From Prevotella sp. (GTDB taxonomy: Bacteria; Bacteroidota; Bacteroidia; Bacteroidales; Bacteroidaceae), in contig JAFZAP010000071.1 of NCBI GenBank assembly GCA_017557185.1, forward strand, positions 1-58,292: DNA of 58,292 nt, in the 5' to 3' direction. Position numbers and translations under genes: made by a program. The notes under the pieces were generated by a model, which ran no database searches, was not told where the DNA came from, and saw only the letters and a list, made by a program, of their open reading frames with translations. Of this stretch, positions 1-58,292 are shown piece after piece. Every line of letters begins with the position of its first letter. Position 1 is the stretch's first letter.

Positions 1-1
1 C

Positions 2-802
2 GAGACTCCTGACGGCGAGTGGTGGTTCTATCATTTCCAACAAACACCCGTACTTGGACGTGTGGTCCACCTGCAGCCGGCACGCTGGAAAGACGGCTGG
101 CCGCTGATCGGGGTTGACATCGATGGAAATGGTGTCGGCGAACCCGTGGCGGTGTGGACGAAGCCAAAGCGCCCCTTCGGGTCGAGCGTCATGCGCCTGC
201 AGCGCGGTTCAAAGGATCAAAAAGAGTTGCCAATGCTCCCTGCGACGAGCGATGACTTCAACGGCGGGAGTCTCGGATTGCAGTGGCAATGGAACCACAA
301 CCCAGAGGACAGCCATTGGAGTCTCAGCGAAAAGCGCGGCTGGCTCACCCTCAGCGCCTTGCCGGCAGAGAATCTGAAGAATGCCCGCAACACACTCACC
401 CAGAAGATAATGGGCTACGAGGGTACGGCAACGACGCTCCTCGACTGCTCCGACATCACCGACGAGACGGTAGCAGGACTGGTCTGTATGGGCAGGGAGT
501 TCCGCAGCATTTGTGTCACTGGAAAGGGACTTTTCGTCTGCGACGGTGACAAACGCGAGATGATATCCAACAAAAAGCCCCGGCGCATCTACCTCCGCAT
601 TGCCCTAAGCGCCACACCCTCAGGTGATAATGTGGGGCTCCAGCAGTTCTTCTACAGCACCGACGGCAAGACGTTCACGGCAGCCGGCGAGCCGTTCGAG
701 ATGCATTATGGGTTCTGGAAAGGTGTGCGCATCGGACTATGCTGCTACGGCGACAAAGGCAAGGCGCACTACGACTTCTTCAACTATGAGGTAACGAGAT
801 AG
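2..802 (+). CDS. Glycoside hydrolase family 43 protein, C-terminal part (5' end outside window)
   Basis: The reading frame is open from base 2, so the gene starts before the window. The visible 266 residues begin inside the GH43 beta-propeller: GEWWFYHFQ, then GRVVHLQP and DGWPLIG, a signature of beta-xylosidase/arabinofuranosidase-type GH43 enzymes. From about residue 80 a concanavalin-like C-terminal module follows ([19 protein letters not shown], later [17 protein letters not shown]), as in GH43 proteins with a beta-xylosidase C-terminal domain. Such enzymes remove xylose or arabinose from plant polysaccharides. The catalytic acid residues and any signal peptide lie upstream and cannot be judged. 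It ends 91 bases before ruvB, which has its own promoter. Confidence 0.85.
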
Positions 803-870
803 GCTGGCGCGTGCTACTGCTTTCCCTAACTTTTTTGGCGATTTTATGTTGCTATTTGCAGAAAATTCGT

Positions 871-878
871 TAATTTTG
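871..878 (+). promoter_or_regulatory. Bacteroidetes-type -7 element before ruvB
   Basis: TAATTTTG fits TAnnTTTG exactly; a partial -33 element (TTG, 849-851) lies 19 bases upstream. It is 15 bases before the chosen ruvB start, which argues against the longer reading frame that begins at 846. Confidence 0.55.
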
Positions 879-893
879 CGACCAGAAGTAACT

Positions 894-1931
894 ATGAGTG
901 ACGATTTTAACATTCGCGAAGAGCGACTCTCGCAAGGCGAAAAGGACTTTGAGAATGCGCTCCGCCCGCTGAAATTCAGTGATTTCAGCGGTCAGACGAG
1001 TGTGGTGGAGAACCTCGAGGTATTCGTCGAGGCAGCGAAATACCGTGGCGAGCCCCTCGACCACACACTGCTCCACGGCCCTCCCGGACTCGGTAAGACC
1101 ACCCTTTCGAACATCATCGCCAACGAGCTCGGCGTAGGCTTCAAGATTACCAGCGGCCCCGTGCTCGACAAGCCCGGCGACCTGGCAGGCATCCTCACCT
1201 CCCTCGAGCCGCGCGACGTGCTGTTCATCGACGAGATCCACCGCCTGTCGCCCATCGTCGAGGAGTACCTCTACTCGGCAATGGAGGACTACCGCATCGA
1301 CATCATGATTGACAAGGGGCCGTCGGCACGCTCCATACAGATCGACCTGAACCCCTTCACCCTCGTCGGCGCCACCACCCGCTCCGGACTGCTCACCGCC
1401 CCGCTGCGCGCCCGCTTCGGCATCAACCTCCACCTGGAGTACTACGACCCGCTGACGCTGCAGAAGATCATCCGCCGCTCGGCAGGCATCCTCGGCGTAC
1501 CCATCGACGACGAAGCAGCCGGCGAGATAGCACGCCGCTCGCGAGGCACGCCCCGTATCGCCAACGCCCTGCTGCGCCGCGTGCGCGACTTCGCACAGGT
1601 GAAAGGCTCCGGCCGCATCGACCCGCACATCGCAGGCATCTCCCTGAAAGCCCTGAACATCGACCAGTACGGCCTCGACGAAATCGACAACAAGATACTC
1701 ACTACCATCATCGATAAGTTCCGCGGCGGACCCGTCGGCCTCTCCACCATCGCCACCGCCATCGGCGAGGACACCGGCACCGTCGAGGAAGTCTACGAGC
1801 CGTTCCTCATCATGGAAGGCTTCATCAAGCGCACGCCCCGCGGCCGCATGGCCACCCGCCTCGCCTACGATCACCTCGGCCGCAACCCCTATTCCGGTAA
1901 CATCATGGAACCCAATCTTTTTGTGGACTAG
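894..1931 (+). CDS. ruvB: Holliday junction branch migration helicase RuvB
   Basis: 345 residues, the normal RuvB length. RuvB is the hexameric AAA+ motor that, with RuvA, drives branch migration of Holliday junctions and works with RuvC. The Walker A motif GPPGLGKTT is at residues 62-70. Walker B (LFIDEIHR), sensor 1 (GATTRSG) and the arginine-finger region (LRARFGI) follow, then the C-terminal winged helix ([24 protein letters not shown] and RTPRGR). I chose the ATG at 894 because family members begin with a sequence like [12 protein letters not shown]; an in-frame ATG at 846 lies upstream of the -7 element. It is a housekeeping gene at the edge of an AT-rich accessory block. Confidence 0.97.
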
Positions 1932-2089
1932 TAAAGACAGACGCGACAGACTAACGTTATAGCTTTTTTGGGGGATTACTTTGTTTAATTATAATAATGT
2001 TTATTTTTGCAGGCGGACCATCGGGAAATAGTTAGAGGTGAATTAGAAACTCCACCAATCAAAGTTTCGCAACTTCCCCAACAAAAATA

Positions 2090-2121
2090 TTTGGAAAGAA
2101 AAGTATTATTTCGTAAATTTA
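2090..2121 (+). promoter_or_regulatory. Promoter of the 2146 gene
   Basis: TTTG (2090-2093), 20 bases, then TAAATTTA (2114-2121), one mismatch from TAnnTTTG. The spacer contains AAAAGTATTATTTCG, which recurs in the promoter at 2748-2779, so the two promoters look duplicated. The rest of 1932-2089 shows no other clear feature. Confidence 0.55.
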
Positions 2122-2145
2122 CAGTGTGATTAACGCCTGAACGAA

Positions 2146-2646
2146 ATGGATATGAAAAGGGTCATTACTAAAATTGGAGATATTCTCTGTGCGGAGATAG
2201 ATGGAGATTACAAATGCTATCTCCAGTTTGTTGCCGTTGATTATACTCAACTGAATAGTACCGTCATAAGAGTGTTTAAGAATCATTATCCGCTCGACAG
2301 TACTCCCACGATGGATGAGGTCGTTAAGGGGGAAGTAAGTTTTTATGCACACGTAATGCTGAATAATGGCATTCGCAATGGTGTCTGGTATAAAGTTGGA
2401 AAACACAAAGATGTTGGTGACACAGACAATATCATGTTCAGGCAACATCAAGAGATAGACGTTGAAAAAATGGAGAGGAAAGACATTTGGTATATATGGA
2501 AGATTAACCATGAATTTGTGCGAACAGGCGAGCATCTTCCTGAGGAATATAGGGCTTTACCAATGGGAGATGTTTTCCCATATGATGGCATTATTGAGAA
2601 AATAAAGACGGGTAAGTTCTATGGGGGAAGATCTAAGTATGAGTAA
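2146..2646 (+). CDS. Conserved Bacteroidetes orphan, possible immunity-type protein
   Basis: 166 residues with no signal peptide or membrane segment. The start of the fold, KIGDILCAEIDGDYKCYLQF, followed by TQLNSTVIRVFKNHYP, a central YAHVMLNNGIRNGVWYKVGK and the C-terminal FPYDGIIEKIKTGKF are typical of a family I remember as widespread in Bacteroidetes accessory regions. It resembles the Imm26-like proteins that accompany polymorphic toxins, but that link is from memory and weak. An alternative start is the second ATG at 2152. No toxin gene is visible nearby. Base composition is AT-rich, unlike ruvB upstream. Confidence 0.65.
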   Translation: MDMKRVITKIGDILCAEIDGDYKCYLQFVAVDYTQLNSTVIRVFKNHYPLDSTPTMDEVVKGEVSFYAHVMLNNGIRNGVWYKVGKHKDVGDTDNIMFRQHQEIDVEKMERKDIWYIWKINHEFVRTGEHLPEEYRALPMGDVFPYDGIIEKIKTGKFYGGRSKYE

Positions 2647-2747
2647 AGCATCCTCTAAAACAAGAAGATAAATGGAAATCAAGGATATTAAGAATTAAGA
2701 AGTATAGATAGTCGTTGTCGGGTTTCCGCAAGATACACAACAAACTA

Positions 2748-2779
2748 TTTGGGAGGAAAAGTATTATTTCGTATATTTG
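2748..2779 (+). promoter_or_regulatory. Promoter of the 2836 gene
   Basis: TTTG (2748-2751), exactly 20 bases, then TATATTTG (2772-2779), a full match to the Bacteroidetes consensus. The spacer copies the one at 2094-2113 almost base for base. Confidence 0.7.
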
Positions 2780-2835
2780 CAAATTGAACAAACTCAAAGA
2801 AGTCTAGTCGTGGTGAAAAAAAAAGAGATAGAGCT

Positions 2836-3204
2836 ATGAAGTATTTTAAGTTTAAGTATACTAGGGAGCATGAGGAAGAGCAAAAATCTATTGCTAATAA
2901 TTCTGTTTATAAATGCTTAATAGGGGTTTTAAATAAGTTGATTCCTAAAGCAAATCCTGATTTTGAGCAGAAATATAATAATGTAAGTACTTGGTATATA
3001 GAATACGATGATGATAAACAGTTTACATCAAAAGAGATAGGTTTAAACGAGAAAGGAAAAGTTATAGTAAAAGCTCCTTATAAGAAAAATTTAGGACTCT
3101 GGGTAGATAGTTGTTTACAATATGAAGACTATCTTTCTTTTGATGTTATTCCAATTAAAAAGGAAGAGTTTATGGTTCTATGGGATATACCTCTAGTAAT
3201 ATAG
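2836..3204 (+). CDS. Hypothetical protein, 122 aa
   Basis: I do not recognise this protein. It is a small, charged, soluble protein (MKYFKFKYTREHEEEQ at the N-terminus, then a lysine-rich segment and a tryptophan-containing C-terminus FMVLWDIPLVI). It is strongly AT-rich in codon use. A full-consensus promoter lies 57 bases upstream, which supports a real gene. Sitting between other small orphans, it could be a second immunity-type or antitoxin-type gene; nothing in the sequence proves that. Confidence 0.6.
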   Translation: MKYFKFKYTREHEEEQKSIANNSVYKCLIGVLNKLIPKANPDFEQKYNNVSTWYIEYDDDKQFTSKEIGLNEKGKVIVKAPYKKNLGLWVDSCLQYEDYLSFDVIPIKKEEFMVLWDIPLVI

Positions 3205-3255
3205 AATTAACTTTTACTTGTATATAACGGGGTACTAGCTTTGCTAAGGATTCCT

Positions 3256-3275
3256 CTATAGATGACAATCTATAG
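3256..3275. repeat. Perfect 8-bp inverted repeat
   Basis: CTATAGAT at 3256-3263 and ATCTATAG at 3268-3275 with a four-base loop, 12 bases before the small gene at 3288. No T-run follows, so it is not an obvious terminator. It may be an operator or a hairpin over the translation start. Confidence 0.4.
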
Positions 3276-3287
3276 GAGCCAAGCTCA

Positions 3288-3506
3288 ATGTCAGTTTTTT
3301 ATTGGAACAGATCTGATGCTATACTTTATTTAATGGACATTAGAAATGCAATGAAATCTCCAGAATATAAAGTAGAAATAAGTAAGAGTCACGATGGAGC
3401 AGAAGTGTATGTTTTCATACCGGATAGCAGTAATTTCTACAAATGCAAATATAAGATCAAGAAAAGGAAATGGTTCCTCTATAGTTTAATAGTTAGTATT
3501 AGTTAA
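3288..3506 (+). CDS. Small hypothetical protein, 72 aa (doubtful)
   Basis: A short AT-rich frame starting MSVFYWNRSDAILYLM and ending with a basic-hydrophobic tail (KIKKRKWFLYSLIVSIS). I cannot assign a family. It may be a real small orphan or a remnant of a longer gene. Support is only its length, same-strand position and composition like its neighbours. Confidence 0.3.
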   Translation: MSVFYWNRSDAILYLMDIRNAMKSPEYKVEISKSHDGAEVYVFIPDSSNFYKCKYKIKKRKWFLYSLIVSIS

Positions 3507-3565
3507 TATGCATCTCCTCTCCTGGGAATGGGGTGCCATTAGTTAGTTTAAAAACTCAAAACGAT

Positions 3566-3781
3566 ATGGATAAGAAAGAAAAACGTAAGATAATTCTGCA
3601 GCTATTTGTACTCTTTGCTTGTTTAATAATAGCAAACATAATATATCTGTTTGTTCGCTATTATGCAGACGGTACCCCTATCACGCTTTTTCGTGTTGTC
3701 AAAACCGTGTTAGACCCGATTATTCTGCTGTGTTTTGTTGGACTTATCGGTGGCGTTTTTTATCGTATAAAGAAGAAGTAG
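3566..3781 (+). CDS. Small membrane protein, 71 aa
   Basis: From the ATG at 3566 the protein starts MDKKEKRKI, then has a hydrophobic helix (LFVLFACLIIANIIYLF), a short polar loop (ADGTPITLFRVV) and a second helix (ILLCFVGLIGGVF) ending in a basic YRIKKK. This is a two-helix inner-membrane protein with both ends probably cytoplasmic. I do not recognise a family. The longer frame from 3533 lacks support; the internal ATG follows a typical AT-rich leader. Confidence 0.5.
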   Translation: MDKKEKRKIILQLFVLFACLIIANIIYLFVRYYADGTPITLFRVVKTVLDPIILLCFVGLIGGVFYRIKKK

Positions 3782-3870
3782 TTTTATCTTTGGTCATTCC
3801 AAAAAGAAAGGTAAAAACATGAATCGCACTAATGCTCTTTTGAGGAAAGGCATAGTTGATTACTCCGTAC

Positions 3871-3987
3871 TTTAACCAACATTAACTCGCGGGAAATTGC
3901 TGTTTCTTTGGTGGTTTGCTCCAAACCCACTATATTTTGACACTATGTTAATCGAAAAGAGGTTGCACCCGTAGCACCGGCGACACC
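3871..3987 (+). repeat. Non-coding element copy A (forward)
   Basis: Contains, in order, TTTAACCAACATTAA (3871-3885), CACTATATT (3928-3936), GACAC (3939-3943), AAGAG, and a 26-base conserved end (3962-3987, starting GTTGCACCCG and ending CGACACC). The same blocks occur in the same order and with similar spacing on the opposite strand at 11833-11946. The two copies face each other across the accessory genes. The surrounding 3782-4050 has no convincing gene. Confidence 0.75.
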
Positions 3988-4050
3988 CGCTATGCGCGTG
4001 GGGTTTCAAAATAATTCTTCCTATCTGCTTGTTATTTCAGTAAATATTTG

Positions 4051-4058
4051 TATCTTTG
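4051..4058 (+). promoter_or_regulatory. Promoter -7 element of the WYL regulator gene
   Basis: TATCTTTG is a full TAnnTTTG match; CTTG at 4028-4031 lies 19 bases upstream as the -33 element. The start codon is 57 bases downstream. Confidence 0.6.
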
Positions 4059-4115
4059 CAAAGCTAATCTAATCAATTTCACTATTGCGGTCACTAACTT
4101 CGCACCAATGCAAAA

Positions 4116-5072
4116 ATGAAAACGTATACTAAGTTCAAGGAATACATTTGGTTGGTGAATACCATCCATAAAGCAGGGAGAATCACCTTTGCTGAGATCA
4201 ACGATCGGTGGTTGGAAACGGAGATGAGTGAAGGCATACCCCTTGCACGCGCTACCTTCAACCGCCACAAGGATGCCATTGAAGACATCTTTGGTCTCTA
4301 TATTGACTGTGACCGTCAGAATGGTTACAAGTATTACATAGGTAACGACTATGTGTTGCGTGAGGACACGGTGCAGAACTGGATGCTTTCGACGCTCAGC
4401 GTGAGTAATGTTATCAGCGAAGGTTTGTCGTTGCAAGATAGGATTTTGTTGGAAACCGCCTCTTCTGGTGGGGAATATCTTTCACTGGTGATAGAGGCGA
4501 TGAAGAAGAGTGTAAGGGTGAAGGTGAGCTATCAGCGATATGGTGCAGACGAACCAAAGTTGTTGGACTTCGAACCTTATTGCATCAAGCTGTTTAACAA
4601 GCGTTGGTACATTCTGGCTCATTTTCATCGTGATGCTACTGCCGACAGGGATGTTGACGACTACTTCGGAATGTTTGCTTTCGACAGAATCAAGAGTTTG
4701 GAGTTGACGGATGTTAAGTTCCAGATCGCCCCCGATTTCGATGCTGCAGAGTATTTTAGTGAGAACTATGGTGTGTTGGTACACGACGGAACTTTGATGG
4801 AACGCATTGTCATACGTGCCTACGGCAAGGAGCGGTATTACTTGCGAGACCTTCCTATCCATAACAGTCAACAAGAAATAGAGGAGGGAGATGATTATTC
4901 TGACTTTGAATTGAAGTTGCGGCCAACATATGACTTCATTTGTCATCTGGTTGGTTTAGGTAGTTCTGTTCAAGTCCTCTCTCCAGATTGGCTTGCTGAT
5001 GAGGTACGCGATATGCATATAGATGCTGCCATGATGTATGGAATATCTCCGTATAAGAAAAAAAGAGAATAA
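4116..5072 (+). CDS. WYL-domain transcriptional regulator
   Basis: 318 residues. The N-terminal part (about 1-85) is a winged helix-turn-helix region (ARATFNRHKDAIEDIFGLYIDCD, then NGYKYYIGN). From about residue 130 a WYL domain follows: VRVKVSYQRYG, then FEPYCIKLFNKRWYILAH and FAFDRIKSLELTD, with a C-terminal WCX-like region (LRPTYDFICHLVGLGSSVQVLSPDWLADEV). WYL proteins bind nucleotides or small ligands and often control phage-defence operons (BrxR/CapW-type), usually as dimers. It opens the accessory island and reads in the same direction as the genes that follow, so it could regulate them, though a gap of 97 bases and a terminator before 6117 mean this is not one simple operon. Confidence 0.88.
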   Translation: MKTYTKFKEYIWLVNTIHKAGRITFAEINDRWLETEMSEGIPLARATFNRHKDAIEDIFGLYIDCDRQNGYKYYIGNDYVLREDTVQNWMLSTLSVSNVISEGLSLQDRILLETASSGGEYLSLVIEAMKKSVRVKVSYQRYGADEPKLLDFEPYCIKLFNKRWYILAHFHRDATADRDVDDYFGMFAFDRIKSLELTDVKFQIAPDFDAAEYFSENYGVLVHDGTLMERIVIRAYGKERYYLRDLPIHNSQQEIEEGDDYSDFELKLRPTYDFICHLVGLGSSVQVLSPDWLADEVRDMHIDAAMMYGISPYKKKRE

Positions 5073-5169
5073 AATGCAAATTCTTTCCAGTTGTTTCAAG
5101 AATTGGGATGACTCTTTGTTTTCATAGCCAAATTATTAACATCATTATAAACATTAAAAATCAATTATT

Positions 5170-6009
5170 ATGAAAGAGAAACCAAATTTTACAATCGTTT
5201 ATGTATTTGGTCCAGCAATTTGCGCGAAAAAATACAAGGAAGACCAACTATTGTCACGTGAAACTGGTGAATGGGTGAAAATCGGAGAAACTGAATTATC
5301 CGCAAACATAGAAGATATAACAATAGACGAATACGTCATGGATAATGCTATGAAACGGATACACCAGGAGCCCCGAACAGGCATTCCTGTAATATGTGAA
5401 GTATACGATGTTTTCATATTCCCATATCAGATAGGAACCGATAATTATGTTCGGAGACGCCTGTGTTCAGAATTGTTCGATATAGAAAATAGCAAAAAGA
5501 ATAATGAGAAATTGGAAGATGGGAAATACCAAATAAAGGCTGGTGTTGAATTCGTTTATGGTGTTACAAGAAGCAAAATCTTGTATGCCGTTCAGTCTGT
5601 CGATCATGAACTATTAGCAAAAGAGGTTGATGATGAAAAAATAAAGACTTTAGTACGATTATGTCGTTTTAATCAAAAGAATCTTGATAATACCTCAAAA
5701 GAAGAAAAGAGCCCCGCATCGGGACAAAAGAAAGCCATTCTCAATTTAGACTTAATCTTGGAAGTTGGTGCAGAGGTAATACTTACAAAAGATGGTTCGA
5801 AAACTGTTGTGGTAGATAATATTGGTGATGTAGTTTCTGCAACATACATTGGCGGTAATAGATTTGAATGTAGAGGAGAAACAGGACGTAGTTCATATTT
5901 TGCAAAGAAATATTTGGAAACGTATGCTGGAAAGAAAATGCAAACGGTTAATGGCAATGAATATTGGACATACAATGGCCAGAAACTTACTTTATTACGG
6001 AAGAATTAA
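5170..6009 (+). CDS. Uncharacterised accessory protein, possibly GIY-YIG-like at the N-terminus
   Basis: 279 residues, soluble. Residues 7-42 (FTIVYVFGPAICAKK ... EWVKIGETEL) resemble the Y-V-F / K-I-G-x-T pattern of GIY-YIG/T5orf172-type domains, followed by an arginine-bearing helix (NAMKRIHQEPRTGIP) and VICEVYDVFIFP. The conserved catalytic residues are not clearly all present, so nuclease activity is a guess. Residues about 190-279 form a separate beta-rich region (EVGAEVILTKDGSKTVVVDN ... TYNGQKLTLLRKN). The start follows a very AT-rich leader. A clear terminator lies just downstream, so the gene ends its own transcript. Confidence 0.6.
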   Translation: MKEKPNFTIVYVFGPAICAKKYKEDQLLSRETGEWVKIGETELSANIEDITIDEYVMDNAMKRIHQEPRTGIPVICEVYDVFIFPYQIGTDNYVRRRLCSELFDIENSKKNNEKLEDGKYQIKAGVEFVYGVTRSKILYAVQSVDHELLAKEVDDEKIKTLVRLCRFNQKNLDNTSKEEKSPASGQKKAILNLDLILEVGAEVILTKDGSKTVVVDNIGDVVSATYIGGNRFECRGETGRSSYFAKKYLETYAGKKMQTVNGNEYWTYNGQKLTLLRKN

Positions 6010-6027
6010 ATAAGAAGTAACTTTTCC

Positions 6028-6069
6028 AGAGGTTGTCCCGCGATTTGAGACAACCTCTATTTATTTTTG
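6028..6069 (+). terminator. Intrinsic terminator after the 5170 gene
   Basis: Perfect 10-bp stem AGAGGTTGTC (6028-6037) / GACAACCTCT (6049-6058) with an 11-base loop, followed by a T-rich tail. The tail also contains TATTTTTG (6062-6069), a possible -7 element for the next gene. Confidence 0.75.
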
Positions 6070-6116
6070 CAACGTGATTTAACAAAAACAGAGTTTAATA
6101 TCTTAATTTGGAAGTT

Positions 6117-6638
6117 ATGAGTAAGTATGATTCTATGACGGATGAGCAGTATTTTGCTGCACAAGACGAGTTTATGAAGAAATATGGTGCGCCTAAGTGC
6201 GAACCAATAGAGGTGTTAGATTTAATCATGCGAAGGGAGTTTGCCGAAGAAATTCTTAGCGGAAGAAAGAAAGTGGAAGTCCGCCAAGGGTCTGAATTCT
6301 ATCTGAACCGCCTTACTGACAAGAAGGTTGACATGTGGATGACTGCCCATCGTGATGACCCAGACATGGACATGGAAGCATTCGATGAGTTCATGTGTGC
6401 TACTCGTCCTGTACTGAAGATTCATTTCCACGACTATAACAAGTCATGGTTCTTGGATGTTGAGTGTACGGAGAATGCCTTGATAGGCGTAACGCGGCAG
6501 AATGTTGAGGACTTGCAGCAACGTTTTGATTGCCATGAGTTTGACGAACTTCTGGAAGAGCTGGAAAAGGGCAATGCTGAGGATTGTCCGTTGTTCTACT
6601 ATTTTGCTTTGGGAGAAGTATTAGGAACGAATTTGTAA
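6117..6638 (+). CDS. ASCH/PUA-like domain protein
   Basis: 173 residues from the ATG at 6117; a TTG nine bases earlier is an unlikely start. The core, [25 protein letters not shown], matches the ASCH pattern (hydrophobic strand, helix, then [11 protein letters not shown]), and the protein ends with [13 protein letters not shown] as expected for the last strand of that fold. ASCH/PUA-like domains bind RNA or modified nucleotides; some are nucleases or modified-base readers. A middle segment ([20 protein letters not shown]) is an unusual acidic insertion. It is followed after 18 bases by the HD-domain gene, suggesting co-transcription. Confidence 0.7.
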
Positions 6639-6656
6639 TTTGTATAATAGGAGAAA

Positions 6657-7799
6657 ATGTCAGATTATTTATATGCTGTAATACCATATAATAAAGGTGT
6701 TATTTTGTATAGTCCTGATGAACTAGAAGAAGGAGTCCTGTATCCCAACATCCCAGAACTGAAAGGCATTGACACAGAATACACAGGGGACATGACTCTT
6801 TTTAAGGGCTATATTCAGATAAATACTTGCCACAGGCTTTCTTCGTTTACCGGGTTGGAGGACGGCTACAGCTCCATTAGGGCTGACATATACAAGATAG
6901 CGAAGGCTGTAGGTGTGAGTGAGGTCTGGTATATTGCGGAGCTATGTACGGACAAGATGTATGCCGAGGGCTTTAGTTTCGAGAAGTGGGCAAACCGTTT
7001 GAAGAACGACAAAGGAATAGTGGTGGAAATGTCGGTAGATGTATTGAAGGACAAGCACATTTACAGTTACTACCACGATGATTTCTCCGATGTCGTTTTG
7101 ACGAAACCGTCTGCAACCACTGGGAAGGATGTTGAATACAGCGATGTTGTATGCGACATAACTCAGGTTATATCACTTCTAGGCGATGGAAATATCAAGA
7201 TAGAGCTGAAAGATTCGCACTGGGATGATATTTCTGTCGTCATGGCACGGTCTCTGAAAGAAGCTTCTGACAAGATAAAGGGGATTCTGGCAGGTAGGCA
7301 TGTAGACTATCCAAATCGTGTAAACAATAAATACGAGGATAAAGATGATTGTATCCAGCGTACCATGATTGCGCAATACATAAAGGCTCTTGACTTGGCT
7401 TCGTGGGAACACCGTGAGCAAAAAGATAAAGCTGGCAAACCCTATTTCGGACATATTGCACGAGTATCTAACGCATGCAAAACGCCACCAGCAAAGATTG
7501 TTGCGCTGCTGCATGACATGATAGAAGACACTGATGTTACTCCAGAACAAATGAAGGAACTGGGATTCTCTGAGTATATTATCAAAGCTGTTTTGTGCCT
7601 AACACGTCAAGATGATGAACCTTACGAAAATTTCATCAAACGGGCAGCAAAGAATCCCATTGCCCGTGAAGTGAAGATAGCGGATTTGGAGGACAACATG
7701 GATGTACGCAGACTGAACGAAGTAAAAGAAGAGGACATCGAACGCACAGAGAAATACCTGAAAGCATGGAAGTATTTAAGGAATTACAATAACAGATAG
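6657..7799 (+). CDS. HD-domain hydrolase (SpoT/alarmone-hydrolase type) with unknown N-terminal domain
   Basis: 380 residues. The C-terminal third is an HD phosphohydrolase of the RelA/SpoT hydrolase kind: EHREQKDKAGKPYFGHIARV, then the HDMIED motif with metal-binding His286-Asp287, and the later KIADLEDNM motif. Proteins of this type hydrolyse ppGpp-like alarmones or related nucleotides. The N-terminal 230 residues (starting MSDYLYAVIPYNKGVILYSP) belong to no family I know; no synthetase signature is visible. It lies in a tight run with the genes at 6117, 7805, 8262 and 8540 and is the larger of two HD hydrolases in the run. Confidence 0.82.
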   Translation: MSDYLYAVIPYNKGVILYSPDELEEGVLYPNIPELKGIDTEYTGDMTLFKGYIQINTCHRLSSFTGLEDGYSSIRADIYKIAKAVGVSEVWYIAELCTDKMYAEGFSFEKWANRLKNDKGIVVEMSVDVLKDKHIYSYYHDDFSDVVLTKPSATTGKDVEYSDVVCDITQVISLLGDGNIKIELKDSHWDDISVVMARSLKEASDKIKGILAGRHVDYPNRVNNKYEDKDDCIQRTMIAQYIKALDLASWEHREQKDKAGKPYFGHIARVSNACKTPPAKIVALLHDMIEDTDVTPEQMKELGFSEYIIKAVLCLTRQDDEPYENFIKRAAKNPIAREVKIADLEDNMDVRRLNEVKEEDIERTEKYLKAWKYLRNYNNR

Positions 7800-7804
7800 A
7801 GGTT

Positions 7805-8212
7805 ATGGCAACAGATATATGGATACATATTGAGCACAAAAGTAGGAAAAGTGGCAAGTATGTCTATGACTTTGAAGCAGATGGCGATCGTATTTACTCT
7901 TTGTTTGGTGCTTTGGCTGGTACAAGAGGCAAATTAGAACCAATGTTTGATCCGCGAGGGCTGCCAGACGATGTTACCCCAGAGACCTTGGAGGAATATA
8001 ATCTGTTTGAGGAAGATGCCCACACCCCAAGTTGGCTAACGACTAACGAGCTACGGGAGTGCTTGGATCAGACCATCAAGGAATATTCCGATGAGTATGG
8101 TGAGAAAGAAGTCAAATCATGGTTAAAGAACTATGAAAAGATATACGAATACATGAAGTATAGTGAAGATGAAGGAGAGCCAAGCAGAATCGTGTTTTGG
8201 TTTGACAACTGA
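7805..8212 (+). CDS. Conserved phage/accessory orphan (MGCDIH-type family)
   Basis: 135 residues, starting five bases after the HD gene stops, so probably translationally linked. It begins MATDIWIHIEHKS, then YDFEADGDRIYSLFGALAGTRG, PRGLPDDV and HTPSWLTTNELRE. This series (N-terminal M-G/A-x-D-I-H/W, a YxLFGxLAGxRG block, a GLPDD block and a SWLT block) is a family I recall from large phages and mobile elements, with no established function. A distant relative of the N-terminal pattern is at 55109-55690 in the other island. Confidence 0.7.
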   Translation: MATDIWIHIEHKSRKSGKYVYDFEADGDRIYSLFGALAGTRGKLEPMFDPRGLPDDVTPETLEEYNLFEEDAHTPSWLTTNELRECLDQTIKEYSDEYGEKEVKSWLKNYEKIYEYMKYSEDEGEPSRIVFWFDN

Positions 8213-8261
8213 GAAACATATGGGTGGTCAGAGGCACCCCTTTTTATTAATCTTTATACTA

Positions 8262-8537
8262 ATGAACTACGATAAACTGCGTGAAATGATTGATCGCTGC
8301 CAATGGACGTTCGCCAAGACAATGCCATTTGCGCCTCATGAATATATCGTGAGGGGCAAGTGCCCGTTGACTGACGAAGAGTTCGTGTACTTCGTGGATA
8401 TGCAGCGACGCTTTGGTGTGAAGGAACGATGGGGAAAGAATATCTTACCTTACCTATACATCGATGATTATAAGTATTGGACGATGGGTGCGCCAATGGA
8501 AGAAACAAAAGTAATAAACAGGGCAAAAGTGAAATAG
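8262..8537 (+). CDS. Small conserved Bacteroidales protein, 91 aa
   Basis: The ATG at 8262 gives MNYDKLREMIDRCQWTFAKTMP; the longer frame from 8163 overlaps the previous gene and is not needed. The rest (PHEYIVRGKCPLTDEEFVYFVDMQRRFGV, WGKNILPYLYIDDYKYWTMG, VINRAKVK) matches a small family I recognise from Prevotella/Bacteroides genomes, where it is usually annotated only as hypothetical. It is soluble, with several aromatic and acidic residues. The next gene starts two bases after its stop. Confidence 0.75.
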   Translation: MNYDKLREMIDRCQWTFAKTMPFAPHEYIVRGKCPLTDEEFVYFVDMQRRFGVKERWGKNILPYLYIDDYKYWTMGAPMEETKVINRAKVK

Positions 8538-8539
8538 AT

Positions 8540-8959
8540 ATGATAACAATTGAAGAAGCATTACGCATTGCTATTGACGCACATGAGGGTCAGAAGGATC
8601 TGGACGGAAACCCCGTCATCTTACATCCGATGACCGTAGGGTTGGCAGGTAATAACCGCGAAGAAATCATAGCTGGTTTCCTGCATGATGTTGTGGAAGA
8701 TTCTGGAATGAGTTTCGAGGATCTTCTTTCGAAGGGTGTCGACGAACCGATTGTTGATGCACTCAGGTTGCTGACTCATAAGAAGGGCACCAACTATGAA
8801 AAATATGTACAGCGTATCGCTGACTCTGGCAACCTTATTGCAATTCATGTGAAGTACAACGATCTGTGCCACAATCTGAAAAGAGGCCGAGCTGGCGGAT
8901 ATTGGAATATTGTCGCCAAGCACGAGAAAGCATTAGCTGTCATAGAACCTAAAATATAA
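8540..8959 (+). CDS. Small HD-domain hydrolase (alarmone-hydrolase/MESH1-like)
   Basis: 139 residues, essentially a stand-alone hydrolase domain. It contains AHEGQKDLDGNPVILHP (first metal ligand region), GFLHDVVEDSG (HDxxED motif) and VKYNDLCHNLKRG (the later Asp/Asn motif). This layout matches small alarmone hydrolases that remove the 3' pyrophosphate of ppGpp or act on related nucleotides. No alarmone synthetase or toxSAS gene is visible beside it. The start at 8540 is chosen because it directly follows the previous stop and precedes the domain. Confidence 0.85.
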   Translation: MITIEEALRIAIDAHEGQKDLDGNPVILHPMTVGLAGNNREEIIAGFLHDVVEDSGMSFEDLLSKGVDEPIVDALRLLTHKKGTNYEKYVQRIADSGNLIAIHVKYNDLCHNLKRGRAGGYWNIVAKHEKALAVIEPKI

Positions 8960-9002
8960 CAAAAAACAAGACAAAATCAGAGACATTTGCAAAATAATTC
9001 GT

Positions 9003-9010
9003 TATCTTTG
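9003..9010 (+). promoter_or_regulatory. Promoter -7 element of the DUF262 gene
   Basis: TATCTTTG, full consensus, 28 bases before the start codon. TTTG at 8986-8989 is too close (13 bases) to be an ideal -33 element. Confidence 0.5.
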
Positions 9011-9038
9011 CACCAACTAACTACACAATTTAAATTTT

Positions 9039-10811
9039 ATGGCTGATTTAATTCAAAACTTTAAAGCAACTACTATCAATGATGCATTGACGAATATAGG
9101 AAGTAGCAAATATCTGCTTCCAGCTATTCAAAGAAAGTTCGTGTGGAAAAGCGAACAAATAGAGAAACTGTTTGATAGTATCATGCAGGGTTATCCAATA
9201 AACACTTTCATGTTTTGGAAGATTACGGATAGCAATATAAAGAACAACCACAAGTTCTATGATTTCTTGCGACATTACAAAGAGCATTTCCATGAGAACA
9301 ATGAACATCACATTACTCATGCACGTTCAGATGATTTCTATGCTGTTATTGACGGTCAACAGAGATTGACAAGCCTGTACGTGGGTCTGCATGGAACTTA
9401 TGCTTATAAGCTTCCACGTGTTTGGTATATTGAATGCGAGGAGAATTTTCCAACTAGAAAACTTTATCTTGATTTGAGTGGAGAATACCACAATGACAAT
9501 GACGAAAGAACCATGAAATATAATTTCAAGTTCTTGTCTAAAACAGATTATGAAAAGGCAGTTGATAAAGGTGAGCAGGAATGGTTCGCCCTCCATGACC
9601 TTTACAAATTCAATGATGAAGACGAATTCTTGGAATATGTATATAGCAAAGAATGGAAGAATAAGGCTTTTGCCAAAAAGACTTTACCTGCATTATATCG
9701 AAAAGTTTTCAAGGAACCTTTGATTACATATTACCAAGAAGACAAGCAAGAAATAGATAAGGTGCTTGATATCTTTATTAGAACAAATAGAGGTGGAGAA
9801 CCACTTAGCTATTCAAATTTGTTGATGTCTTTCGTTACTGCATATTGGAAGGAGGATACAAGGACAGAGTTTCAGCATCTATGTGAACAGGTTTTCACGA
9901 TTGGAAATCCTGGTTTTATGATAGATTCGGATTTTATCCTGAAAGCCTGCCTTGTACTATTCAGTAGGGACATTAAATTCCGTCTTAATAATTTCAAAAC
10001 AGAGGTGGTATCAAAGATTGAACAAAATTGGGACAGGATAAGCAAATGTGTCAGGGAAGCATTTAGGCTAATTGAAAGTTGGGGGTTCAATTACTCAAAC
10101 ATGAAAGCAAGAAATGCTGTGATTCCTATAATTTACTACATATATCAACATGGTATAGAAAAGACCATCAACGATAATCCTCTTATGCATAAAGAGGAAA
10201 AAAACGAAATGCGCAAGTGGTTCTGCATATCATTGCTCAGACATGTTTTTGGTGGTCAGTCAGATTACGTCCTTGTAGGTATACGGAATGTACTCATTGA
10301 GAAGGCAAACGAAAATCGTTTCCCATTTGATGAGATAAAAGAAGCTTTCAAGGGCAATCAGGCGAAGAGTCTTTCTTTCAATGAAGAGGTAATTGATGGT
10401 TTGCTGAGTCTGCATAAAGATGATCCATCGTGCTATCCTGTAATGGCTTTGATTTATTCGCATTTAGACTTCGGTAATCAAGTCTATCACAAAGACCATT
10501 TACACCCAGCAGCATACTTCCAAAATCTTAAAAAAGACGATATTATGACAGAAGAGGAGTATAATTTCTATAAGGATAGAGAGAACTGGGACACTTTGCC
10601 TAATTTACAACTGCTTAGTGGCCCCCTGAATGAATCAAAGAAAGACAAGCCGCTTGAAGGATGGATTAAAGAAGCCATAGTAAGGTTTAATCTTGATCTT
10701 GACAGCCAGTTGATTCCAAAGGATGTAAGCCTTGATATTAAAGATTTTAAGGGTTTTATTAACAAGAGAAAAGCAATATTGAAAGAGCGACTGATGTCTA
10801 TAGTTAATTAA
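9039..10811 (+). CDS. DUF262 (GmrS-like) protein with C-terminal HNH/DUF1524-like motif
   Basis: 590 residues. The N-terminus is a DUF262 domain: LLPAIQRKFVWKSEQIEKLFDSI, then VIDGQQRLTSLY with the DGQQR motif at residues 105-109. These domains are ParB-like NTPases, as in GmrSD type IV restriction enzymes. In the C-terminal part, VYHKDHLHP (Asp486-His487 in the motif) and NLQLLSGPLNESKKDKP look like the His-Asp-His / N..K core of DUF1524/HNH nucleases. Single-chain GmrSD-like proteins cut modified phage DNA, so a defence role is likely but inferred. The next gene starts 11 bases after it. Confidence 0.88.
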   Translation: MADLIQNFKATTINDALTNIGSSKYLLPAIQRKFVWKSEQIEKLFDSIMQGYPINTFMFWKITDSNIKNNHKFYDFLRHYKEHFHENNEHHITHARSDDFYAVIDGQQRLTSLYVGLHGTYAYKLPRVWYIECEENFPTRKLYLDLSGEYHNDNDERTMKYNFKFLSKTDYEKAVDKGEQEWFALHDLYKFNDEDEFLEYVYSKEWKNKAFAKKTLPALYRKVFKEPLITYYQEDKQEIDKVLDIFIRTNRGGEPLSYSNLLMSFVTAYWKEDTRTEFQHLCEQVFTIGNPGFMIDSDFILKACLVLFSRDIKFRLNNFKTEVVSKIEQNWDRISKCVREAFRLIESWGFNYSNMKARNAVIPIIYYIYQHGIEKTINDNPLMHKEEKNEMRKWFCISLLRHVFGGQSDYVLVGIRNVLIEKANENRFPFDEIKEAFKGNQAKSLSFNEEVIDGLLSLHKDDPSCYPVMALIYSHLDFGNQVYHKDHLHPAAYFQNLKKDDIMTEEEYNFYKDRENWDTLPNLQLLSGPLNESKKDKPLEGWIKEAIVRFNLDLDSQLIPKDVSLDIKDFKGFINKRKAILKERLMSIVN

Positions 10812-10822
10812 TTTGTCAATAT

Positions 10823-11518
10823 ATGGATGAGAATGTAAGACAAAGGAGACTGCGACGTTTACTTCGCATAACTTTTCCAGATGGCAAGGTTTTGTGCTTT
10901 AAAAGTGCTACAATGACGTTTGTGGAGGCACTTCAGAAGATAGGTGCTGACAAATTGCGAGAAGTGAAATTGGAAAGTTATCATCTGCCGCTCATTTCCC
11001 AAGAGAATTATCCACGATTCAAGGAATGGATGAAGCCCATTGGCGAAGGATGGTATGTAAACACGCAAAGCGACAGCGACCAGAAGTATATGCAATTGGT
11101 TTCCATTAAACAACAGTTAGGCTTGGACTGGAAGATCGAAGTGGGTTCTGACTTCACACCAAGTGATGACAAAGTCCCGCAGCGCAAAAAGCGCGAAGCA
11201 CAAAGGTTGATGGTTATATTTCCAGATGGCACCCGTATTAGTTATGCAAATCCTGTAGATACGTTCGTACACACAATTGAAAAAGTCGGCGTGGAATTGC
11301 TAATGCGAAAGGGTGTGCTGTATAGTGGAAAACCGCTTGTTACGTATAGTAAGCAATATAATGGCCAATTAGAAATTGGTGAGAAGCGATGGCTGATGAT
11401 TCCGCCTCAAACGAAAGACAAGCTAAAGGTGCTGAGAATTATTGGTGCTACATTGCATATTAATATTGAAGTCATTCAAAGTGCTTATCAAAGCCAAAAA
11501 GGTACGTCAAATACTTGA
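10823..11518 (+). CDS. Accessory protein made of two internal repeats, partner of the DUF262 protein
   Basis: 231 residues with a visible internal duplication. Repeat 1 (about 11-106) reads RITFPDGKVLCFKSATMTFV ... IGADKLREV ... GWYVNTQSDSDQKYMQL; repeat 2 (about 126-222) reads MVIFPDGTRISYANPVDTFV ... VGVELLMRKGV ... KRWLMIPPQTKDKLKVL. Even the DNA keeps an identical 13-base block at 10874-10886 and 11219-11231. I have seen similar FPDG repeats beside restriction-type genes, but know no function. Close spacing to the DUF262 gene suggests one transcript and perhaps one complex. Confidence 0.7.
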   Translation: MDENVRQRRLRRLLRITFPDGKVLCFKSATMTFVEALQKIGADKLREVKLESYHLPLISQENYPRFKEWMKPIGEGWYVNTQSDSDQKYMQLVSIKQQLGLDWKIEVGSDFTPSDDKVPQRKKREAQRLMVIFPDGTRISYANPVDTFVHTIEKVGVELLMRKGVLYSGKPLVTYSKQYNGQLEIGEKRWLMIPPQTKDKLKVLRIIGATLHINIEVIQSAYQSQKGTSNT

Positions 11519-11532
11519 AGAAAAAACGAAGA

Positions 11533-11553
11533 AGCTCGAGGATTTCCCGAGCT
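11533..11553 (-). terminator. Minus-strand hairpin with T-run
   Basis: AGCTCG (11533-11538) pairs with CGAGCT (11548-11553), extended by GG/CC in the loop. On the minus strand a T-run (11521-11526) follows. It sits directly downstream of the tRNA-like fragment at 11557-11575, as a tRNA terminator would. Confidence 0.5.
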
Positions 11554-11556
11554 ATT

Positions 11557-11575
11557 GAGTTGCGGAGGCAGGACT
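11557..11575 (-). other. Possible tRNA 3'-end remnant (attachment-site scar)
   Basis: On the minus strand the sequence reads CGAGTCCTGCCTCCGCAA, which looks like the end of a T-loop, the 3' side of the T-stem and a 7-base acceptor strand. The 5' T-stem and the rest of the tRNA are absent. Followed by a terminator hairpin, this is what an integrase leaves when it recombines at a tRNA 3' end. The match is short. Confidence 0.35.
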
Positions 11576-11720
11576 CGTGCTCGGCTATGCCGCTTGCGTA
11601 GCGAAGTCGGGGTAAGTAATCGAAACTAAATATCTGAGACTATTTAAGTTTTCAATGGCGAGTTTTTATGTTTTTCCTTTTGCGGCCAGTTGTCAGCTGC
11701 ACCCTCAATGAGTTGGATTT

Positions 11721-11783
11721 CAGAACTCTATGGGTTGTCACTCGCAAAGCATTGAGTTTTGAGGCGTAACTCATAGAGTTCTG
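11721..11783. repeat. Long imperfect palindrome
   Basis: CAGAACTCTATG (11721-11732) and CATAGAGTTCTG (11772-11783) are perfect 12-base arms; with one mismatch the arms reach 16 bases. The centre is about 31 bases. It lies in the 520-bp gene-free stretch 11519-12041, which otherwise holds the GC-rich hairpin and element copy B. Confidence 0.65.
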
Positions 11784-11794
11784 ACCAAAAACAA

Positions 11795-11830
11795 GGGCCT
11801 CTCCCCCCGCCCTCCCCCATAGGGAGGGAG
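11795..11830. repeat. GC-rich hairpin repeat, intergenic copy
   Basis: CCCTCCC (11810-11816) and GGGAGGG (11822-11828) form the stem; the flanking C-runs resemble the segment 19297-19329 inside the flippase gene. It looks like a copy of a dispersed Bacteroidetes repeat. Confidence 0.6.
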
Positions 11831-11832
11831 CC

Positions 11833-11946
11833 GGTGTCGCCGGTGCTACGGGTGCAACTCTTCTAGGATAGCTGTGTCCTAATATAGTGCGCTTTTGCGT
11901 AATTTGCCCAAAAACGGGCGATTCTGAGATATTAATGTTGGTTAAA
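11833..11946 (-). repeat. Non-coding element copy B (inverted)
   Basis: Reverse-strand counterpart of 3871-3987: the 26-base conserved end is at 11833-11858, AATATAGTG at 11881-11889 and TTAATGTTGGTTAAA at 11932-11946. Between the blocks the two copies differ. Confidence 0.75.
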
Positions 11947-12041
11947 GCACAAAAGTGCCCGCTATTCGAAGGAATGGCGGGCACTATAGTTGTTTGTCTC
12001 CCAAATGACAAGGGAAACAAGAAGTTTGGATAATAAGCGTT

Positions 12042-14153
12042 TTACTTCGCGTTGATTTCGCGGAGCAGGCGGTCGGCGTGGCCCCAGCGGTCCATCATGA
12101 AGAGGACGAAGCGGATGTCGACACCGATGCAGCGGGCAAGGCGCGAATCGAAGTTGATGTCGCTGGACAGCGAATCCCAATTGCCGTCGAAGGCGAGTCC
12201 GATGAGCTGTCCCTTGCCGTCGAACATCGGTGAGCCGCTGTTGCCGCCGGTGATGTCGTTGTTGGTGAGGAAGCAGAGCTGCATCTTTCCGGTGGTCTTA
12301 TCGGTGTAGGCTCCGAAGTCGCTGGCAGAGAGCAGTTCGTGCATGATGGGCTCAGCGAAATACTCGATGTTCTGGTCGGCCTGCTTCATCTTCTCGACGA
12401 TCGACTCGGCGGTGGTGTAGTAGCCCGAGGGCTGGCCGGCGAGGTCGTAGCCGCCCACCTGTCCGTAGGAGAGGCGCATGGTGAAGTTGGCATCGCTGTA
12501 GTGGGGCAGGTCTTCCTCCATGCGCAGTTTGGCGGCGCAGAGGTAGCGCTCCTGAAGGTCGATGCTGTCGTAGGTCTCGAGGAGGTTGGCTCGCATTTCA
12601 CCGATGCTCTCGATGAGGTCGATGCCGAAGAGGACGCCGGGGTCTTTGGCATAGCTCTTCTTGTTGACGTAGATCTTCTTCCCTTTCTTCATGAGCTGCG
12701 ACTTCTTGTAGAGGTCGTCGACGTAGCGGGTGTAGTTGTCGGCATACTTGTTGTGGATGGTCTTATAGAAGTCGGGCAGGTAGCGCTCGGCAACGTGTTC
12801 CTTGTAGTTCTTGAGCAGGGCGGCCATCACCTCGCGGTCGAGGGCTTCGTCCCACTCGTCGCTGTTGTCGGGGAACTCGATGTACTGCTTCTTGGGCTTG
12901 TTTTCCGGGCCCTTGAGCTCCATGCGGGCGAGCTGCATGGCGCGTGTGTTGAACTCAGACGTGCGCGAGAAGGTCTCTACCCAGTACATGAAGGCTCGGC
13001 GGTCCTGCAGGCGGTTGGCATACATGCGGGCCATCGCGTCGAAGTCGAGCTTGCCCTGCAGATAGCCTGTGGAGTCCTGCCAGAGGCGGATGCGGTCCTC
13101 GTATTCCTTCTTCTGGTTGATGATGCCGATGCTGTCGATGCACTTGTTCATGCCGATGGAGTTCTTCCAGTAGTTGGACGACTGGGCGTACTTGGAGTCG
13201 TACTTGATGCGCACGGCCTCGTCGGCACGCATGTGGCGGATCATGATGTCCTGCTTCACACCGCGCACCTGGGCACGGGTGGCATTGTCGGCATCGCGCA
13301 TCTCGCGGATGCCGAAGCTCGACAGATAGCGCTCGGTGGAGCCAGGATAGCCGATGGTCATCGCGAAGTCGCCTTCCTTGTAGCCCTGCATGCTGACCTG
13401 TGCCCAGCGCTTCGGGTGATAGGGCACGTTGTCCTTCGAGTAGGCGGCGGGGCCGTTGGTCTTCGGGTCGGCATAGATGCGGAACACGGAGAAGTCGCAG
13501 GTCTGTCGCGGCCACATCCAGTTGTCGGTCTCTCCGCCGAACTTACCCATGGACTTGGGGATTGCGAAGACGAGTCGCAGGTCGGTGAAGTCCTGATAGG
13601 TGGTGGCGAAGAAGCGGTTTCCCTCGTAGAACGGCTTCACTTCGAGACGCAGGGTGCTGTCCTTGGCCTTCACGTCCTGTGAGAGGGCGTTCTCCAGCGA
13701 GTCGATGAGTGCTTCCTGCTCGTCGACGGTCATCTGCTCGAAGCCGAGCTTCATGACGCGGTCGGTGATGTCTTCCTGCTCGATCATGAACGACACGAAC
13801 ATGTTCTCGTTGGGCAGTTCTTCTTCGTAGGAGTTGGCGATGAAGCCGTTGAGCATATAGTCGTGTTCCACGGTGCTGTGGGAGCGGATGGACTCGAAGC
13901 CGCAGTGGTGGTTGGTGAACACCAGTCCGTCGGGGCTGACAACGACGCCGGAGCAATAGCCCGAGAAGTTGACACACGCTGCCTTCAGCGAGTTCGGACC
14001 GTAGTAGAGGTCGTTGTAGGTCATCTGGAAGCCTTCGGCCTGCATCTGCTCATAGACGGCCTGCGGCAAGTTGTAGAGGGTCCACATGCCCTCGTCGGCA
14101 TGGGCGGTGCTCATGCCCAGCAGGGCAAGAGAAAAGAGAATTGTTTTCTTCAT
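12042..14153 (-). CDS. S46 family dipeptidyl-peptidase, DPP7-like specificity
   Basis: 703 residues with a signal peptide (MKKTILFSLALLGMSTAHA). S46 peptidases release dipeptides from the N-terminus of peptides in the periplasm. The catalytic histidine lies in TNHHCGF (residues 80-86) and the nucleophile is Ser639 in GGNSGSP. Eighteen residues on is Gly657 in FDGNW. In this family glycine at that place goes with DPP7 (hydrophobic P1) and arginine with DPP11 (acidic P1), so I predict DPP7-type specificity. It starts nine bases after the CotH gene ends and probably shares its transcript. Full length, no missing motifs seen. Confidence 0.93.
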   Translation of the reverse strand: MKKTILFSLALLGMSTAHADEGMWTLYNLPQAVYEQMQAEGFQMTYNDLYYGPNSLKAACVNFSGYCSGVVVSPDGLVFTNHHCGFESIRSHSTVEHDYMLNGFIANSYEEELPNENMFVSFMIEQEDITDRVMKLGFEQMTVDEQEALIDSLENALSQDVKAKDSTLRLEVKPFYEGNRFFATTYQDFTDLRLVFAIPKSMGKFGGETDNWMWPRQTCDFSVFRIYADPKTNGPAAYSKDNVPYHPKRWAQVSMQGYKEGDFAMTIGYPGSTERYLSSFGIREMRDADNATRAQVRGVKQDIMIRHMRADEAVRIKYDSKYAQSSNYWKNSIGMNKCIDSIGIINQKKEYEDRIRLWQDSTGYLQGKLDFDAMARMYANRLQDRRAFMYWVETFSRTSEFNTRAMQLARMELKGPENKPKKQYIEFPDNSDEWDEALDREVMAALLKNYKEHVAERYLPDFYKTIHNKYADNYTRYVDDLYKKSQLMKKGKKIYVNKKSYAKDPGVLFGIDLIESIGEMRANLLETYDSIDLQERYLCAAKLRMEEDLPHYSDANFTMRLSYGQVGGYDLAGQPSGYYTTAESIVEKMKQADQNIEYFAEPIMHELLSASDFGAYTDKTTGKMQLCFLTNNDITGGNSGSPMFDGKGQLIGLAFDGNWDSLSSDINFDSRLARCIGVDIRFVLFMMDRWGHADRLLREINAK

Positions 14154-14162
14154 AGTTTGTTG

Positions 14163-17100
14163 TTATTGTTTGTGAATGAATTTACACGTGGTGATATGAC
14201 CGATGCCGTCGGTGAGGCGGGCGATGAAGCATCCGGAAGCAAGACGGTCGAGCGACAGCTCGGCATAGCCGCTGCTCAGGTCGATAGAATGTGCCTGGAG
14301 CGACTGACCGGACATGTTGTAGATGCTGAGAGTAGCTGCGGGCACGGGTGTTGCGGTGCGGATGACCAGACGGCCGGCGGCGTAGCTGATGAGGAGGCCG
14401 GAGTCGTCGGCGGAAAGGTCGCTGATGCCGTCGATGTCGGGCTGGCTGACGCTGACGGCGTAGCTGCCGATCATGTTGGTCTTGGCGATGGTGGGCACGT
14501 TCATCGTGAAGACGTTGCTGCTGCCGTCGGGATAGCGGCCTACGGTTTCGTCGCTGTTCATCGCCGTATAGGAGATGCGGTCGCTCCAGCTCTCGTCGGC
14601 AGCTGTGAGCAGGATGTCACCGCCTTCGGCAGCGAGCTTGAACGAGGCGTGGAGCTGGGAGAGAGGATCGAGCTTGTCGCACCAGACGACGAGGTAGCCG
14701 TGAGCGGGGATGACGGTAGAGACTCCGTCGGTCTGCTCAATCTGATACTTATGGGGTTTCTCCAGGTTGTCGCTCAGATACATGCCCTGGATGTCGATGT
14801 CGGCACTGGTGGTGTTGTAGAGCTCTATCCAGTCGTTGCGCTTGAAGAGGTCGTTGACGAAGATGCCGTTGGCGGCACTCACCTCGTTGATGCGGACGGG
14901 CGTGATGCCCTCTTTGCTCCGTTCCTCTTCGGAGAGCGGGGTGAAGGTGGCAGTGAGGCTGACGGTGCCCTGGGGCAATGAGAACTCGGCCTCGGTGCTG
15001 ACGACGGAACTGCCCTGCTTCCATCCTGCGAAGCGATAGCCGGCAGGGGCTTCGGCACTCAGGAGGACGGGTGCGAACAGCTGACCTTGGAAGTCGGCAT
15101 AGGGCACGAGGATCCCGTTCACGTAGAGACGGGCGCCCTCGGTGTCGGCCTTCAGCGTGACGTTTTGTGCGAGAACGCCGCTAAGCTTCGCGTAGGAGAA
15201 CTTCTTCAGGCAGTTGGTCATCTTCGTGGAACGGCCGCTCAGCTTGCTCTTGATGGTGGTGGCGGCACGGTCGGGGTCGTGGCCGTCGTTGATGCCCTGC
15301 TGTTTCATGAGCTGGCACATGGCCTTGACGTTGTTGAGCAGTTCGTCGACGATTGCGCCGGCACGGGTGGGCTCGAACACGCTTCCGCCAATGAGGCAGA
15401 AGGTGTCGATGAACTTACGGCGATAGGCGTCGTGTCCCAGCAGGTTCAGGAAGAGGTTGACGATTTCCTTATTCCAGTTGCCCTCACCGTTGACGGTGTT
15501 TGCGTCCTTGAAATCGAGGAAATAGGCGAAGGGGTCGTCGTTGTGGGTGTTGAAGTTGCGCAGGGAGAAGGCGTAGTCGAGGTCGAAGCTGACGAAGCGA
15601 TAGCGCCCGTCGTTCTGGCTGCGGTAGGCCTTCATGTTGTTGTTGGGCCAGTCGTCGTTGTCGAGGAACATGGTGACGGCCATATAGTTGGTGAACTCGT
15701 CGATGTCGAGCATCGTCGTCAGCTGCTCGTAGTTGCCGTCGGCATTGATGTCGCGGGCGAGGTCGAAGATGACGTTGAGGACGGAGTCGGTGCCGTTCTT
15801 CATCACCATGTTCTCGAAGGCATCGAGTTCATCGTCGTCGTAGCCCCAGTTGGCATAGGCGTAGCCGTCGTTGTTGGGCTCGCGCAGGTTGAACACGCCG
15901 CGCAGCTCACCGTTCACATATTCGATGACGGGCTGGGAGGACTGCACGTCGAGGTCGATGCCCGAGCGCTGGATGATGGTTTCCAGAGCGGGGTCCATGA
16001 AGCGGGCGTTGTGAGTCCAGTAGTCGTTGCCGCCGTTGCGCAGCAGAATGGTCTTGTTGCGGATGAAGGGCTTCTGCGGGAAGAACGAGAAGTCGAAGCG
16101 GTTCTGGCCGTCGAATACCTTGTTGGCCTTCAGCTTGAACGAACGGTAGCGCTGCGAACGCGTCCAGCCGCCGGAGACCTTGATGTTTGCATCCTGATTG
16201 AACAACATCTCGCCATCGGGGGTCATATAGCTGAAGTTCACGGGGCGGTCCCAAGGCTGGTTGTAGTTGCGGGGCCAGTCTTGTCCGTTGCCAGTCTTGC
16301 CGTTGGTGCCGTCGCCGTCGCAGTCGAGGCCGATCTTCGGGTCGGTGAAGTATTTCTTGTCGCCCACGATGGAGATGACGGGCAGCGTGTACTTGTTGGA
16401 GGTCTGGATGTAGCTGCGGGTGACGGGCACGCTGGGCAGGTAGCCGTCCTTATAGAGGCGGAAGGTGTAGTTGGTGGTCTTGTTGACGGTGAACTTTCCG
16501 TCCTTGCTCAGCTTGCTGCTCTCTGTTGTCTCTCCCTCGCCCTGATACGACTCCCAAGTGATGTCGTCGAAGTAGAAGTTGTTGTCGGACTTCTTGTCTT
16601 CATTCAGATTGAAGGCGATGGTCTGCAGTTCGGAGGCAGCCGGTTCGCCCCCCCACCACCATCCGCCGCCGCCAGTGGTGCCTGCCTGCTGGTCGGTGAT
16701 GGTGCCTTCATAGACAATCTCCTGCCACTCGGTGGTGATGTTGTATTCACCGTCGAGCATTTGCCAATGGATGTAGGAACCGGGCTTTTTGTGCGACTGC
16801 GCAGAGATATGGGCTGCCTTGTCGGCCCGCACCCACATATGGAAACGGTATTTGTCGCCGGCATTCCAGATGTGATCGGGCGTATAGACGAAGAACTGTG
16901 TCGTCCAGTCGTCGGCGGCATTGGCAACAGCATGCACCTTGACGCACCGCGAGCCGTCGTGTCCTTCCCCGTCGACGATCTTTGTGTTCATGACACCGTT
17001 CTCATTGCCGTCCTTTCCCACAAGACAGGTGACGTCGTCGCCCTCACAGTCGCTGTTCTTCACCCAGTTGGTCCAGGGCGAGGTTTCGTCATCACCTTCG

Positions 17101-17738
17101 TCACCCTTCGGGGCCTGTGGCAGACTGCCGTCGGTGGTGTACATCAGTTTGGTTCCCTCGGGGATGTCGACGCTGACCTGGAACGAACCCGTGAACAGCT
17201 TGCTGTCGACGCTGACGACCGGCTCGGGCAGACGCTCGGTGGCAAAGACGGAAGCGGCATTGCTGGCACCGGGTGTTGGCGTGGCCGTCCATCCCCACGC
17301 GTCGGCACCATCGGTGGTGCGGGCATAGGCCGTGCGGCTCAAGGCCTCGGGATATTTCACACTTGTGATGAGCGTTCCGCTCTTGTCGCTAATGCAGACG
17401 ACGCCTCCGTCGCAATCGAGTTTGAACGGTGCCTGATTGCTCTTGATGTCGTCGGAACCCAACCACACAACGAGAAATCCCTTCGCGGGAATCGTACCGA
17501 TGTCGCTGGGCATCTTCCAGCGCTTCAGGTTGGAAGCGTCGTCGCTGAGGTAGAAGCCGGCGAGATTGATCGACTGATTGGAAGGATTGTAGAGTTCAAT
17601 CCAACTGTCGAAGTTGATGGCTGGACTCATCACGGAACCGAGATTCGATGCCATGAGTTCGTTGATGACGAGGGTGTTGTCTGCATGAGCAGTTGTCAGA
17701 GCCAAAGTGGCCATTAGGGTAAAGATGTATTTTTTCAT
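14163..17738 (-). CDS. Secreted CotH/lamin-tail-domain protein with inserted carbohydrate-binding-like domain
   Basis: 1191 residues. Signal peptide (MKKYIFTLMATLALTTAHA), lamin-tail domain 1 (about 20-130: INELMASN ... WIELYNPS ... GFYLSDD), then a chitobiase/Fn3-associated start (LMYTTDGSLPQ). A roughly 180-residue jelly-roll-like module follows (NSDCEGDDVTCL ... HDGSRCVKVHA ... FYFDDITWE), then the apparent rest of the Fn3-associated fold (FRLYKDGYLPSVPVTRSYI). A CotH kinase-like domain is next (about 480-830: FKLKANKVFDGQNRFDFSFF, GVFNLREPNNDGYA, FVSFDLDYAFSLRNF), then lamin-tail domain 2 (INEVSAANG ... WIELYNTT) and a type IX-like C-terminal sorting domain (LSIYNMSGQSL ... GCFIARL). Its role, probably at the cell surface, is unknown; CotH domains phosphorylate proteins in spore formers. 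Confidence 0.9.
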   Translation of the reverse strand: MKKYIFTLMATLALTTAHADNTLVINELMASNLGSVMSPAINFDSWIELYNPSNQSINLAGFYLSDDASNLKRWKMPSDIGTIPAKGFLVVWLGSDDIKSNQAPFKLDCDGGVVCISDKSGTLITSVKYPEALSRTAYARTTDGADAWGWTATPTPGASNAASVFATERLPEPVVSVDSKLFTGSFQVSVDIPEGTKLMYTTDGSLPQAPKGDEGDDETSPWTNWVKNSDCEGDDVTCLVGKDGNENGVMNTKIVDGEGHDGSRCVKVHAVANAADDWTTQFFVYTPDHIWNAGDKYRFHMWVRADKAAHISAQSHKKPGSYIHWQMLDGEYNITTEWQEIVYEGTITDQQAGTTGGGGWWWGGEPAASELQTIAFNLNEDKKSDNNFYFDDITWESYQGEGETTESSKLSKDGKFTVNKTTNYTFRLYKDGYLPSVPVTRSYIQTSNKYTLPVISIVGDKKYFTDPKIGLDCDGDGTNGKTGNGQDWPRNYNQPWDRPVNFSYMTPDGEMLFNQDANIKVSGGWTRSQRYRSFKLKANKVFDGQNRFDFSFFPQKPFIRNKTILLRNGGNDYWTHNARFMDPALETIIQRSGIDLDVQSSQPVIEYVNGELRGVFNLREPNNDGYAYANWGYDDDELDAFENMVMKNGTDSVLNVIFDLARDINADGNYEQLTTMLDIDEFTNYMAVTMFLDNDDWPNNNMKAYRSQNDGRYRFVSFDLDYAFSLRNFNTHNDDPFAYFLDFKDANTVNGEGNWNKEIVNLFLNLLGHDAYRRKFIDTFCLIGGSVFEPTRAGAIVDELLNNVKAMCQLMKQQGINDGHDPDRAATTIKSKLSGRSTKMTNCLKKFSYAKLSGVLAQNVTLKADTEGARLYVNGILVPYADFQGQLFAPVLLSAEAPAGYRFAGWKQGSSVVSTEAEFSLPQGTVSLTATFTPLSEEERSKEGITPVRINEVSAANGIFVNDLFKRNDWIELYNTTSADIDIQGMYLSDNLEKPHKYQIEQTDGVSTVIPAHGYLVVWCDKLDPLSQLHASFKLAAEGGDILLTAADESWSDRISYTAMNSDETVGRYPDGSSNVFTMNVPTIAKTNMIGSYAVSVSQPDIDGISDLSADDSGLLISYAAGRLVIRTATPVPAATLSIYNMSGQSLQAHSIDLSSGYAELSLDRLASGCFIARLTDGIGHITTCKFIHKQ

Positions 17739-17744
17739 TAATTT

Positions 17745-17798
17745 CTATAACTTCTTTAACTTCTATAACTTCTTTAACTTCTATAACTTCTTTAACTT
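17745..17798. repeat. Tandem repeat, 3 x 18 bp, in the leader of the CotH gene
   Basis: Three perfect copies of CTATAACTTCTTTAACTT (six 9-base half units). They fill almost the whole gap between the flippase stop and the CotH start, so on the minus strand the mRNA carries repeated GAAGTTA units just before the start codon. Confidence 0.9.
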
Positions 17799-17805
17799 CA
17801 CGTAT

Positions 17806-19368
17806 TTATTTCTTGAATTTCTTTCCAATGACGGGGAGACTGCTGAGTGGCAGGTCGCGACGCACGATGACGGCGACGAACACCAGCAGCAAAAGGGTGT
17901 TGACGGTGAGCGAAGCCCACATGGGCAGGTGGCTGTTGGCGAGTGTCATCAGCACGAAGAGCACGGCCGAAACCAGGAAGTAGAAGGCTATCGACTTCAG
18001 CGGATAGTTGATGGGGAAGTATTTCTGTCCTGCAAAATAGGAGATGACCATCGATACGCCGTAGGCTGCGAAGCCCGCCCACGCGCAGGCCATATAGCTG
18101 AAGCGTGGAATCAGGAGGATGTCGATGACGATGAGCACCAGCGCACCGATGCCCGAGAAATAGGCGCCCCAGATGGTGCGGTCGGTGAGCTTATACCAGA
18201 ACGACAGGTTGAAGAAGATGCCGAACATGATTTCTGCAGCCATCACGATGGGCACGACGTTCAGACCTTCCCAATAGCTCTCGCCTACGAGATAGCGCAG
18301 GATGTCCATATAGCCGATGACGGCGAGGAAGGCCAGCAAGGTGAAGATGATGAAGAACTTCATCGCCTGCGCGTAGGTCTCCTTGCTATTCTTATCCTTG
18401 CTCTTACCGAACACGAAGGGCTCGTAGGCATAGCGGAACGCCTGCGTAATCATCACCATGATCATCGCAATCTTGATGCAGGCGCCGTAGATGCCAAGCT
18501 GGGTGTTTGCCTCTTCGGACGTGCCGTCGTAGAGATAGGGGAAGAGAATCTGCGAGGCTGCCTGGTTGAGCTGTCCGGCCAGTCCCATCACGAGCAGTGG
18601 CCAGGCATAGCCGAGCATGCGCTTGCAGGCGTCGCGGTCGAAGCCGAAGCGGATTCCGCCGAGTTCCTTCCAGAGCAGCAGCATCTTCACTATCGAGCAG
18701 AAGATGTTGATGTAGAACACCCATACCACCTGTAGCGTGAACTGCGAGTCGTAGATGCCGAAGGGATTCCATTCGAGTGCGGGTAGCACGATGAGATAGA
18801 GGATGTTCAGGACGATGTTCAACACGATGTTGAAGATCTGTATCGAAGCGAACTTCACGGGCTTGTGGAGGTAGCGCAGGTAGGCCATCGGAATGGCGAC
18901 AAAGGCATCGATGGCGACGGTGACGAACATCACCCAGATGTATTCCGGGTGGTCACTGTAGCCCATCAGGTTGGCCAGCGGCTGCAGGAACACGCTCACG
19001 ACGGCGGCGAACACCAGCGATGTGGTGGCGACCAGGCGCAGCGTGGTGGAATAGACGCGCTCGGGGTTCTCGCCCTCCTTGCTCATGAAGCGGAAGAAGG
19101 TGGTCTCCATTCCGTAGGTGAGCAGGATGATGAGCAGCGACACGTAGGCATAGACATTCGTGATGATGCCATATTGTCCGCCCGCAGCATTGAACCGCTT
19201 CGTCTGGATGGGCACCAGGAAGTAGTTGATGAATCGCGCCACGATGCTCGAGAGTCCGTAGATGGCGGTGTCTTTGAGGAGGCTGCCTAAAAGAGACCCA
19301 CCCCCCTGCCCCTCCCTGTGAGGGAGGGGAGTAGATACCTCTTCTATTGTTTTATTGTTGTTATCCAT
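17806..19368 (-). CDS. Polysaccharide flippase (Wzx/MATE-like, oligosaccharide exporter family)
   Basis: 520 residues with about 14 membrane helices, the usual layout for Wzx-type lipid-linked oligosaccharide flippases. Typical segments are SIVARFINYFLVPIQTKRF, YGIITNVYAYVSLLIILLTYGMETTFFRF and MAYLRYLHKPVKFASIQ. It would move an undecaprenyl-linked glycan across the inner membrane. No glycosyltransferases are near. Residues 13-28 (TPLPHREGQGGGSLLG) are out of character for the family; they are encoded by a GC-rich dispersed repeat at about 19297-19329 inserted in frame. The gene lies between the SpmAB-like and CotH genes on the same strand with 60-70 base gaps. Confidence 0.9.
   Translation of the reverse strand: MDNNNKTIEEVSTPLPHREGQGGGSLLGSLLKDTAIYGLSSIVARFINYFLVPIQTKRFNAAGGQYGIITNVYAYVSLLIILLTYGMETTFFRFMSKEGENPERVYSTTLRLVATTSLVFAAVVSVFLQPLANLMGYSDHPEYIWVMFVTVAIDAFVAIPMAYLRYLHKPVKFASIQIFNIVLNIVLNILYLIVLPALEWNPFGIYDSQFTLQVVWVFYINIFCSIVKMLLLWKELGGIRFGFDRDACKRMLGYAWPLLVMGLAGQLNQAASQILFPYLYDGTSEEANTQLGIYGACIKIAMIMVMITQAFRYAYEPFVFGKSKDKNSKETYAQAMKFFIIFTLLAFLAVIGYMDILRYLVGESYWEGLNVVPIVMAAEIMFGIFFNLSFWYKLTDRTIWGAYFSGIGALVLIVIDILLIPRFSYMACAWAGFAAYGVSMVISYFAGQKYFPINYPLKSIAFYFLVSAVLFVLMTLANSHLPMWASLTVNTLLLLVFVAVIVRRDLPLSSLPVIGKKFKK
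19297..19329. repeat. GC-rich hairpin repeat inserted in frame in the flippase gene
   Basis: Contains CCCCTCCC and GGGAGGGG arms around a short loop and flanking C-runs, like the intergenic copy at 11795-11830. It encodes PLPHREGQGGG near the protein's N-terminus. Confidence 0.7.
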
Positions 19369-19429
19369 ATTTTAACTTCTGTGTGTAATTACTCCCCTCA
19401 ATTATCAATTATTTTTGGGGGTGGGGGCG

Positions 19430-20719
19430 CTATGCAAAGAACATGTAAGCAATGCTGATCGCGGCAATGACGCCAGCGAGGTCGGCCAGCAGACCGGCAG
19501 CAACAGCGTGGCGTGTGTAGCGGATTCCTACAGAGCCGAAGTAAACGGCGAGGATGTAGAATGTCGTGTCGGTCGAGCCCTGGAAGATGCACGACAGGCG
19601 ACCCACAAACGAGTCGGCACCGTACTGCGTCATCGCGTCGACCATCATGCCACGTGCACCGCTGCCCGAGAGGGGTTTCATGATGGCAGTAGGAAGGGCA
19701 TCGACAAACTCGGCATTCGAACCCGTCAGCCCCACCAGCCATCTGATGGCACTCATCATCCAGTCCATCGCTCCGCTGGCACGAAACACGCCGATTGCCA
19801 CGAGGATGGCTACGAGGTAGGGAATGATGCGCACGGCGGTCGTGAAGCCCTCCTTGGCACCCTCGATGAACGAGTCATAGACGTTCACCTTCCGTCGCAT
19901 AGCGGCGACGATGAAGCCCACGATGATTGTCATCAGCAGGATCGATGCTGCCGATATGCTCACGGTGTTCATCAGCACTGAGTCTAGCCGACTGAAGCCC
20001 CAGATCACGGCGGCCACAAAGGCGCTCACTCCGCCCAGCGTGAGCAACATCGTGCGATTCAGCAGGTTGATGCGCTGGTAGAGCGAGGTGATGATGATGC
20101 CCGCCAGCGTGGCGAAGAATGTTGCCAGCAGGATAGGCACAAACACATCGGTGGGCTGTGCAGCACCCAGCTGTGAGCGGTAGGCGAGGATGGAAACGGG
20201 GATGATGGTCAGTCCGCTGGTGTTGAGCACCAGAAACATGATCATCGGATTCGATGCCGTCAGCTTCAGGCGCTGATACTCGCTCTCGCTGATTTGTCCC
20301 GCCTCTCTCTTCACATTTAACTTTTCACTTTTCACTTCTTCCAGCTGCTCCATCGCCTTCAGTCCAAGCGGCGTGGCGGCATTGTCGAGCCCCAGCATGT
20401 TGGCGGCAATATTCATGAAGATGCTGCCCGTAGCAGGATGGCCCTTCGGGATGTCGGGAAATAGCTTCGTGAACACGGGCGACAGCAAGCGCGCCAACAT
20501 GTTGACCACCCCGCCGCGCTCACCGATTTTCATGATGCCCAGCCACAGTGCCAGCATCCCCGTCAGCCCGAGCGAAATCTCGAAGGCGGTCTTCGACGTC
20601 TCGAACGTAGAGTTCATCATGGCTGGAAACACCTCGGTATCACCGAGCAGCACCAACCTGACTAATGCTATGACGAAAGCAATCAAAAAGAATGCAATCC
20701 AAATGTAATTCAATACCAT
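19430..20719 (-). CDS. SpmA-SpmB-like fused nucleoside-recognition (Gate) membrane protein
   Basis: 429 residues from the ATG at 20719. The N-terminal half is SpmA-like (MVLNYIWIAFFLIAFVIAL ... NIAANMLGLDNAATPLGLKAM), the C-terminal half SpmB-like (AVRIIPYLVAILVAIGVFR ... KPLSGSGARGMMVDAM ... GSTDTTFYILAVYFG). Bacteroidetes commonly have the two fused; the transported substrate is unknown. Homologous loops after LKAMEQL are short, but here about 25 extra residues occur (KSEKLNVKREAGQISESEYQRLKL), part of which comes from a dispersed repeat. I prefer 20719 over 20752 because homologues start MVLNYIWIAF; however, a -7 element at 20728-20735 would then give an almost leaderless message, while a second promoter at 20811 gives a normal leader. 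Confidence 0.88.
   Translation of the reverse strand: MVLNYIWIAFFLIAFVIALVRLVLLGDTEVFPAMMNSTFETSKTAFEISLGLTGMLALWLGIMKIGERGGVVNMLARLLSPVFTKLFPDIPKGHPATGSIFMNIAANMLGLDNAATPLGLKAMEQLEEVKSEKLNVKREAGQISESEYQRLKLTASNPMIMFLVLNTSGLTIIPVSILAYRSQLGAAQPTDVFVPILLATFFATLAGIIITSLYQRINLLNRTMLLTLGGVSAFVAAVIWGFSRLDSVLMNTVSISAASILLMTIIVGFIVAAMRRKVNVYDSFIEGAKEGFTTAVRIIPYLVAILVAIGVFRASGAMDWMMSAIRWLVGLTGSNAEFVDALPTAIMKPLSGSGARGMMVDAMTQYGADSFVGRLSCIFQGSTDTTFYILAVYFGSVGIRYTRHAVAAGLLADLAGVIAAISIAYMFFA
20309..20340. repeat. In-frame TTTTCAC repeat in the SpmAB-like gene
   Basis: Contains CTTTTCACTTTTCACTTC on the plus strand, encoding KSEKLNVK on the other. Such units are frequent between genes in Prevotella-like genomes; here one lies in a cytoplasmic loop of a membrane protein. 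Confidence 0.55.
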
Positions 20720-20727
20720 ACAGCCTG

Positions 20728-20758
20728 CAAAGTTACGAAAAGTTGAGAGCAAAACAAA
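20728..20758 (-). promoter_or_regulatory. Leftward promoter P2 overlapping the SpmAB-like start
   Basis: On the minus strand TTTG (20755-20758), 19 bases, then TAACTTTG (20728-20735), full consensus. It begins only nine bases before the ATG at 20719. Confidence 0.55.
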
Positions 20759-20810
20759 GAAACTTGTTTCTTTTTTTTGCCGAAACGCAGTAACTTCGCG
20801 ACTTTTGTCG

Positions 20811-20841
20811 CAAAGGTACGGATAAGTGAGGGAAATGCAAA
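20811..20841 (-). promoter_or_regulatory. Leftward promoter P1 of the SpmAB/flippase/CotH/S46 run
   Basis: Minus strand TTTG (20838-20841), 19 bases, then TACCTTTG (20811-20818). A perfect GCGAC-TTTT-GTCGC hairpin (20798-20811) lies at the expected transcription start. The module resembles those at 28431 and 28576. Confidence 0.65.
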
Positions 20842-20882
20842 GAAAAAAACGTGTTTTTATTCTATATTTCCGAGATTTACAT

Positions 20883-20890
20883 TATCTTTG
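20883..20890 (+). promoter_or_regulatory. -7 element of the GH95 gene
   Basis: TATCTTTG, full consensus, 30 bases before the GH95 start; no clear -33 element. Divergent from the leftward promoters at 20728 and 20811. Confidence 0.5.
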
Positions 20891-20919
20891 CAGAAAATCT
20901 ATTTAACCGACGAATGATC

Positions 20920-23900
20920 ATGAAGAGAATTATTCAACTTGTACTGCTTTTGTGGATAGGACAGTCGGCAAGTGCTGCCGCTGTATTCCCAGAGGTAAGC
21001 ACCGAGGGCAACGAACACTGGTACTACATCCAGATGCAGCGTGGATTGGCGGTGCTCACGTCGATGGGCAACGGTAAGAATATGCAGACTGCTGAGGCTG
21101 TGGTTGCGAAGAAGGATGTGCAGTTGTGGAAAGTGGAAACTGTCGACAGCAAGCACTATCGGTTGACGACGCGCAGCGGACAAGTGATGTTCTATAGCAC
21201 GACGGCGGAGAAGTTCCAGACGGCAGCAGAGCCTTCGGGCGGCTATACAGCGTTGCAGATAGTGAAGACCTCGAGTTCGTCGTACGAAGGCTATGAAATC
21301 TATGTTGACCAAGTGGGTACGACAAATGCCTATCTGAACCAGTGGGGCGGTTTCGGAGTGGGCAGAGAACTCGGTCTCTGGTCGAAAGGCGATCCCAATA
21401 ACCCGTTGCAGTTTGTGGCTGAGGCGGATATGGAATTTGCCGACGTGAAGCCTGGCAACATCGCTGAGGTAGGTATCACGGGTTCAACAACTTGGAAGCC
21501 TGAACATACGCACACGCTCTGGTACACGAAGCCCGCAACGGTATGGATGACGAGTACGCTTCCCATCGGTAACGGACAGTTTGGAGCCTGCGTGATGGGC
21601 GGCGTCAAGCGCGACGAGGTGCAGTTCAACGAGAAAACGCTCTGGCGCGGACATGTGGGAAATGTGGTTGATAACGGTTCCTACGGTTCGTATCTCGACT
21701 TCGGCCATCTATATATCACTGATACCAATGCCGACATGAAGAAAGCTACCGACTATCGCCGCTGGCTCGACATCGAGGAGGCGTTGGCAGGTGTGGCCTA
21801 TACAGCCGATGGGGTGGACTATACGCGCGAATATCTCGTGTCAAATCCCGACCAGGTGCTTGCTATTCGCTATGATGCTTCGGCAAAGGGGAAAATCAAC
21901 AAGAACCTGATTCTCTTCAATGCCAACGGAGCAGCACCGAAATACAGCGTTGCCGACGGGGTCGGTCTCGCTGTATTCAGTGGTGAGGCCAAGCGCACGG
22001 GAACAAAAAACAATGAGGCATTTTACTGTATGATGAAGGTCGTGGCGAAAGGGGGAACGGTGAGCGTAAATGGCGAGGGTGGACTGGATGTCAGCGGCGC
22101 CGATGAACTCGTCATTTATCTGTTGGGCGGAACGAACTTCTCGCCCGACAACGACGACTACATCTATCCTGCCTCCGACCTTCCCGGAAAGGTGCAGAAT
22201 ACCGTTGAAGCAGCTGTGGCAAAGGGTTACGAGGCTATCCGTGCGGACCACATCGCTGACTACAAGGCACTCTACGATCGTTGTCAGCTGAGTATCACCG
22301 ACCAAGAGAATTCAGTGCCCACACCAACACTCATTAGCAACTTCGCCCGCAACAACCAGCAAAACCTGCTGCTAGAGCAGCTCTACTTCAACTACGGCCG
22401 CTATCTGATGATTTCATGTAGCCGAGGCGTCGATCTGCCGAGCAATCTGCAAGGCATCTGGAATGATAGCAACTCGCCCGCTTGGAACTCGGACATTCAC
22501 TCTAACATCAACGTGCAGATGAACTACTGGCCGGCCGAGGTGACGAATCTCAGCGAACTGCACCTGCCTTACCTGAACTACATCAAGCGCGAGGCATGCG
22601 AACGCTCACAGTGGCGCAAGAACGCACGACAGATAGCCGGACAGACAAAGGGCTGGACGCTCACGACGGAGAACAACATCTATGGCTCGGGGTCGAACTG
22701 GATGCAAAACTACACCATCGCCAACGCTTGGTATTGTATGCATCTGTGGCAACACTATCGCTATACGCTCGACACCGATTACCTTTGGAATACAGCTCTG
22801 CCCGCTATGCATTCATGTTGCGAATACTGGATGGAGCGTCTGAAACTGGCGAAGGACGGAACTTATGAGTGCCCGAACGAATACTCGCCGGAGCACGGAC
22901 CTGGCTCGGAAAATGCTACTGCTCACTCGCAACAGTTGGTTTGGGACCTCTTCAACAACACGCTGCAGGCTTATGAAGAATACGGCCGCCGTACGGGAAA
23001 GGATTATATGAACGAAGAACTGGCTGCTTTCCTCACCGAGTTGCAGACGAAGTTCGAGAAGCTCGACAAGGGTACGGCCACCGAGATCGTGAATGGAAAA
23101 ACCCTTCTGCGCGAATGGAAGTATACTTCTCAAAGCAGCGTGTCGTCTTATAACTCCCACCGACACCTTTCACATTTGATGGGCCTCTATCCAGGTAATC
23201 AGATTGCTGAGGACATAAATCCCGCCATCTATCAGGCCGCCGTGAATTCGTTGAACACACGTGGCTATGAAGGTACAGGATGGTCGATGGGATGGAAAGT
23301 GAACTGCCACGCTCGTGCTCACGACGGCGACCGCTGTCAGAGCCTGCTCGCTACAGCGCTACATATTCAAACCTATACTGGCAACAGCGAGGGAGGCGGT
23401 GTGTATGAAAACCTGTGGGATGCTCACACGCCGTATCAGATCGACGGCAACTTCGGGGCTACGGCAGGTATAGCCGAGATGCTCCTGCAGAGCCATCTCG
23501 GGAAACTCGAACTGCTACCTGCACTACCCTCAGCGTGGGCACAGGGTTCCGTGAAGGGCTTGCGGGCAGTAGGCAACTTTGAGATTTCCATTGAATGGAA
23601 AGACGGCAAGGCCACCGAGGTGGTCATCAAATCCTTAGCAGGCGAGAAGGCCGTCGTGAAATATCCCGAAGCCGCTGTGTGCTTCGATATCACTGATGAA
23701 AGAGGCTCTGCCGTTGCCTACGAGGTTGTTAATGACAACGAAATTTCCTTCCCCACAACGGTTGGCGCCACCTATCGACTACAGAACAATGGTGAGACGA
23801 TTGCTGTACGCTGCGACGACATAGCCGACGGCGACTACTACATCACTCTTCCCTCAAAAGAAGAGTCGGGAGTAGGCTATCTCGTCATGCAGTCGGAGCG

Positions 23901-24435
23901 CACGGGCGACGTAGCGCTAACTTCCAATCCCGACACAAGGGGAACCATCTGGACCATCACCGGTCACGATGTTGCAGAATATCCCAAGTACGGAACGATG
24001 AAGGCTTGGCAAACGGAGGGAAGGGCGTATTACATTCAGAATATTGACTTCGGCTATGCCATCCGCAACAGTTTTCTTCGCACAACCACCGTCAATGCGC
24101 AAGGGTTGCACCCTGTCTTTCGCAACCGTCAGTCGCAGTTGCTCGCCATCCGTGCCAGCAATCTCGATAGCAGCCAGAACTTTCTTGACGGCTGGTATGG
24201 CATCGATGCTACCAATGCCCTTTCGGCCACACTGAACCAACCCTCCTACTGTTGGCAGTTGCAACCCGCTGTCAGCAGAATTGCAACAGACAACAGTAGA
24301 AACGTGGTCAGAAAGGAATACTTCCTTCCTAACGGCATCGCTATCAAAAAACCATTTGGAAAACAAATCATTTTATGCCGTCAGCAATTGGCCGACGGTT
24401 CTGTGAGGGTTGTGAAGGTAGCGCCTCTCCCCTAA
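20920..24435 (+). CDS. GH95 alpha-L-fucosidase (secreted)
   Basis: 1171 residues with signal peptide (MKRIIQLVLLLWIGQSASA). After an N-terminal beta-rich, ricin-like region (about 20-190) the GH95 domain begins at TTWKPEHTHTLWYTKPAT and PIGNGQFGACVMGG. The active-site series of the family is present: Asn529 and Asn531 in SNINVQMNYWPAE, Glu658 in SPEHGPGSENATAH and Asp842 in DGNFGATAGIAEMLLQSH. GH95 enzymes are inverting and remove alpha-1,2-fucose (some alpha-galactose) from plant or host glycans. The C-terminus has another beta-rich module. The frame could begin at 20851 or 20914, but only 20920/20914 lies downstream of the promoter. It is divergent from the Spm operon and convergent with the HTCS gene. 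Confidence 0.95.
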   Translation: MKRIIQLVLLLWIGQSASAAAVFPEVSTEGNEHWYYIQMQRGLAVLTSMGNGKNMQTAEAVVAKKDVQLWKVETVDSKHYRLTTRSGQVMFYSTTAEKFQTAAEPSGGYTALQIVKTSSSSYEGYEIYVDQVGTTNAYLNQWGGFGVGRELGLWSKGDPNNPLQFVAEADMEFADVKPGNIAEVGITGSTTWKPEHTHTLWYTKPATVWMTSTLPIGNGQFGACVMGGVKRDEVQFNEKTLWRGHVGNVVDNGSYGSYLDFGHLYITDTNADMKKATDYRRWLDIEEALAGVAYTADGVDYTREYLVSNPDQVLAIRYDASAKGKINKNLILFNANGAAPKYSVADGVGLAVFSGEAKRTGTKNNEAFYCMMKVVAKGGTVSVNGEGGLDVSGADELVIYLLGGTNFSPDNDDYIYPASDLPGKVQNTVEAAVAKGYEAIRADHIADYKALYDRCQLSITDQENSVPTPTLISNFARNNQQNLLLEQLYFNYGRYLMISCSRGVDLPSNLQGIWNDSNSPAWNSDIHSNINVQMNYWPAEVTNLSELHLPYLNYIKREACERSQWRKNARQIAGQTKGWTLTTENNIYGSGSNWMQNYTIANAWYCMHLWQHYRYTLDTDYLWNTALPAMHSCCEYWMERLKLAKDGTYECPNEYSPEHGPGSENATAHSQQLVWDLFNNTLQAYEEYGRRTGKDYMNEELAAFLTELQTKFEKLDKGTATEIVNGKTLLREWKYTSQSSVSSYNSHRHLSHLMGLYPGNQIAEDINPAIYQAAVNSLNTRGYEGTGWSMGWKVNCHARAHDGDRCQSLLATALHIQTYTGNSEGGGVYENLWDAHTPYQIDGNFGATAGIAEMLLQSHLGKLELLPALPSAWAQGSVKGLRAVGNFEISIEWKDGKATEVVIKSLAGEKAVVKYPEAAVCFDITDERGSAVAYEVVNDNEISFPTTVGATYRLQNNGETIAVRCDDIADGDYYITLPSKEESGVGYLVMQSERTGDVALTSNPDTRGTIWTITGHDVAEYPKYGTMKAWQTEGRAYYIQNIDFGYAIRNSFLRTTTVNAQGLHPVFRNRQSQLLAIRASNLDSSQNFLDGWYGIDATNALSATLNQPSYCWQLQPAVSRIATDNSRNVVRKEYFLPNGIAIKKPFGKQIILCRQQLADGSVRVVKVAPLP

Positions 24436-24449
24436 TCCTATTGTTATCG

Positions 24450-27400
24450 CTAGTCCTTCGCCTCTGCAAACTCTTTTGGCGACATGCCGAAGTGTCGGTG
24501 GAAGAGTGTGGAGAAGTGTGAGAGGTTAGAGAATCCGACGGCATACGCCACTTGTGTGACGTTGATTTTCTGTTCGCGCAGCAGGCGTGCTGCCTGTTCG
24601 AGGCGAATGTTCCTGATGAATTCGCTAGTGGAGAGCCCCGTGAGCTCCTTCATCTTGCGATGGAGCTGTGTGCGGCTGATGCCTACCTCGTGTGTGATAA
24701 CATCGACGCTGAAGTTGCTGTCGGCGAGATGTGCGTTGACGACCTTCATCATTCGCTCCATGAGCTGTTCGTCGTTGCCCTTCGGCGTAGGCAGGTCGAG
24801 GCGCTGCTGTTGCTGCTGTGCACCCGAGAACTTGCCTTTCAGTCGCTGGCGAGTGCGGATGAGGCTGTCGACGGTGGCGCGCAGCTCGGCGGTGTCGAAC
24901 GGCTTGTTCATATAGGCGTCGGCCCCCTGCTCCAGTCCTTCGAGTCGGTTGGCGACATCGGTCTTCGACGTGAGCAGAATGACAGGTATGTGGAGCAGGT
25001 TGAGGTTGGTCTTGATCATGCGGAGCATGGTGAAGCCGTCCATCTCAGGCATCATTACATCACTCACCACGAGATCGTAGTTGCTGGTGAGCAGCTGGCG
25101 GAGTGCTTCCTTTCCGTTGCTGCACACACTGCAGCGGTAGTGGTGCGAGAGTTCGGCGGCGATATAGTTGGCGAGCTCAATGTCGTCATCGACGACGAGC
25201 ACGCTGTGCTGACGGCCCGCCGACGGCGTAGCGGGTTTCGGGACGACGCGTTCCTCCTCGCGCAGGTGCTCGTTGCCCAGAGGCAGTGTGACAACGAAGC
25301 GCGAGCCGTGGGCATCGCCAGTGCGGTTGTGTGCCTCAATGGTGCCGTGATGGAAGTCGACGATCATCTTGCAGAGGTTCAGTCCGATACCTGTGCCGGC
25401 GGTGCTGGTGTTTTCGGAGTTGCGTCCCTGGTAGAAGCGGTCGAAGATGTGCTTCATGGTATCGCTGTCGATGCCTTCGCCGTCGTCGACGACTTCGAAG
25501 CGAGCGGTGTCGGCGGTGGCGCTGAGCGACACGGTGACAGAGCCGCCGTCGCTACTGTACTTGAACGCATTGCTGAGCAGGTTGGCGAGCACCTTGTCGA
25601 ACTGGTTGCGGTCGATCCATGCCTCGAGCGAATGGATGTCGTCGTGGAGGAAGCGGAAGTCGATGTTTCGCTCCTGTGCGTTGTAGTCGAACATCTTGCA
25701 TACGCCCTTGGTGAATGCCACGAGGTCGGTAGGCTGGCAGTGCAGGTGCATCTGCTGCTTGTCGATTTTCCGCACGTCGAGGATCTGGTTCACGAGGTTC
25801 AGGATGCGGTTGGCGTTGTGCTCGATGGTGTCGATGTCGCGCTTTGCCTCAGGCTGGCTGTCGCCCAGCCGTTGCTTGAGCTTCGCCAGCGGACCCATGA
25901 TGAGTGTGAGCGGAGATCGGATGTCGTGGGTGGCATTGATGAGGAACTTCATCTTCTCTTCGTCCATGATGCGACGCGTGCGGCGACGGTAGGCGATGGC
26001 GATGGCTGCGAGCCCCAGCAGGAACAGCAGGCCATAGAGGATGCGGGCCAGCGTGCTGCTATACCAGGGTGCACGAATGGTGACTCGCAGGTTTTTCACA
26101 GGCGAATAGGCTCCGTCGGCGAGTGCCCGCACCTCGATGTTGTAGGTGCCCGGCTGCAGCTGGCTGAGGGTGATGGTGTTGATGCCGTAGGAGGTGCGCA
26201 GCCAAGCCCCGCCGTCGATACGGTATTCATAGACCACATTGGTGGGGTTGATGAAGTTGAGTTGCGAGAACACCATCGTAAAGGTGTTGTCGTGGTAGGA
26301 CAGATAGAAGTGGTCGCTCTCGGGAACGGCCAACCTGGTGATGTGGACGCCGTTGAGGACGGTGCGTATGCTGACGGGCTCGCCCTGCACGATGAAATCG
26401 GTGAGTAGCAGGGCGTCGGCCTGCTGTTGCTGTGCCTGCACGTTGGCGGGCTGGAAGACAGTGAGTCCCTCGTTTGTGCCGAAGAGAATCTGGTCGCTAC
26501 CGGTGTGGAGTCCTACGCCATAGAGATATTCGCGGTTACTCAGTCCGTTGCCGTTGACGTGTCCGATGAACTGCCGTGTATGACAGTCATGTTGCCAGAT
26601 GCCCATGGAGGTGGAGCACCAGAGGTCGCCGTTGTTGGCTTCGGCGATGTAGCAGATGGCCTTGTCGCGCAGCTGCTCGCTATGCGGGAATGGCTCCACG
26701 GTGCGCTTCGTGTGGTCGTAGAGGTAGAGTCCCTGCTCGGTGCCGATGGCAACATCGTGGTTGCGGAGTTCGCAGAGGGAGAAGCACATCACGCCGTTGA
26801 GCAGCTGGTGCCACTGGTGGGGACGGAAGCTGTCGGCTTTCGGATCGTAGCACGACACGCCCGAGGAGGTGGCAAACCAGATGAGCCCCTGCCGGTCGGT
26901 GATCATATCCATGATCCAGTCGTTGCAGAGGAATCCGCGTATGGAGTCGCGGTTGGCAATGCTGTGGTTGACCAGAAGGCCTGTCTGCGGATTATAGATG
27001 CAGAATCCGCGCGAGAAAGTGGAGAGGTAGAGATTGCCGTTGGCATCGGAGGTCATGTCGTTGAACTTATCGCACTTGAAGGTAACCTTGCGCTGTGCCT
27101 GACCAGTGAGGGGGTTGTAGGAGAAGAGAGCGTTGTCGGTGCCAAGCCAATATCGTTCCTGCGGGTCGCGGTAGATGAATTCCACGGCGGCAGGTGCTGC
27201 GGGGTGGGCCACGACGCGGCCCTGTGCATCGAAGCCGTAGACGCCTACGCCCTGTACGGTGCACCAAGTGATGCCGTTGTCGCCCGGGCAGACCGAAGAA
27301 ACGCTGGAGCCCAGGCGGATGTTCTGGGCGGCAAAGCTCCAGTTGGCAAACTGCATGGGCTGCCGCGGGATCATCATCAGGCCCTTGTTCTGGAGTCCGA

Positions 27401-28388
27401 GCCAGAGATTTCCTTTGCGATCGAACATCATCTTCCATACTTTCGCCGTGTTCAGGTCGATGCCATATGCGTTCGCCTGGACTCGTTCGAGACGTCGCGG
27501 GGTTCGTCCGGCCTTCTGTGCTGCATTGCGAACGCAGAAGAGTCCGTTGCCTCGGGTACCGATGTAGAGGTTTCCTTCGTCGTCGGCCTTGGCATAGTTG
27601 AAGACGATTTCGGGCGTTTGGAGCGGACCGCTACCCTGCCGATCAAGAAGATGCTGGGGTGTAGAGAGCTGGGAAAGATCGATGTCGGCAATGGAGAGCT
27701 TGCTATCGCGGTAGGACATGAAGCCATAGAGGCCGATGATGAGGATTTCGTCGCCACAGTCCATGATGTGGATGACGTCGCCGACCTGTGATTGGAAAAC
27801 CTCCTTCTTATTGCCGTCGGTCATGACGAAGGTCTGGTTGAAGCCGAATTTCCAGATGCGGTGGCGGGAGTCCTCGGTCAGGGAGCGGCAGTAGGAGTCG
27901 TTTTCGTCGGCACTGAAACGCCGTGTGGCTGTGAGCTTCCCGTCTTTTCCGAGGAGGTACACTCCGTAGCCTGCTGTGCCAATTGTAATGGTTCCATCGC
28001 TGAACCGCCCGATTTGGCTGACTCTCGGCTTCACGCCTCTCGGGAAGTAATAATGCCGGAAGGTGTTGGTGGCGGCATCGTAGTAATCGAGTCCGCGGTT
28101 TGTGCCCACCCATAAGTTGCCGTTCTCATCGCTGAGCAGGCTGACGATGGTGTTTGCCTGCAGAGAGGTCGTGTCGGCATCGTTATGCAGGAAGGTGGTG
28201 AAGCTGTATCCGTTGAAGCGGTTCAGTCCGTAATCGGTGCCGAGCCAGATGTTTCCGTAGGTATCTTGGCACAGGTCGGAGAGTAGGCTGCTGGAGAACA
28301 TGCTCGCAGGCAAGAAGTAGCCTGTCTGTGCAAGAGGGTAGGCAGCCAGATGTATAAATAAGGCTAAAATGAGCAATAGGCGTCTCAT
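24450..28388 (-). CDS. Hybrid two-component system regulator (HTCS)
   Basis: 1312 residues from the ATG at 28388 (start MRRLLLILALFIHLAAYPLA, a signal peptide). Order of domains: about 14 Reg_prop-type propeller repeats (GNIWLGTDYGLNRF, GNLWVGTNRGL and so on), Y_Y_Y domain (NPTNVVYEYRIDGGAWL), one membrane helix, histidine kinase with the phospho-acceptor His in NATHDIRSPLTLI, N-box NLLSNAFKYS, ATPase GTGIGLNLCKM, receiver (VVDDDIELANY, SDVMMPEMDG, LLTSKT) and an AraC-type HTH. HTCS proteins sense an oligosaccharide in the periplasm and activate their PUL. It lies downstream of the SusCD/GH43 genes but has its own promoters. Confidence 0.96.
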   Translation of the reverse strand: MRRLLLILALFIHLAAYPLAQTGYFLPASMFSSSLLSDLCQDTYGNIWLGTDYGLNRFNGYSFTTFLHNDADTTSLQANTIVSLLSDENGNLWVGTNRGLDYYDAATNTFRHYYFPRGVKPRVSQIGRFSDGTITIGTAGYGVYLLGKDGKLTATRRFSADENDSYCRSLTEDSRHRIWKFGFNQTFVMTDGNKKEVFQSQVGDVIHIMDCGDEILIIGLYGFMSYRDSKLSIADIDLSQLSTPQHLLDRQGSGPLQTPEIVFNYAKADDEGNLYIGTRGNGLFCVRNAAQKAGRTPRRLERVQANAYGIDLNTAKVWKMMFDRKGNLWLGLQNKGLMMIPRQPMQFANWSFAAQNIRLGSSVSSVCPGDNGITWCTVQGVGVYGFDAQGRVVAHPAAPAAVEFIYRDPQERYWLGTDNALFSYNPLTGQAQRKVTFKCDKFNDMTSDANGNLYLSTFSRGFCIYNPQTGLLVNHSIANRDSIRGFLCNDWIMDMITDRQGLIWFATSSGVSCYDPKADSFRPHQWHQLLNGVMCFSLCELRNHDVAIGTEQGLYLYDHTKRTVEPFPHSEQLRDKAICYIAEANNGDLWCSTSMGIWQHDCHTRQFIGHVNGNGLSNREYLYGVGLHTGSDQILFGTNEGLTVFQPANVQAQQQQADALLLTDFIVQGEPVSIRTVLNGVHITRLAVPESDHFYLSYHDNTFTMVFSQLNFINPTNVVYEYRIDGGAWLRTSYGINTITLSQLQPGTYNIEVRALADGAYSPVKNLRVTIRAPWYSSTLARILYGLLFLLGLAAIAIAYRRRTRRIMDEEKMKFLINATHDIRSPLTLIMGPLAKLKQRLGDSQPEAKRDIDTIEHNANRILNLVNQILDVRKIDKQQMHLHCQPTDLVAFTKGVCKMFDYNAQERNIDFRFLHDDIHSLEAWIDRNQFDKVLANLLSNAFKYSSDGGSVTVSLSATADTARFEVVDDGEGIDSDTMKHIFDRFYQGRNSENTSTAGTGIGLNLCKMIVDFHHGTIEAHNRTGDAHGSRFVVTLPLGNEHLREEERVVPKPATPSAGRQHSVLVVDDDIELANYIAAELSHHYRCSVCSNGKEALRQLLTSNYDLVVSDVMMPEMDGFTMLRMIKTNLNLLHIPVILLTSKTDVANRLEGLEQGADAYMNKPFDTAELRATVDSLIRTRQRLKGKFSGAQQQQQRLDLPTPKGNDEQLMERMMKVVNAHLADSNFSVDVITHEVGISRTQLHRKMKELTGLSTSEFIRNIRLEQAARLLREQKINVTQVAYAVGFSNLSHFSTLFHRHFGMSPKEFAEAKD

Positions 28389-28430
28389 GAAAAAACGATG
28401 TATAGTTATGGTATAAAGCAATATTCATGG

Positions 28431-28461
28431 CAAAGGTACGAATAAGTGAGCGAAATACAAA
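28431..28461 (-). promoter_or_regulatory. Proximal promoter of the HTCS gene
   Basis: Minus strand TTTG (28458-28461), 19 bases, TACCTTTG (28431-28438). Full consensus, 43 bases before the start codon. Confidence 0.7.
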
Positions 28462-28558
28462 ATGAAAACAATATTTTTTTCATTTTTATTTCCGAACAAA
28501 TGGAGCAGCGAGGGCCATTATGCTTGCATATTTGGCCGAGTCGTGACATTTGAAAAAA

Positions 28559-28607
28559 GTACCTTCGGCGTTAGCCAAAGGTACGGATAAATGAGGGAAA
28601 AACCAAG
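28559..28607 (-). promoter_or_regulatory. Distal HTCS promoter overlapped by a 26-bp palindrome
   Basis: Minus strand CTTG (28604-28607), 20 bases, TACCTTTG (28576-28583). The -7 element is one arm of an imperfect palindrome: GTACCTT (28559-28565), GGC, a four-base centre, GCC, AAGGTAC (28578-28584). An operator over the promoter is a reasonable reading. Confidence 0.5.
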
Positions 28608-28621
28608 AAAACCTGGTTTTT
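28598..28621 (-). terminator. Terminator after the GH43 gene
   Basis: AAAAACCA (28598-28605) pairs with TGGTTTTT (28614-28621), an 8-bp stem with T-runs on both strands. It is 19 bases past the GH43 stop and would separate the PUL transcript from the HTCS transcript. Confidence 0.55.
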
Positions 28622-28639
28622 ATTATAAATCAATACATA

Positions 28640-30337
28640 TTACCGTCTGAGCACTTTCTTTCCACCAACGATGCTAATGCCTTGGGGGAGAGTGTGTGAC
28701 GTGGAGACGCGGCGACCCGAGAGATCATAGATCTTGGCATCAGCCGACGACGACGGGGCGACGATGGGATTGATGGCATCGGGGTCGACTTCGGTGAACT
28801 GCCAGGCATCGAACTGCACGTTGGTAGCTGCGGTGAACACGAAATATACGGTCTTCACGTTTTGGAACTGGGTGGGGTTGAGGTCGATGACATGGTCTTC
28901 GAAGGCTGTCGACGAGAACTCCAAGGTGGCTGCAGGCTTGGCGGTCTTGCTGTTCAGGCGAATTTCGAGGGTGCCGGTTCCCTTGGCGCGAATCATGAAG
29001 CTTGCAGCGCCGATGGTTCCGAAGTCTACCTTACGCAGCTGTGTCCACGAACCTTCAGCCATCTTCACCTGCAGGTTGCGTGAGGCATCGTTGCCGAGGG
29101 TGTTGATGGATGTGTTCTTGGTGATGTTGGTGAAGTTCTCGTAGCTCACGCCGCCGCTGGTGGCCATCGTCTCGGCCTGCTGCAGGATGTAGGGATTGAG
29201 GTTCTGGATGCTTTGGACACCCGACTTGGTCAGGGTGAGCTTGTTAATCTTCTGCGTGTTCTCGTTGACGGTGGCCTTGTTCACGCCGATGGAGCGATAG
29301 CCGGATGCGCTGCTGTTCATAGCATTGGCGCTTTTCATGTTCTGTTCCAGGAGTGTGGAGTGATAGAAGAGGTAGTATTCATCACGAAACTTCTGCAGGT
29401 GGGTGTGGTTGTTGCCCCAGCCCATGCCGAAGTTGCCCTCGTTGGGAACGTATTCGCCGCGATATTCCCAGGAGTCGGGGTCGAGGGGGTTGTCGGTGAC
29501 CATATAGCACATGCTGCATGTGGAGGGTGCGGGATTGCTGCCTCGCTTGTCGAACTTGCTCCAGTCGTTGCGGTCGGACCATGAGGTGTTATAGGTGTAG
29601 ACATAGCGGCCGTTCATCATATTGAGTTCGCTGGCCTCGAAGAGATAGGGAGCAGGGAGGTTCACGGCGCTGCCGTCGAGACTTGTCATGGACGGCTTGA
29701 GCTTCGCGATGCGTGAGTTGCCGGGCCAGAGGTTCGAGCCTGTGGACTGCGGGTCGCCGCCGCCGAAGGCTATCCATCCCTGGCCATTGTCATCGATGAC
29801 CACGCCTGGGTCGAATACCCAGTTGCAGGGGTCTACACCCGCCATTCCGTGACGGATCATCGCATTGCCGTTGGGCGACTTGAACGGTCCGATGGGTGTT
29901 GCGCCCTTGATGACGCCCACGCTACCGCCTCCGTTGGCGAAATAGACGAAGAATTCTTCCGTCCCGTTGTCGGTGGTACGCCATACGGCCGATGGTGCCC
30001 ACGACTGTCCGCACCACGAGCCGCATATCTTTCCGACGTCGATGGTGCCGTGGAATGTCCAGTTTACCATATCGTCGGTAGAGAACACCACGAGCGACTT
30101 GATGTTTCCGTAACCATTGCTGTTCTTCTTTCCATTGTAGATATATTGCTGGTGGTCGTTGGTGCCATAGACATAGAGCCGCCCTTGATATTCGATGGCT
30201 GTTGGGTCGGCGCAGAACACGCATGAACTGATGGGATTTCCCTCGCCTACTGCCTTGTAGTTGGCGGCGATGGTCTGTGCGTTACTGTTGACGGTGGTGG
30301 CCAGCAGAGCGGCCAGTGAGATGATTTGCTGTTTCAT
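28640..30337 (-). CDS. GH43 arabinanase/arabinofuranosidase-like enzyme with CBM6-like module
   Basis: 565 residues, signal peptide MKQQIISLAALLATTVNSNA. The GH43 propeller begins with FCADPTAIEY (Asp44, likely catalytic base); WVFDPGVVIDDNGQGWIAFGG carries the transition-state Asp and YLFEASELN the catalytic Glu. From about residue 395 a carbohydrate-binding module of the CBM6 type follows (QAETMATSGGVSYENF ... LRKVDFGTIGAASFMIRAKG ... VQFDAWQF). The end (KIYDLSGRRVSTSHTLPQGISIVGG) is a type IX-like C-terminal tail. It would cleave arabinose- or xylose-containing side chains or backbone and is the last gene of the PUL before the regulator. Confidence 0.93.
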   Translation of the reverse strand: MKQQIISLAALLATTVNSNAQTIAANYKAVGEGNPISSCVFCADPTAIEYQGRLYVYGTNDHQQYIYNGKKNSNGYGNIKSLVVFSTDDMVNWTFHGTIDVGKICGSWCGQSWAPSAVWRTTDNGTEEFFVYFANGGGSVGVIKGATPIGPFKSPNGNAMIRHGMAGVDPCNWVFDPGVVIDDNGQGWIAFGGGDPQSTGSNLWPGNSRIAKLKPSMTSLDGSAVNLPAPYLFEASELNMMNGRYVYTYNTSWSDRNDWSKFDKRGSNPAPSTCSMCYMVTDNPLDPDSWEYRGEYVPNEGNFGMGWGNNHTHLQKFRDEYYLFYHSTLLEQNMKSANAMNSSASGYRSIGVNKATVNENTQKINKLTLTKSGVQSIQNLNPYILQQAETMATSGGVSYENFTNITKNTSINTLGNDASRNLQVKMAEGSWTQLRKVDFGTIGAASFMIRAKGTGTLEIRLNSKTAKPAATLEFSSTAFEDHVIDLNPTQFQNVKTVYFVFTAATNVQFDAWQFTEVDPDAINPIVAPSSSADAKIYDLSGRRVSTSHTLPQGISIVGGKKVLRR

Positions 30338-30359
30338 GTTGTGAAGTTTTTTACGGAAA

Positions 30360-30391
30360 GCGGTTGCCGATATTCACATACAGGCAACCGC
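30360..30391. repeat. Intercistronic hairpin, 9-bp stem, before GH43
   Basis: GCGGTTGCC (30360-30368) and GGCAACCGC (30383-30391), perfect, 14-base loop. It lies 22 bases before the GH43 start; no T-run follows. Confidence 0.55.
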
Positions 30392-30451
30392 AAAAATCTG
30401 CTTTATATTACCATAACTAACTAATAACTTTCAGAGTAGAGGTTGGGAGAG

Positions 30452-30468
30452 GTCGCAATAATTGCGAC
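30452..30468. repeat. 17-bp perfect palindrome after susD
   Basis: GTCGCAAT, A, ATTGCGAC. It lies 17 bases after the susD stop codon on the minus strand; either an mRNA 3' hairpin or a protein-binding site. Confidence 0.5.
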
Positions 30469-30485
30469 ATACGGAACGTGAGGGA

Positions 30486-32192
30486 TTACGGCAGGGGCAG
30501 GAACCAGTTGTTGGTGTCCATGAGCAGCGACTCGAGGGCTGCATCGGTGGTGCCGTTGCGGCGAGCGATGGTCTTGGCCAGATAGGCGGGGTCGTTGCGT
30601 CGCAGTGCTACGCGCATAAGGTCGTAGTAGCGATAGCCTTCGAAGGCTCCCTCGAGCGCCATCTCGTTGATAATCAGGTCCTCAACAAGAGGTATCTGAT
30701 AGGCAATGGTATCCTGCCGGCTGTTGAGAGCCTGTTGGGGCACGGGCAGCGTGTAGAATTCGTTGGCTTCCGAGTCGCCAGAGCCGAGTGAGTGGATTCC
30801 GAAGGTGGTCTCCTTGGTGAAGTTGTTGGCATCGAAGTCGATGAGCGACCCTGCTTTTGCACGCTCGAGGCTGTCGATGCGTGTCACTACGTTTTCGGCA
30901 CAGAGGCCATACTTCAAGATGGCGAATGCCGACTGTGGCAGTCCTGCTCGGTTGAGCGCCTCGGCATAGCGAAGGTAGACCATTGTTCGCCGGTAGGTGG
31001 GCACGCAGTCGTCCCAGATCTTCGTGATGGTCTGCCGGAGCGACGAATACTCTGAATAGGCATCCTGTCCGCCGACCGACGACATATTATAGTTGGAGTA
31101 GAGACGTAGGTCGCCGACGAGAATTTCCTCTTGCAGCCCTACCTTTGGTGCGTAGAGCGTGTCTGTCTGTGTATCGGTCTTATACTCGATGCAGTAGGTC
31201 TGTGCTGCCGACAGCTGTCGCATGGCGACAGAGGGTGTGAGCTGATAGTAGTAGTTGTTTTCACGGGTAGAACAGAAGATGTTCTCGAGGTCGCTGACAA
31301 CTCCGTCGAAGACTCGGTCCTCCATGGGTATGATGCTGATGGCCTCGGTGGATGTGGTCACCCGATAGCCGTCGGTGGGCCGCAGGAACTCGCTGACGCT
31401 CGGCCACGTGATGCGATGCGGGCTGAGTTGTATGGGTTCGCGCTCATCGTTGAGGTAGTCGTGATACCATCGTGCAGCCTCCTCGTAGCGTCCTGCCCAG
31501 AGGCACAGGTCGCCGATGAGAGCACGCATCGGAATAAAGAACTGGTCGGAATCCCAGTTGCCGATAACTCCGAAGTCGGGTAACTCAACACGGGCATAGG
31601 GTGTGAGGTCGTCGATGAAGTAGTTGCAGATGTCCTGTAGCGACGAATACTGCATGTTTTGTGCCTGCTGTGCTTCTTGCTCGGTCATGACGGGCTGCAA
31701 GACGAGGGGTACGTTTCCATAGGCCTGTGCGAGTTGCAAGTAGGTCCATGCGCGATATGCCTTTACGGCAGCATATTCTGCACGGAAGAGCACGCGTCCG
31801 CGTCGCTGCAAGGTGGTATCGATGTGAGCAAGATAGTAGTTGCAGTTGTTGATGACTCCGTAGTAATCACTAACGGCATTGTACTTGTTGGGCTGCGAAA
31901 GGTCGAAGGCAGCCAAGCGCTTCAGGTCGGCCGAGGCGGCATCGGTGACTTCTGTGAGGTCGCCGCGCAGTTCGCCGAGCAGAACCGTGCGATCAGCAAT
32001 GAGCTGCATCTTGTTGACGATGCCCAGCACGCTGTAGACGGAGTCGGTGGGATGATTCAGGGTGTTGTCCTTCTCGAACTCCACAAGGTTCGACTCGGTC
32101 TCGAGGATATCGGAGCACGACGTGAGGGCTGCTGTGATACAGCAGCATACAGAACCTGCAATGAAGAATTGTTTTATTTTCTTGGTTATCAT
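30486..32192 (-). CDS. SusD-like glycan-binding lipoprotein (pair 1)
   Basis: 568 residues with a lipoprotein signal ending in the lipobox LTSC (MITKKIKQFFIAGSVCCC at the start). SusD features: DILETESNLVEF after the cysteine, the TPR-like core (FRAEYAAVKAYRAWTYLQLAQAYGNVPLVL) and a C-terminal FEGYRYYDLMRVALRRNDP followed by NWFLPLP. SusD proteins sit on the outer membrane as the lid of the SusC transporter and bind glycan. It starts 15 bases after the SusC gene stops. The signal peptide region is nearly the same as in the genes at 37155 and 39129. Confidence 0.93.
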   Translation of the reverse strand: MITKKIKQFFIAGSVCCCITAALTSCSDILETESNLVEFEKDNTLNHPTDSVYSVLGIVNKMQLIADRTVLLGELRGDLTEVTDAASADLKRLAAFDLSQPNKYNAVSDYYGVINNCNYYLAHIDTTLQRRGRVLFRAEYAAVKAYRAWTYLQLAQAYGNVPLVLQPVMTEQEAQQAQNMQYSSLQDICNYFIDDLTPYARVELPDFGVIGNWDSDQFFIPMRALIGDLCLWAGRYEEAARWYHDYLNDEREPIQLSPHRITWPSVSEFLRPTDGYRVTTSTEAISIIPMEDRVFDGVVSDLENIFCSTRENNYYYQLTPSVAMRQLSAAQTYCIEYKTDTQTDTLYAPKVGLQEEILVGDLRLYSNYNMSSVGGQDAYSEYSSLRQTITKIWDDCVPTYRRTMVYLRYAEALNRAGLPQSAFAILKYGLCAENVVTRIDSLERAKAGSLIDFDANNFTKETTFGIHSLGSGDSEANEFYTLPVPQQALNSRQDTIAYQIPLVEDLIINEMALEGAFEGYRYYDLMRVALRRNDPAYLAKTIARRNGTTDAALESLLMDTNNWFLPLP

Positions 32193-32207
32193 AATGATCT
32201 ATTTTTA

Positions 32208-35200
32208 TTACAGATTGATGTTGAGTCCTACGGAGAAGGAGCGGCCAGCGGAGAGAAGTCCGCGGTCGATGCCCTGTGTGAGAATGCTGCCGGCAATAGC
32301 GCAATCGGGATTGCTGCCGAGGTAGCGTGTGATGGTGAAGACGTTGTCGGCGCCACCCCAGACGGTGATGCCCTGCAGATAGGTGCTACGGATGGGAAGA
32401 TGATAGCTCAGCGTGACGTTGCTCAAGCGGAGGTACGAGCCGTCTTCGATGAAGCGGTCGCTAAAGCGGCTGTTGCCCATAGGATCCTGGTAGGAAGCGC
32501 GCGGTATGTCGGTGACCTGTCCTTCAGTTGTCCAGCGGTTCTGCATGGCAGTGGTCTGGTTGACGAAGAGCGAGCCGCCCTCGAACAGCGAGCGCTGGTA
32601 GTTGTAGACGTCGTTGCCGAGCGAATAGTTCATCACTGCCTGCAGGGAGAAATTCTTCCACGTGAGGCGCGTGAAGATGTTGCCGTAGATGTCAGGATTC
32701 GGGTCGCCAATGATGGTTCGGTCGTTGTCGTCGATGAGCTTATTGCCATCAGCATCGAAGAAGCGGGTATCGCCAGCCTGGAAGTAGGCTTTCTCACCGT
32801 TTTCCTTCAGCAGGTAGTGCTGATCGGCCTGTGCCTCCACATCGGTAGCACAGACGCCGAGCGACTTCCATCCGTAGAACACGCCGACGGGTTTGCCGAC
32901 CTCGGTGAGCATCGTGGCACCATAGGTGTTCGTCTCGAAGGAGCGGTTGCCGGGCAGTGCGGTGACCTTATTAACATAGTGGCCAGCCGACACACCGAGT
33001 TCCCAAGAGAAATCCTTCAATGCCAGAAGGCGTGCATTGACGGTGAAGTCGAATCCTTCGTTCTGCAGCTTACCGTCGTTGCTCCAGTTCTGCTGTAGTC
33101 CGCTGGTCCATGCCAACTGCTGCAAGGACAAGAGGTTGGATGTGTAGCTGCGGAAGTAGTTGAAGCGTGCCGAGAGGCGGTTGTTCAGGAAGTTACCTGT
33201 GAAGCCTGCTGTGAGGCGTCGCGTTGTCTCCCACTGCAGCTCGGTGTTGCCGATGTTTCCGATGGACTTTCCGCTGACGGTCTCGCCCAGCATGCGGTGT
33301 GCTACGAAGTAGGTTCGTGAGGCTGTGTAGGATACATCGTCGTTACCTGAGAAGTCGATGCCGACATTCAGGCGCAGGTAGTTGATGCCCTTCAGCGTAG
33401 AGAGGAACTTCTCATTAGTGAGCACCCATGATGCCTCGAGCGATGGGAAGAGACCCCATGCCACTCCTGCGACCTTCAGCCCAGACACTTCGGGTCCGAA
33501 GCGTGAGGAACTCTGTGCGGAGATGCCTGCGTCGACATAGATACGTTCGGCAAAGTTATAGCCTGCAAGAGCGTACCAAGTAATTTCGCGTGTCTTGTCG
33601 TCGGCACCCGACGTGTTCTTGAAACGCAGCGAGGAATTCATATTCGGTGTTTTGTCGTTGGCAGTGTTATAGCCCATTTGTGCGGTGAGGTTGTACTCGT
33701 TGCTAATGTAGCGCATGCCGCCGTTCACAGCAATGGTGTGAGGCCCGTACTGGTTGTTCCATGACACACGGGTATCGCTCTGGATGTCGGTCTGGCGTGC
33801 TGCCTGGCTTTGTGCAATGTTCTGCAGTGTGGTGCCTTCGTCAAGACCTTTTACCACGAAGGTGGGCACACCCTGTATGGGCAGGTAGTACTGTTCGTTG
33901 GTGTTGACGAGTCCAAGTGTGAAGTGCTCGCTGATGGAGAGATGGCGGTTGACCCGATACTTCGGAGTGATGGCAAACATGACGAGGCGATTACCGAAAG
34001 AGTTGCGGTTCTTGCCTTCACCATTGGTGAGGATGCTCACGGGGTTTGCGAGGCGTCCGCGACCTTGGAATAGGTCTTCAAGATAATCGTCGGCCTCGGC
34101 AAGGTAATGGCTCAGGTTGCCATACTTGTCGTAGGCATAGGGAGCGAGGAACGGAGCCTTGGCGAGCGCAATGAATCCCGGTGCGGTGATGACGGTGCCG
34201 AGAGGGTCTTCGGGTGCGCCGTCGTCGCGCAGGCTGCGGTCAACATCGCTGTAGGAAGCATCGAAGCGCACGTCGAAGCCTCGGAAGACATTGATATCGG
34301 AGTTCAGTCGCATGTTGAAGCGTGAATAATCGTTGTTGCGCAGCGTACTGTTTCCGAGTGAGTAGCCTACCGAGAGGTTGTAGGAAGCGGCATTATCACC
34401 ACCCTGCACGTTGATGCCGTAGTTCTGCGAGAAGGCGTTGTGATAGACTTCATCCACCCAGTCGGTCTCGTTATGATACTGGTTGTAATAGTAATAATCG
34501 GGGTCGCTGTTGAGATATTTCATCTTGCCGAGCAGCGCGGGATTGGTCTTGGTAGCGAGAAGGTCGGTGGTGTAAAGACGGTAGTCGTCGGCTGCCATCA
34601 TCTCGGGCAAGCGCGGAATGAGTTCGTAGCGCGTGTTAATAGTTACGTCGATCTTCGTAGCCATGCTCTTGTTGCGCTTGGTCTTGATGAGCAGCACACC
34701 ATTGGCTCCCTTGGCACCATAGAGGGCGGTACCGTTCTTCAGTACAGTGACGGTCTCTATGTCATTGACGTTCAGATTGGCAAGGAGGTTGTTGAAATAG
34801 CCGTCGTGAAGCATGGTGCGTGTGTACTGCATGTCGAAGACCACGCCATCGATGACGACGAGCGGTTGCACATTGGCATGCAGGGAGTTGATGCCCTGGA
34901 TGAGCATGAGGTTGCCCAAGCCGGGAATGCCTCCGTGACTGACCGTGCGCATGTCGGCACCGAGCTGTTGCGAGACAAGCGGGTCAATGCTGAGCTCGGA
35001 ATTGTTGGCAAAGCGGTCGGCCTGTGCACTGACGGTGGCACTAGTGGCTTCACTGTACTGCCCAGTAAAATCCTGTGAATAGAGTTTGGCGTTGGCAACG
35101 GCATGCATAGGTGTCGTTTCGTCGTCGACAATGGCGTTTTGCTGCAGGCAGAATCCTTCGAGCCGCATAGTGACCGACCGTGTGTACACAGGAACTTTCA

Positions 35201-35405
35201 GTTCATAGAGTCCCTGTTCGTTGGTCATGGCGCTGTAGCGCGGATGTCCATATGCGACAACGATGACACCCTGCAGGGGCTTTCCAGTGGCAGCATCGGT
35301 GACGGAGCCTGTGACTGTCTTGGTGTTCTCCTGTGCCATTGCTGCGAGTGTTCCGCAACATACGGCGAACGCCAGGATGAGATATCTTAAACTTTTAGTC
35401 ATCAT
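32208..35405 (-). CDS. SusC-like TonB-dependent transporter (pair 1)
   Basis: 1065 residues. Signal peptide (MMTKSLRYLILAFAVCCGTLAAMA), a carboxypeptidase-regulatory-like domain (VTGSVTDAATGKPLQGVIVV ... NEQGLYELKV), plug domain (LVVIDGVVFDMQ ... IETVTVLKNGTALYGAKGANGVLLIKTKR) and a C-terminal 22-strand barrel ending SVGLNINL. It imports oligosaccharides in the outer membrane with energy from TonB. The segment between regulatory domain and plug lacks the usual LDEVVVTGYG-type stretch seen in most SusC proteins, so its TonB box is unclear. ATG at 35402 is an equal alternative start. Confidence 0.94.
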   Translation of the reverse strand: MMTKSLRYLILAFAVCCGTLAAMAQENTKTVTGSVTDAATGKPLQGVIVVAYGHPRYSAMTNEQGLYELKVPVYTRSVTMRLEGFCLQQNAIVDDETTPMHAVANAKLYSQDFTGQYSEATSATVSAQADRFANNSELSIDPLVSQQLGADMRTVSHGGIPGLGNLMLIQGINSLHANVQPLVVIDGVVFDMQYTRTMLHDGYFNNLLANLNVNDIETVTVLKNGTALYGAKGANGVLLIKTKRNKSMATKIDVTINTRYELIPRLPEMMAADDYRLYTTDLLATKTNPALLGKMKYLNSDPDYYYYNQYHNETDWVDEVYHNAFSQNYGINVQGGDNAASYNLSVGYSLGNSTLRNNDYSRFNMRLNSDINVFRGFDVRFDASYSDVDRSLRDDGAPEDPLGTVITAPGFIALAKAPFLAPYAYDKYGNLSHYLAEADDYLEDLFQGRGRLANPVSILTNGEGKNRNSFGNRLVMFAITPKYRVNRHLSISEHFTLGLVNTNEQYYLPIQGVPTFVVKGLDEGTTLQNIAQSQAARQTDIQSDTRVSWNNQYGPHTIAVNGGMRYISNEYNLTAQMGYNTANDKTPNMNSSLRFKNTSGADDKTREITWYALAGYNFAERIYVDAGISAQSSSRFGPEVSGLKVAGVAWGLFPSLEASWVLTNEKFLSTLKGINYLRLNVGIDFSGNDDVSYTASRTYFVAHRMLGETVSGKSIGNIGNTELQWETTRRLTAGFTGNFLNNRLSARFNYFRSYTSNLLSLQQLAWTSGLQQNWSNDGKLQNEGFDFTVNARLLALKDFSWELGVSAGHYVNKVTALPGNRSFETNTYGATMLTEVGKPVGVFYGWKSLGVCATDVEAQADQHYLLKENGEKAYFQAGDTRFFDADGNKLIDDNDRTIIGDPNPDIYGNIFTRLTWKNFSLQAVMNYSLGNDVYNYQRSLFEGGSLFVNQTTAMQNRWTTEGQVTDIPRASYQDPMGNSRFSDRFIEDGSYLRLSNVTLSYHLPIRSTYLQGITVWGGADNVFTITRYLGSNPDCAIAGSILTQGIDRGLLSAGRSFSVGLNINL

Positions 35406-35451
35406 ATCGTTGGGTTATAAGAATTTTTAAGACGTAAGATTTAAGATTTAA

Positions 35452-37101
35452 TTAGTTGTTAACCTTTCTCGGACGGAGGTAGATACAGTCGAGAAACATT
35501 TCGCGAGCGTAACGTGACGTTTCACGTGCGAGGATAGAGCACTGCAACTTGACAGTAACCTTGATGTCGTTCTGGTCGTAGTTGCAGGTCGGGAACTGGA
35601 ATGCCTCGGCGATGACAACGGTATCGACGCGCAAGGGGTCGTTCTGGAACTGCGTGTTGTTGCAGTTAAAGGTTTGCGTTTTTCCCTCCATGTCAACATA
35701 GGAGATGGTGGCCTTGAACTTATTCGGCTTGAGGTCGGGATTATTGGGATTGGCCACGGCCTTTGGCAGAATGATGGCACAGATGTCGTAAGTGCCGCTA
35801 AGTGTATTGTTGACGCGCATGGTGAGATCCCAGTTGGCTGTTGCCGTGCGGGGAATAATCTGCAAATATCCCGATTCAGAGATGGAGTCGGCAGCAAGGC
35901 GGCGGATGTTGTACGAACAATCCTTATCGGCAGTGATGTACTGAACCTGCTCGGCTTCGCTCCACAGTTCGCGCAGATAGGTTTCGGTGGGTGAGAAGGG
36001 CCACTGGTCGGTGGTATAGAGAATACCGTTGCTGCATGGAATCTGGGTGGTATTATAGAGGATGCCTCCTGGCTCGAATGGCTTTAGGAAGCGGTGATAG
36101 ACATGGCGGCGGGTGGTGTTGTAGTTGCGGTTTGCGCGGTAGGGCACAGATATCAGAGAATCGGTAGGCGATTGCTGCTCTGTATAGTTGAACACGGCAT
36201 CATCGAGCAGGGCGCGGAGAGTCCAGAACTGCTGGATGGAGTCGCGCTTCAGCACAGTCTCGTCATACTGGAAATATTGGGCAGCCTCATCGAAAGCCTT
36301 CTGCCATGCCTGCTGCGTTGGAGCGAGAACCCAATAGGTGGAGTCTTCGGCATTGATGTAGCCGATGCGCTGCAACAGGGTGTTCTCCTCGACAACCACG
36401 GAGTCCACATACACGGGTACGCCTTCTACAATGCCAGCCGACACCGATGCATCAGGATCGAAGCGGTCATGCTCGTATTGTCGGAGCATGGCACCAATTG
36501 AACTGAGCTGCGGCTCGAAAGAAAGTGCTTCGTAGAGGTTTTGGCGATAGGGCATCGGTCGCAATGCAACATGCAGGATACCATTGCGGGCATGAATGTT
36601 TGGTGTCGTCACGGCAACGCCTTCGATAGCTTGGCTATTACCAGCAAGATGCTTGGAATTGAGCATGAGCATGACGGAAGGTGACGATGCCGCCTCGGAA
36701 CCGAGCGACGTGGTGGAACGCGAGAGGTGATTCATGATGAAGGTCTTCTCAACGATAGAGTCGCCCTGATTGGTCTGCACGAGTTGGAGCAGTGAGTCGC
36801 GGTTGAAGGAGTTGTTGACGGGTGCGACAAGGGTGAAGGTCTGTCCCTGGTCGAGCAAATCAGCATAACTCACGGCTGTCTTCTTATGATTGCGGAAGAC
36901 TTTCGTCTGCTGCAACACCTGGCAGAAATCGCTGAGCTGCGGATTCTGCTGCAGTTGTTTCCAGAGAGTTAGCTGTGCGTTGGCAGTCTGTGCCGTCGTG
37001 GGGTCGTAGTGGTCGTCCCAATCGGCACAGGAGGTAACGGCAGCAACGATGCCGCAACTTACCAGACAGGCTGTGATGTATTTGAGGGTTTTGGTCTTCA
37101 T
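35452..37101 (-). CDS. FAS1 (fasciclin)-domain lipoprotein
   Basis: 549 residues. Lipoprotein signal with VTSCADWDDHY. Two FAS1-like regions: about 40-185 (LSDFCQVLQQTKVF ... GQTFTLVAPVNNSFN ... NIHARNGILHVA) and about 190-380 (ENTLLQRIGYINAEDSTYWVLAPTQQAW ... NGILYTTDQWPF). The C-terminal region (about 395-545) is beta-rich and could be a binding module (DICAIILPKAVAN ... VAEAFQFPTCNYD in part). FAS1 domains mediate adhesion. With SusC/SusD neighbours it is probably an extra surface glycan-binding protein, but that role is inferred. Confidence 0.85.
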   Translation of the reverse strand: MKTKTLKYITACLVSCGIVAAVTSCADWDDHYDPTTAQTANAQLTLWKQLQQNPQLSDFCQVLQQTKVFRNHKKTAVSYADLLDQGQTFTLVAPVNNSFNRDSLLQLVQTNQGDSIVEKTFIMNHLSRSTTSLGSEAASSPSVMLMLNSKHLAGNSQAIEGVAVTTPNIHARNGILHVALRPMPYRQNLYEALSFEPQLSSIGAMLRQYEHDRFDPDASVSAGIVEGVPVYVDSVVVEENTLLQRIGYINAEDSTYWVLAPTQQAWQKAFDEAAQYFQYDETVLKRDSIQQFWTLRALLDDAVFNYTEQQSPTDSLISVPYRANRNYNTTRRHVYHRFLKPFEPGGILYNTTQIPCSNGILYTTDQWPFSPTETYLRELWSEAEQVQYITADKDCSYNIRRLAADSISESGYLQIIPRTATANWDLTMRVNNTLSGTYDICAIILPKAVANPNNPDLKPNKFKATISYVDMEGKTQTFNCNNTQFQNDPLRVDTVVIAEAFQFPTCNYDQNDIKVTVKLQCSILARETSRYAREMFLDCIYLRPRKVNN

Positions 37102-37154
37102 AACTATATAACGCTTATACTATAAACTATGAAACTCTATATTATCAATTTGGA

Positions 37155-39095
37155 CTAATGCGTGTCTTCACCCTGTGGGCTGCCATAGATGCTTTTCGGG
37201 CAAAGTTCGATGTAGTCGAACGACCAGTAGCGATCGGGATCATCGAGCACCTGACGGAAACGCAGGTAGTAGGTTTTTTCGGGGGTGAGGTACTGGGTGG
37301 TCAGCACACGGCGGAGGTTCCAGTTGTTGCCGCGCAGAGGATGATCAGCATCCCATGGGCGGTAGCTGTCCATACCCTTCATGTAGCCGCGGTTGTGCAT
37401 GGCCTTGTCGTTGGCTGTGTTCTCTTCGGGATCATCAGTGTCCTCAACCCATCCGATGTTTGGGTCGGGACCATAGACGCGGAGGTCAACGGGAATGCCG
37501 CAGGGCTCATTGTTCAGGTATACCTGCACGACGCCACGCTCTTCACCAACGGTGTAGCCAAGGCGGACCTCATAGGTTCCAGAGGGCACAGGCGGGAGCT
37601 TGAAGGCGACATCGAACACACCAGAAATACACACGGCATTGGCACAATAGGAGTTCCAATAGCCCACGTCGGAGTGAACGCCCACGTAGGTTTCAGGGCT
37701 TACTTTCCAGTCGGTGATGTATTGGTTCTTGAATCCAGTTAGGATGTCCTCTCCATAGCGGCCGCGACCGTTGCAGTTCATGAAATCTGGGCTGAGCACA
37801 GTAGCATCGATGCGGATGCGGCAATTAAGAACCTTGTCGCGCACCTCAGTGGTATAGGCAAGGATATCATCGAGATAGTGGTACACGCCGTTGAGAGCAT
37901 TTTGGTCGATGCTTCCAGACTCTGATGGTGAGAGAACCTTCACGCCACGTACGGTAATATTGTTCTGCAAACCCTTACGGTTGATGAACAATCCTGCGGG
38001 AGGACCAGCAAAGCGCATGATGGTTCCAGGACACATGGTTTCATAGAATTCCTCGGGGTCGCTTAGGGAGGTGTACCAACAGTGTTCGCGCAACTCACCA
38101 GACTGTACCCAACTGTTATACTGTCCGATGCGTGGTAGGAGGTGGTAGCTCACAAAGCGGTTGAGGGGGTTCTTGCGGTTCTTGAAGTCATCGTCGAATT
38201 GACCGGCATCCTCAGGATAGGTGGCATCATAAACACGTTTGGCATATGCCTTCAGGTCATCGAGATTGTTGATGCCATGGGCATGGTAAACGGAGTCGGG
38301 CTCCACGAATGCCGTATACTTGAAGTAGCGTTTCTCGGGCCAGAAGGAACGGGTGTAGAGAGCTGAACCTGACGTACATCGCACCATGACTCCCGTGTGA
38401 ACGGAGTCCTCGCTGCAATAGTAGGTCTCGTCGAGATAGCGGGTCAGGGAGTCGCACATACCCGTGAGCTGCAATGCCTGTGAGAAGATGGTGAGGGTGC
38501 TATCTTCGGCTATCTTATCGGCCAGCAGCAGGCTGCTGGAAGTGATAACGTTGTTCAAGACGTGGACTACACCATTCGTGACAGAGTCGTTGTAGTCAAC
38601 CATGCGCGCATTCTTGTTGATGTAGTACACCAATGCGTTATGGTTGGCCACATCGGAGTCGCTAGAGAGCACAATGTAGGAATCATCCATGTTGAGCTCC
38701 GGCAGTGCACCTTCATCGATGTCGGTAGTGAAGAAAGCTCCTTTCTTAATTATATGCGTACGCGCGATGGTGTCGCAGGTCTCGTTGGGAATGCCTTCGA
38801 TGTTGGGATATCCCATGCGCTTCAGATAGCGCTCAATGCCCTCGTTGTTGGGTGCAAAGAGGGTGTACTGACCATAGGTGGCAAGCATCGAGAAATAGGG
38901 TGTACGTTTCAGGATTCCGATGAACTCGCTGAACTGGTCGGAATTCTCCTGCAGAAACTCTGCAGCGGTGAGCTTCGTTGACGAGTAGTAGTTCTCGGGA
39001 ATATCGTCGTTGTCAACACACGATGTGATAGTTGCTGTGACACAGCAACAGACGAAACCTGCGAGGATATATTGTTTTATGCTTTTGGTAATCAT
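37155..39095 (-). CDS. FAS1 (fasciclin)-domain lipoprotein
   Basis: 646 residues, lipoprotein signal (MITKSIKQYILAGFVCCC ... ITSCVDNDD). FAS1 domain 1 is about 45-185 (FSEFIGILKRTPYFSMLATYGQYTLFAPNNEGIERY ... VTNGVVHVLNNVI), followed by a second FAS1 region (LTIFSQALQLTGM ... PLNRFVSYHLLPRI ... LNGVYHYLDDILAY). The last 180 residues are a separate beta-rich module (FDVAFKLPPVPSGTYEVRLGYT ... VQVYLNNEPCGIPVDLR ... SFDYIELCPK), resembling a carbohydrate-binding fold. It lies between SusD (39129) and the next FAS1 gene, 33 and 53 base gaps, same strand. Confidence 0.85.
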   Translation of the reverse strand: MITKSIKQYILAGFVCCCVTATITSCVDNDDIPENYYSSTKLTAAEFLQENSDQFSEFIGILKRTPYFSMLATYGQYTLFAPNNEGIERYLKRMGYPNIEGIPNETCDTIARTHIIKKGAFFTTDIDEGALPELNMDDSYIVLSSDSDVANHNALVYYINKNARMVDYNDSVTNGVVHVLNNVITSSSLLLADKIAEDSTLTIFSQALQLTGMCDSLTRYLDETYYCSEDSVHTGVMVRCTSGSALYTRSFWPEKRYFKYTAFVEPDSVYHAHGINNLDDLKAYAKRVYDATYPEDAGQFDDDFKNRKNPLNRFVSYHLLPRIGQYNSWVQSGELREHCWYTSLSDPEEFYETMCPGTIMRFAGPPAGLFINRKGLQNNITVRGVKVLSPSESGSIDQNALNGVYHYLDDILAYTTEVRDKVLNCRIRIDATVLSPDFMNCNGRGRYGEDILTGFKNQYITDWKVSPETYVGVHSDVGYWNSYCANAVCISGVFDVAFKLPPVPSGTYEVRLGYTVGEERGVVQVYLNNEPCGIPVDLRVYGPDPNIGWVEDTDDPEENTANDKAMHNRGYMKGMDSYRPWDADHPLRGNNWNLRRVLTTQYLTPEKTYYLRFRQVLDDPDRYWSFDYIELCPKSIYGSPQGEDTH

Positions 39096-39128
39096 AATTA
39101 TCTGTTTTTAATTATCAATTAGCAATTA

Positions 39129-40826
39129 TCAATTTGAAAGTTCGGAGTCTTCACCCTTGTTGAAGGCGGGGTTCTGCTTCAGGAGCGGATTGACTTTGAG
39201 CTCGCTCTTGGCATAGGGGAAGTAGATGATGTTTGGATCGGCAAGCTTGATCTTCAGAGCATTGACATTCTCGATATACTTGCGAGAAGTGAGCGAGATG
39301 AGACGGGTGTTGTTGCCGTCGCGGCGAGCCATGCGGACAAGGTCGTACCAGCGCTTTCCCTCGAACATGAACTCGCGCTGACGCTCGGCCATGAGCAGTT
39401 CTTCCATGGAAGCCTTGGAATTGACGTAGTCACTCATCTTCAGTGTATCGGAACGGGCAGCGGTAGTGGCATCGTTGGCTCGCTTGTTGACTTGGTTGAT
39501 CAGCATGAAAGCACGCTCGTAACCTTCCTCACCGCGTTCAATCTCTGCCTCGGCCTTGATGAGCATCATGTCGGTGAGGCGATAGAAGATCCAGTTAGCA
39601 TCGGCACCAGCACGGCGAGAGCGAGTGGTATTGAGGTCGGCCTCTTTAGTGACATTCTGTGTGGAATAGCTGATGCTTCGCAGTGTGTACTTGGTAATAG
39701 CATAGCGGGAATTGTCGAGCATGGCTGCCTCATAAACGCGGCCGTCGGTCTTCTTGAATACGGTATTTGTTCCCTGTGCGGCATCCTTGCAGAGGAAGTC
39801 TGGTGCAGTGAGGCGACCAGTGACGTTATTAGAGTTGCCATAGAAGCTGTTTACCCAGGTGTTGGTCTGGCTCTGGTTGGTCTGGAAGTAGAGCTCGAAG
39901 ATACTCTCGAAGGAATTGCCGGTACCGAAGATTTCGTTGTAGGCATTTCCACAGACAGTGCTTCCGATGGGTTTCGTCAGGATGAGTGGGATGTCGCCGA
40001 AGAGTGCAATGTTGTTGACATTGCCCTGACGCTGCAACATCTCTTGATACTGTTGGCGCTTGTGGTCGATAACGAGATCGCAATAGCGGATGCAGTTATC
40101 CCAGTCGCCTTTCCAGAGATAGAGGTCGGCAAGCAAAGCATAGATGGCCCACCGCGTGATTTTACTGGAGTTGACGTAGGCATTGGGACTTTCATCCGTG
40201 TAATAGCGACGTACGGCAAGGTCTTTTACTCTCTCAAGGTCGTTGATGAGCGAGTCGAGAACAGCATCGAACGGTGTGGCAGGCAAGACATAGGTCTGCG
40301 TATCATCGATGCTGGGCTCTGTGGAATAGGGCACATCGCGGAAGGTGCGGATGAGATAGAAGTAGCACAGGGCACGGATGGCTGTTGCCTCGGCGATGTT
40401 GGCTTTCATCTCTTCCTCCGTGTAGTTGGGGTCGATGGCCTGTACCATCGGTGCATAGTGGCAGACCGTGTTACAACGGTTGATAGCCTCGTAGAACTTT
40501 CCCCAGCTGCAATAGGCATTGGATGGCAGGAGGTTCTCCTTGAGGATTTCGTTGATTTCGTTGGGCACATTGGCACCAAGTCGCATGTTATCACTGCGCA
40601 GCTCGCCCCACACAGCCATTCGTGATAGGCAGTCGCTGTGCTCGAGAGTCTCGTAGCAGCTGTTCATGACGCTGGTTACATCGGCTTTCTCGGTCCAGTA
40701 ATTCTCGAGAACAACCTCGTTGGTAGGAAGGATGTCGAGGAAGTCAGAGCAACCAGTGAGTGCTGCTGCGGCACAGCAACAGACAGAACAGGCGAGGATA
40801 TGTTGTTTTATGCTTTTGGTAATCAT
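39129..40826 (-). CDS. SusD-like glycan-binding lipoprotein (pair 2)
   Basis: 565 residues from the ATG at 40826 (MITKSIKQHILACSVCCC ... LTGCSDFLDILPTNEV); a start at 40850 would put a polar, lysine-rich stretch before the signal peptide. The classical SusD N-terminus (SDFLDILPTNEVVLENYWT) and core (IAEATAIRALCYFYLIRTFRDVPYST) are present, and near the end is ERQREFMFEGKRWYDLVRMARRD, the family's most conserved block. It would form the surface lid of the SusC at 40853. More canonical than the pair 1 SusD. Confidence 0.95.
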   Translation of the reverse strand: MITKSIKQHILACSVCCCAAAALTGCSDFLDILPTNEVVLENYWTEKADVTSVMNSCYETLEHSDCLSRMAVWGELRSDNMRLGANVPNEINEILKENLLPSNAYCSWGKFYEAINRCNTVCHYAPMVQAIDPNYTEEEMKANIAEATAIRALCYFYLIRTFRDVPYSTEPSIDDTQTYVLPATPFDAVLDSLINDLERVKDLAVRRYYTDESPNAYVNSSKITRWAIYALLADLYLWKGDWDNCIRYCDLVIDHKRQQYQEMLQRQGNVNNIALFGDIPLILTKPIGSTVCGNAYNEIFGTGNSFESIFELYFQTNQSQTNTWVNSFYGNSNNVTGRLTAPDFLCKDAAQGTNTVFKKTDGRVYEAAMLDNSRYAITKYTLRSISYSTQNVTKEADLNTTRSRRAGADANWIFYRLTDMMLIKAEAEIERGEEGYERAFMLINQVNKRANDATTAARSDTLKMSDYVNSKASMEELLMAERQREFMFEGKRWYDLVRMARRDGNNTRLISLTSRKYIENVNALKIKLADPNIIYFPYAKSELKVNPLLKQNPAFNKGEDSELSN

Positions 40827-40852
40827 AATCTTCTTTTTTCTATTATCCATTA

Positions 40853-43800
40853 TTAGAATACCACTGTGATACCTGCGGTGAACGATTTCGCACGAGGAGT
40901 CTTTGCCTCGTCGGTGACGACACCCATAGAACCATAGCCCACCTCAGGGTCAGCGCCCGAATACTTAGTGAGGCAGAAGAGATTGTTAGCAGAGAGGTAG
41001 AAACTGAGCTGTGTCAGACCGAGCTTCTTGATGGTGCGCGGGTCGAACGAATAACTCAGCTGCGAGTAGTTGAGTCGGATGAAGGAGCCGTTCTCGACGA
41101 AGCGGTCGCTGCCTAGCCAGTTATAGCCAGTCTGGCGGAGTGCACGCGGAATGTCGGTGACATCGCCTTCAACACGCCAACGCCAGTTGACGGCGCGGCT
41201 TTGGTTGTTGTTAGAATACATGTTCTCGGCCCTCATGCGTGCGGCATTGATAATTTTATTGCCGTAGCGGAAGTTGAATTGGTTATTCCACGAGAAGCGT
41301 CCGATGTTGAATTTAAAGCCGAAACCGCCCGTGAACTTAGGCAATGACGAACCGAGATAGACGATATCGAGTTCGTTAATCTGACCATCGTGGTTAACGT
41401 CTTCGTATTTGGCATCACCTCCACGGAATTCATAGTTTACGGATCCGTAGCAGAAGGTCATGGGCTTTGTCATCTGATTCTCGTCGAGAATGACGATATC
41501 GTTTTCATCGCGAACGACAGGAGCGTCAGGTCCGCTGACACCAGGAATCTCGGTGGGTGTATAGTCGGAATACTGATAGACGCCCTTGTAACGGAAGCCG
41601 TAGATGCTACCCATGGCATGATTGAGTTCTACACGCGAGAGGTACGAGCCGTTGTTACGGTCAAACTCATGGTTGAGGCTTGCCAGACACGTTTCATCCA
41701 TGCGGGTGATCTGGTTCTTGTTGTTGGCGAAGGTGAGGTTGATGTCGAAGCTGAACTTCTTGTAACGGATGATGCGGTTACCGTTGATGTTGAACTCCCA
41801 ACCGATATTCTTCATGTCACCGACGTTCTGATAGGCGAGGGTAGAATAACCCGACGAGGTCGGAATGCCTCGGTTGGCCATAAGCAGGTCGGTGGTGTAT
41901 TGCCAGTACAATTCAATATTACCAGTGATGCGCTCGTTGAAGAATCCGAAGTCGGTACCAAGGTTGTAGGTTTCCTTCTGTTCCCACTTTAGGTTGCGCA
42001 ACTGAATGTTCTGCGGATAGATACTACCTTCGCTGAGGTAGCCGCTACCATTGCGGTACTTGCTGAAGAAGAGTCCCTCGGAACCCGGCTGCCGACCGCC
42101 GATACCCCAACCCGGACGGATGGAGAGCATCGAGACGAAGGGCAATGCCTTCTGGAACCAAGGTTCACGACTGATGTTCCAGCGGATTGAGAATGCAGGG
42201 AAGTTACCCCATCGCTGGTTGTCGCCGAACTTCGTACATCCGTCGCGGCGGACGGTGAAGTCGGCCATATAGCGTGCCTTGTAGGCGTAGTGGGCTGAAT
42301 ATGTGAAGTAGATACTGCGCCACTGGCCACTACCGGTGCTGATATCCTGAATGATACCTTCGGCAGCAGGACTGGTGATGCTTCCTGAGGGCAAACCCCA
42401 CGACACCGTGCGCTGGTCGGAGCTGGTACCGCTGGTGAGCTGGCCGCGCAGCATCATCGTCAGCACGTGGTCCTTGTTCTTGAATGCCGGCGTGAAAGTC
42501 AGCGTATGCGTGGTGGTGACACCAAGGCTCTTCGATGAACTGGCAGTGGTGCGGTTACTCTCGCGGTTGCTGGTGTCGTTCCATCCGCGTGTACTGAGCG
42601 ACAGCGGCATGAACTGGTCCTCGTATCTGTTGAAGATGTTGAACACCACCTTGCCTTCATAGGACAGGCGCGTCTTGTCTTCTTCAAGTCCGAGAAGGTT
42701 GTAGCGCAACTTAAACTCAGGAGTGATGTTATAGCTGGTCTCGTCGTTGCTTGCCAGGTGAGCCAGGGCAACAGGATTCTTGTAGTCGAGCTGGTCGCGC
42801 AACTGCGATGACACCGTAGGCAACATAGAATAATAGTCTTCGAGGTCGTTGCCGTTGCGGTCCTGCTCGTAGACCGAGAGGTTCGGCATACGGACATAAG
42901 CGATGGACAACAGATCGCCATTGTTCTTCTTGTTTTTCGTGTAGGTGAGGGAGATGTTGGTCTCAATCTTGATACGGTCGCTCACGAAATAGTCAAGGTT
43001 CACGCGCGAAGTGAAGCGGTTGAGAACCTGTTCGATGATGGAACCCGTCTCGTGGTCGTAGCCGGCACCAATACGGAAATGTGCCTTCTCGCCACCACCA
43101 GTGAGGGCGAGGTAGTGGTTCTGACGCCATCCCACCTTCTTCACTTCCTTCAGCCAGTCGGTGTTGTTGTTATACATCTCGTACTCCGAGAAGCTGGGGT
43201 TGTAGTTGAGTTCGGGAATATCACTCGACGCATCGCTGAGCGAAGGATTGAAGTACTCCTCTTTCAGCAACATCGTGTATTCATCACCATTGAGCATCTT
43301 GTAGCCGTTGGGCTGGTAGGTGCCTGTCAGACGATAGCTATAGTTGACGCGCGTCTGGCCACGGGTACCACGCTTCGTTTTGATCTCGATGACACCATTC
43401 GAACCCTGCGAACCCCAGACGGCTGTTGCGGCAGCGTCCTTGAGCACGGAGATACTCTCAATGTCCTCGGGGTTGACGTTCAGCAGCTCGGCGAATTTCT
43501 CCTCGTTGGCCGATTGGAAGTCGAAGTTGTTGGTATTGGTCTCCCACACGTTTCCATCGACGACAATGAGCGGCTCGCTGGAACCGTTGATACTTGACAC
43601 ACCACGCAGGCGCATGGAGGTGCCGCTACCAAGGTTACCGGAGTTGGCAACGATGTCAAGACCGGCGATACGACCCTGCAGGGCTTCGTCGACGGTGGTA
43701 ATGGCAAGACCTTCGAACTCTTTCATGTCAATGCTCTGGCGGGCCGTCGAGATTTCATCGAGCGGAATCTGCAAGCCTGCGCCTTCGGTGCGGCGACGGG

Positions 43801-44161
43801 CGGTGACGGTGACCTCGCCGATCTGCGTGTCATCAACCATTTTGACTTCATAGTGTGTGCGGTCGAAGCGGAAGGTCTGCATCTTGTAACCGACGAAAGA
43901 GACGCGGAGACGGTCCTTGACGTTTTTCACGCGGAAGGAGAAGTTTCCGTTGATGTCGGTGACGGTAGATGCGACGATACGGTTGGCGGCATCGATCTCA
44001 ACGACGTTGGCCATGACGACGGGTCCGAAGTCATCGCTGACAGTTCCGCTGATGACGTCGCCCGCCTGCTGTCCCCATGCATTCAGGCAGAAGAGGCACA
44101 GGGCACAAGAAACTAGTAACTTGAAACTAGAAACTCTGAAATGTATTGGCTGTCGGCTCAT
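40853..44161 (-). CDS. SusC-like TonB-dependent transporter (pair 2)
   Basis: 1102 residues. N-terminal regulatory-like domain (ISGTVSDDFGPVVMANVVEID ... VSFVGYKMQTFRFD in part), the stretch IGEVTVTARRR, plug domain (LQGRIAGLDIVANSGNLGSG, MRLRGVSSINGSSEPLIVVDG, ESISVLKDAAATAVWGSQG) and the outer-membrane barrel, ending KSFTAGITVVF. All hallmarks of SusC are present. It forms a pair with the SusD at 39129 (26-base gap). The start codon follows a short gap of 36 bases after the upstream FAS1 gene, suggesting one transcript from about 46.8 kb. Confidence 0.96.
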   Translation of the reverse strand: MSRQPIHFRVSSFKLLVSCALCLFCLNAWGQQAGDVISGTVSDDFGPVVMANVVEIDAANRIVASTVTDINGNFSFRVKNVKDRLRVSFVGYKMQTFRFDRTHYEVKMVDDTQIGEVTVTARRRTEGAGLQIPLDEISTARQSIDMKEFEGLAITTVDEALQGRIAGLDIVANSGNLGSGTSMRLRGVSSINGSSEPLIVVDGNVWETNTNNFDFQSANEEKFAELLNVNPEDIESISVLKDAAATAVWGSQGSNGVIEIKTKRGTRGQTRVNYSYRLTGTYQPNGYKMLNGDEYTMLLKEEYFNPSLSDASSDIPELNYNPSFSEYEMYNNNTDWLKEVKKVGWRQNHYLALTGGGEKAHFRIGAGYDHETGSIIEQVLNRFTSRVNLDYFVSDRIKIETNISLTYTKNKKNNGDLLSIAYVRMPNLSVYEQDRNGNDLEDYYSMLPTVSSQLRDQLDYKNPVALAHLASNDETSYNITPEFKLRYNLLGLEEDKTRLSYEGKVVFNIFNRYEDQFMPLSLSTRGWNDTSNRESNRTTASSSKSLGVTTTHTLTFTPAFKNKDHVLTMMLRGQLTSGTSSDQRTVSWGLPSGSITSPAAEGIIQDISTGSGQWRSIYFTYSAHYAYKARYMADFTVRRDGCTKFGDNQRWGNFPAFSIRWNISREPWFQKALPFVSMLSIRPGWGIGGRQPGSEGLFFSKYRNGSGYLSEGSIYPQNIQLRNLKWEQKETYNLGTDFGFFNERITGNIELYWQYTTDLLMANRGIPTSSGYSTLAYQNVGDMKNIGWEFNINGNRIIRYKKFSFDINLTFANNKNQITRMDETCLASLNHEFDRNNGSYLSRVELNHAMGSIYGFRYKGVYQYSDYTPTEIPGVSGPDAPVVRDENDIVILDENQMTKPMTFCYGSVNYEFRGGDAKYEDVNHDGQINELDIVYLGSSLPKFTGGFGFKFNIGRFSWNNQFNFRYGNKIINAARMRAENMYSNNNQSRAVNWRWRVEGDVTDIPRALRQTGYNWLGSDRFVENGSFIRLNYSQLSYSFDPRTIKKLGLTQLSFYLSANNLFCLTKYSGADPEVGYGSMGVVTDEAKTPRAKSFTAGITVVF

Positions 44162-44197
44162 ATCTCTATTTTACAATGATCCATTTTCAATTATCAA

Positions 44198-46747
44198 TTA
44201 TTCCAGCATCAATGGTGCGTCAATTAGATGTACGACTGCCGAGGAACTGGTCTCGATCATGCTGGCACTGGCGGCATCGCGGGAGTTATACTGATACTCG
44301 CGGGCAACACGGTTGAAGAGTTGCGGATCGGCAGTAAGCACCTTGCGGTGATTGCCAGCGTGGTCGATGAGGCTGATGCCGTCGGAACCAAGTTCGGCAT
44401 GGAGGCGATAGAACCTACCCGTACTCGAGTCGATAACGGCGGTCTCAAAGTCGCCGACCTCTTCTTTGGCTCCGATGAAGAGTGCGTTATCTTGAATGTG
44501 GTAGCGCAGGAAGTTCATAATCTGGAGCGAATCGCGACTCTTTCCAGTGAGGTTTCCTGCGTTCTCGAGTTCATCGACACGTTCCCACGACGACAACTTT
44601 CCTGACTTCTGTAGAGCCTCGATGCTCTCATTGGTGGGAACATAGATGGTGTAGTGGTACGTGTTGAAGACGCTCATGTTGTCACCACCGCAGGCATAAC
44701 GGCTGTTGTGGATGCGCTCGAACAGACCGCTGCCGTCCATCAACTCAAGGAACTTGCTGTACTGATCATTACTGGCAAGGATGTCGCGCACAGTCTTGCT
44801 GGTACCAAGGATGGGTGAGTTGTCGAGAACGTAGCTCTTTCCGTTACCACCGTCGGTCTGGTCATAGATAAAGTTGATGTGAAGCGGTGTGCTCTCGTTG
44901 GTCTGATAGCTGCCTTGAACGGTCATCTGTTCCGGGTCCTTTGCATTCTGGATGCGAATCTCCGTACCGCCCTTGGTGCGATAGTATTCCTTGCCGTCCT
45001 CAACATCTCCGATGACGATATGTGTGTCGAGGATGTCCTTCAGACGGTTGCGCATGATGCTGGGATCGGTGATTTTGCCGATGCTGTCGCCGACGACACC
45101 TGTCTCCTCGTCGTAATTCCATACGCTCGCCCACACACGTTCCTCTTTATTAACTTTCGAGGCATCGTAATGGAAGCGCAACAGCTGGCGCGAACTCTTA
45201 CCGTAGCTGCACGGGTCGAGATACGACAGCAGGGCGTTGTTCGTGGGAATGAAGAAGCTGTAGTAGGAATTCAGGGAGTTCAGGTAGACATTATACTGCA
45301 ACTGCTCAATGCCCCAGTACATGATGCGCATTGTCTCGTTGATAAGTGCAGGGAACGACACACTGACATATGCTGTGGGGGAATAGACGCGGTTGGTGAG
45401 ATACACGGCTCCGTTGCAGCCCAGCCACACAGAGTCGATGGCGCTGGTCTCCACACCCATCGGGTCGTTGGCATCGTTCAGGATACCGTCGAACTTCGAA
45501 GGTACGCTACTCACGAACGAACCTAACATATTGTTGTTGATGAGCTTCGAAATCACCTCGTCGGGAACGGCCTCCCACGTGCCATAGTAGTCTTTCAGCA
45601 CGCGGCCGGCACCCGTCTCCCAATATTCTGTCAGGGCTTCATCGCTCGGCACCATCATCACAGCCATGTCACGCTGCAGGACGATGTTGCCATCCTGGTC
45701 ATTCAAACCGGAATAATAGGCATTCCACTCGGGGTCGAACTTCAGCGTTCCATTCACAGGACCGCCATAGGGAGTGGCAGTGAGCGGCTCACCACCCTGC
45801 GACTTCTCCGAGAAGAACCGCTTCTGGAATACCGTGTCGATATGGGCGTCATAGAGGAAGTTATATTGACGCGTCAGTTCCTGGGTGCGGTCGGGGTAAG
45901 GTGCACAGAAGCGCTCCAGCAACCGGTTATACAAACGGGTGTTCTTCTTCTGTGACAGCAGCTCAGCCATGTTAGGAAGGGGTGTCACCACCTCCTCCAT
46001 CTTATGGATGAAGCCATTCGAACACTTGATGTTCGGTTCTTCCACGCGTACGCCGTTCACGCTGGCCTCACCACTCTGGCGTTGCGTGGTGCCGTTATAG
46101 ATGAAGTCGTAGTCGGCATTGGTGATGCGTTTGTTGACAAGCTGCTTCTCAATGAAATGCACCAGAGGCACCGTGGAATTATCGGTCATGCACACCATCG
46201 GAGCCCCACCTTCACGATAGCGACGCCAGTAGGGGCCCGCGGGCATCTCTGAGGGTTTGATGACACGCACCGAGTCAAAAGATGTGCTTGACGCAAAGCG
46301 GCGCATGCACTCTCCTTCACGGGGCGGTGTGCCCTCAACGCTCGACAAGCTGTTTAGCTGCATCGAGTTGTCAATCATGCTGCCGAAGAGCAGCAGTTTC
46401 TTCTGTGAGGCAGAGAGACCCTCATAGCTCCTCACACCCCAAAGGTTGTTACGGTAGAAACGCTCAAAGGCGGCATCGTCGGCCACAAAGAGCGTCTTCG
46501 AACCTGTCTTGCCCAATACTTCCCGATAGCCAAGGTCGTCAATCAGGCGAACGGTGTTCTGGTAGTTGCCCTGCTCGGCCAGCCAACTGTAGATGCTCGC
46601 TCCCCATCCTTCTGGAGTGCGCTCATCCAAATCATACTTACTGCACGAACTCAGCACGCCGGCACCGGTAATCAGTGCAGCGGCAGCTGTCAGCAGCCAC
46701 AGCCTTAGGCATCTGCAGGTTTTCGTTTTGTCATTGAATTTGCTCAT
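44198..46747 (-). CDS. Multi-FAS1-domain lipoprotein, first gene of the PUL transcript
   Basis: 849 residues from the ATG at 46747 (MSKFNDKTKTCRCLRLWLL ... LSSCSKYDLDERTP, a lipoprotein signal); the frame is open upstream but the -7 element at 46799 makes the longer start unlikely. Several FAS1-type regions: SIYSWLAEQGNYQNTVRLI ... KTLFVADDAAFERF (1), later PSDEALTEYWE (2), FFIPTNNALLSYLDP (3) and HYTIYVPTNESIEAL ... AVIDSSTGRFYRLHAE (4). Four FAS1 repeats on one lipoprotein suggest a long adhesive or glycan-binding surface rod. It is the first of nine co-directional genes. Confidence 0.85.
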   Translation of the reverse strand: MSKFNDKTKTCRCLRLWLLTAAAALITGAGVLSSCSKYDLDERTPEGWGASIYSWLAEQGNYQNTVRLIDDLGYREVLGKTGSKTLFVADDAAFERFYRNNLWGVRSYEGLSASQKKLLLFGSMIDNSMQLNSLSSVEGTPPREGECMRRFASSTSFDSVRVIKPSEMPAGPYWRRYREGGAPMVCMTDNSTVPLVHFIEKQLVNKRITNADYDFIYNGTTQRQSGEASVNGVRVEEPNIKCSNGFIHKMEEVVTPLPNMAELLSQKKNTRLYNRLLERFCAPYPDRTQELTRQYNFLYDAHIDTVFQKRFFSEKSQGGEPLTATPYGGPVNGTLKFDPEWNAYYSGLNDQDGNIVLQRDMAVMMVPSDEALTEYWETGAGRVLKDYYGTWEAVPDEVISKLINNNMLGSFVSSVPSKFDGILNDANDPMGVETSAIDSVWLGCNGAVYLTNRVYSPTAYVSVSFPALINETMRIMYWGIEQLQYNVYLNSLNSYYSFFIPTNNALLSYLDPCSYGKSSRQLLRFHYDASKVNKEERVWASVWNYDEETGVVGDSIGKITDPSIMRNRLKDILDTHIVIGDVEDGKEYYRTKGGTEIRIQNAKDPEQMTVQGSYQTNESTPLHINFIYDQTDGGNGKSYVLDNSPILGTSKTVRDILASNDQYSKFLELMDGSGLFERIHNSRYACGGDNMSVFNTYHYTIYVPTNESIEALQKSGKLSSWERVDELENAGNLTGKSRDSLQIMNFLRYHIQDNALFIGAKEEVGDFETAVIDSSTGRFYRLHAELGSDGISLIDHAGNHRKVLTADPQLFNRVAREYQYNSRDAASASMIETSSSAVVHLIDAPLMLE

Positions 46748-46798
46748 ATTCTCGTATTGAATGATATTCGTTTCTCTCGGCAAATAGTTTTCACGGTG

Positions 46799-46806
46799 CA
46801 AAGTTA
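46799..46806 (-). promoter_or_regulatory. -7 element of the PUL transcript
   Basis: On the minus strand TAACTTTG, full consensus, 52 bases before the FAS1 start at 46747. No good -33 element is seen, as expected for a promoter that needs an activator such as the HTCS. Confidence 0.5.
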
Positions 46807-46976
46807 CATAAAAAATACGCAGGCGACCTACTAATATGTACAAACTGCTTTGCTATCCGTTAACGGCACTTTTCTGCATGTTCCAGATGTTTTGCTATTC
46901 GTTCCAGCAATTAAACCTCGTACAAAAACGAAAACAAGTGGAACATATTACACATACATTTTTAAAAAGAAAAGAT

Positions 46977-46984
46977 TAAATTTG
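46977..46984 (+). promoter_or_regulatory. -7 element of the 47063 gene
   Basis: TAAATTTG, full consensus, 78 bases before the start. Divergent from the PUL promoter; the shared 46807-46976 stretch is AT-rich without further visible features. Confidence 0.5.
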
Positions 46985-47062
46985 CAGCGTATTTACACGC
47001 TTGCTGAAAGCGAATCATTCAAACCATAACATTTATAAACCCAAATTTAAACTCTTAACAAC

Positions 47063-50000
47063 ATGAAGAAAACTTACAAACTTTTCCTTGCGCTACTCGT
47101 TGCCACCATCGGTAACCTGAGTGCTAGTGCTGCAGAAGAGTACGTTCCGCTGACACCGGAAATGTTCTTCTCATGGGACGGATGGGATGCCAATGCCCAG
47201 AAGACAGGGCAGGCCGACTGCCTCTACGTCCTCGGCGAATCAACGGGCCAGCCTTTTGGCGATCCCAGTGTTATCAATTACGCTGACCTCTCGGTCTACT
47301 CCAAGCTCATCGTGACGGTCACTGAGGGCACACCGCGTTTCCTCTTCAACCGTACCGTTGACGAAGGTCAGTACAACGAAGATGAGTCCCAGTCGTGCCT
47401 CCTGGAGTATCCGAAGAACGGATGGTCCGACCGCTATTTCACAAAGGAAGGCGACAACTACATCGTCGACCTGAAGCAGATGGTTAAGGACAAGGGCTTT
47501 GCTCACCTGCACGCCATCAAGGGTGCTAACTGGAGTAACGTCACCGTCACCGACATGCAACTTGTCAAGCAGGGTAAGGCACAGCAGATTGGTTGGACCG
47601 AACTGCTTACCAACGGCGACCTTGAAGGCGACGATGTATCCTGCTTCTACTCAAAGGAGAACGCCAGCGCTCCCTTCCCCTCCATCATCACCGATGGTGT
47701 TGGTGTCGACGGAAGCCGCGGTATCCAGGTGCACTCAGCAGCTGGTGCAGCCCAAGACTGGGATGCTCAGTTCTGGATCAACCTGCCTGAGACGCTGGCC
47801 GAGGGCACGAAGTATCGTCTGTCGTTTGCTTATCGCGCCAGCCAGGATGCATCTGCCGACACACAGGCTCATGCCGATCCCAGCGACTATATCCACTGGG
47901 AGATGATTGGCTCGCCCAACTTCACCACAGAGTGGCAGACCTACAAGGTCGAAGAGGCTACTATCACCGCACAGCAGTCAGGTGAAGGCCGCATGCACTC
48001 CATCGCCTTCAACCTCTCGAAGGACCGCGCTAACGACATCGACTTCTTCTTCGACAACCTGAGATTCGAGGTGTTCAAGGTGGGTACGATGGCTCAGTTC
48101 CGCAATGATGTCATCCTGATCGACTTCGGCTTCGATACCAACATGGCCGACCTCGTGAAGGCATCGGGTAAGAAGCGTCTTATGTTCCCGCTCAGCGTAG
48201 CCAGCGTGAAAGTGAACGGCAAGAGCGTAGAACTCTTCTCGGTTGAAGGCTTCGAGGACGGACGCTTCTACATCTTCCTCAACGAGCCGTGCGAAGACAA
48301 CGATGAGGTTGAGGTGACATTCACCAATCCCTCTGATGCCGCTTATCACCTTATCTATACCTCTGGCCCTGGCGGCGATGTTGCCAACTTTAACGGCATC
48401 GCTGAGTATGACGACGAGGTGGAGGACAACGACGGCTATCCCTACATCTACCTCACTCCGACCATCATGACAGCCGATCCTGAGGACGGTTCGTTCAACC
48501 TCCCGACCAGCCTCAAGGAGTTCAAGCTTAACTTCGACAAGAATGTCGACTGCGCTGCTCTCGTGGCAAAGATCGACAATGAGAAGCTGACTGTGACACC
48601 TGCCGACGGATTTGCAGAGAACGTGACACTTACCTTCACAGGCAATGAGCTGGCACAGGGCGAGCACGTCATCAGCATCACGAAGATGTATCCCGAGATG
48701 CGCATCGACGACAGCGTCTATGGCGATACCATCATCACCATCAGCGTGGGTAAGGCAAGCGTCGATCCCAACGATGTGCCGAAGGACATTCTGCCCGACA
48801 CATTTGCTGAGACAGCTGACGGCGGCATTCCCGCAGGCTATCTCGTCATCTTCGACGGTGAGGAACGCGTAGCACCTAACACCTATGGTTCTGGCGCACG
48901 TATGTTCGAATTCGCCAGCGGTGGTGACTTCACGAAGGGTCTCTACTTCCGCAACAACTATGTGGAGTTTGGTAGCAATCCCGAATACCTGCTGCCTCTC
49001 GAGGCCGACAAGCGCTACGACATCCACTTCAACGCTGCTGCTTGGAAGGACAACGGTCCTTACATCAAGTTCGAGATTCTCAACGATGCAGAGGAAATCG
49101 TTTACTCCGCAGTTGTGAAGACCAACCCGAACGTCAATGGTAGCAAGGGCGTTGTCAACAATTCTACAAACTTCGATACGAAGTTCGTGCCCGAGGTAAG
49201 TGGCAACTACCTGCTGCGCTGGCGTCCCGCCACCAACGATGCTGGTGATCAGGGCGACTTCACCGAGGTGCTCCTTGCTAACCCGCGCGTTCGCTACATG
49301 CCGAACACCGCCGGTGCTGAGTGGATCCAGCTCGTCAACACAGCTCTCGAGACGGCTAAGAGCACTCTTGCCGACAACTACGACGAGCGCTACGACGGTC
49401 CTGCTTACGATGCTCTGAAGGCTGCCATCGAAAAGTATGAGGCTGAACTGCCCGACTATACTTCGCCAACGGCTTGCAAGAACGCTGCCGCCGCCCTCGA
49501 CGCTGCTACAAAGGCTATGAAGGATCATCGCGCACTCTGCGACACTTACGACCCGCTGCCTCGTCAGGCACAGGAGATCCTTGACAACAATGCCGAGAAG
49601 AAGTTCGCCAAGACCGACCTCTATAAGCAACTGAAGGCCGCTACAGCTAAGTACGTCACCGTCACCAGCGAGACACAGTTTGATCCTGAGACAATGGAAG
49701 AGGTTGTTGTTAACACCTATGAATTCAAGGAACTCAAGGACGACAAAGAGTTGCAGGCTGCTATCGACGAACTGCAGTATCTGGTTAACACAACTGCCCT
49801 GCTCTTCACAGAAGGTGCTTCGATGACTTCCGACACTGGTGTGAAGGTACTCGTTGAGCGCCTCCGCCTCGGTGCTGAGTCGCTGCTGAACCTCGGTGTT
49901 GACGAAGAGGATCCGCTCATCGTTGAGTTCAAAAACGTACTCACCGACGACGACGCTCTTGCCGACGCTATGAAGAACCGCCTGAAGCTCATCATGTACG

Positions 50001-50782
50001 AGCAACTCAAGAACCCGTCGAACACCCTCTTCGAGGAGAAGATCGATGAGAACACGCTCGAGGCATACACCGATACTTACGACATGACCGTCTTCGTGAA
50101 GAATCCTAACATCTACAAGCAGCAGGATCACACCAACTTCACCGACGAGAATGTTCCCGGATGGATCACACCTGAGGGATACAATCGTCCTGGACTCAGC
50201 GTGGGTTGGGGACAGCCACGCGGTACCAATGAGATTGCCGAGGACTGCATGTTCCAGACTTGGGGCTCCAGCTATCGTGTTGAACAGGCCATCATCGACC
50301 TGCCCGTGGGTGTCTACACCTTGAAGATCGGCTTCGGCGAGCGCATGAACGACGACGAGGCTAACATGGTCGACAGCTACATCTACGCAAAGACCTCCGA
50401 GACTCCTGAGGGCGAGGACGGCCAGATTACCGACGTTCCGGGCATCGGCCAGTCGTTCCCCTATGCTAACACCGTCATCGAGAACATCGCCGTCGTCGAC
50501 GGATGCCTCACCATCGGTGCTAACGCAGGACCCAGCTCGCACACCTTCTTCAACGACGTGCGCCTGCTCATGGCTGCACCTGTCGCAGGCTTCGACTATG
50601 CTTCGGCTTACGAGGAAGTGCTCACCGGTATCGATGGGAAGGTTGCTGAGCCCGCAGTTCGTGCTGTTATGCTCTACGACCTCAATGGCCGCCGCGTGCT
50701 GACAGCTCGCAAGGGTATCTTCATCGTGAAGAAGCAGATGACTGACGGCACCATCCGTACCGAGAAGGTCATCGTGAAATAA
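47063..50782 (+). CDS. Large secreted surface protein with carbohydrate-binding-like modules
   Basis: 1239 residues, signal peptide (MKKTYKLFLALLVATIGNLSASA). About 25-170 is a beta-rich module; about 175-345 is a jelly-roll-like module (LLTNGDLEGDDVSCFY ... VDGSRGIQVHSAAGAAQDWDAQFW ... DYIHWEMIG ... FFFDNLRFE) clearly related to the one inserted in the CotH protein at 14163. Then Ig/Big_5-like regions (PTIMTADPEDGSFNLPTSLKEF), another binding-like module, a helical segment (about 755-1000) and a last beta module (VDLPVGVYTLKIGFGE type). The end (VMLYDLNGRRVLTARKGIFIVKKQ) is a type IX-like tail. Function unknown; likely glycan-binding on the surface. Confidence 0.85.
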   Translation: MKKTYKLFLALLVATIGNLSASAAEEYVPLTPEMFFSWDGWDANAQKTGQADCLYVLGESTGQPFGDPSVINYADLSVYSKLIVTVTEGTPRFLFNRTVDEGQYNEDESQSCLLEYPKNGWSDRYFTKEGDNYIVDLKQMVKDKGFAHLHAIKGANWSNVTVTDMQLVKQGKAQQIGWTELLTNGDLEGDDVSCFYSKENASAPFPSIITDGVGVDGSRGIQVHSAAGAAQDWDAQFWINLPETLAEGTKYRLSFAYRASQDASADTQAHADPSDYIHWEMIGSPNFTTEWQTYKVEEATITAQQSGEGRMHSIAFNLSKDRANDIDFFFDNLRFEVFKVGTMAQFRNDVILIDFGFDTNMADLVKASGKKRLMFPLSVASVKVNGKSVELFSVEGFEDGRFYIFLNEPCEDNDEVEVTFTNPSDAAYHLIYTSGPGGDVANFNGIAEYDDEVEDNDGYPYIYLTPTIMTADPEDGSFNLPTSLKEFKLNFDKNVDCAALVAKIDNEKLTVTPADGFAENVTLTFTGNELAQGEHVISITKMYPEMRIDDSVYGDTIITISVGKASVDPNDVPKDILPDTFAETADGGIPAGYLVIFDGEERVAPNTYGSGARMFEFASGGDFTKGLYFRNNYVEFGSNPEYLLPLEADKRYDIHFNAAAWKDNGPYIKFEILNDAEEIVYSAVVKTNPNVNGSKGVVNNSTNFDTKFVPEVSGNYLLRWRPATNDAGDQGDFTEVLLANPRVRYMPNTAGAEWIQLVNTALETAKSTLADNYDERYDGPAYDALKAAIEKYEAELPDYTSPTACKNAAAALDAATKAMKDHRALCDTYDPLPRQAQEILDNNAEKKFAKTDLYKQLKAATAKYVTVTSETQFDPETMEEVVVNTYEFKELKDDKELQAAIDELQYLVNTTALLFTEGASMTSDTGVKVLVERLRLGAESLLNLGVDEEDPLIVEFKNVLTDDDALADAMKNRLKLIMYEQLKNPSNTLFEEKIDENTLEAYTDTYDMTVFVKNPNIYKQQDHTNFTDENVPGWITPEGYNRPGLSVGWGQPRGTNEIAEDCMFQTWGSSYRVEQAIIDLPVGVYTLKIGFGERMNDDEANMVDSYIYAKTSETPEGEDGQITDVPGIGQSFPYANTVIENIAVVDGCLTIGANAGPSSHTFFNDVRLLMAAPVAGFDYASAYEEVLTGIDGKVAEPAVRAVMLYDLNGRRVLTARKGIFIVKKQMTDGTIRTEKVIVK

Positions 50783-50811
50783 GACGCGATTTCCGCAAAA
50801 CGGAATTTCAT

Positions 50812-50843
50812 GGGGCGCAACCATTGTGTTGCGTCCCTTTTTT
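50812..50843 (+). terminator. Terminator of the 47063 gene
   Basis: 10-bp stem GGGGCGCAAC (50812-50821) / GTTGCGTCCC (50828-50837), six-base loop, then TTTTTT (50838-50843). Strong. Confidence 0.9.
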
Positions 50844-50932
50844 CACTGCTATCGACCGTGAGATTTCCCGTCACTCCGATACGCCTTTACATGAAAACAT
50901 AGACATACCTTATTATTTATGTAGATCAAAAA

Positions 50933-50957
50933 ACAGGAGCTGCAATTGCAACTCCTG
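50933..50957 (-). terminator. Terminator of the tRNA fragment (minus strand)
   Basis: ACAGGAG (50933-50939) and CTCCTGT (50951-50957) with an inner TGCAATTGCA palindrome. On the minus strand a T-run follows immediately. It is directly downstream of the tRNA 3' half. Confidence 0.8.
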
Positions 50958-50967
50958 TTTTTCTTTG

Positions 50968-51009
50968 TGGACCAGCCAGGGCTTGAACCTGGGACCTCCA
51001 GATTATGAG
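50968..51009 (-). pseudogene. tRNA 3' half (anticodon CAT), split at the anticodon loop
   Basis: On the minus strand: CTCATAA (anticodon loop, CAT), TCTGG (anticodon stem 3' side), AGGTC, a perfect T-arm (CCAGG TTCAAGC CCTGG), then CTGGTCC and discriminator A (50968). The expected 5' anticodon stem CCAGA is absent; island sequence (GGGG and T-run) begins right before the loop. So only the 3' half remains, as at an integrase attachment site. Confidence 0.8.
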
Positions 51010-51126
51010 CCCCAAAAAGTGACATTTTATGATAGTTTGAGACATGTAACTATACTGATGTTCAACGAGTTGTATGTTCATGATTTTCACAAAAACTCAC
51101 AAAATATCCCTGACTGAAATAGTTAG

Positions 51127-51375
51127 TTTACGCATTGTTTACGCAAATACCTCCTGACCTATAGTCAAAAGAAAAATCGTTTCTGATTGGCTATCAGTGT
51201 TTTGTGGTTTACGCACCTCCAGACTTTTGATATAAGGTTTGGGGCCTAAATCTGGTTACGCAGCCATCGACAGAATCCCAGACCTGTAGTCTGAATCTTT
51301 TTTGTTGTTTACGCAACCTCTTTTTTTTGTTTACCTAATCACGCACCTCCAGCCCTATAGTCAGAATCTTTTATA
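51127..51375 (+). repeat. Spaced repeats next to the tRNA fragment (probable recombinase arm sites)
   Basis: TTTACGCA or close variants recur at about 51127, 51138, 51208, 51255, 51308 and 51341. CCTCCAG and CTATAGTCAGAATC-like blocks recur beside most of them (for example near 51151-51170, 51217, 51281-51298 and 51346-51370). Unit spacing is irregular. The stretch 51010-51417 has no gene. Confidence 0.6.
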
Positions 51376-51417
51376 ACTATTTTTTGGATTCTATTCTATA
51401 GTAGTATTGCTCCATTG

Positions 51418-52695
51418 TTATCCAAGCGTCATATTGGGAATAATGGCATCAATCATGGTTGGTGGGACACCGCAATCTTTCGCTATACCCTCCCAATGCG
51501 AAGCTGCTTCACAAACATCATCGATAACGGATACAGCATCTTTGATGTTGTTCTTGGAAGCGAATTCCAACAGGTCGTTTCTAGTGATATTGTCGAACTT
51601 CTCATTGATTGACATCTGATGTGTTGCGGTCCAGCCACCATTGGGATTGTAGGCATAGCCCATATCGTATGCAGGTGAGAGACGCCACTTCCCATCCTCT
51701 TCCATCAAGAAAGAGATATTCTTGGTGTGATCATCTTGATTGCGAATGACTACGTTGAACACCATTCTGCGGAACATTTGTCTTGCTTCTGAGTACGACA
51801 ACCGTAATGCTCGCATCACATTGAAGGCTTGTTCGTATGAATAGACTCGATGAAGTCGATAGTCAAAATGTGCAATTCCGCAAAGAGTCTGCATGTGTAC
51901 CTTCTTCCCTTCTTTTCGATCGAACCGCTTAGTAAGGAAGTGGGCACGTCCGTTTTCCTCAATGAGTGAACATTCTGACATTTCTATGCCACAGGTTTTG
52001 GCTAACTTGTAGAAAGAGTATTCCAGTCGTCCATAATTCTCTGTCTCTTTGAAACCAGCTTTAGCAGATACCCCATCCAGTTTGATGAGGTAGTAGTCGA
52101 AGCCAGCAGGCGCTTCCACTTGGCCTGAACGAACCTCACCTGTTTCTTTATTATAAGCAATGATGGCTTTTGCTCGTTGGCCACCAGCAGAGGTGCCGAG
52201 GCGCAAAATCTCAGCGATAGCAGCCTTTTTGTCATCTTCCATATTGGTAGTGAATGCTTCTTTCACAGAAAGAGCTTCCTTTGCCACTTCTACCAATTTA
52301 TCTATTTCGAACTTGGTTTCTTGGTTATGCGAAACTTCAATAGCAGGTTCAAATTCCAACGCACCCATGCATCGCTTGCCCAAGAAACAGAGAGATTCAA
52401 TGGGATTACCACTTGTGCGGCCTGTCAGAGACAACCATCTGTCAAACAGGGCACGACCATAAGTGTCGGGCAGAGAATCCGCCAACATACCAGGTAGGCC
52501 CTGAAAGGTGTCCCTTCCCAAATTGGCAAAGGAATAGACCAGTCCTTCCCGAACTGGCATCATCAATGGTGATGGTTCCAAACCACGTCCGATAAAACTT
52601 TGGTCATATTCAAATCTGGCAACTCCATACCTGTCATCCCAATTAAAGATGCCGACGGGTATGCCGAACATACTGACTTTCGCAACATCTACCAT
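51418..52695 (-). CDS. hipA: HipA-like serine/threonine kinase toxin
   Basis: 425 residues, normal HipA length. N-subdomain 1 (MVDVAKVSMFGIPVGIFN ... GMLADSLPDTYGR), the Gly-rich loop GTSAGGQRAK (167-176) in which Ser169 is a candidate autophosphorylation site, catalytic loop RNQDDHTKNISF (Asp321/Asp322, 318-329) and metal-binding PAYDM (Asp344). HipA kinases phosphorylate a translation target, glutamyl-tRNA synthetase in E. coli, and halt growth. Its start overlaps the hipB stop by seven bases (ATGGTAG), typical of translational coupling. All active-site residues seem intact. Confidence 0.95.
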   Translation of the reverse strand: MVDVAKVSMFGIPVGIFNWDDRYGVARFEYDQSFIGRGLEPSPLMMPVREGLVYSFANLGRDTFQGLPGMLADSLPDTYGRALFDRWLSLTGRTSGNPIESLCFLGKRCMGALEFEPAIEVSHNQETKFEIDKLVEVAKEALSVKEAFTTNMEDDKKAAIAEILRLGTSAGGQRAKAIIAYNKETGEVRSGQVEAPAGFDYYLIKLDGVSAKAGFKETENYGRLEYSFYKLAKTCGIEMSECSLIEENGRAHFLTKRFDRKEGKKVHMQTLCGIAHFDYRLHRVYSYEQAFNVMRALRLSYSEARQMFRRMVFNVVIRNQDDHTKNISFLMEEDGKWRLSPAYDMGYAYNPNGGWTATHQMSINEKFDNITRNDLLEFASKNNIKDAVSVIDDVCEAASHWEGIAKDCGVPPTMIDAIIPNMTLG

Positions 52696-53039
52696 TCTGA
52701 TTCCTCCTTATTTATATTATTAAGTCGTCCAACTGCACGTTGGCGTTTGTGCTTGGCTGCATTAGATTGGACGAGTTCGTAGTATTCACTCGGGCTCAGC
52801 TGTTCTTCATCTACCAAAGGCTGAAGCACATCGAGTTTCCCTAATGTCCGCAATACTCTTAGCAACGAATCAAACGAGCCAATCTCTCCCTTCTCAATTT
52901 TTTTCAGTGAAGACAGAGACACTCCAGCAGCATCTGCAAGACTCTGCTGGGTGATATTCTGTTTCAGTCTGACAGACTTCAAGTGGTTACCTATCCTATG
53001 AAGGATTAGGGCATCTGCAAGCATATAAATATCATCCAT
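52689..53039 (-). CDS. hipB: HipB-like XRE antitoxin
   Basis: 116 residues. A helix-turn-helix of the XRE type is clear: LKSVRLKQNITQQSLADAAGVSLSSLKKIEKGEIGSF in essence (about 20-57), followed by LLRVLRTLGKLDVL. It binds its own promoter and neutralises HipA. The C-terminal tail (SNAAKHKRQRAVGRLNNIN) is basic and likely contacts the toxin. First gene of the pair, with its own promoter and two candidate operators upstream. Confidence 0.93.
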   Translation of the reverse strand: MDDIYMLADALILHRIGNHLKSVRLKQNITQQSLADAAGVSLSSLKKIEKGEIGSFDSLLRVLRTLGKLDVLQPLVDEEQLSPSEYYELVQSNAAKHKRQRAVGRLNNINKEESEW

Positions 53040-53042
53040 AAT

Positions 53043-53099
53043 AGTTCAATAATAAACTTTTACGCCACAAAGATACAAATAATAGTTTGATAACAAGCT
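53043..53099 (-). promoter_or_regulatory. hipBA promoter with two matching operators
   Basis: Minus strand CTTG (53094-53097), 18 bases, TATCTTTG (53068-53075). Two 16-bp sites fit AGTTnnATAAnAAnCT: 53043-53058 and 53084-53099. The second overlaps the -33 element, the first lies just before the start codon. Confidence 0.65.
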
Positions 53100-53424
53100 A
53101 TTTCACAGAAACTTTTTCTTAATAAGGTGTCTTTTTTGATAAGTTTTCTAAGATTCTGGAGCATTTCTCGCACATGATCTGTTCTTCACCCACCAAGGCT
53201 AAACAGATTTTTCAACATGATGATTTTTAATAGAACTGATTCTTTTACATATAAATTGTTGCGCACAGGCAACATTTTTTCTAAATAATGCTGTCTGTGT
53301 ACAACAAAGTTACCATCATAATTGAAATTGCATTGATCCATGGTGGCGCAAAACTTCCACCATGGATACTTGGATTCTTATATTGAGACAGGATGTGTTG
53401 AATCAATCCTCAAACATTAAATTC

Positions 53425-53516
53425 AACTCACGCAAAAATATTTGCGCGAGTTAATATGTTTTCACTTGTTTACATCAGGTTTATGCATTACTCACGCAAA
53501 AATAATTGCGCGAGTA
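53425..53516. repeat. Two near-identical palindromes
   Basis: Each is 26 bases: ACTC, one base, CGCAA..., TTGCGCGAGT, at 53426-53451 and 53490-53515. They differ by a base in the centre. They sit after the phosphoesterase operon; the rest of 53110-53561 has nothing I can identify. Confidence 0.75.
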
Positions 53517-53561
53517 ATGATATTCCTGAATGTAAATATAGGTAGGAACTAATCTGTTATT

Positions 53562-54308
53562 TCATGCTTTTACAATATTGCCGATACTTGTAAGCAGGAA
53601 TGCCCTGCGACAATCCAAGCAAGCATATTGCTCTGTGATGACTGGTTCCGATTCCTGTTGGGTATGTCCAAAGACTTGATAGACATAGGGCAATCGCTCT
53701 CTCATGTACTGGTGGTCCGTTTCGTCTGTCCATACGGGTGAGGGGTATCGTGCATAGCCCCAACGTGAAGCGGAAACATCCATCAGGCCATTGAAAACAA
53801 AATCGTAAAGACTTTCTTCTGTCATCATTTTGTCATTGAGAGATTTGCAGATATTATTCACCTCATTAGGATTGACTTGTGGCATCCTATACCTGAGCCA
53901 ATCGATATCTACACCGGCATGAGTGAAGAGGAAATCCCTCTCTTCTGTCCTTACCGTCATCGCCAGTTTGAACATGGACAAATTCTCACAAAAGATTTGA
54001 TGAATCTCCTCATAGCGTTCTTTGTCCTTGCGACTGCTGTTCATGTCCTTGTCAAAATAATGAATGTCGTGATTACCCAATAGTAGTGTCACCCTGTCCA
54101 TATTGGCTTTCTTGAAATCAAGGATTTCCTTGAAATTCGCAAGGGCCTCACTAGGAAGAATTTCCTCGTAATATGTATATGGGTCCAGATAGTCTCCAAG
54201 GAAAATCACAGGCAAATCAGGATACTTCCTTGTGGCAGACATCCAGAACAAACGACCATGGATGTCAGGTATAATCAACAATATCGGTTTGTTATCTTTC
54301 TGTTTCAT
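53562..54308 (-). CDS. Calcineurin-like metallophosphoesterase (Ser/Thr-phosphatase type)
   Basis: 248 residues, cytoplasmic. All family metal motifs are present: PDIHGR (residues 14-19), LGDYLDP, LLGNHDIHYFD, FTHAGVD and VFGHTQ. The pattern resembles PrpE/ApaH-type phosphoesterases, which act on phosphoproteins, dinucleoside polyphosphates or RNA caps; the substrate cannot be told. Last gene of the leftward operon, 12 bases after the previous one. Confidence 0.9.
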   Translation of the reverse strand: MKQKDNKPILLIIPDIHGRLFWMSATRKYPDLPVIFLGDYLDPYTYYEEILPSEALANFKEILDFKKANMDRVTLLLGNHDIHYFDKDMNSSRKDKERYEEIHQIFCENLSMFKLAMTVRTEERDFLFTHAGVDIDWLRYRMPQVNPNEVNNICKSLNDKMMTEESLYDFVFNGLMDVSASRWGYARYPSPVWTDETDHQYMRERLPYVYQVFGHTQQESEPVITEQYACLDCRRAFLLTSIGNIVKA

Positions 54309-54320
54309 GTTCTTAACTTT

Positions 54321-55088
54321 TTATAGTTCAATGCATTTTCCTGCATCAAAGCCATTCAAAAGATGCTCTTCATGGAAGACATATCCCATTTGGTTGCTGA
54401 CTATTCTAGTCTTGCCAATGGTAGCATCTATATTGGTATGAGAATGACCATAAATCCAGACATCAATACGGCTGTTGGCGATGAAGTCGCCCAGCTCCGT
54501 AGCAAAGGCACTGTTGATGAGCGAATCCAGATGTTGCGGTGCCACCACCTGCCGTGTAGGCAAGTGATGGGTAACCACAACAATTTTCTCAGCCGTACTC
54601 TCTGCCACGCTCTTCCTGACGAAATCCAAGCAGAACTGGTGCAGTTGGTTGTACTCATTCACCTGAATGAGTTTCCCTTTGTATTTGGTCTGACGAAAAT
54701 CATTCAGCCCTTTCCAAACGAAATACTCATCCTGTGGAGGTATGCTCGACCATAAAGTACTCAGGACGAAATCGGTGTTGTCAATACGAACTACTTGATT
54801 TTGATAGATGCCTACATTGTCTTTGAGCATCCATTTCCATTGCAAGCCTCGTTCCATCACGTCACAAAACTGGTAATACTCGTGGTTGCCCGGAACAATT
54901 AGCACCTGTCGATAGTTTGCCGATGCCCACTTCCAGAACTTACTGAGTGGAGCCACCGTATTGTTCAGATAAAACGTATCACCTGCCAGTATAAGCACAT
55001 CCCCTGTAACAGGGAACTCATGATGTTTGATGTACCTGCTGTTCTCTGCGAACTCCATATGCAGGTCACTCATGTATTGTATTTTCAT
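54321..55088 (-). CDS. Calcineurin-like metallophosphoesterase
   Basis: 255 residues. Motifs: MSDLHMEF (6-13), LAGDTFY, VPGNHEYYQ, VTHHLPT and YGHSHTNID. This is the broad YfcE/UPF0046-like type often found in phages and mobile elements; some members are cyclic-nucleotide phosphodiesterases or 2',3'-cyclic RNA phosphodiesterases. Different from the two other phosphoesterases of the operon, so they are not recent duplicates. Gaps of 20 and 12 bases on either side support one transcript. Confidence 0.9.
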   Translation of the reverse strand: MKIQYMSDLHMEFAENSRYIKHHEFPVTGDVLILAGDTFYLNNTVAPLSKFWKWASANYRQVLIVPGNHEYYQFCDVMERGLQWKWMLKDNVGIYQNQVVRIDNTDFVLSTLWSSIPPQDEYFVWKGLNDFRQTKYKGKLIQVNEYNQLHQFCLDFVRKSVAESTAEKIVVVTHHLPTRQVVAPQHLDSLINSAFATELGDFIANSRIDVWIYGHSHTNIDATIGKTRIVSNQMGYVFHEEHLLNGFDAGKCIEL

Positions 55089-55108
55089 TGTTCTTTACTA
55101 TTTATTTG

Positions 55109-55690
55109 TTAGCATACTATATAGAAGATGCGTACATCCGACTCATTGATGTGGGTGTACCCGAAAGACGTTAGTGCTTGGACTGTGTCTCGGAAACGGA
55201 AGAGAAGTCCATAGTCCCACATAAAGTCTTCATACATCTGCTCAATTGGAGTAACATCCTCATAACATTCATCCTGTTCTTCTGTCGCACCATGATCTTT
55301 TGGACTATTATTCAATTTTGCCTCGATACGATTCAATTGCTCCTTGATGGAATAGATTCCCGCATGGGCAATCCCCGAGAGCAGTTTCTTTTCCAGTGAG
55401 TCACAATGATGCACCAAGTCATCAAACATAAACACGCCGAATCCCATGTTATAGTCATCGTCATCTATTAGTTTCTGCACTTCCTCACTCAGAATATCTT
55501 TGTTGCGACTTCTATGAGAATCTGCCTCTTCCAAGAAATCTCGGAAATGATAGTATCGGCAGTTGAATACTTCTGAATTAAAAATCTCATATTCGTGGTC
55601 AGGCTTCTCCCATTGAGGTGAAGTGACCTTCATCAGGTTCCATTGGTTTTGCTTCCTGATTTCTATATGCAATGATATATCTACTCCCAT
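55109..55690 (-). CDS. Hypothetical protein with MGVDI N-terminus
   Basis: 193 residues. Starts MGVDISLHIEIRKQNQW, similar to the start of the MGCDIH-type family (compare 7805-8212), but the rest (YEIFNSEVFNCRYYHFRDFLEE ... MYEDFMWDYGLLFRFRDTV) lacks the family's later blocks. Possibly a distant relative. It is embedded between phosphoesterase genes at 41 and 20 base gaps, so it should act with them; its function is unknown. Similar genes occur in phages as far as I recall. Confidence 0.65.
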   Translation of the reverse strand: MGVDISLHIEIRKQNQWNLMKVTSPQWEKPDHEYEIFNSEVFNCRYYHFRDFLEEADSHRSRNKDILSEEVQKLIDDDDYNMGFGVFMFDDLVHHCDSLEKKLLSGIAHAGIYSIKEQLNRIEAKLNNSPKDHGATEEQDECYEDVTPIEQMYEDFMWDYGLLFRFRDTVQALTSFGYTHINESDVRIFYIVC

Positions 55691-55731
55691 AATTCTAGAT
55701 TTTTATCTTATTGTTCTTTTACTTGTTTATA

Positions 55732-56361
55732 TTACCTCATCTCTCCACGATAGTTATTCTGAGCATACTCCATGAAGGTATTACAATTGTATTGCTTAAT
55801 CTTCTCCGTGGCAGCGTTGTAGATGTCCTCCAGCGTCAGGAAACGCAGATTGGCGAGAGAACCGTCTATTCCAACATCAAAGCGCAAATCCATCGAATGG
55901 GTATTGTACTCATCCAACTTACCATGACTATGACCATGAAGCATCACGGACCCTTGAGGTTTTTGATTCCATGTAACCATTGGATAGTGGCACATTACCA
56001 CATAGAAGTCCTCATTCAGAAACGGTGCAACAGTTGACTTGAATCGCATCTCCTTAATCTGATAGACCTCTCTGAAATAGTTCTTGTAAGCTCGGATAGA
56101 TCCATCATGATTTCCCTCAATCAGGAACTTCTGTCCTGGCAGTTTCTCCAGCAGATGTCGGGCATTCTCGCTTTTCAGAAATGTCAAATCCCCCAAGATA
56201 TAAACAGTATCCCGCTTACCTACGGTGCTTTTCCAGAGGTCACGCAGCCATTCGTCGTGTGCCTTGATATCCACCGTATCTGAAAACGGTCGCTTTGGCG
56301 AATGCTTCAATATGTTTGGATGGCCAAAATGCAAGTCGGCCGTAAAATAAATCTGGTTCAT
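55732..56361 (-). CDS. Calcineurin-like metallophosphoesterase
   Basis: 209 residues. Motifs: TADLHFGH (7-14), LGDLTF, IEGNHDGS, CHYPMVTWN and HGHSHGK. This compact form is common in phages and genomic islands and is often found beside tRNA- or RNA-processing genes. All metal ligands appear intact. It lies 52 bases after the RNA ligase gene and is the first of three phosphoesterases in the operon. Confidence 0.9.
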   Translation of the reverse strand: MNQIYFTADLHFGHPNILKHSPKRPFSDTVDIKAHDEWLRDLWKSTVGKRDTVYILGDLTFLKSENARHLLEKLPGQKFLIEGNHDGSIRAYKNYFREVYQIKEMRFKSTVAPFLNEDFYVVMCHYPMVTWNQKPQGSVMLHGHSHGKLDEYNTHSMDLRFDVGIDGSLANLRFLTLEDIYNAATEKIKQYNCNTFMEYAQNNYRGEMR

Positions 56362-56413
56362 TATTCATTCTTTTTTAAGCCTCCCCCTGCTATTTCACAG
56401 GGAGAGACTATTA

Positions 56414-57454
56414 TTAACTATTTATGATATAGGCTTGGCTCATATAAACCTTCTTGACCAACTCGGTGGAGATCTTGTTAAGCTCTTTATTGAGCAATTT
56501 CTGCTCGCTCTTTTCGAGACAGCCATACTCACCACCATGTTCCTTCAGAAAGTCTTCGAGCACGTCTTTGGAGAACAGACCCATAATCTTTCCGAAGTCT
56601 TTAGGTACATGTACCTCACCGATATGACTTACTACATTTGCCAAGCGCTGTTCAGTAACGTATGCCTCTATCTCTGGAACGAGTGCTTTCAATGCCTCGC
56701 TGTAGGGAACTGGTTCGGCAAAAAGCTTGTTGCGCTTTTTCACACTCTTCTTCTCGGCGAAGCGTTCATTCTTGCTTTTTATAAGCACCCTGCCTCCATT
56801 TTTCAGGTACAAGGGAACGACTGGTCTAATCACGATACCCTCGCAGATGTTGTCCTCGATGGCAGGGAAACCAAGCCATTCGGCAATCTTACTCTGGAAA
56901 GCGTTAGGGTATTTGAGGCATTCACCGAGAGTACCCTTGAACAGAGTCCTGGCATAGAAGAATCCGTGCTTGTCGAAAAGTTCGTTAATTTCATCTACAG
57001 GTAGATACCTACCGCCTTCCTCATTGATGACATAGATGTCAAAACCATAGAACTCATGCTCAGGAGTATAGCATACACCCTTTTGGATGAGAGACAACTT
57101 GCGGTTAGGTTGTACATCCTTGTGAGGATAAGTTCCACCGAACATCTCACCGAAAACATTAACGCTTCTTACATCCTCATATCTGCTGAGGACATCCTTG
57201 GTAAGGGCCACGACTTTACTCTTGTACCGTTCAAGCAGTTCAGGATAGTCGTAGAACATCTCCTCCGCTTCCAGTATGGAGGTACGCTTGGCAAACCTCA
57301 CGTTCTCTCCGTCACAGAGGAAACTGGTGTTGGCACCATGTACCTTTTCCTGTACCACATATTCCAAATCGGTTGGCATTTCTGCCACAATGCGCTCCAT
57401 GAACTCTCTGTTGAAGGAATTCTCGATGGAGCTGTACTTTTTGAATTCTAACAT
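56414..57454 (-). CDS. T4 Rnl2-type RNA ligase
   Basis: 346 residues, the same length class as phage T4 RNA ligase 2 and collinear with it to the end. The start (FKKYSSIENSFN) mirrors T4 Rnl2. Motif I is EKVHGAN with nucleotidyl-accepting Lys37; AKRTS follows, then motif III VFGEMFGG, motif IIIa FYGFDIYV, motif IV EGIVIRP and motif V KSKNERFAEKK. The C-terminal domain (VVSHIGEVHVPKDFGKIMGLFSKDVLEDF) is also conserved. Rnl2 enzymes seal 3'-OH/5'-phosphate RNA nicks in duplexes using ATP. First gene of a five-gene operon with three phosphoesterases. A 5-bp hairpin (57477-57490) lies close upstream. Confidence 0.95.
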   Translation of the reverse strand: MLEFKKYSSIENSFNREFMERIVAEMPTDLEYVVQEKVHGANTSFLCDGENVRFAKRTSILEAEEMFYDYPELLERYKSKVVALTKDVLSRYEDVRSVNVFGEMFGGTYPHKDVQPNRKLSLIQKGVCYTPEHEFYGFDIYVINEEGGRYLPVDEINELFDKHGFFYARTLFKGTLGECLKYPNAFQSKIAEWLGFPAIEDNICEGIVIRPVVPLYLKNGGRVLIKSKNERFAEKKSVKKRNKLFAEPVPYSEALKALVPEIEAYVTEQRLANVVSHIGEVHVPKDFGKIMGLFSKDVLEDFLKEHGGEYGCLEKSEQKLLNKELNKISTELVKKVYMSQAYIINS

Positions 57455-57600
57455 TTCTTTGTTCCTTCTTGTTTGTGCGCATCGCTGCGCGGTTAATAAT
57501 TGATTGACTACATATTGTGCCGTAGGCCAGGCCGATGAGGAGAAGTCTTACCGTTGGTAAGTCGGTAGTGTTCATGGTTGTGATAGGCACAAACGAAAAA

Positions 57601-57631
57601 TGGTTGGAAAGCATTTCTGACTTTCCAACCA
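57601..57631 (-). terminator. Intrinsic terminator inside the leader of the RNA-ligase operon
   Basis: Perfect 11-bp stem TGGTTGGAAAG (57601-57611) / CTTTCCAACCA (57621-57631), 9-base loop. On the minus strand TTTTTC follows at once. It lies between the promoter (57860) and the ligase start (57454). Confidence 0.85.
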
Positions 57632-57853
57632 CTTCGTTAATCTCGTGTTTGCACGTATAATCTACGTCAGGAGTAATCTACTCCCTCCTCGTGCAATAAG
57701 GAAAGTCTTCCTATGTGAACGCGGTGCAACAATGCTTGACGTTTGCATATAGGAATCGCATTCAAGGCACCATGTGCTCTGAATGTTCAGTCCGCCTAAT
57801 ATGTTAAATTTCTGTCTCTGCATTGCTGCTATTTTTATGGATTTTCGTGAAAC
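57632..57853 (-). ncRNA. Candidate short leader or small RNA ahead of the RNA-ligase operon
   Basis: Bounded by a full-consensus promoter and an intrinsic terminator, about 220-260 bases. The only open frame of note (66 codons, from 57862) would start inside the promoter, so a protein is unlikely. TAATCTAC occurs twice (57658-57665 and 57674-57681). Confidence 0.4.
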
Positions 57854-57859
57854 TGGGTG

Positions 57860-57891
57860 CAAAGGTACATGTTTTCACGCGATGCACCAAA
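57860..57891 (-). promoter_or_regulatory. Promoter of the RNA-ligase operon
   Basis: Minus strand TTTG (57888-57891), exactly 20 bases, then TACCTTTG (57860-57867). The leader to the ligase start is about 400 bases. Confidence 0.75.
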
Positions 57892-58051
57892 TCTTTTTGA
57901 GACAATTTTTCAAGGCCATTTTGCTTATACACTAGTGTATAAAAAAGATTGCCAACGGCGGCTAAGTTGTTGATTTTTGCTATTCTTATCAGCAAATTGC
58001 ATGCAAATTTATTGTTTATCTTGTTTTTCGATGTTAATATCCTATAAAATC

Positions 58052-58082
58052 TTGTGAGACTCACGGAATCTTCATATCTTTG
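58052..58082 (+). promoter_or_regulatory. Strong rightward promoter near the window end
   Basis: TTG (58052-58054), 20 bases, TATCTTTG (58075-58082). Divergent from the ligase promoter, 160 bases away. Confidence 0.7.
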
Positions 58083-58089
58083 CAGTGCT

Positions 58090-58292
58090 TTAGCATTTGA
58101 GCGGGCCATGATCCCTAAGTGATGCTCTTCTTGTTTTTAACAGGAAAGTGAGTCTGCTCACCAGTTCGTGGCTGGTAAAAACCATTCCGATGAATCATCG
58201 TGCGGAGGGAGTATTAGTCGGAAGATACTCTATCCAACTCCACATAAGAGGCTCTTCAGGGGTTGAGACCGATTAGCATAAGCCCGGTTACC
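58090..58292 (+). ncRNA. Candidate structured RNA, possibly start of a group II intron or other reverse-transcriptase RNA (runs off the edge)
   Basis: Directly after the promoter, with no sizeable open frame. Hairpins visible: ACCAG/CTGGT near 58160-58176 and GAGTAT/ATACTC near 58209-58230. The text CCGATGAATCATCG and later TATCCAACTCC resemble domain I of bacterial group II introns as I remember them; the start GAGCGGGCC would then be the 5' end. Retron or regulatory leader are alternatives. Confidence 0.35.

Follow-up and report, generated by a model that had tools for sequence, protein, structure and literature searches.

A candidate RNA-repair operon with a predicted attenuator, apparently mobile in Prevotella-group bacteria

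Cutting of tRNA is recognized as a weapon of immunity; the best-known examples of its repair come from phages, Rtc and Pnkp-Hen1. Phage T4, with Pnkp-Rnl1 and Rnl2, provides the precedent for mending cut tRNA, and a 2016 survey by Burroughs and Aravind is said to be the key one on RNA-repair operons. We wondered what an Rnl2-type RNA ligase would do in a bacterium related to rumen Prevotella, where it heads a row of five genes, three of which encode phosphoesterases. The row lies in a stretch of 58,292 nucleotides, here called the window (contig JAFZAP010000071.1 of assembly GCA_017557185.1). On balance, we lean toward a mobile, attenuator-led operon for healing and sealing RNA ends, with cut tRNA as its likeliest substrate.

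The operon is read from the minus strand in the order ligase (RNL), MPE1, orphan, MPE2 and MPE3, with spacers of 52, 41, 20 and 12 bp. A sequence-only reading of this DNA had described a complete Rnl2 ligase, three non-identical metallophosphoesterases (MPEs) and an orphan with gaps of 12-52 bases. All of its coordinates were confirmed, and the families it had assigned from motifs held up, as Rnl2 and MPE1-3 all pass profile cut-offs. Table 1 also lists what was absent from that reading, namely a leader/attenuator region upstream and hipBA with a tRNA-Met att site downstream.

Table 1. Features of the operon and its surroundings, in window positions
Feature	Position	Strand	Description
Leader ORF	57662..57823	(-)	Predicted, 53 aa
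Predicted antiterminator strand	57700..57707	(-)	Within leader ORF, complementary to terminator 5' arm
Terminator-like hairpin and T-rich tail	57597..57634	(-)	5' arm 57634-57621, 3' arm 57611-57598
Small conserved hairpin, GCGA loop	57476..57492	(-)	Just upstream of ligase start
RNL	56414..57454	(-)	T4 Rnl2-type RNA ligase, 346 aa
MPE1	55732..56361	(-)	Calcineurin-like phosphoesterase, PHROG 547 family, 209 aa
Orphan (C7)	55109..55690	(-)	MG...IE protein, divergent family C7/C15/C39, 193 aa
MPE2	54321..55088	(-)	Calcineurin-like phosphoesterase, PHROG 1649 family, 255 aa
MPE3	53562..54308	(-)	ApaH/NinI-like phosphoesterase, 248 aa
HipB-like antitoxin	52689..53039	(-)	Neighbour, perhaps part of the element, 116 aa
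HipA-like toxin kinase	51418..52695	(-)	Neighbour, perhaps part of the element, 425 aa
Arm-like repeat, 20 bp	51126..51145	(-)	TGCGTAAAC twice, beside att site
Predicted att site, element boundary	50967..51009	(-)	43-bp 3' half of tRNA-Met(CAT) gene

The ligase has the features that define the Rnl2 family: a whole-length match above a curated cut-off (TIGR02307, 223.7 bits against 197.15), the catalytic motifs and the C-terminal domain (PF18043, 82.5 against 27). It also exceeds the cut-off of PF09414 and aligns over its full length with the T4 Rnl2 structure 2hvq (E 1.6e-40). In ligase alignment A5, the segments EKVHG, (F)GE, EGxVIR and KxK, which we take to be the functional motifs, show little or no variation. 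The best 30 phage rows share about 36% identity with the ligase. By homology alone, the enzyme is predicted to join breaks with 3'-OH and 5'-phosphate ends.

Calcineurin-like metallophosphoesterases are marked by the metal motifs DxH, GD, GNH(D/E), H and GH(x)H. These are present in the columns of alignments A2-A4, placing MPE1, MPE2 and MPE3 in the family, and the three score 29.5, 59.2 and 39.0 bits against PF00149 (cut-off 21.5). In MPE3 the last motif is GHT rather than GHxH, and a shortened copy in alignment A4 (L013) lacks the first two motifs. The best PHROG families of the three differ (547, 1649 and 246, respectively). For the orphan, Pfam, NCBIfam, PHROGs and PADLOC gave no match better than chance, and no known fold was found.

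As the sequence-only reading had noted, the module holds no Pnkp kinase: none of the five proteins matched a kinase among Pfam, NCBIfam, PHROGs and PADLOC profiles, and the operon thus lacks the 5'-polynucleotide kinase of a Pnkp-type repair operon. The seven AAA_33 matches in the same genome are all on other contigs. RtcB was not found in this genome, which is 89% complete, and is present in three of ten genomes searched. Lacking a kinase, the operon could by itself finish only those breaks that already bear a 5'-phosphate. Metal-dependent nucleases are expected to make such breaks; one of them, AriB, is shown, in the available part of its description, to leave 3'-OH and expected to leave 5'-phosphate ends (PMC12409363).

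If the genes function together, then their order should recur in other genomes, a check that the sequence-only reading had proposed. We counted ligase-MPE linkage over 56 loci found by pattern, 50 of them informative, and found an MPE at most 1.2 kb after the ligase in 28. At least two MPE hits lie inside 6 kb in 20/50, and no cassette gene lies within 6 kb downstream in 18/50. Thus the linkage of ligase to MPE is recurrent, and the first refuting condition set by that reading, a gene order without conservation, does not hold, but the full trio is rare, with all three kinds in just two of the 50 loci plus the window. Among the PF00149 matches listed for the genome, which do not include MPE1, two of six fall in the operon and four on other contigs; together with the recurrent order, this indicates that the clustering is more than chance.

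A hint of a role for MPE1 comes from viral sequences. A search of IMG/VR with the single ligase sequence found no relative, and a search with the ligase alignment found nine viral Rnl2 loci. In two of these (L190, L197), Rnl2 is directly adjoined by an ORF whose N-terminus belongs to the MPE1 family; the other half of the L190 ORF matches T4 Rnl1, and the MPE1-Rnl1 fusion of L197 was read by eye alone. Two phages, Vibrio phage PS17B-2 and Aeromonas phage phiA047, have an MPE1-like gene abutting genes annotated as RNA ligase 1 and ATPase, and a match at 99.9% links the Vibrio phage MPE to the MPE1 alignment. By tblastn, relatives of MPE1 were found in 1,635 of 50,697 phage records. The phage sets resemble the window in coupling an MPE1-family phosphoesterase to an RNA ligase. 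They differ in that this ligase is Rnl1-type, with Rnl2 beside it in L190 and L197, in the ATPase of PS17B-2 and phiA047, and in that the viral loci (L189-L197) gave no MPE2 or orphan match. From this fusion and adjacency to ligases, we infer that MPE1 would clear 2',3'-cyclic or 3'-phosphate from 3' ends before sealing.

MPE2 and the orphan family are both found apart from the ligase, and cassettes without RNL exist. Among 249 genomes of the genus, RNL occurs in 10 and MPE2 in 42 (33 above 80 bits), and relatives of MPE2 also stand in a different setting, behind a nucleotidyltransferase-like gene or adjoining HsdM-like genes (by eye). Thus, these two are not dedicated partners of the ligase; with MPE3, they may be variable accessories, perhaps acting on other end types or on signalling nucleotides. 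The healing-and-sealing module that had been proposed is strengthened by the viral links of MPE1 and by RlaP and SAK-HAD neighbours of other copies of the same Rnl2 family (RlaP adjoins RNL in L021 and HAD_SAK_2 is nearby in L023, one locus each), but healing by MPE2 and MPE3 stays conjectural.

What would such an operon repair? Sister cassettes encode an HTH protein, C3, and tRNA genes directly follow it in 14 of 15 C3 loci, starting 48-166 bp away and numbering at least four in 12 of the 15. Infernal confirmed the tRNAs in 6 of the 14 loci, the six that were submitted. A full-length WYL relative of C3 lies one gene away from RtcB in L188. The earlier suggestion of cut tRNA as the target gains support from these arrays, but the window itself has neither a tRNA gene nor C3. 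In the one genome tested, array tRNAs are 69-77% identical to host genes of the same anticodon, so the sister cassettes would supply a divergent but redundant array, with repair and replacement travelling together. Loop-mutated decoy tRNAs have been put forward elsewhere, in the part of the source available (PMC10264068). In the one array compared, the anticodon loops are identical to the chromosomal ones in 7/7 cases, so these tRNAs are not nuclease-proof by loop mutation, and we rejected the decoy idea for this array.

The region upstream of the ligase is a predicted attenuator, in which a leader ORF is followed by a covarying terminator and a mutually exclusive antiterminator. The terminator is strong: its helix is 96.8% paired, with double changes at 7 of 14 pairs, a count equalled in 1/500 shuffles. 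The antiterminator strand pairs at 85.5%, against 33-60% when slid, and its double-change count was matched in 40/500 shuffles; in the window its pairing reaches no more than P 0.06, a borderline value, and L018 and L019 lack it. Neither helix is unusual in its number of pair types (120/500 and 248/500 shuffles). In 18 leader sequences, picked for having the ORF, the leader frame is free of stops in 18/18, whereas the two remaining forward frames hold 42 and 59. Differences are spread evenly over the three codon positions, without bias, so that the support for a leader ORF consists of its open frame and constant place, and we rejected a conserved leader protein. By eye, the leader seemed strikingly tuned to the array isotypes (W, C, Y, H, S, M); its codons were not enriched for them (1/18 below 0.05, uncorrected), and this idea was dropped. 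Collectively, the sequence evidence indicates that the leader probably contains an RNA switch. The leader ORF would be translated, and the switch would probably turn the operon on when ribosomes miss the leader end, that is, upon loss of tRNA. Given the spare tRNA genes of relatives and this switch-like leader, the operon probably helps to rescue protein synthesis upon tRNA cutting.

The att repeat occurs in the window and in 12 others among 82 sequences; it is confined to the window's branch and related stretches and was not found in the L024/L030/L057 group. Paired copies lie 10.2 kb apart in L099, an integrase (PF13102) adjoins att in L009, and a relaxase was found too among the element signs. 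In the window we see one att and no integrase, and the contig stops at 58292. In the window's branch, the repair unit thus appears to be cargo, near hipBA, of elements that would integrate at tRNA-Met(CAT) in Prevotella-group bacteria.

Several known systems share parts of this arrangement. Like phage T4, the window encodes a full-length Rnl2 homologue; it differs in that its unit sits on a bacterial island and an MPE replaces T4's HAD-type phosphatase. Pnkp/Hen1 and Pnkp1-Rnl-Hen1, which mend ribotoxin-cut RNA, likewise combine a phosphatase with an ATP-dependent RNA ligase, as far as the available text describes them (PMC4411300). Unlike them, the window operon has no kinase match, its phosphoesterases are separate calcineurin-like proteins, and it appears mobile, with a predicted attenuator and with tRNA arrays in relatives. 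The rsr-yrlBA-rtcBA operon also repairs RNA and is induced by tRNA damage; it differs in that its ligase is RtcB and its CARF regulator binds tRNA halves, and the portion available mentions no leader attenuator (PMC7790460). Jumbo-phage anti-immune kits hold Rnl2, RlaP, SAK-HAD and tRNA genes, but they are phage-borne, and the accessible part of that account gives end cleaning to 2H, cRec, HAD and KptA without naming these MPEs (PMC7824862). For interspaced tRNA arrays linked to nucleic-acid enzymes, the passages available name RNase R, RNase H and an exonuclease, and no Rnl2 or MPE (PMC10910872). The literature covered, mostly without subscription papers, yielded no description of the operon with tRNA arrays, and a prior one is possible.

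Could the MPEs instead degrade signalling nucleotides or other non-RNA immune substrates, with ligase and MPEs as independent anti-defence cargo on one element? The ligase-free occurrence of MPE2 and the orphan family would fit, as would the fold of MPE2, which by VIA-align is nearest PptH, then MPPED2, aq_1956, Mre11 and Rv0805. Genes also seem to be swapped independently: compared with L009, RNL is 95%, MPE2 76% and MPE1 28% identical, and MPE1 is 89% identical to that of L024. Against it stand the viral MPE1-family proteins, which adjoin RNA ligases or form fusions with them, and the repeated ligase-MPE order; we consider this reading rather unlikely. The overlap with Mre11, together with a weak match of MPE1 to PdeM (TIGR04123, 15.7 bits against a cut-off of 150, so that PdeM identity was rejected), might point to a DNA-end repair or nuclease module pairing a PdeM-/Mre11-like MPE with a nucleic-acid ligase. 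With a ligase above the equivalog cut-off for Rnl2 RNA ligases and relatives flanked by tRNA arrays, we find this scarcely credible.

The operon might also be a host defence unit, with MPE2 as a PDC-S10-like anti-phage effector and the ligase shielding the cell's own tRNAs during the response. hipBA adjoins the operon, flank proteins include AbiL-, AriA- and PDC-S01-like ones (PADLOC), and HsdM- and Vsr-like genes lie beside ligase-less relatives (by eye). However, the flank scan (92 of 164 listed proteins; 323 PADLOC families matched at 1e-8, 25 shown) counted defence neighbours without a background set, and we claim no enrichment. Moreover, MPE2 matches PDC-S10, itself merely a candidate family, at 37 bits and in part (residues 1-107 to profile positions 10-104 of 223), so the whole-profile assignment was rejected and a defence unit seems very unlikely. 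Compatible with any of these readings, tRNA arrays might adjoin the cassette merely since mobile elements favour tRNA loci, as the apparent integration of window-branch elements at tRNA-Met and the stand-alone C3 with other tRNA arrays, without RNL, might suggest. The number of tRNAs and their closeness to C3, their divergence from host genes in the genome tested, and an att site kilobases from the array where found (L009, L011, L017, L096) make this quite unlikely.

The RNA-repair reading can be extended to a mobile, self-regulated module for rescuing translation, in which the attenuator senses tRNA loss, the operon heals and seals, sister cassettes provide divergent replacement tRNAs, MPE1 is a kinase-independent end-healing partner of Rnl2, and swapped orphan and MPE alleles track different host nucleases; we offer this whole only tentatively. 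If true, Prevotella-group mobile elements would also carry tRNA repair and replacement; both the switch and the role of MPE1-type phosphoesterases can be put to the test.

The sequence-only reading had described an Rnl2-type RNA ligase followed by three calcineurin-like phosphoesterases (MPE1-MPE3) and an orphan, and all five ORFs were borne out on the minus strand, separated by gaps of 52, 41, 20 and 12 bp. The first encodes a complete Rnl2-type ligase (TIGR02307, 223.7 bits against a cut-off of 197.15; PF18043 also above its cut-off) that matches T4 Rnl2 (2hvq) at E 1.6e-40. MPE1, MPE2 and MPE3 all score above the PF00149 cut-off, with PHROG families 547, 1649 and 246 as their respective best matches, and the orphan finds nothing above chance level in the profile libraries searched. 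Downstream of the operon lie hipB and hipA. Close examination covered about 47-58 kb of the window, and the remainder was taken as an ORF list.

To search other genomes for the same gene order, we scanned GTDB genome contigs with peptide patterns of the window's ligase. This gave 56 loci (L-numbers denote loci, G-numbers genomes), a sample biased to close relatives and, by record titles, drawn mainly from the Prevotella group and other Bacteroidales, many of the rumen. Leaving out two without a ligase ORF by profile and four with less than 1.2 kb of room downstream gave 50 informative loci. The proposed step from ligase to phosphoesterase held up, with a same-strand phosphoesterase within 1.2 kb after the ligase in 28 of the 50, but the full set of three is rare, all kinds occurring together in only two (L013, L014). 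At least two phosphoesterase hits lie within 6 kb of the ligase in 20 loci, and 18 lack every cassette gene in the 6 kb downstream; L045 has MPE2 and MPE3 downstream and a piece of MPE1 upstream. Few genomes have the ligase: 5 of 149 relatives (own genome counted) and 10 of 249 genus genomes. Two ligase fragments in G079 (L008, L007) are decaying extra insertions.

Two of the 56 ligase loci carry further families whose naming refers to RNA repair: RlaP (PF10127, 60.6 bits, cut-off 23), convergent and 89 bp from the ligase in L021, and, in L023, HAD_SAK_2 (65.9 bits against a cut-off of 27.5), encoded upstream in the orientation of the ligase. In two of nine viral Rnl2 loci (L190, L197) the ligase directly adjoins an ORF whose N-terminus is of the MPE1 family; the C-terminal half of the L190 ORF matches T4 RNA ligase 1 (2c5u, E 3.4e-9), that of L197 reads similarly by eye, and a gene 0.8 kb upstream in L197 is P-loop kinase-like (9drz best in the PDB, E 9.7e-18; PNKP only at E 0.005). 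Vibrio phage PS17B-2 and Aeromonas phage phiA047 each have three abutting genes: one of MPE1 type, annotated as a phosphoesterase or hypothetical protein, and two annotated as RNA ligase 1 and ATPase. The Vibrio phosphoesterase was matched to the MPE1 alignment at 99.9%; the PS17B-2 ligase and ATPase found no match in the PDB. These fusions and adjacencies are the best evidence in this analysis suggesting that MPE1-family enzymes act together with RNA ligases. Rnl2, RlaP and SAK-HAD already have known roles in RNA repair (PMC7824862), and tRNA damage is known to switch on a repair operon (PMC7790460); the full-text literature searched, one key survey not covered, describes neither this operon nor its leader and tRNA-array partners.

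MPE2 ranges more widely, with matches in 42 of 249 genus genomes (33 above 80 bits, the remainder fragments or generic relatives); the orphan family occurs in nine. In L092, L093, L094, L097 and L098, MPE2 accompanies C8 (another cassette family) or orphan-family genes, with no ligase within the stretch taken. Four genomes of such loci (G044, G050, G247, G168) have no ligase match, and that of L094 (G264) has a ligase split across two frames, about 23 kb away. Genes for two conserved unknown proteins precede the distant MPE2 relatives of L105, L107 and L110 (L106 partial), possibly as a three-gene system; the middle protein resembles, by eye, an AbiEii-type nucleotidyltransferase (no library match). 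The distant relatives in L109 and L111 adjoin HsdM-like proteins (by eye). Because MPE2 relatives occur in ligase-less or other settings, the claim that all the phosphoesterases serve the ligase exclusively is weakened. One record labelled bacteriophage (L065, MT837973.1) has MPE1-MPE2-C8 and no ligase detected; its label is doubtful because its far end reads, by eye, like a bacterial metabolic gene.

The general cassette runs ligase, MPE1, a middle slot and MPE2, then optionally MPE3, C4, C9 and the HTH protein C3. MPE1 comes as two alleles, 26-30% alike, and the middle slot holds C8 or the orphan family C7/C15/C39, related weakly by profile. The window is 95% identical to L009 in the ligase, 28% in MPE1 and 76% in MPE2; to L013, 94% in MPE2, 86% in MPE3 and 29% in MPE1; and to L024, 89% in MPE1, 77% in the ligase and 61% in MPE2. 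Since identities differ per gene and nucleotide matches between cassettes begin and end near gene borders, alleles seem to have been exchanged gene by gene. The variable slots of L022, L027, L028, L093, L094 and L098 also contain small proteins whose N-terminal sequences recur (MGQRTN, MSLDLYI, MSTNYY, MSGGAFDY).

Where C3 is present, tRNA genes follow it in 14 of 15 ligase loci (exception L015), the first at 48-50 bp in 12 and at 164-166 bp in two. Twelve of these arrays have at least four tRNAs, and L026 and L049 (at a contig end) a single one; the common set is Cys, His, Met, Trp, Tyr, Phe, Ser(TGA) and Ser(GCT), to which some add Asn. Infernal confirmed tRNAs in all six C3 array loci submitted. 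Among the 35 informative loci without C3, three have tRNA genes (1, 2 and 1) within the stretch examined. G276, the genome of L057, has eight array tRNAs, seven of them comparable to a chromosomal gene of the same anticodon (69-77% identity, 7-nt loop identical in 7/7), and no Asn tRNA gene was found there beyond the array's. Judged from this one genome, the array tRNAs of L057 look foreign, redundant and not loop-mutated. C3 residues 1-132 match the beginning of longer (about 345-aa) proteins; the one checked, that of L188, combines a WYL with a WCX domain and is encoded one gene away from a member of the RtcB family. In 30 loci returned for C3 homologues, which include MPE cassettes L151-L153 (L153 being L057 again), a tRNA lies within 1.5 kb of 12 of 15 short frames (<190 aa) versus 1 of 15 long ones. 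The window contains no tRNA gene, and its own genome no C3 match. A second kind of array (Pro, Arg, Thr, Glu, His, Gln, Phe, in some Ser) stands beside stand-alone C3, with no ligase in the stretch, in L157, L158, L162 and L168 (also L181, L183-L185).

Ahead of the ligase, a GTTGGAAAG/CTTTCCAAC-type hairpin followed by a T-rich tail occurs in 26 of 46 sequences scanned (window counted), and is visible by alignment also in L020, L037, L040 and L058. A leader ORF was detected in 24 of the 26 with a profile derived from 16 peptides that the loci themselves encode; L010 lacks the ORF start, and the L015 contig begins inside the ORF. Against 7,197 small ORFs (E 0.01) the profile found no match apart from such operons, its new matches lying ahead of the ligase-less C8-MPE2 cassette of L097 and, weakly, the G079 ligase. 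Across 18 representative sequences the terminator helix is paired in 96.8% of cells (slid helices 30-53%), with double changes in 7/14 pairs, reached in 1/500 shuffles. A strand within the leader ORF repeats the terminator 3' arm and could pair with the 5' arm; this antiterminator helix is paired in 85.5% of cells (slid 33-60%), with double changes in 4/10 pairs, reached in 40/500 shuffles. Pair-type counts are ordinary for both helices (120/500 and 248/500 shuffles, respectively). Judged by antiterminator duplex energy against shuffled segments, P is <=0.02 in 9/18, 0.06 in the window, 0.72 in L018 and 0.62 in L019. All three strands changed together in L040 and L041 and, in a shifted register, L020 (by eye). 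We infer attenuation triggered by translation failure: a ribosome reaching the leader end would cover the antiterminator strand and let the terminator form, and a stalled or absent one would let the antiterminator form and the operon be read. Leader codon content points to no particular tRNAs.

An att-like stretch, a predicted integration site, occurs in 13 of 82 sequences scanned (some records overlap), as a complete tRNA-Met in L012 and L094. In L099 two copies, separated by 10.2 kb, flank the ligase cassette, and in L009 an integrase (PF13102) adjoins the site, with DUF6371 and a relative of the Mob_Pre relaxase (match made on the L053 member) ahead of the ligase. The same scan found none in the L024/L030/L057 group; the site holds for one branch. 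The stretches of L009, L011, L012, L013, L015, L017 and L023 also include genes like hipA or hipB. The split HipA of L009 resembles HipBST.

Coordinates of features in the window and in related loci
Sequence	Feature	Position	Remark
Window	tRNA-Met(CAT) 43-bp 3' half (att-like)	50967-51009	20-bp arm-like repeat accompanies
Window	hipBA stretch	53135-51429	88% identity in L092
Window	start of sequence match in eight loci	57943-57952	~490 bp ahead of ligase
L024	SAM-I/IV riboswitch	7379-7492	opposite strand, just upstream of cassette
L057	SAM-I/IV riboswitch	7379-7494	opposite strand, just upstream of cassette
L009	split HipA	12630-13942	N-terminal-domain protein + C-terminal kinase
L009	CAT-anticodon array tRNA	11868-11955	88 nt, long variable arm, unusual; acceptor ends initiator-like (by eye); also in L150 (= L057 array)
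L045	large primase-like protein	3817-6741	TOTE-like by eye; ahead of MPE1 piece and ligase
G079:C90	stop-bearing ligase fragments (L008, L007)	44487; 58601-58942	flank intact copy; zeta-like kinases nearby

The ligase family, the operon, its recurrence, the exchange of alleles, the att-like site, the covarying terminator and the tRNA linkage in relatives can be read from sequence. On the mechanism we propose, MPE1 would heal 3' ends for the ligase, cut tRNA would be the substrate of the operon, and MPE2, MPE3 and the orphan may have accessory roles. Because the operon has no kinase, alone it would suit breaks bearing a 5'-phosphate; 5'-OH breaks would require an outside kinase. Enemies making breaks repairable without a kinase exist, because AriB, the Toprim nuclease of PARIS, leaves 3'-OH ends and is expected to leave 5'-phosphates (PMC12409363).
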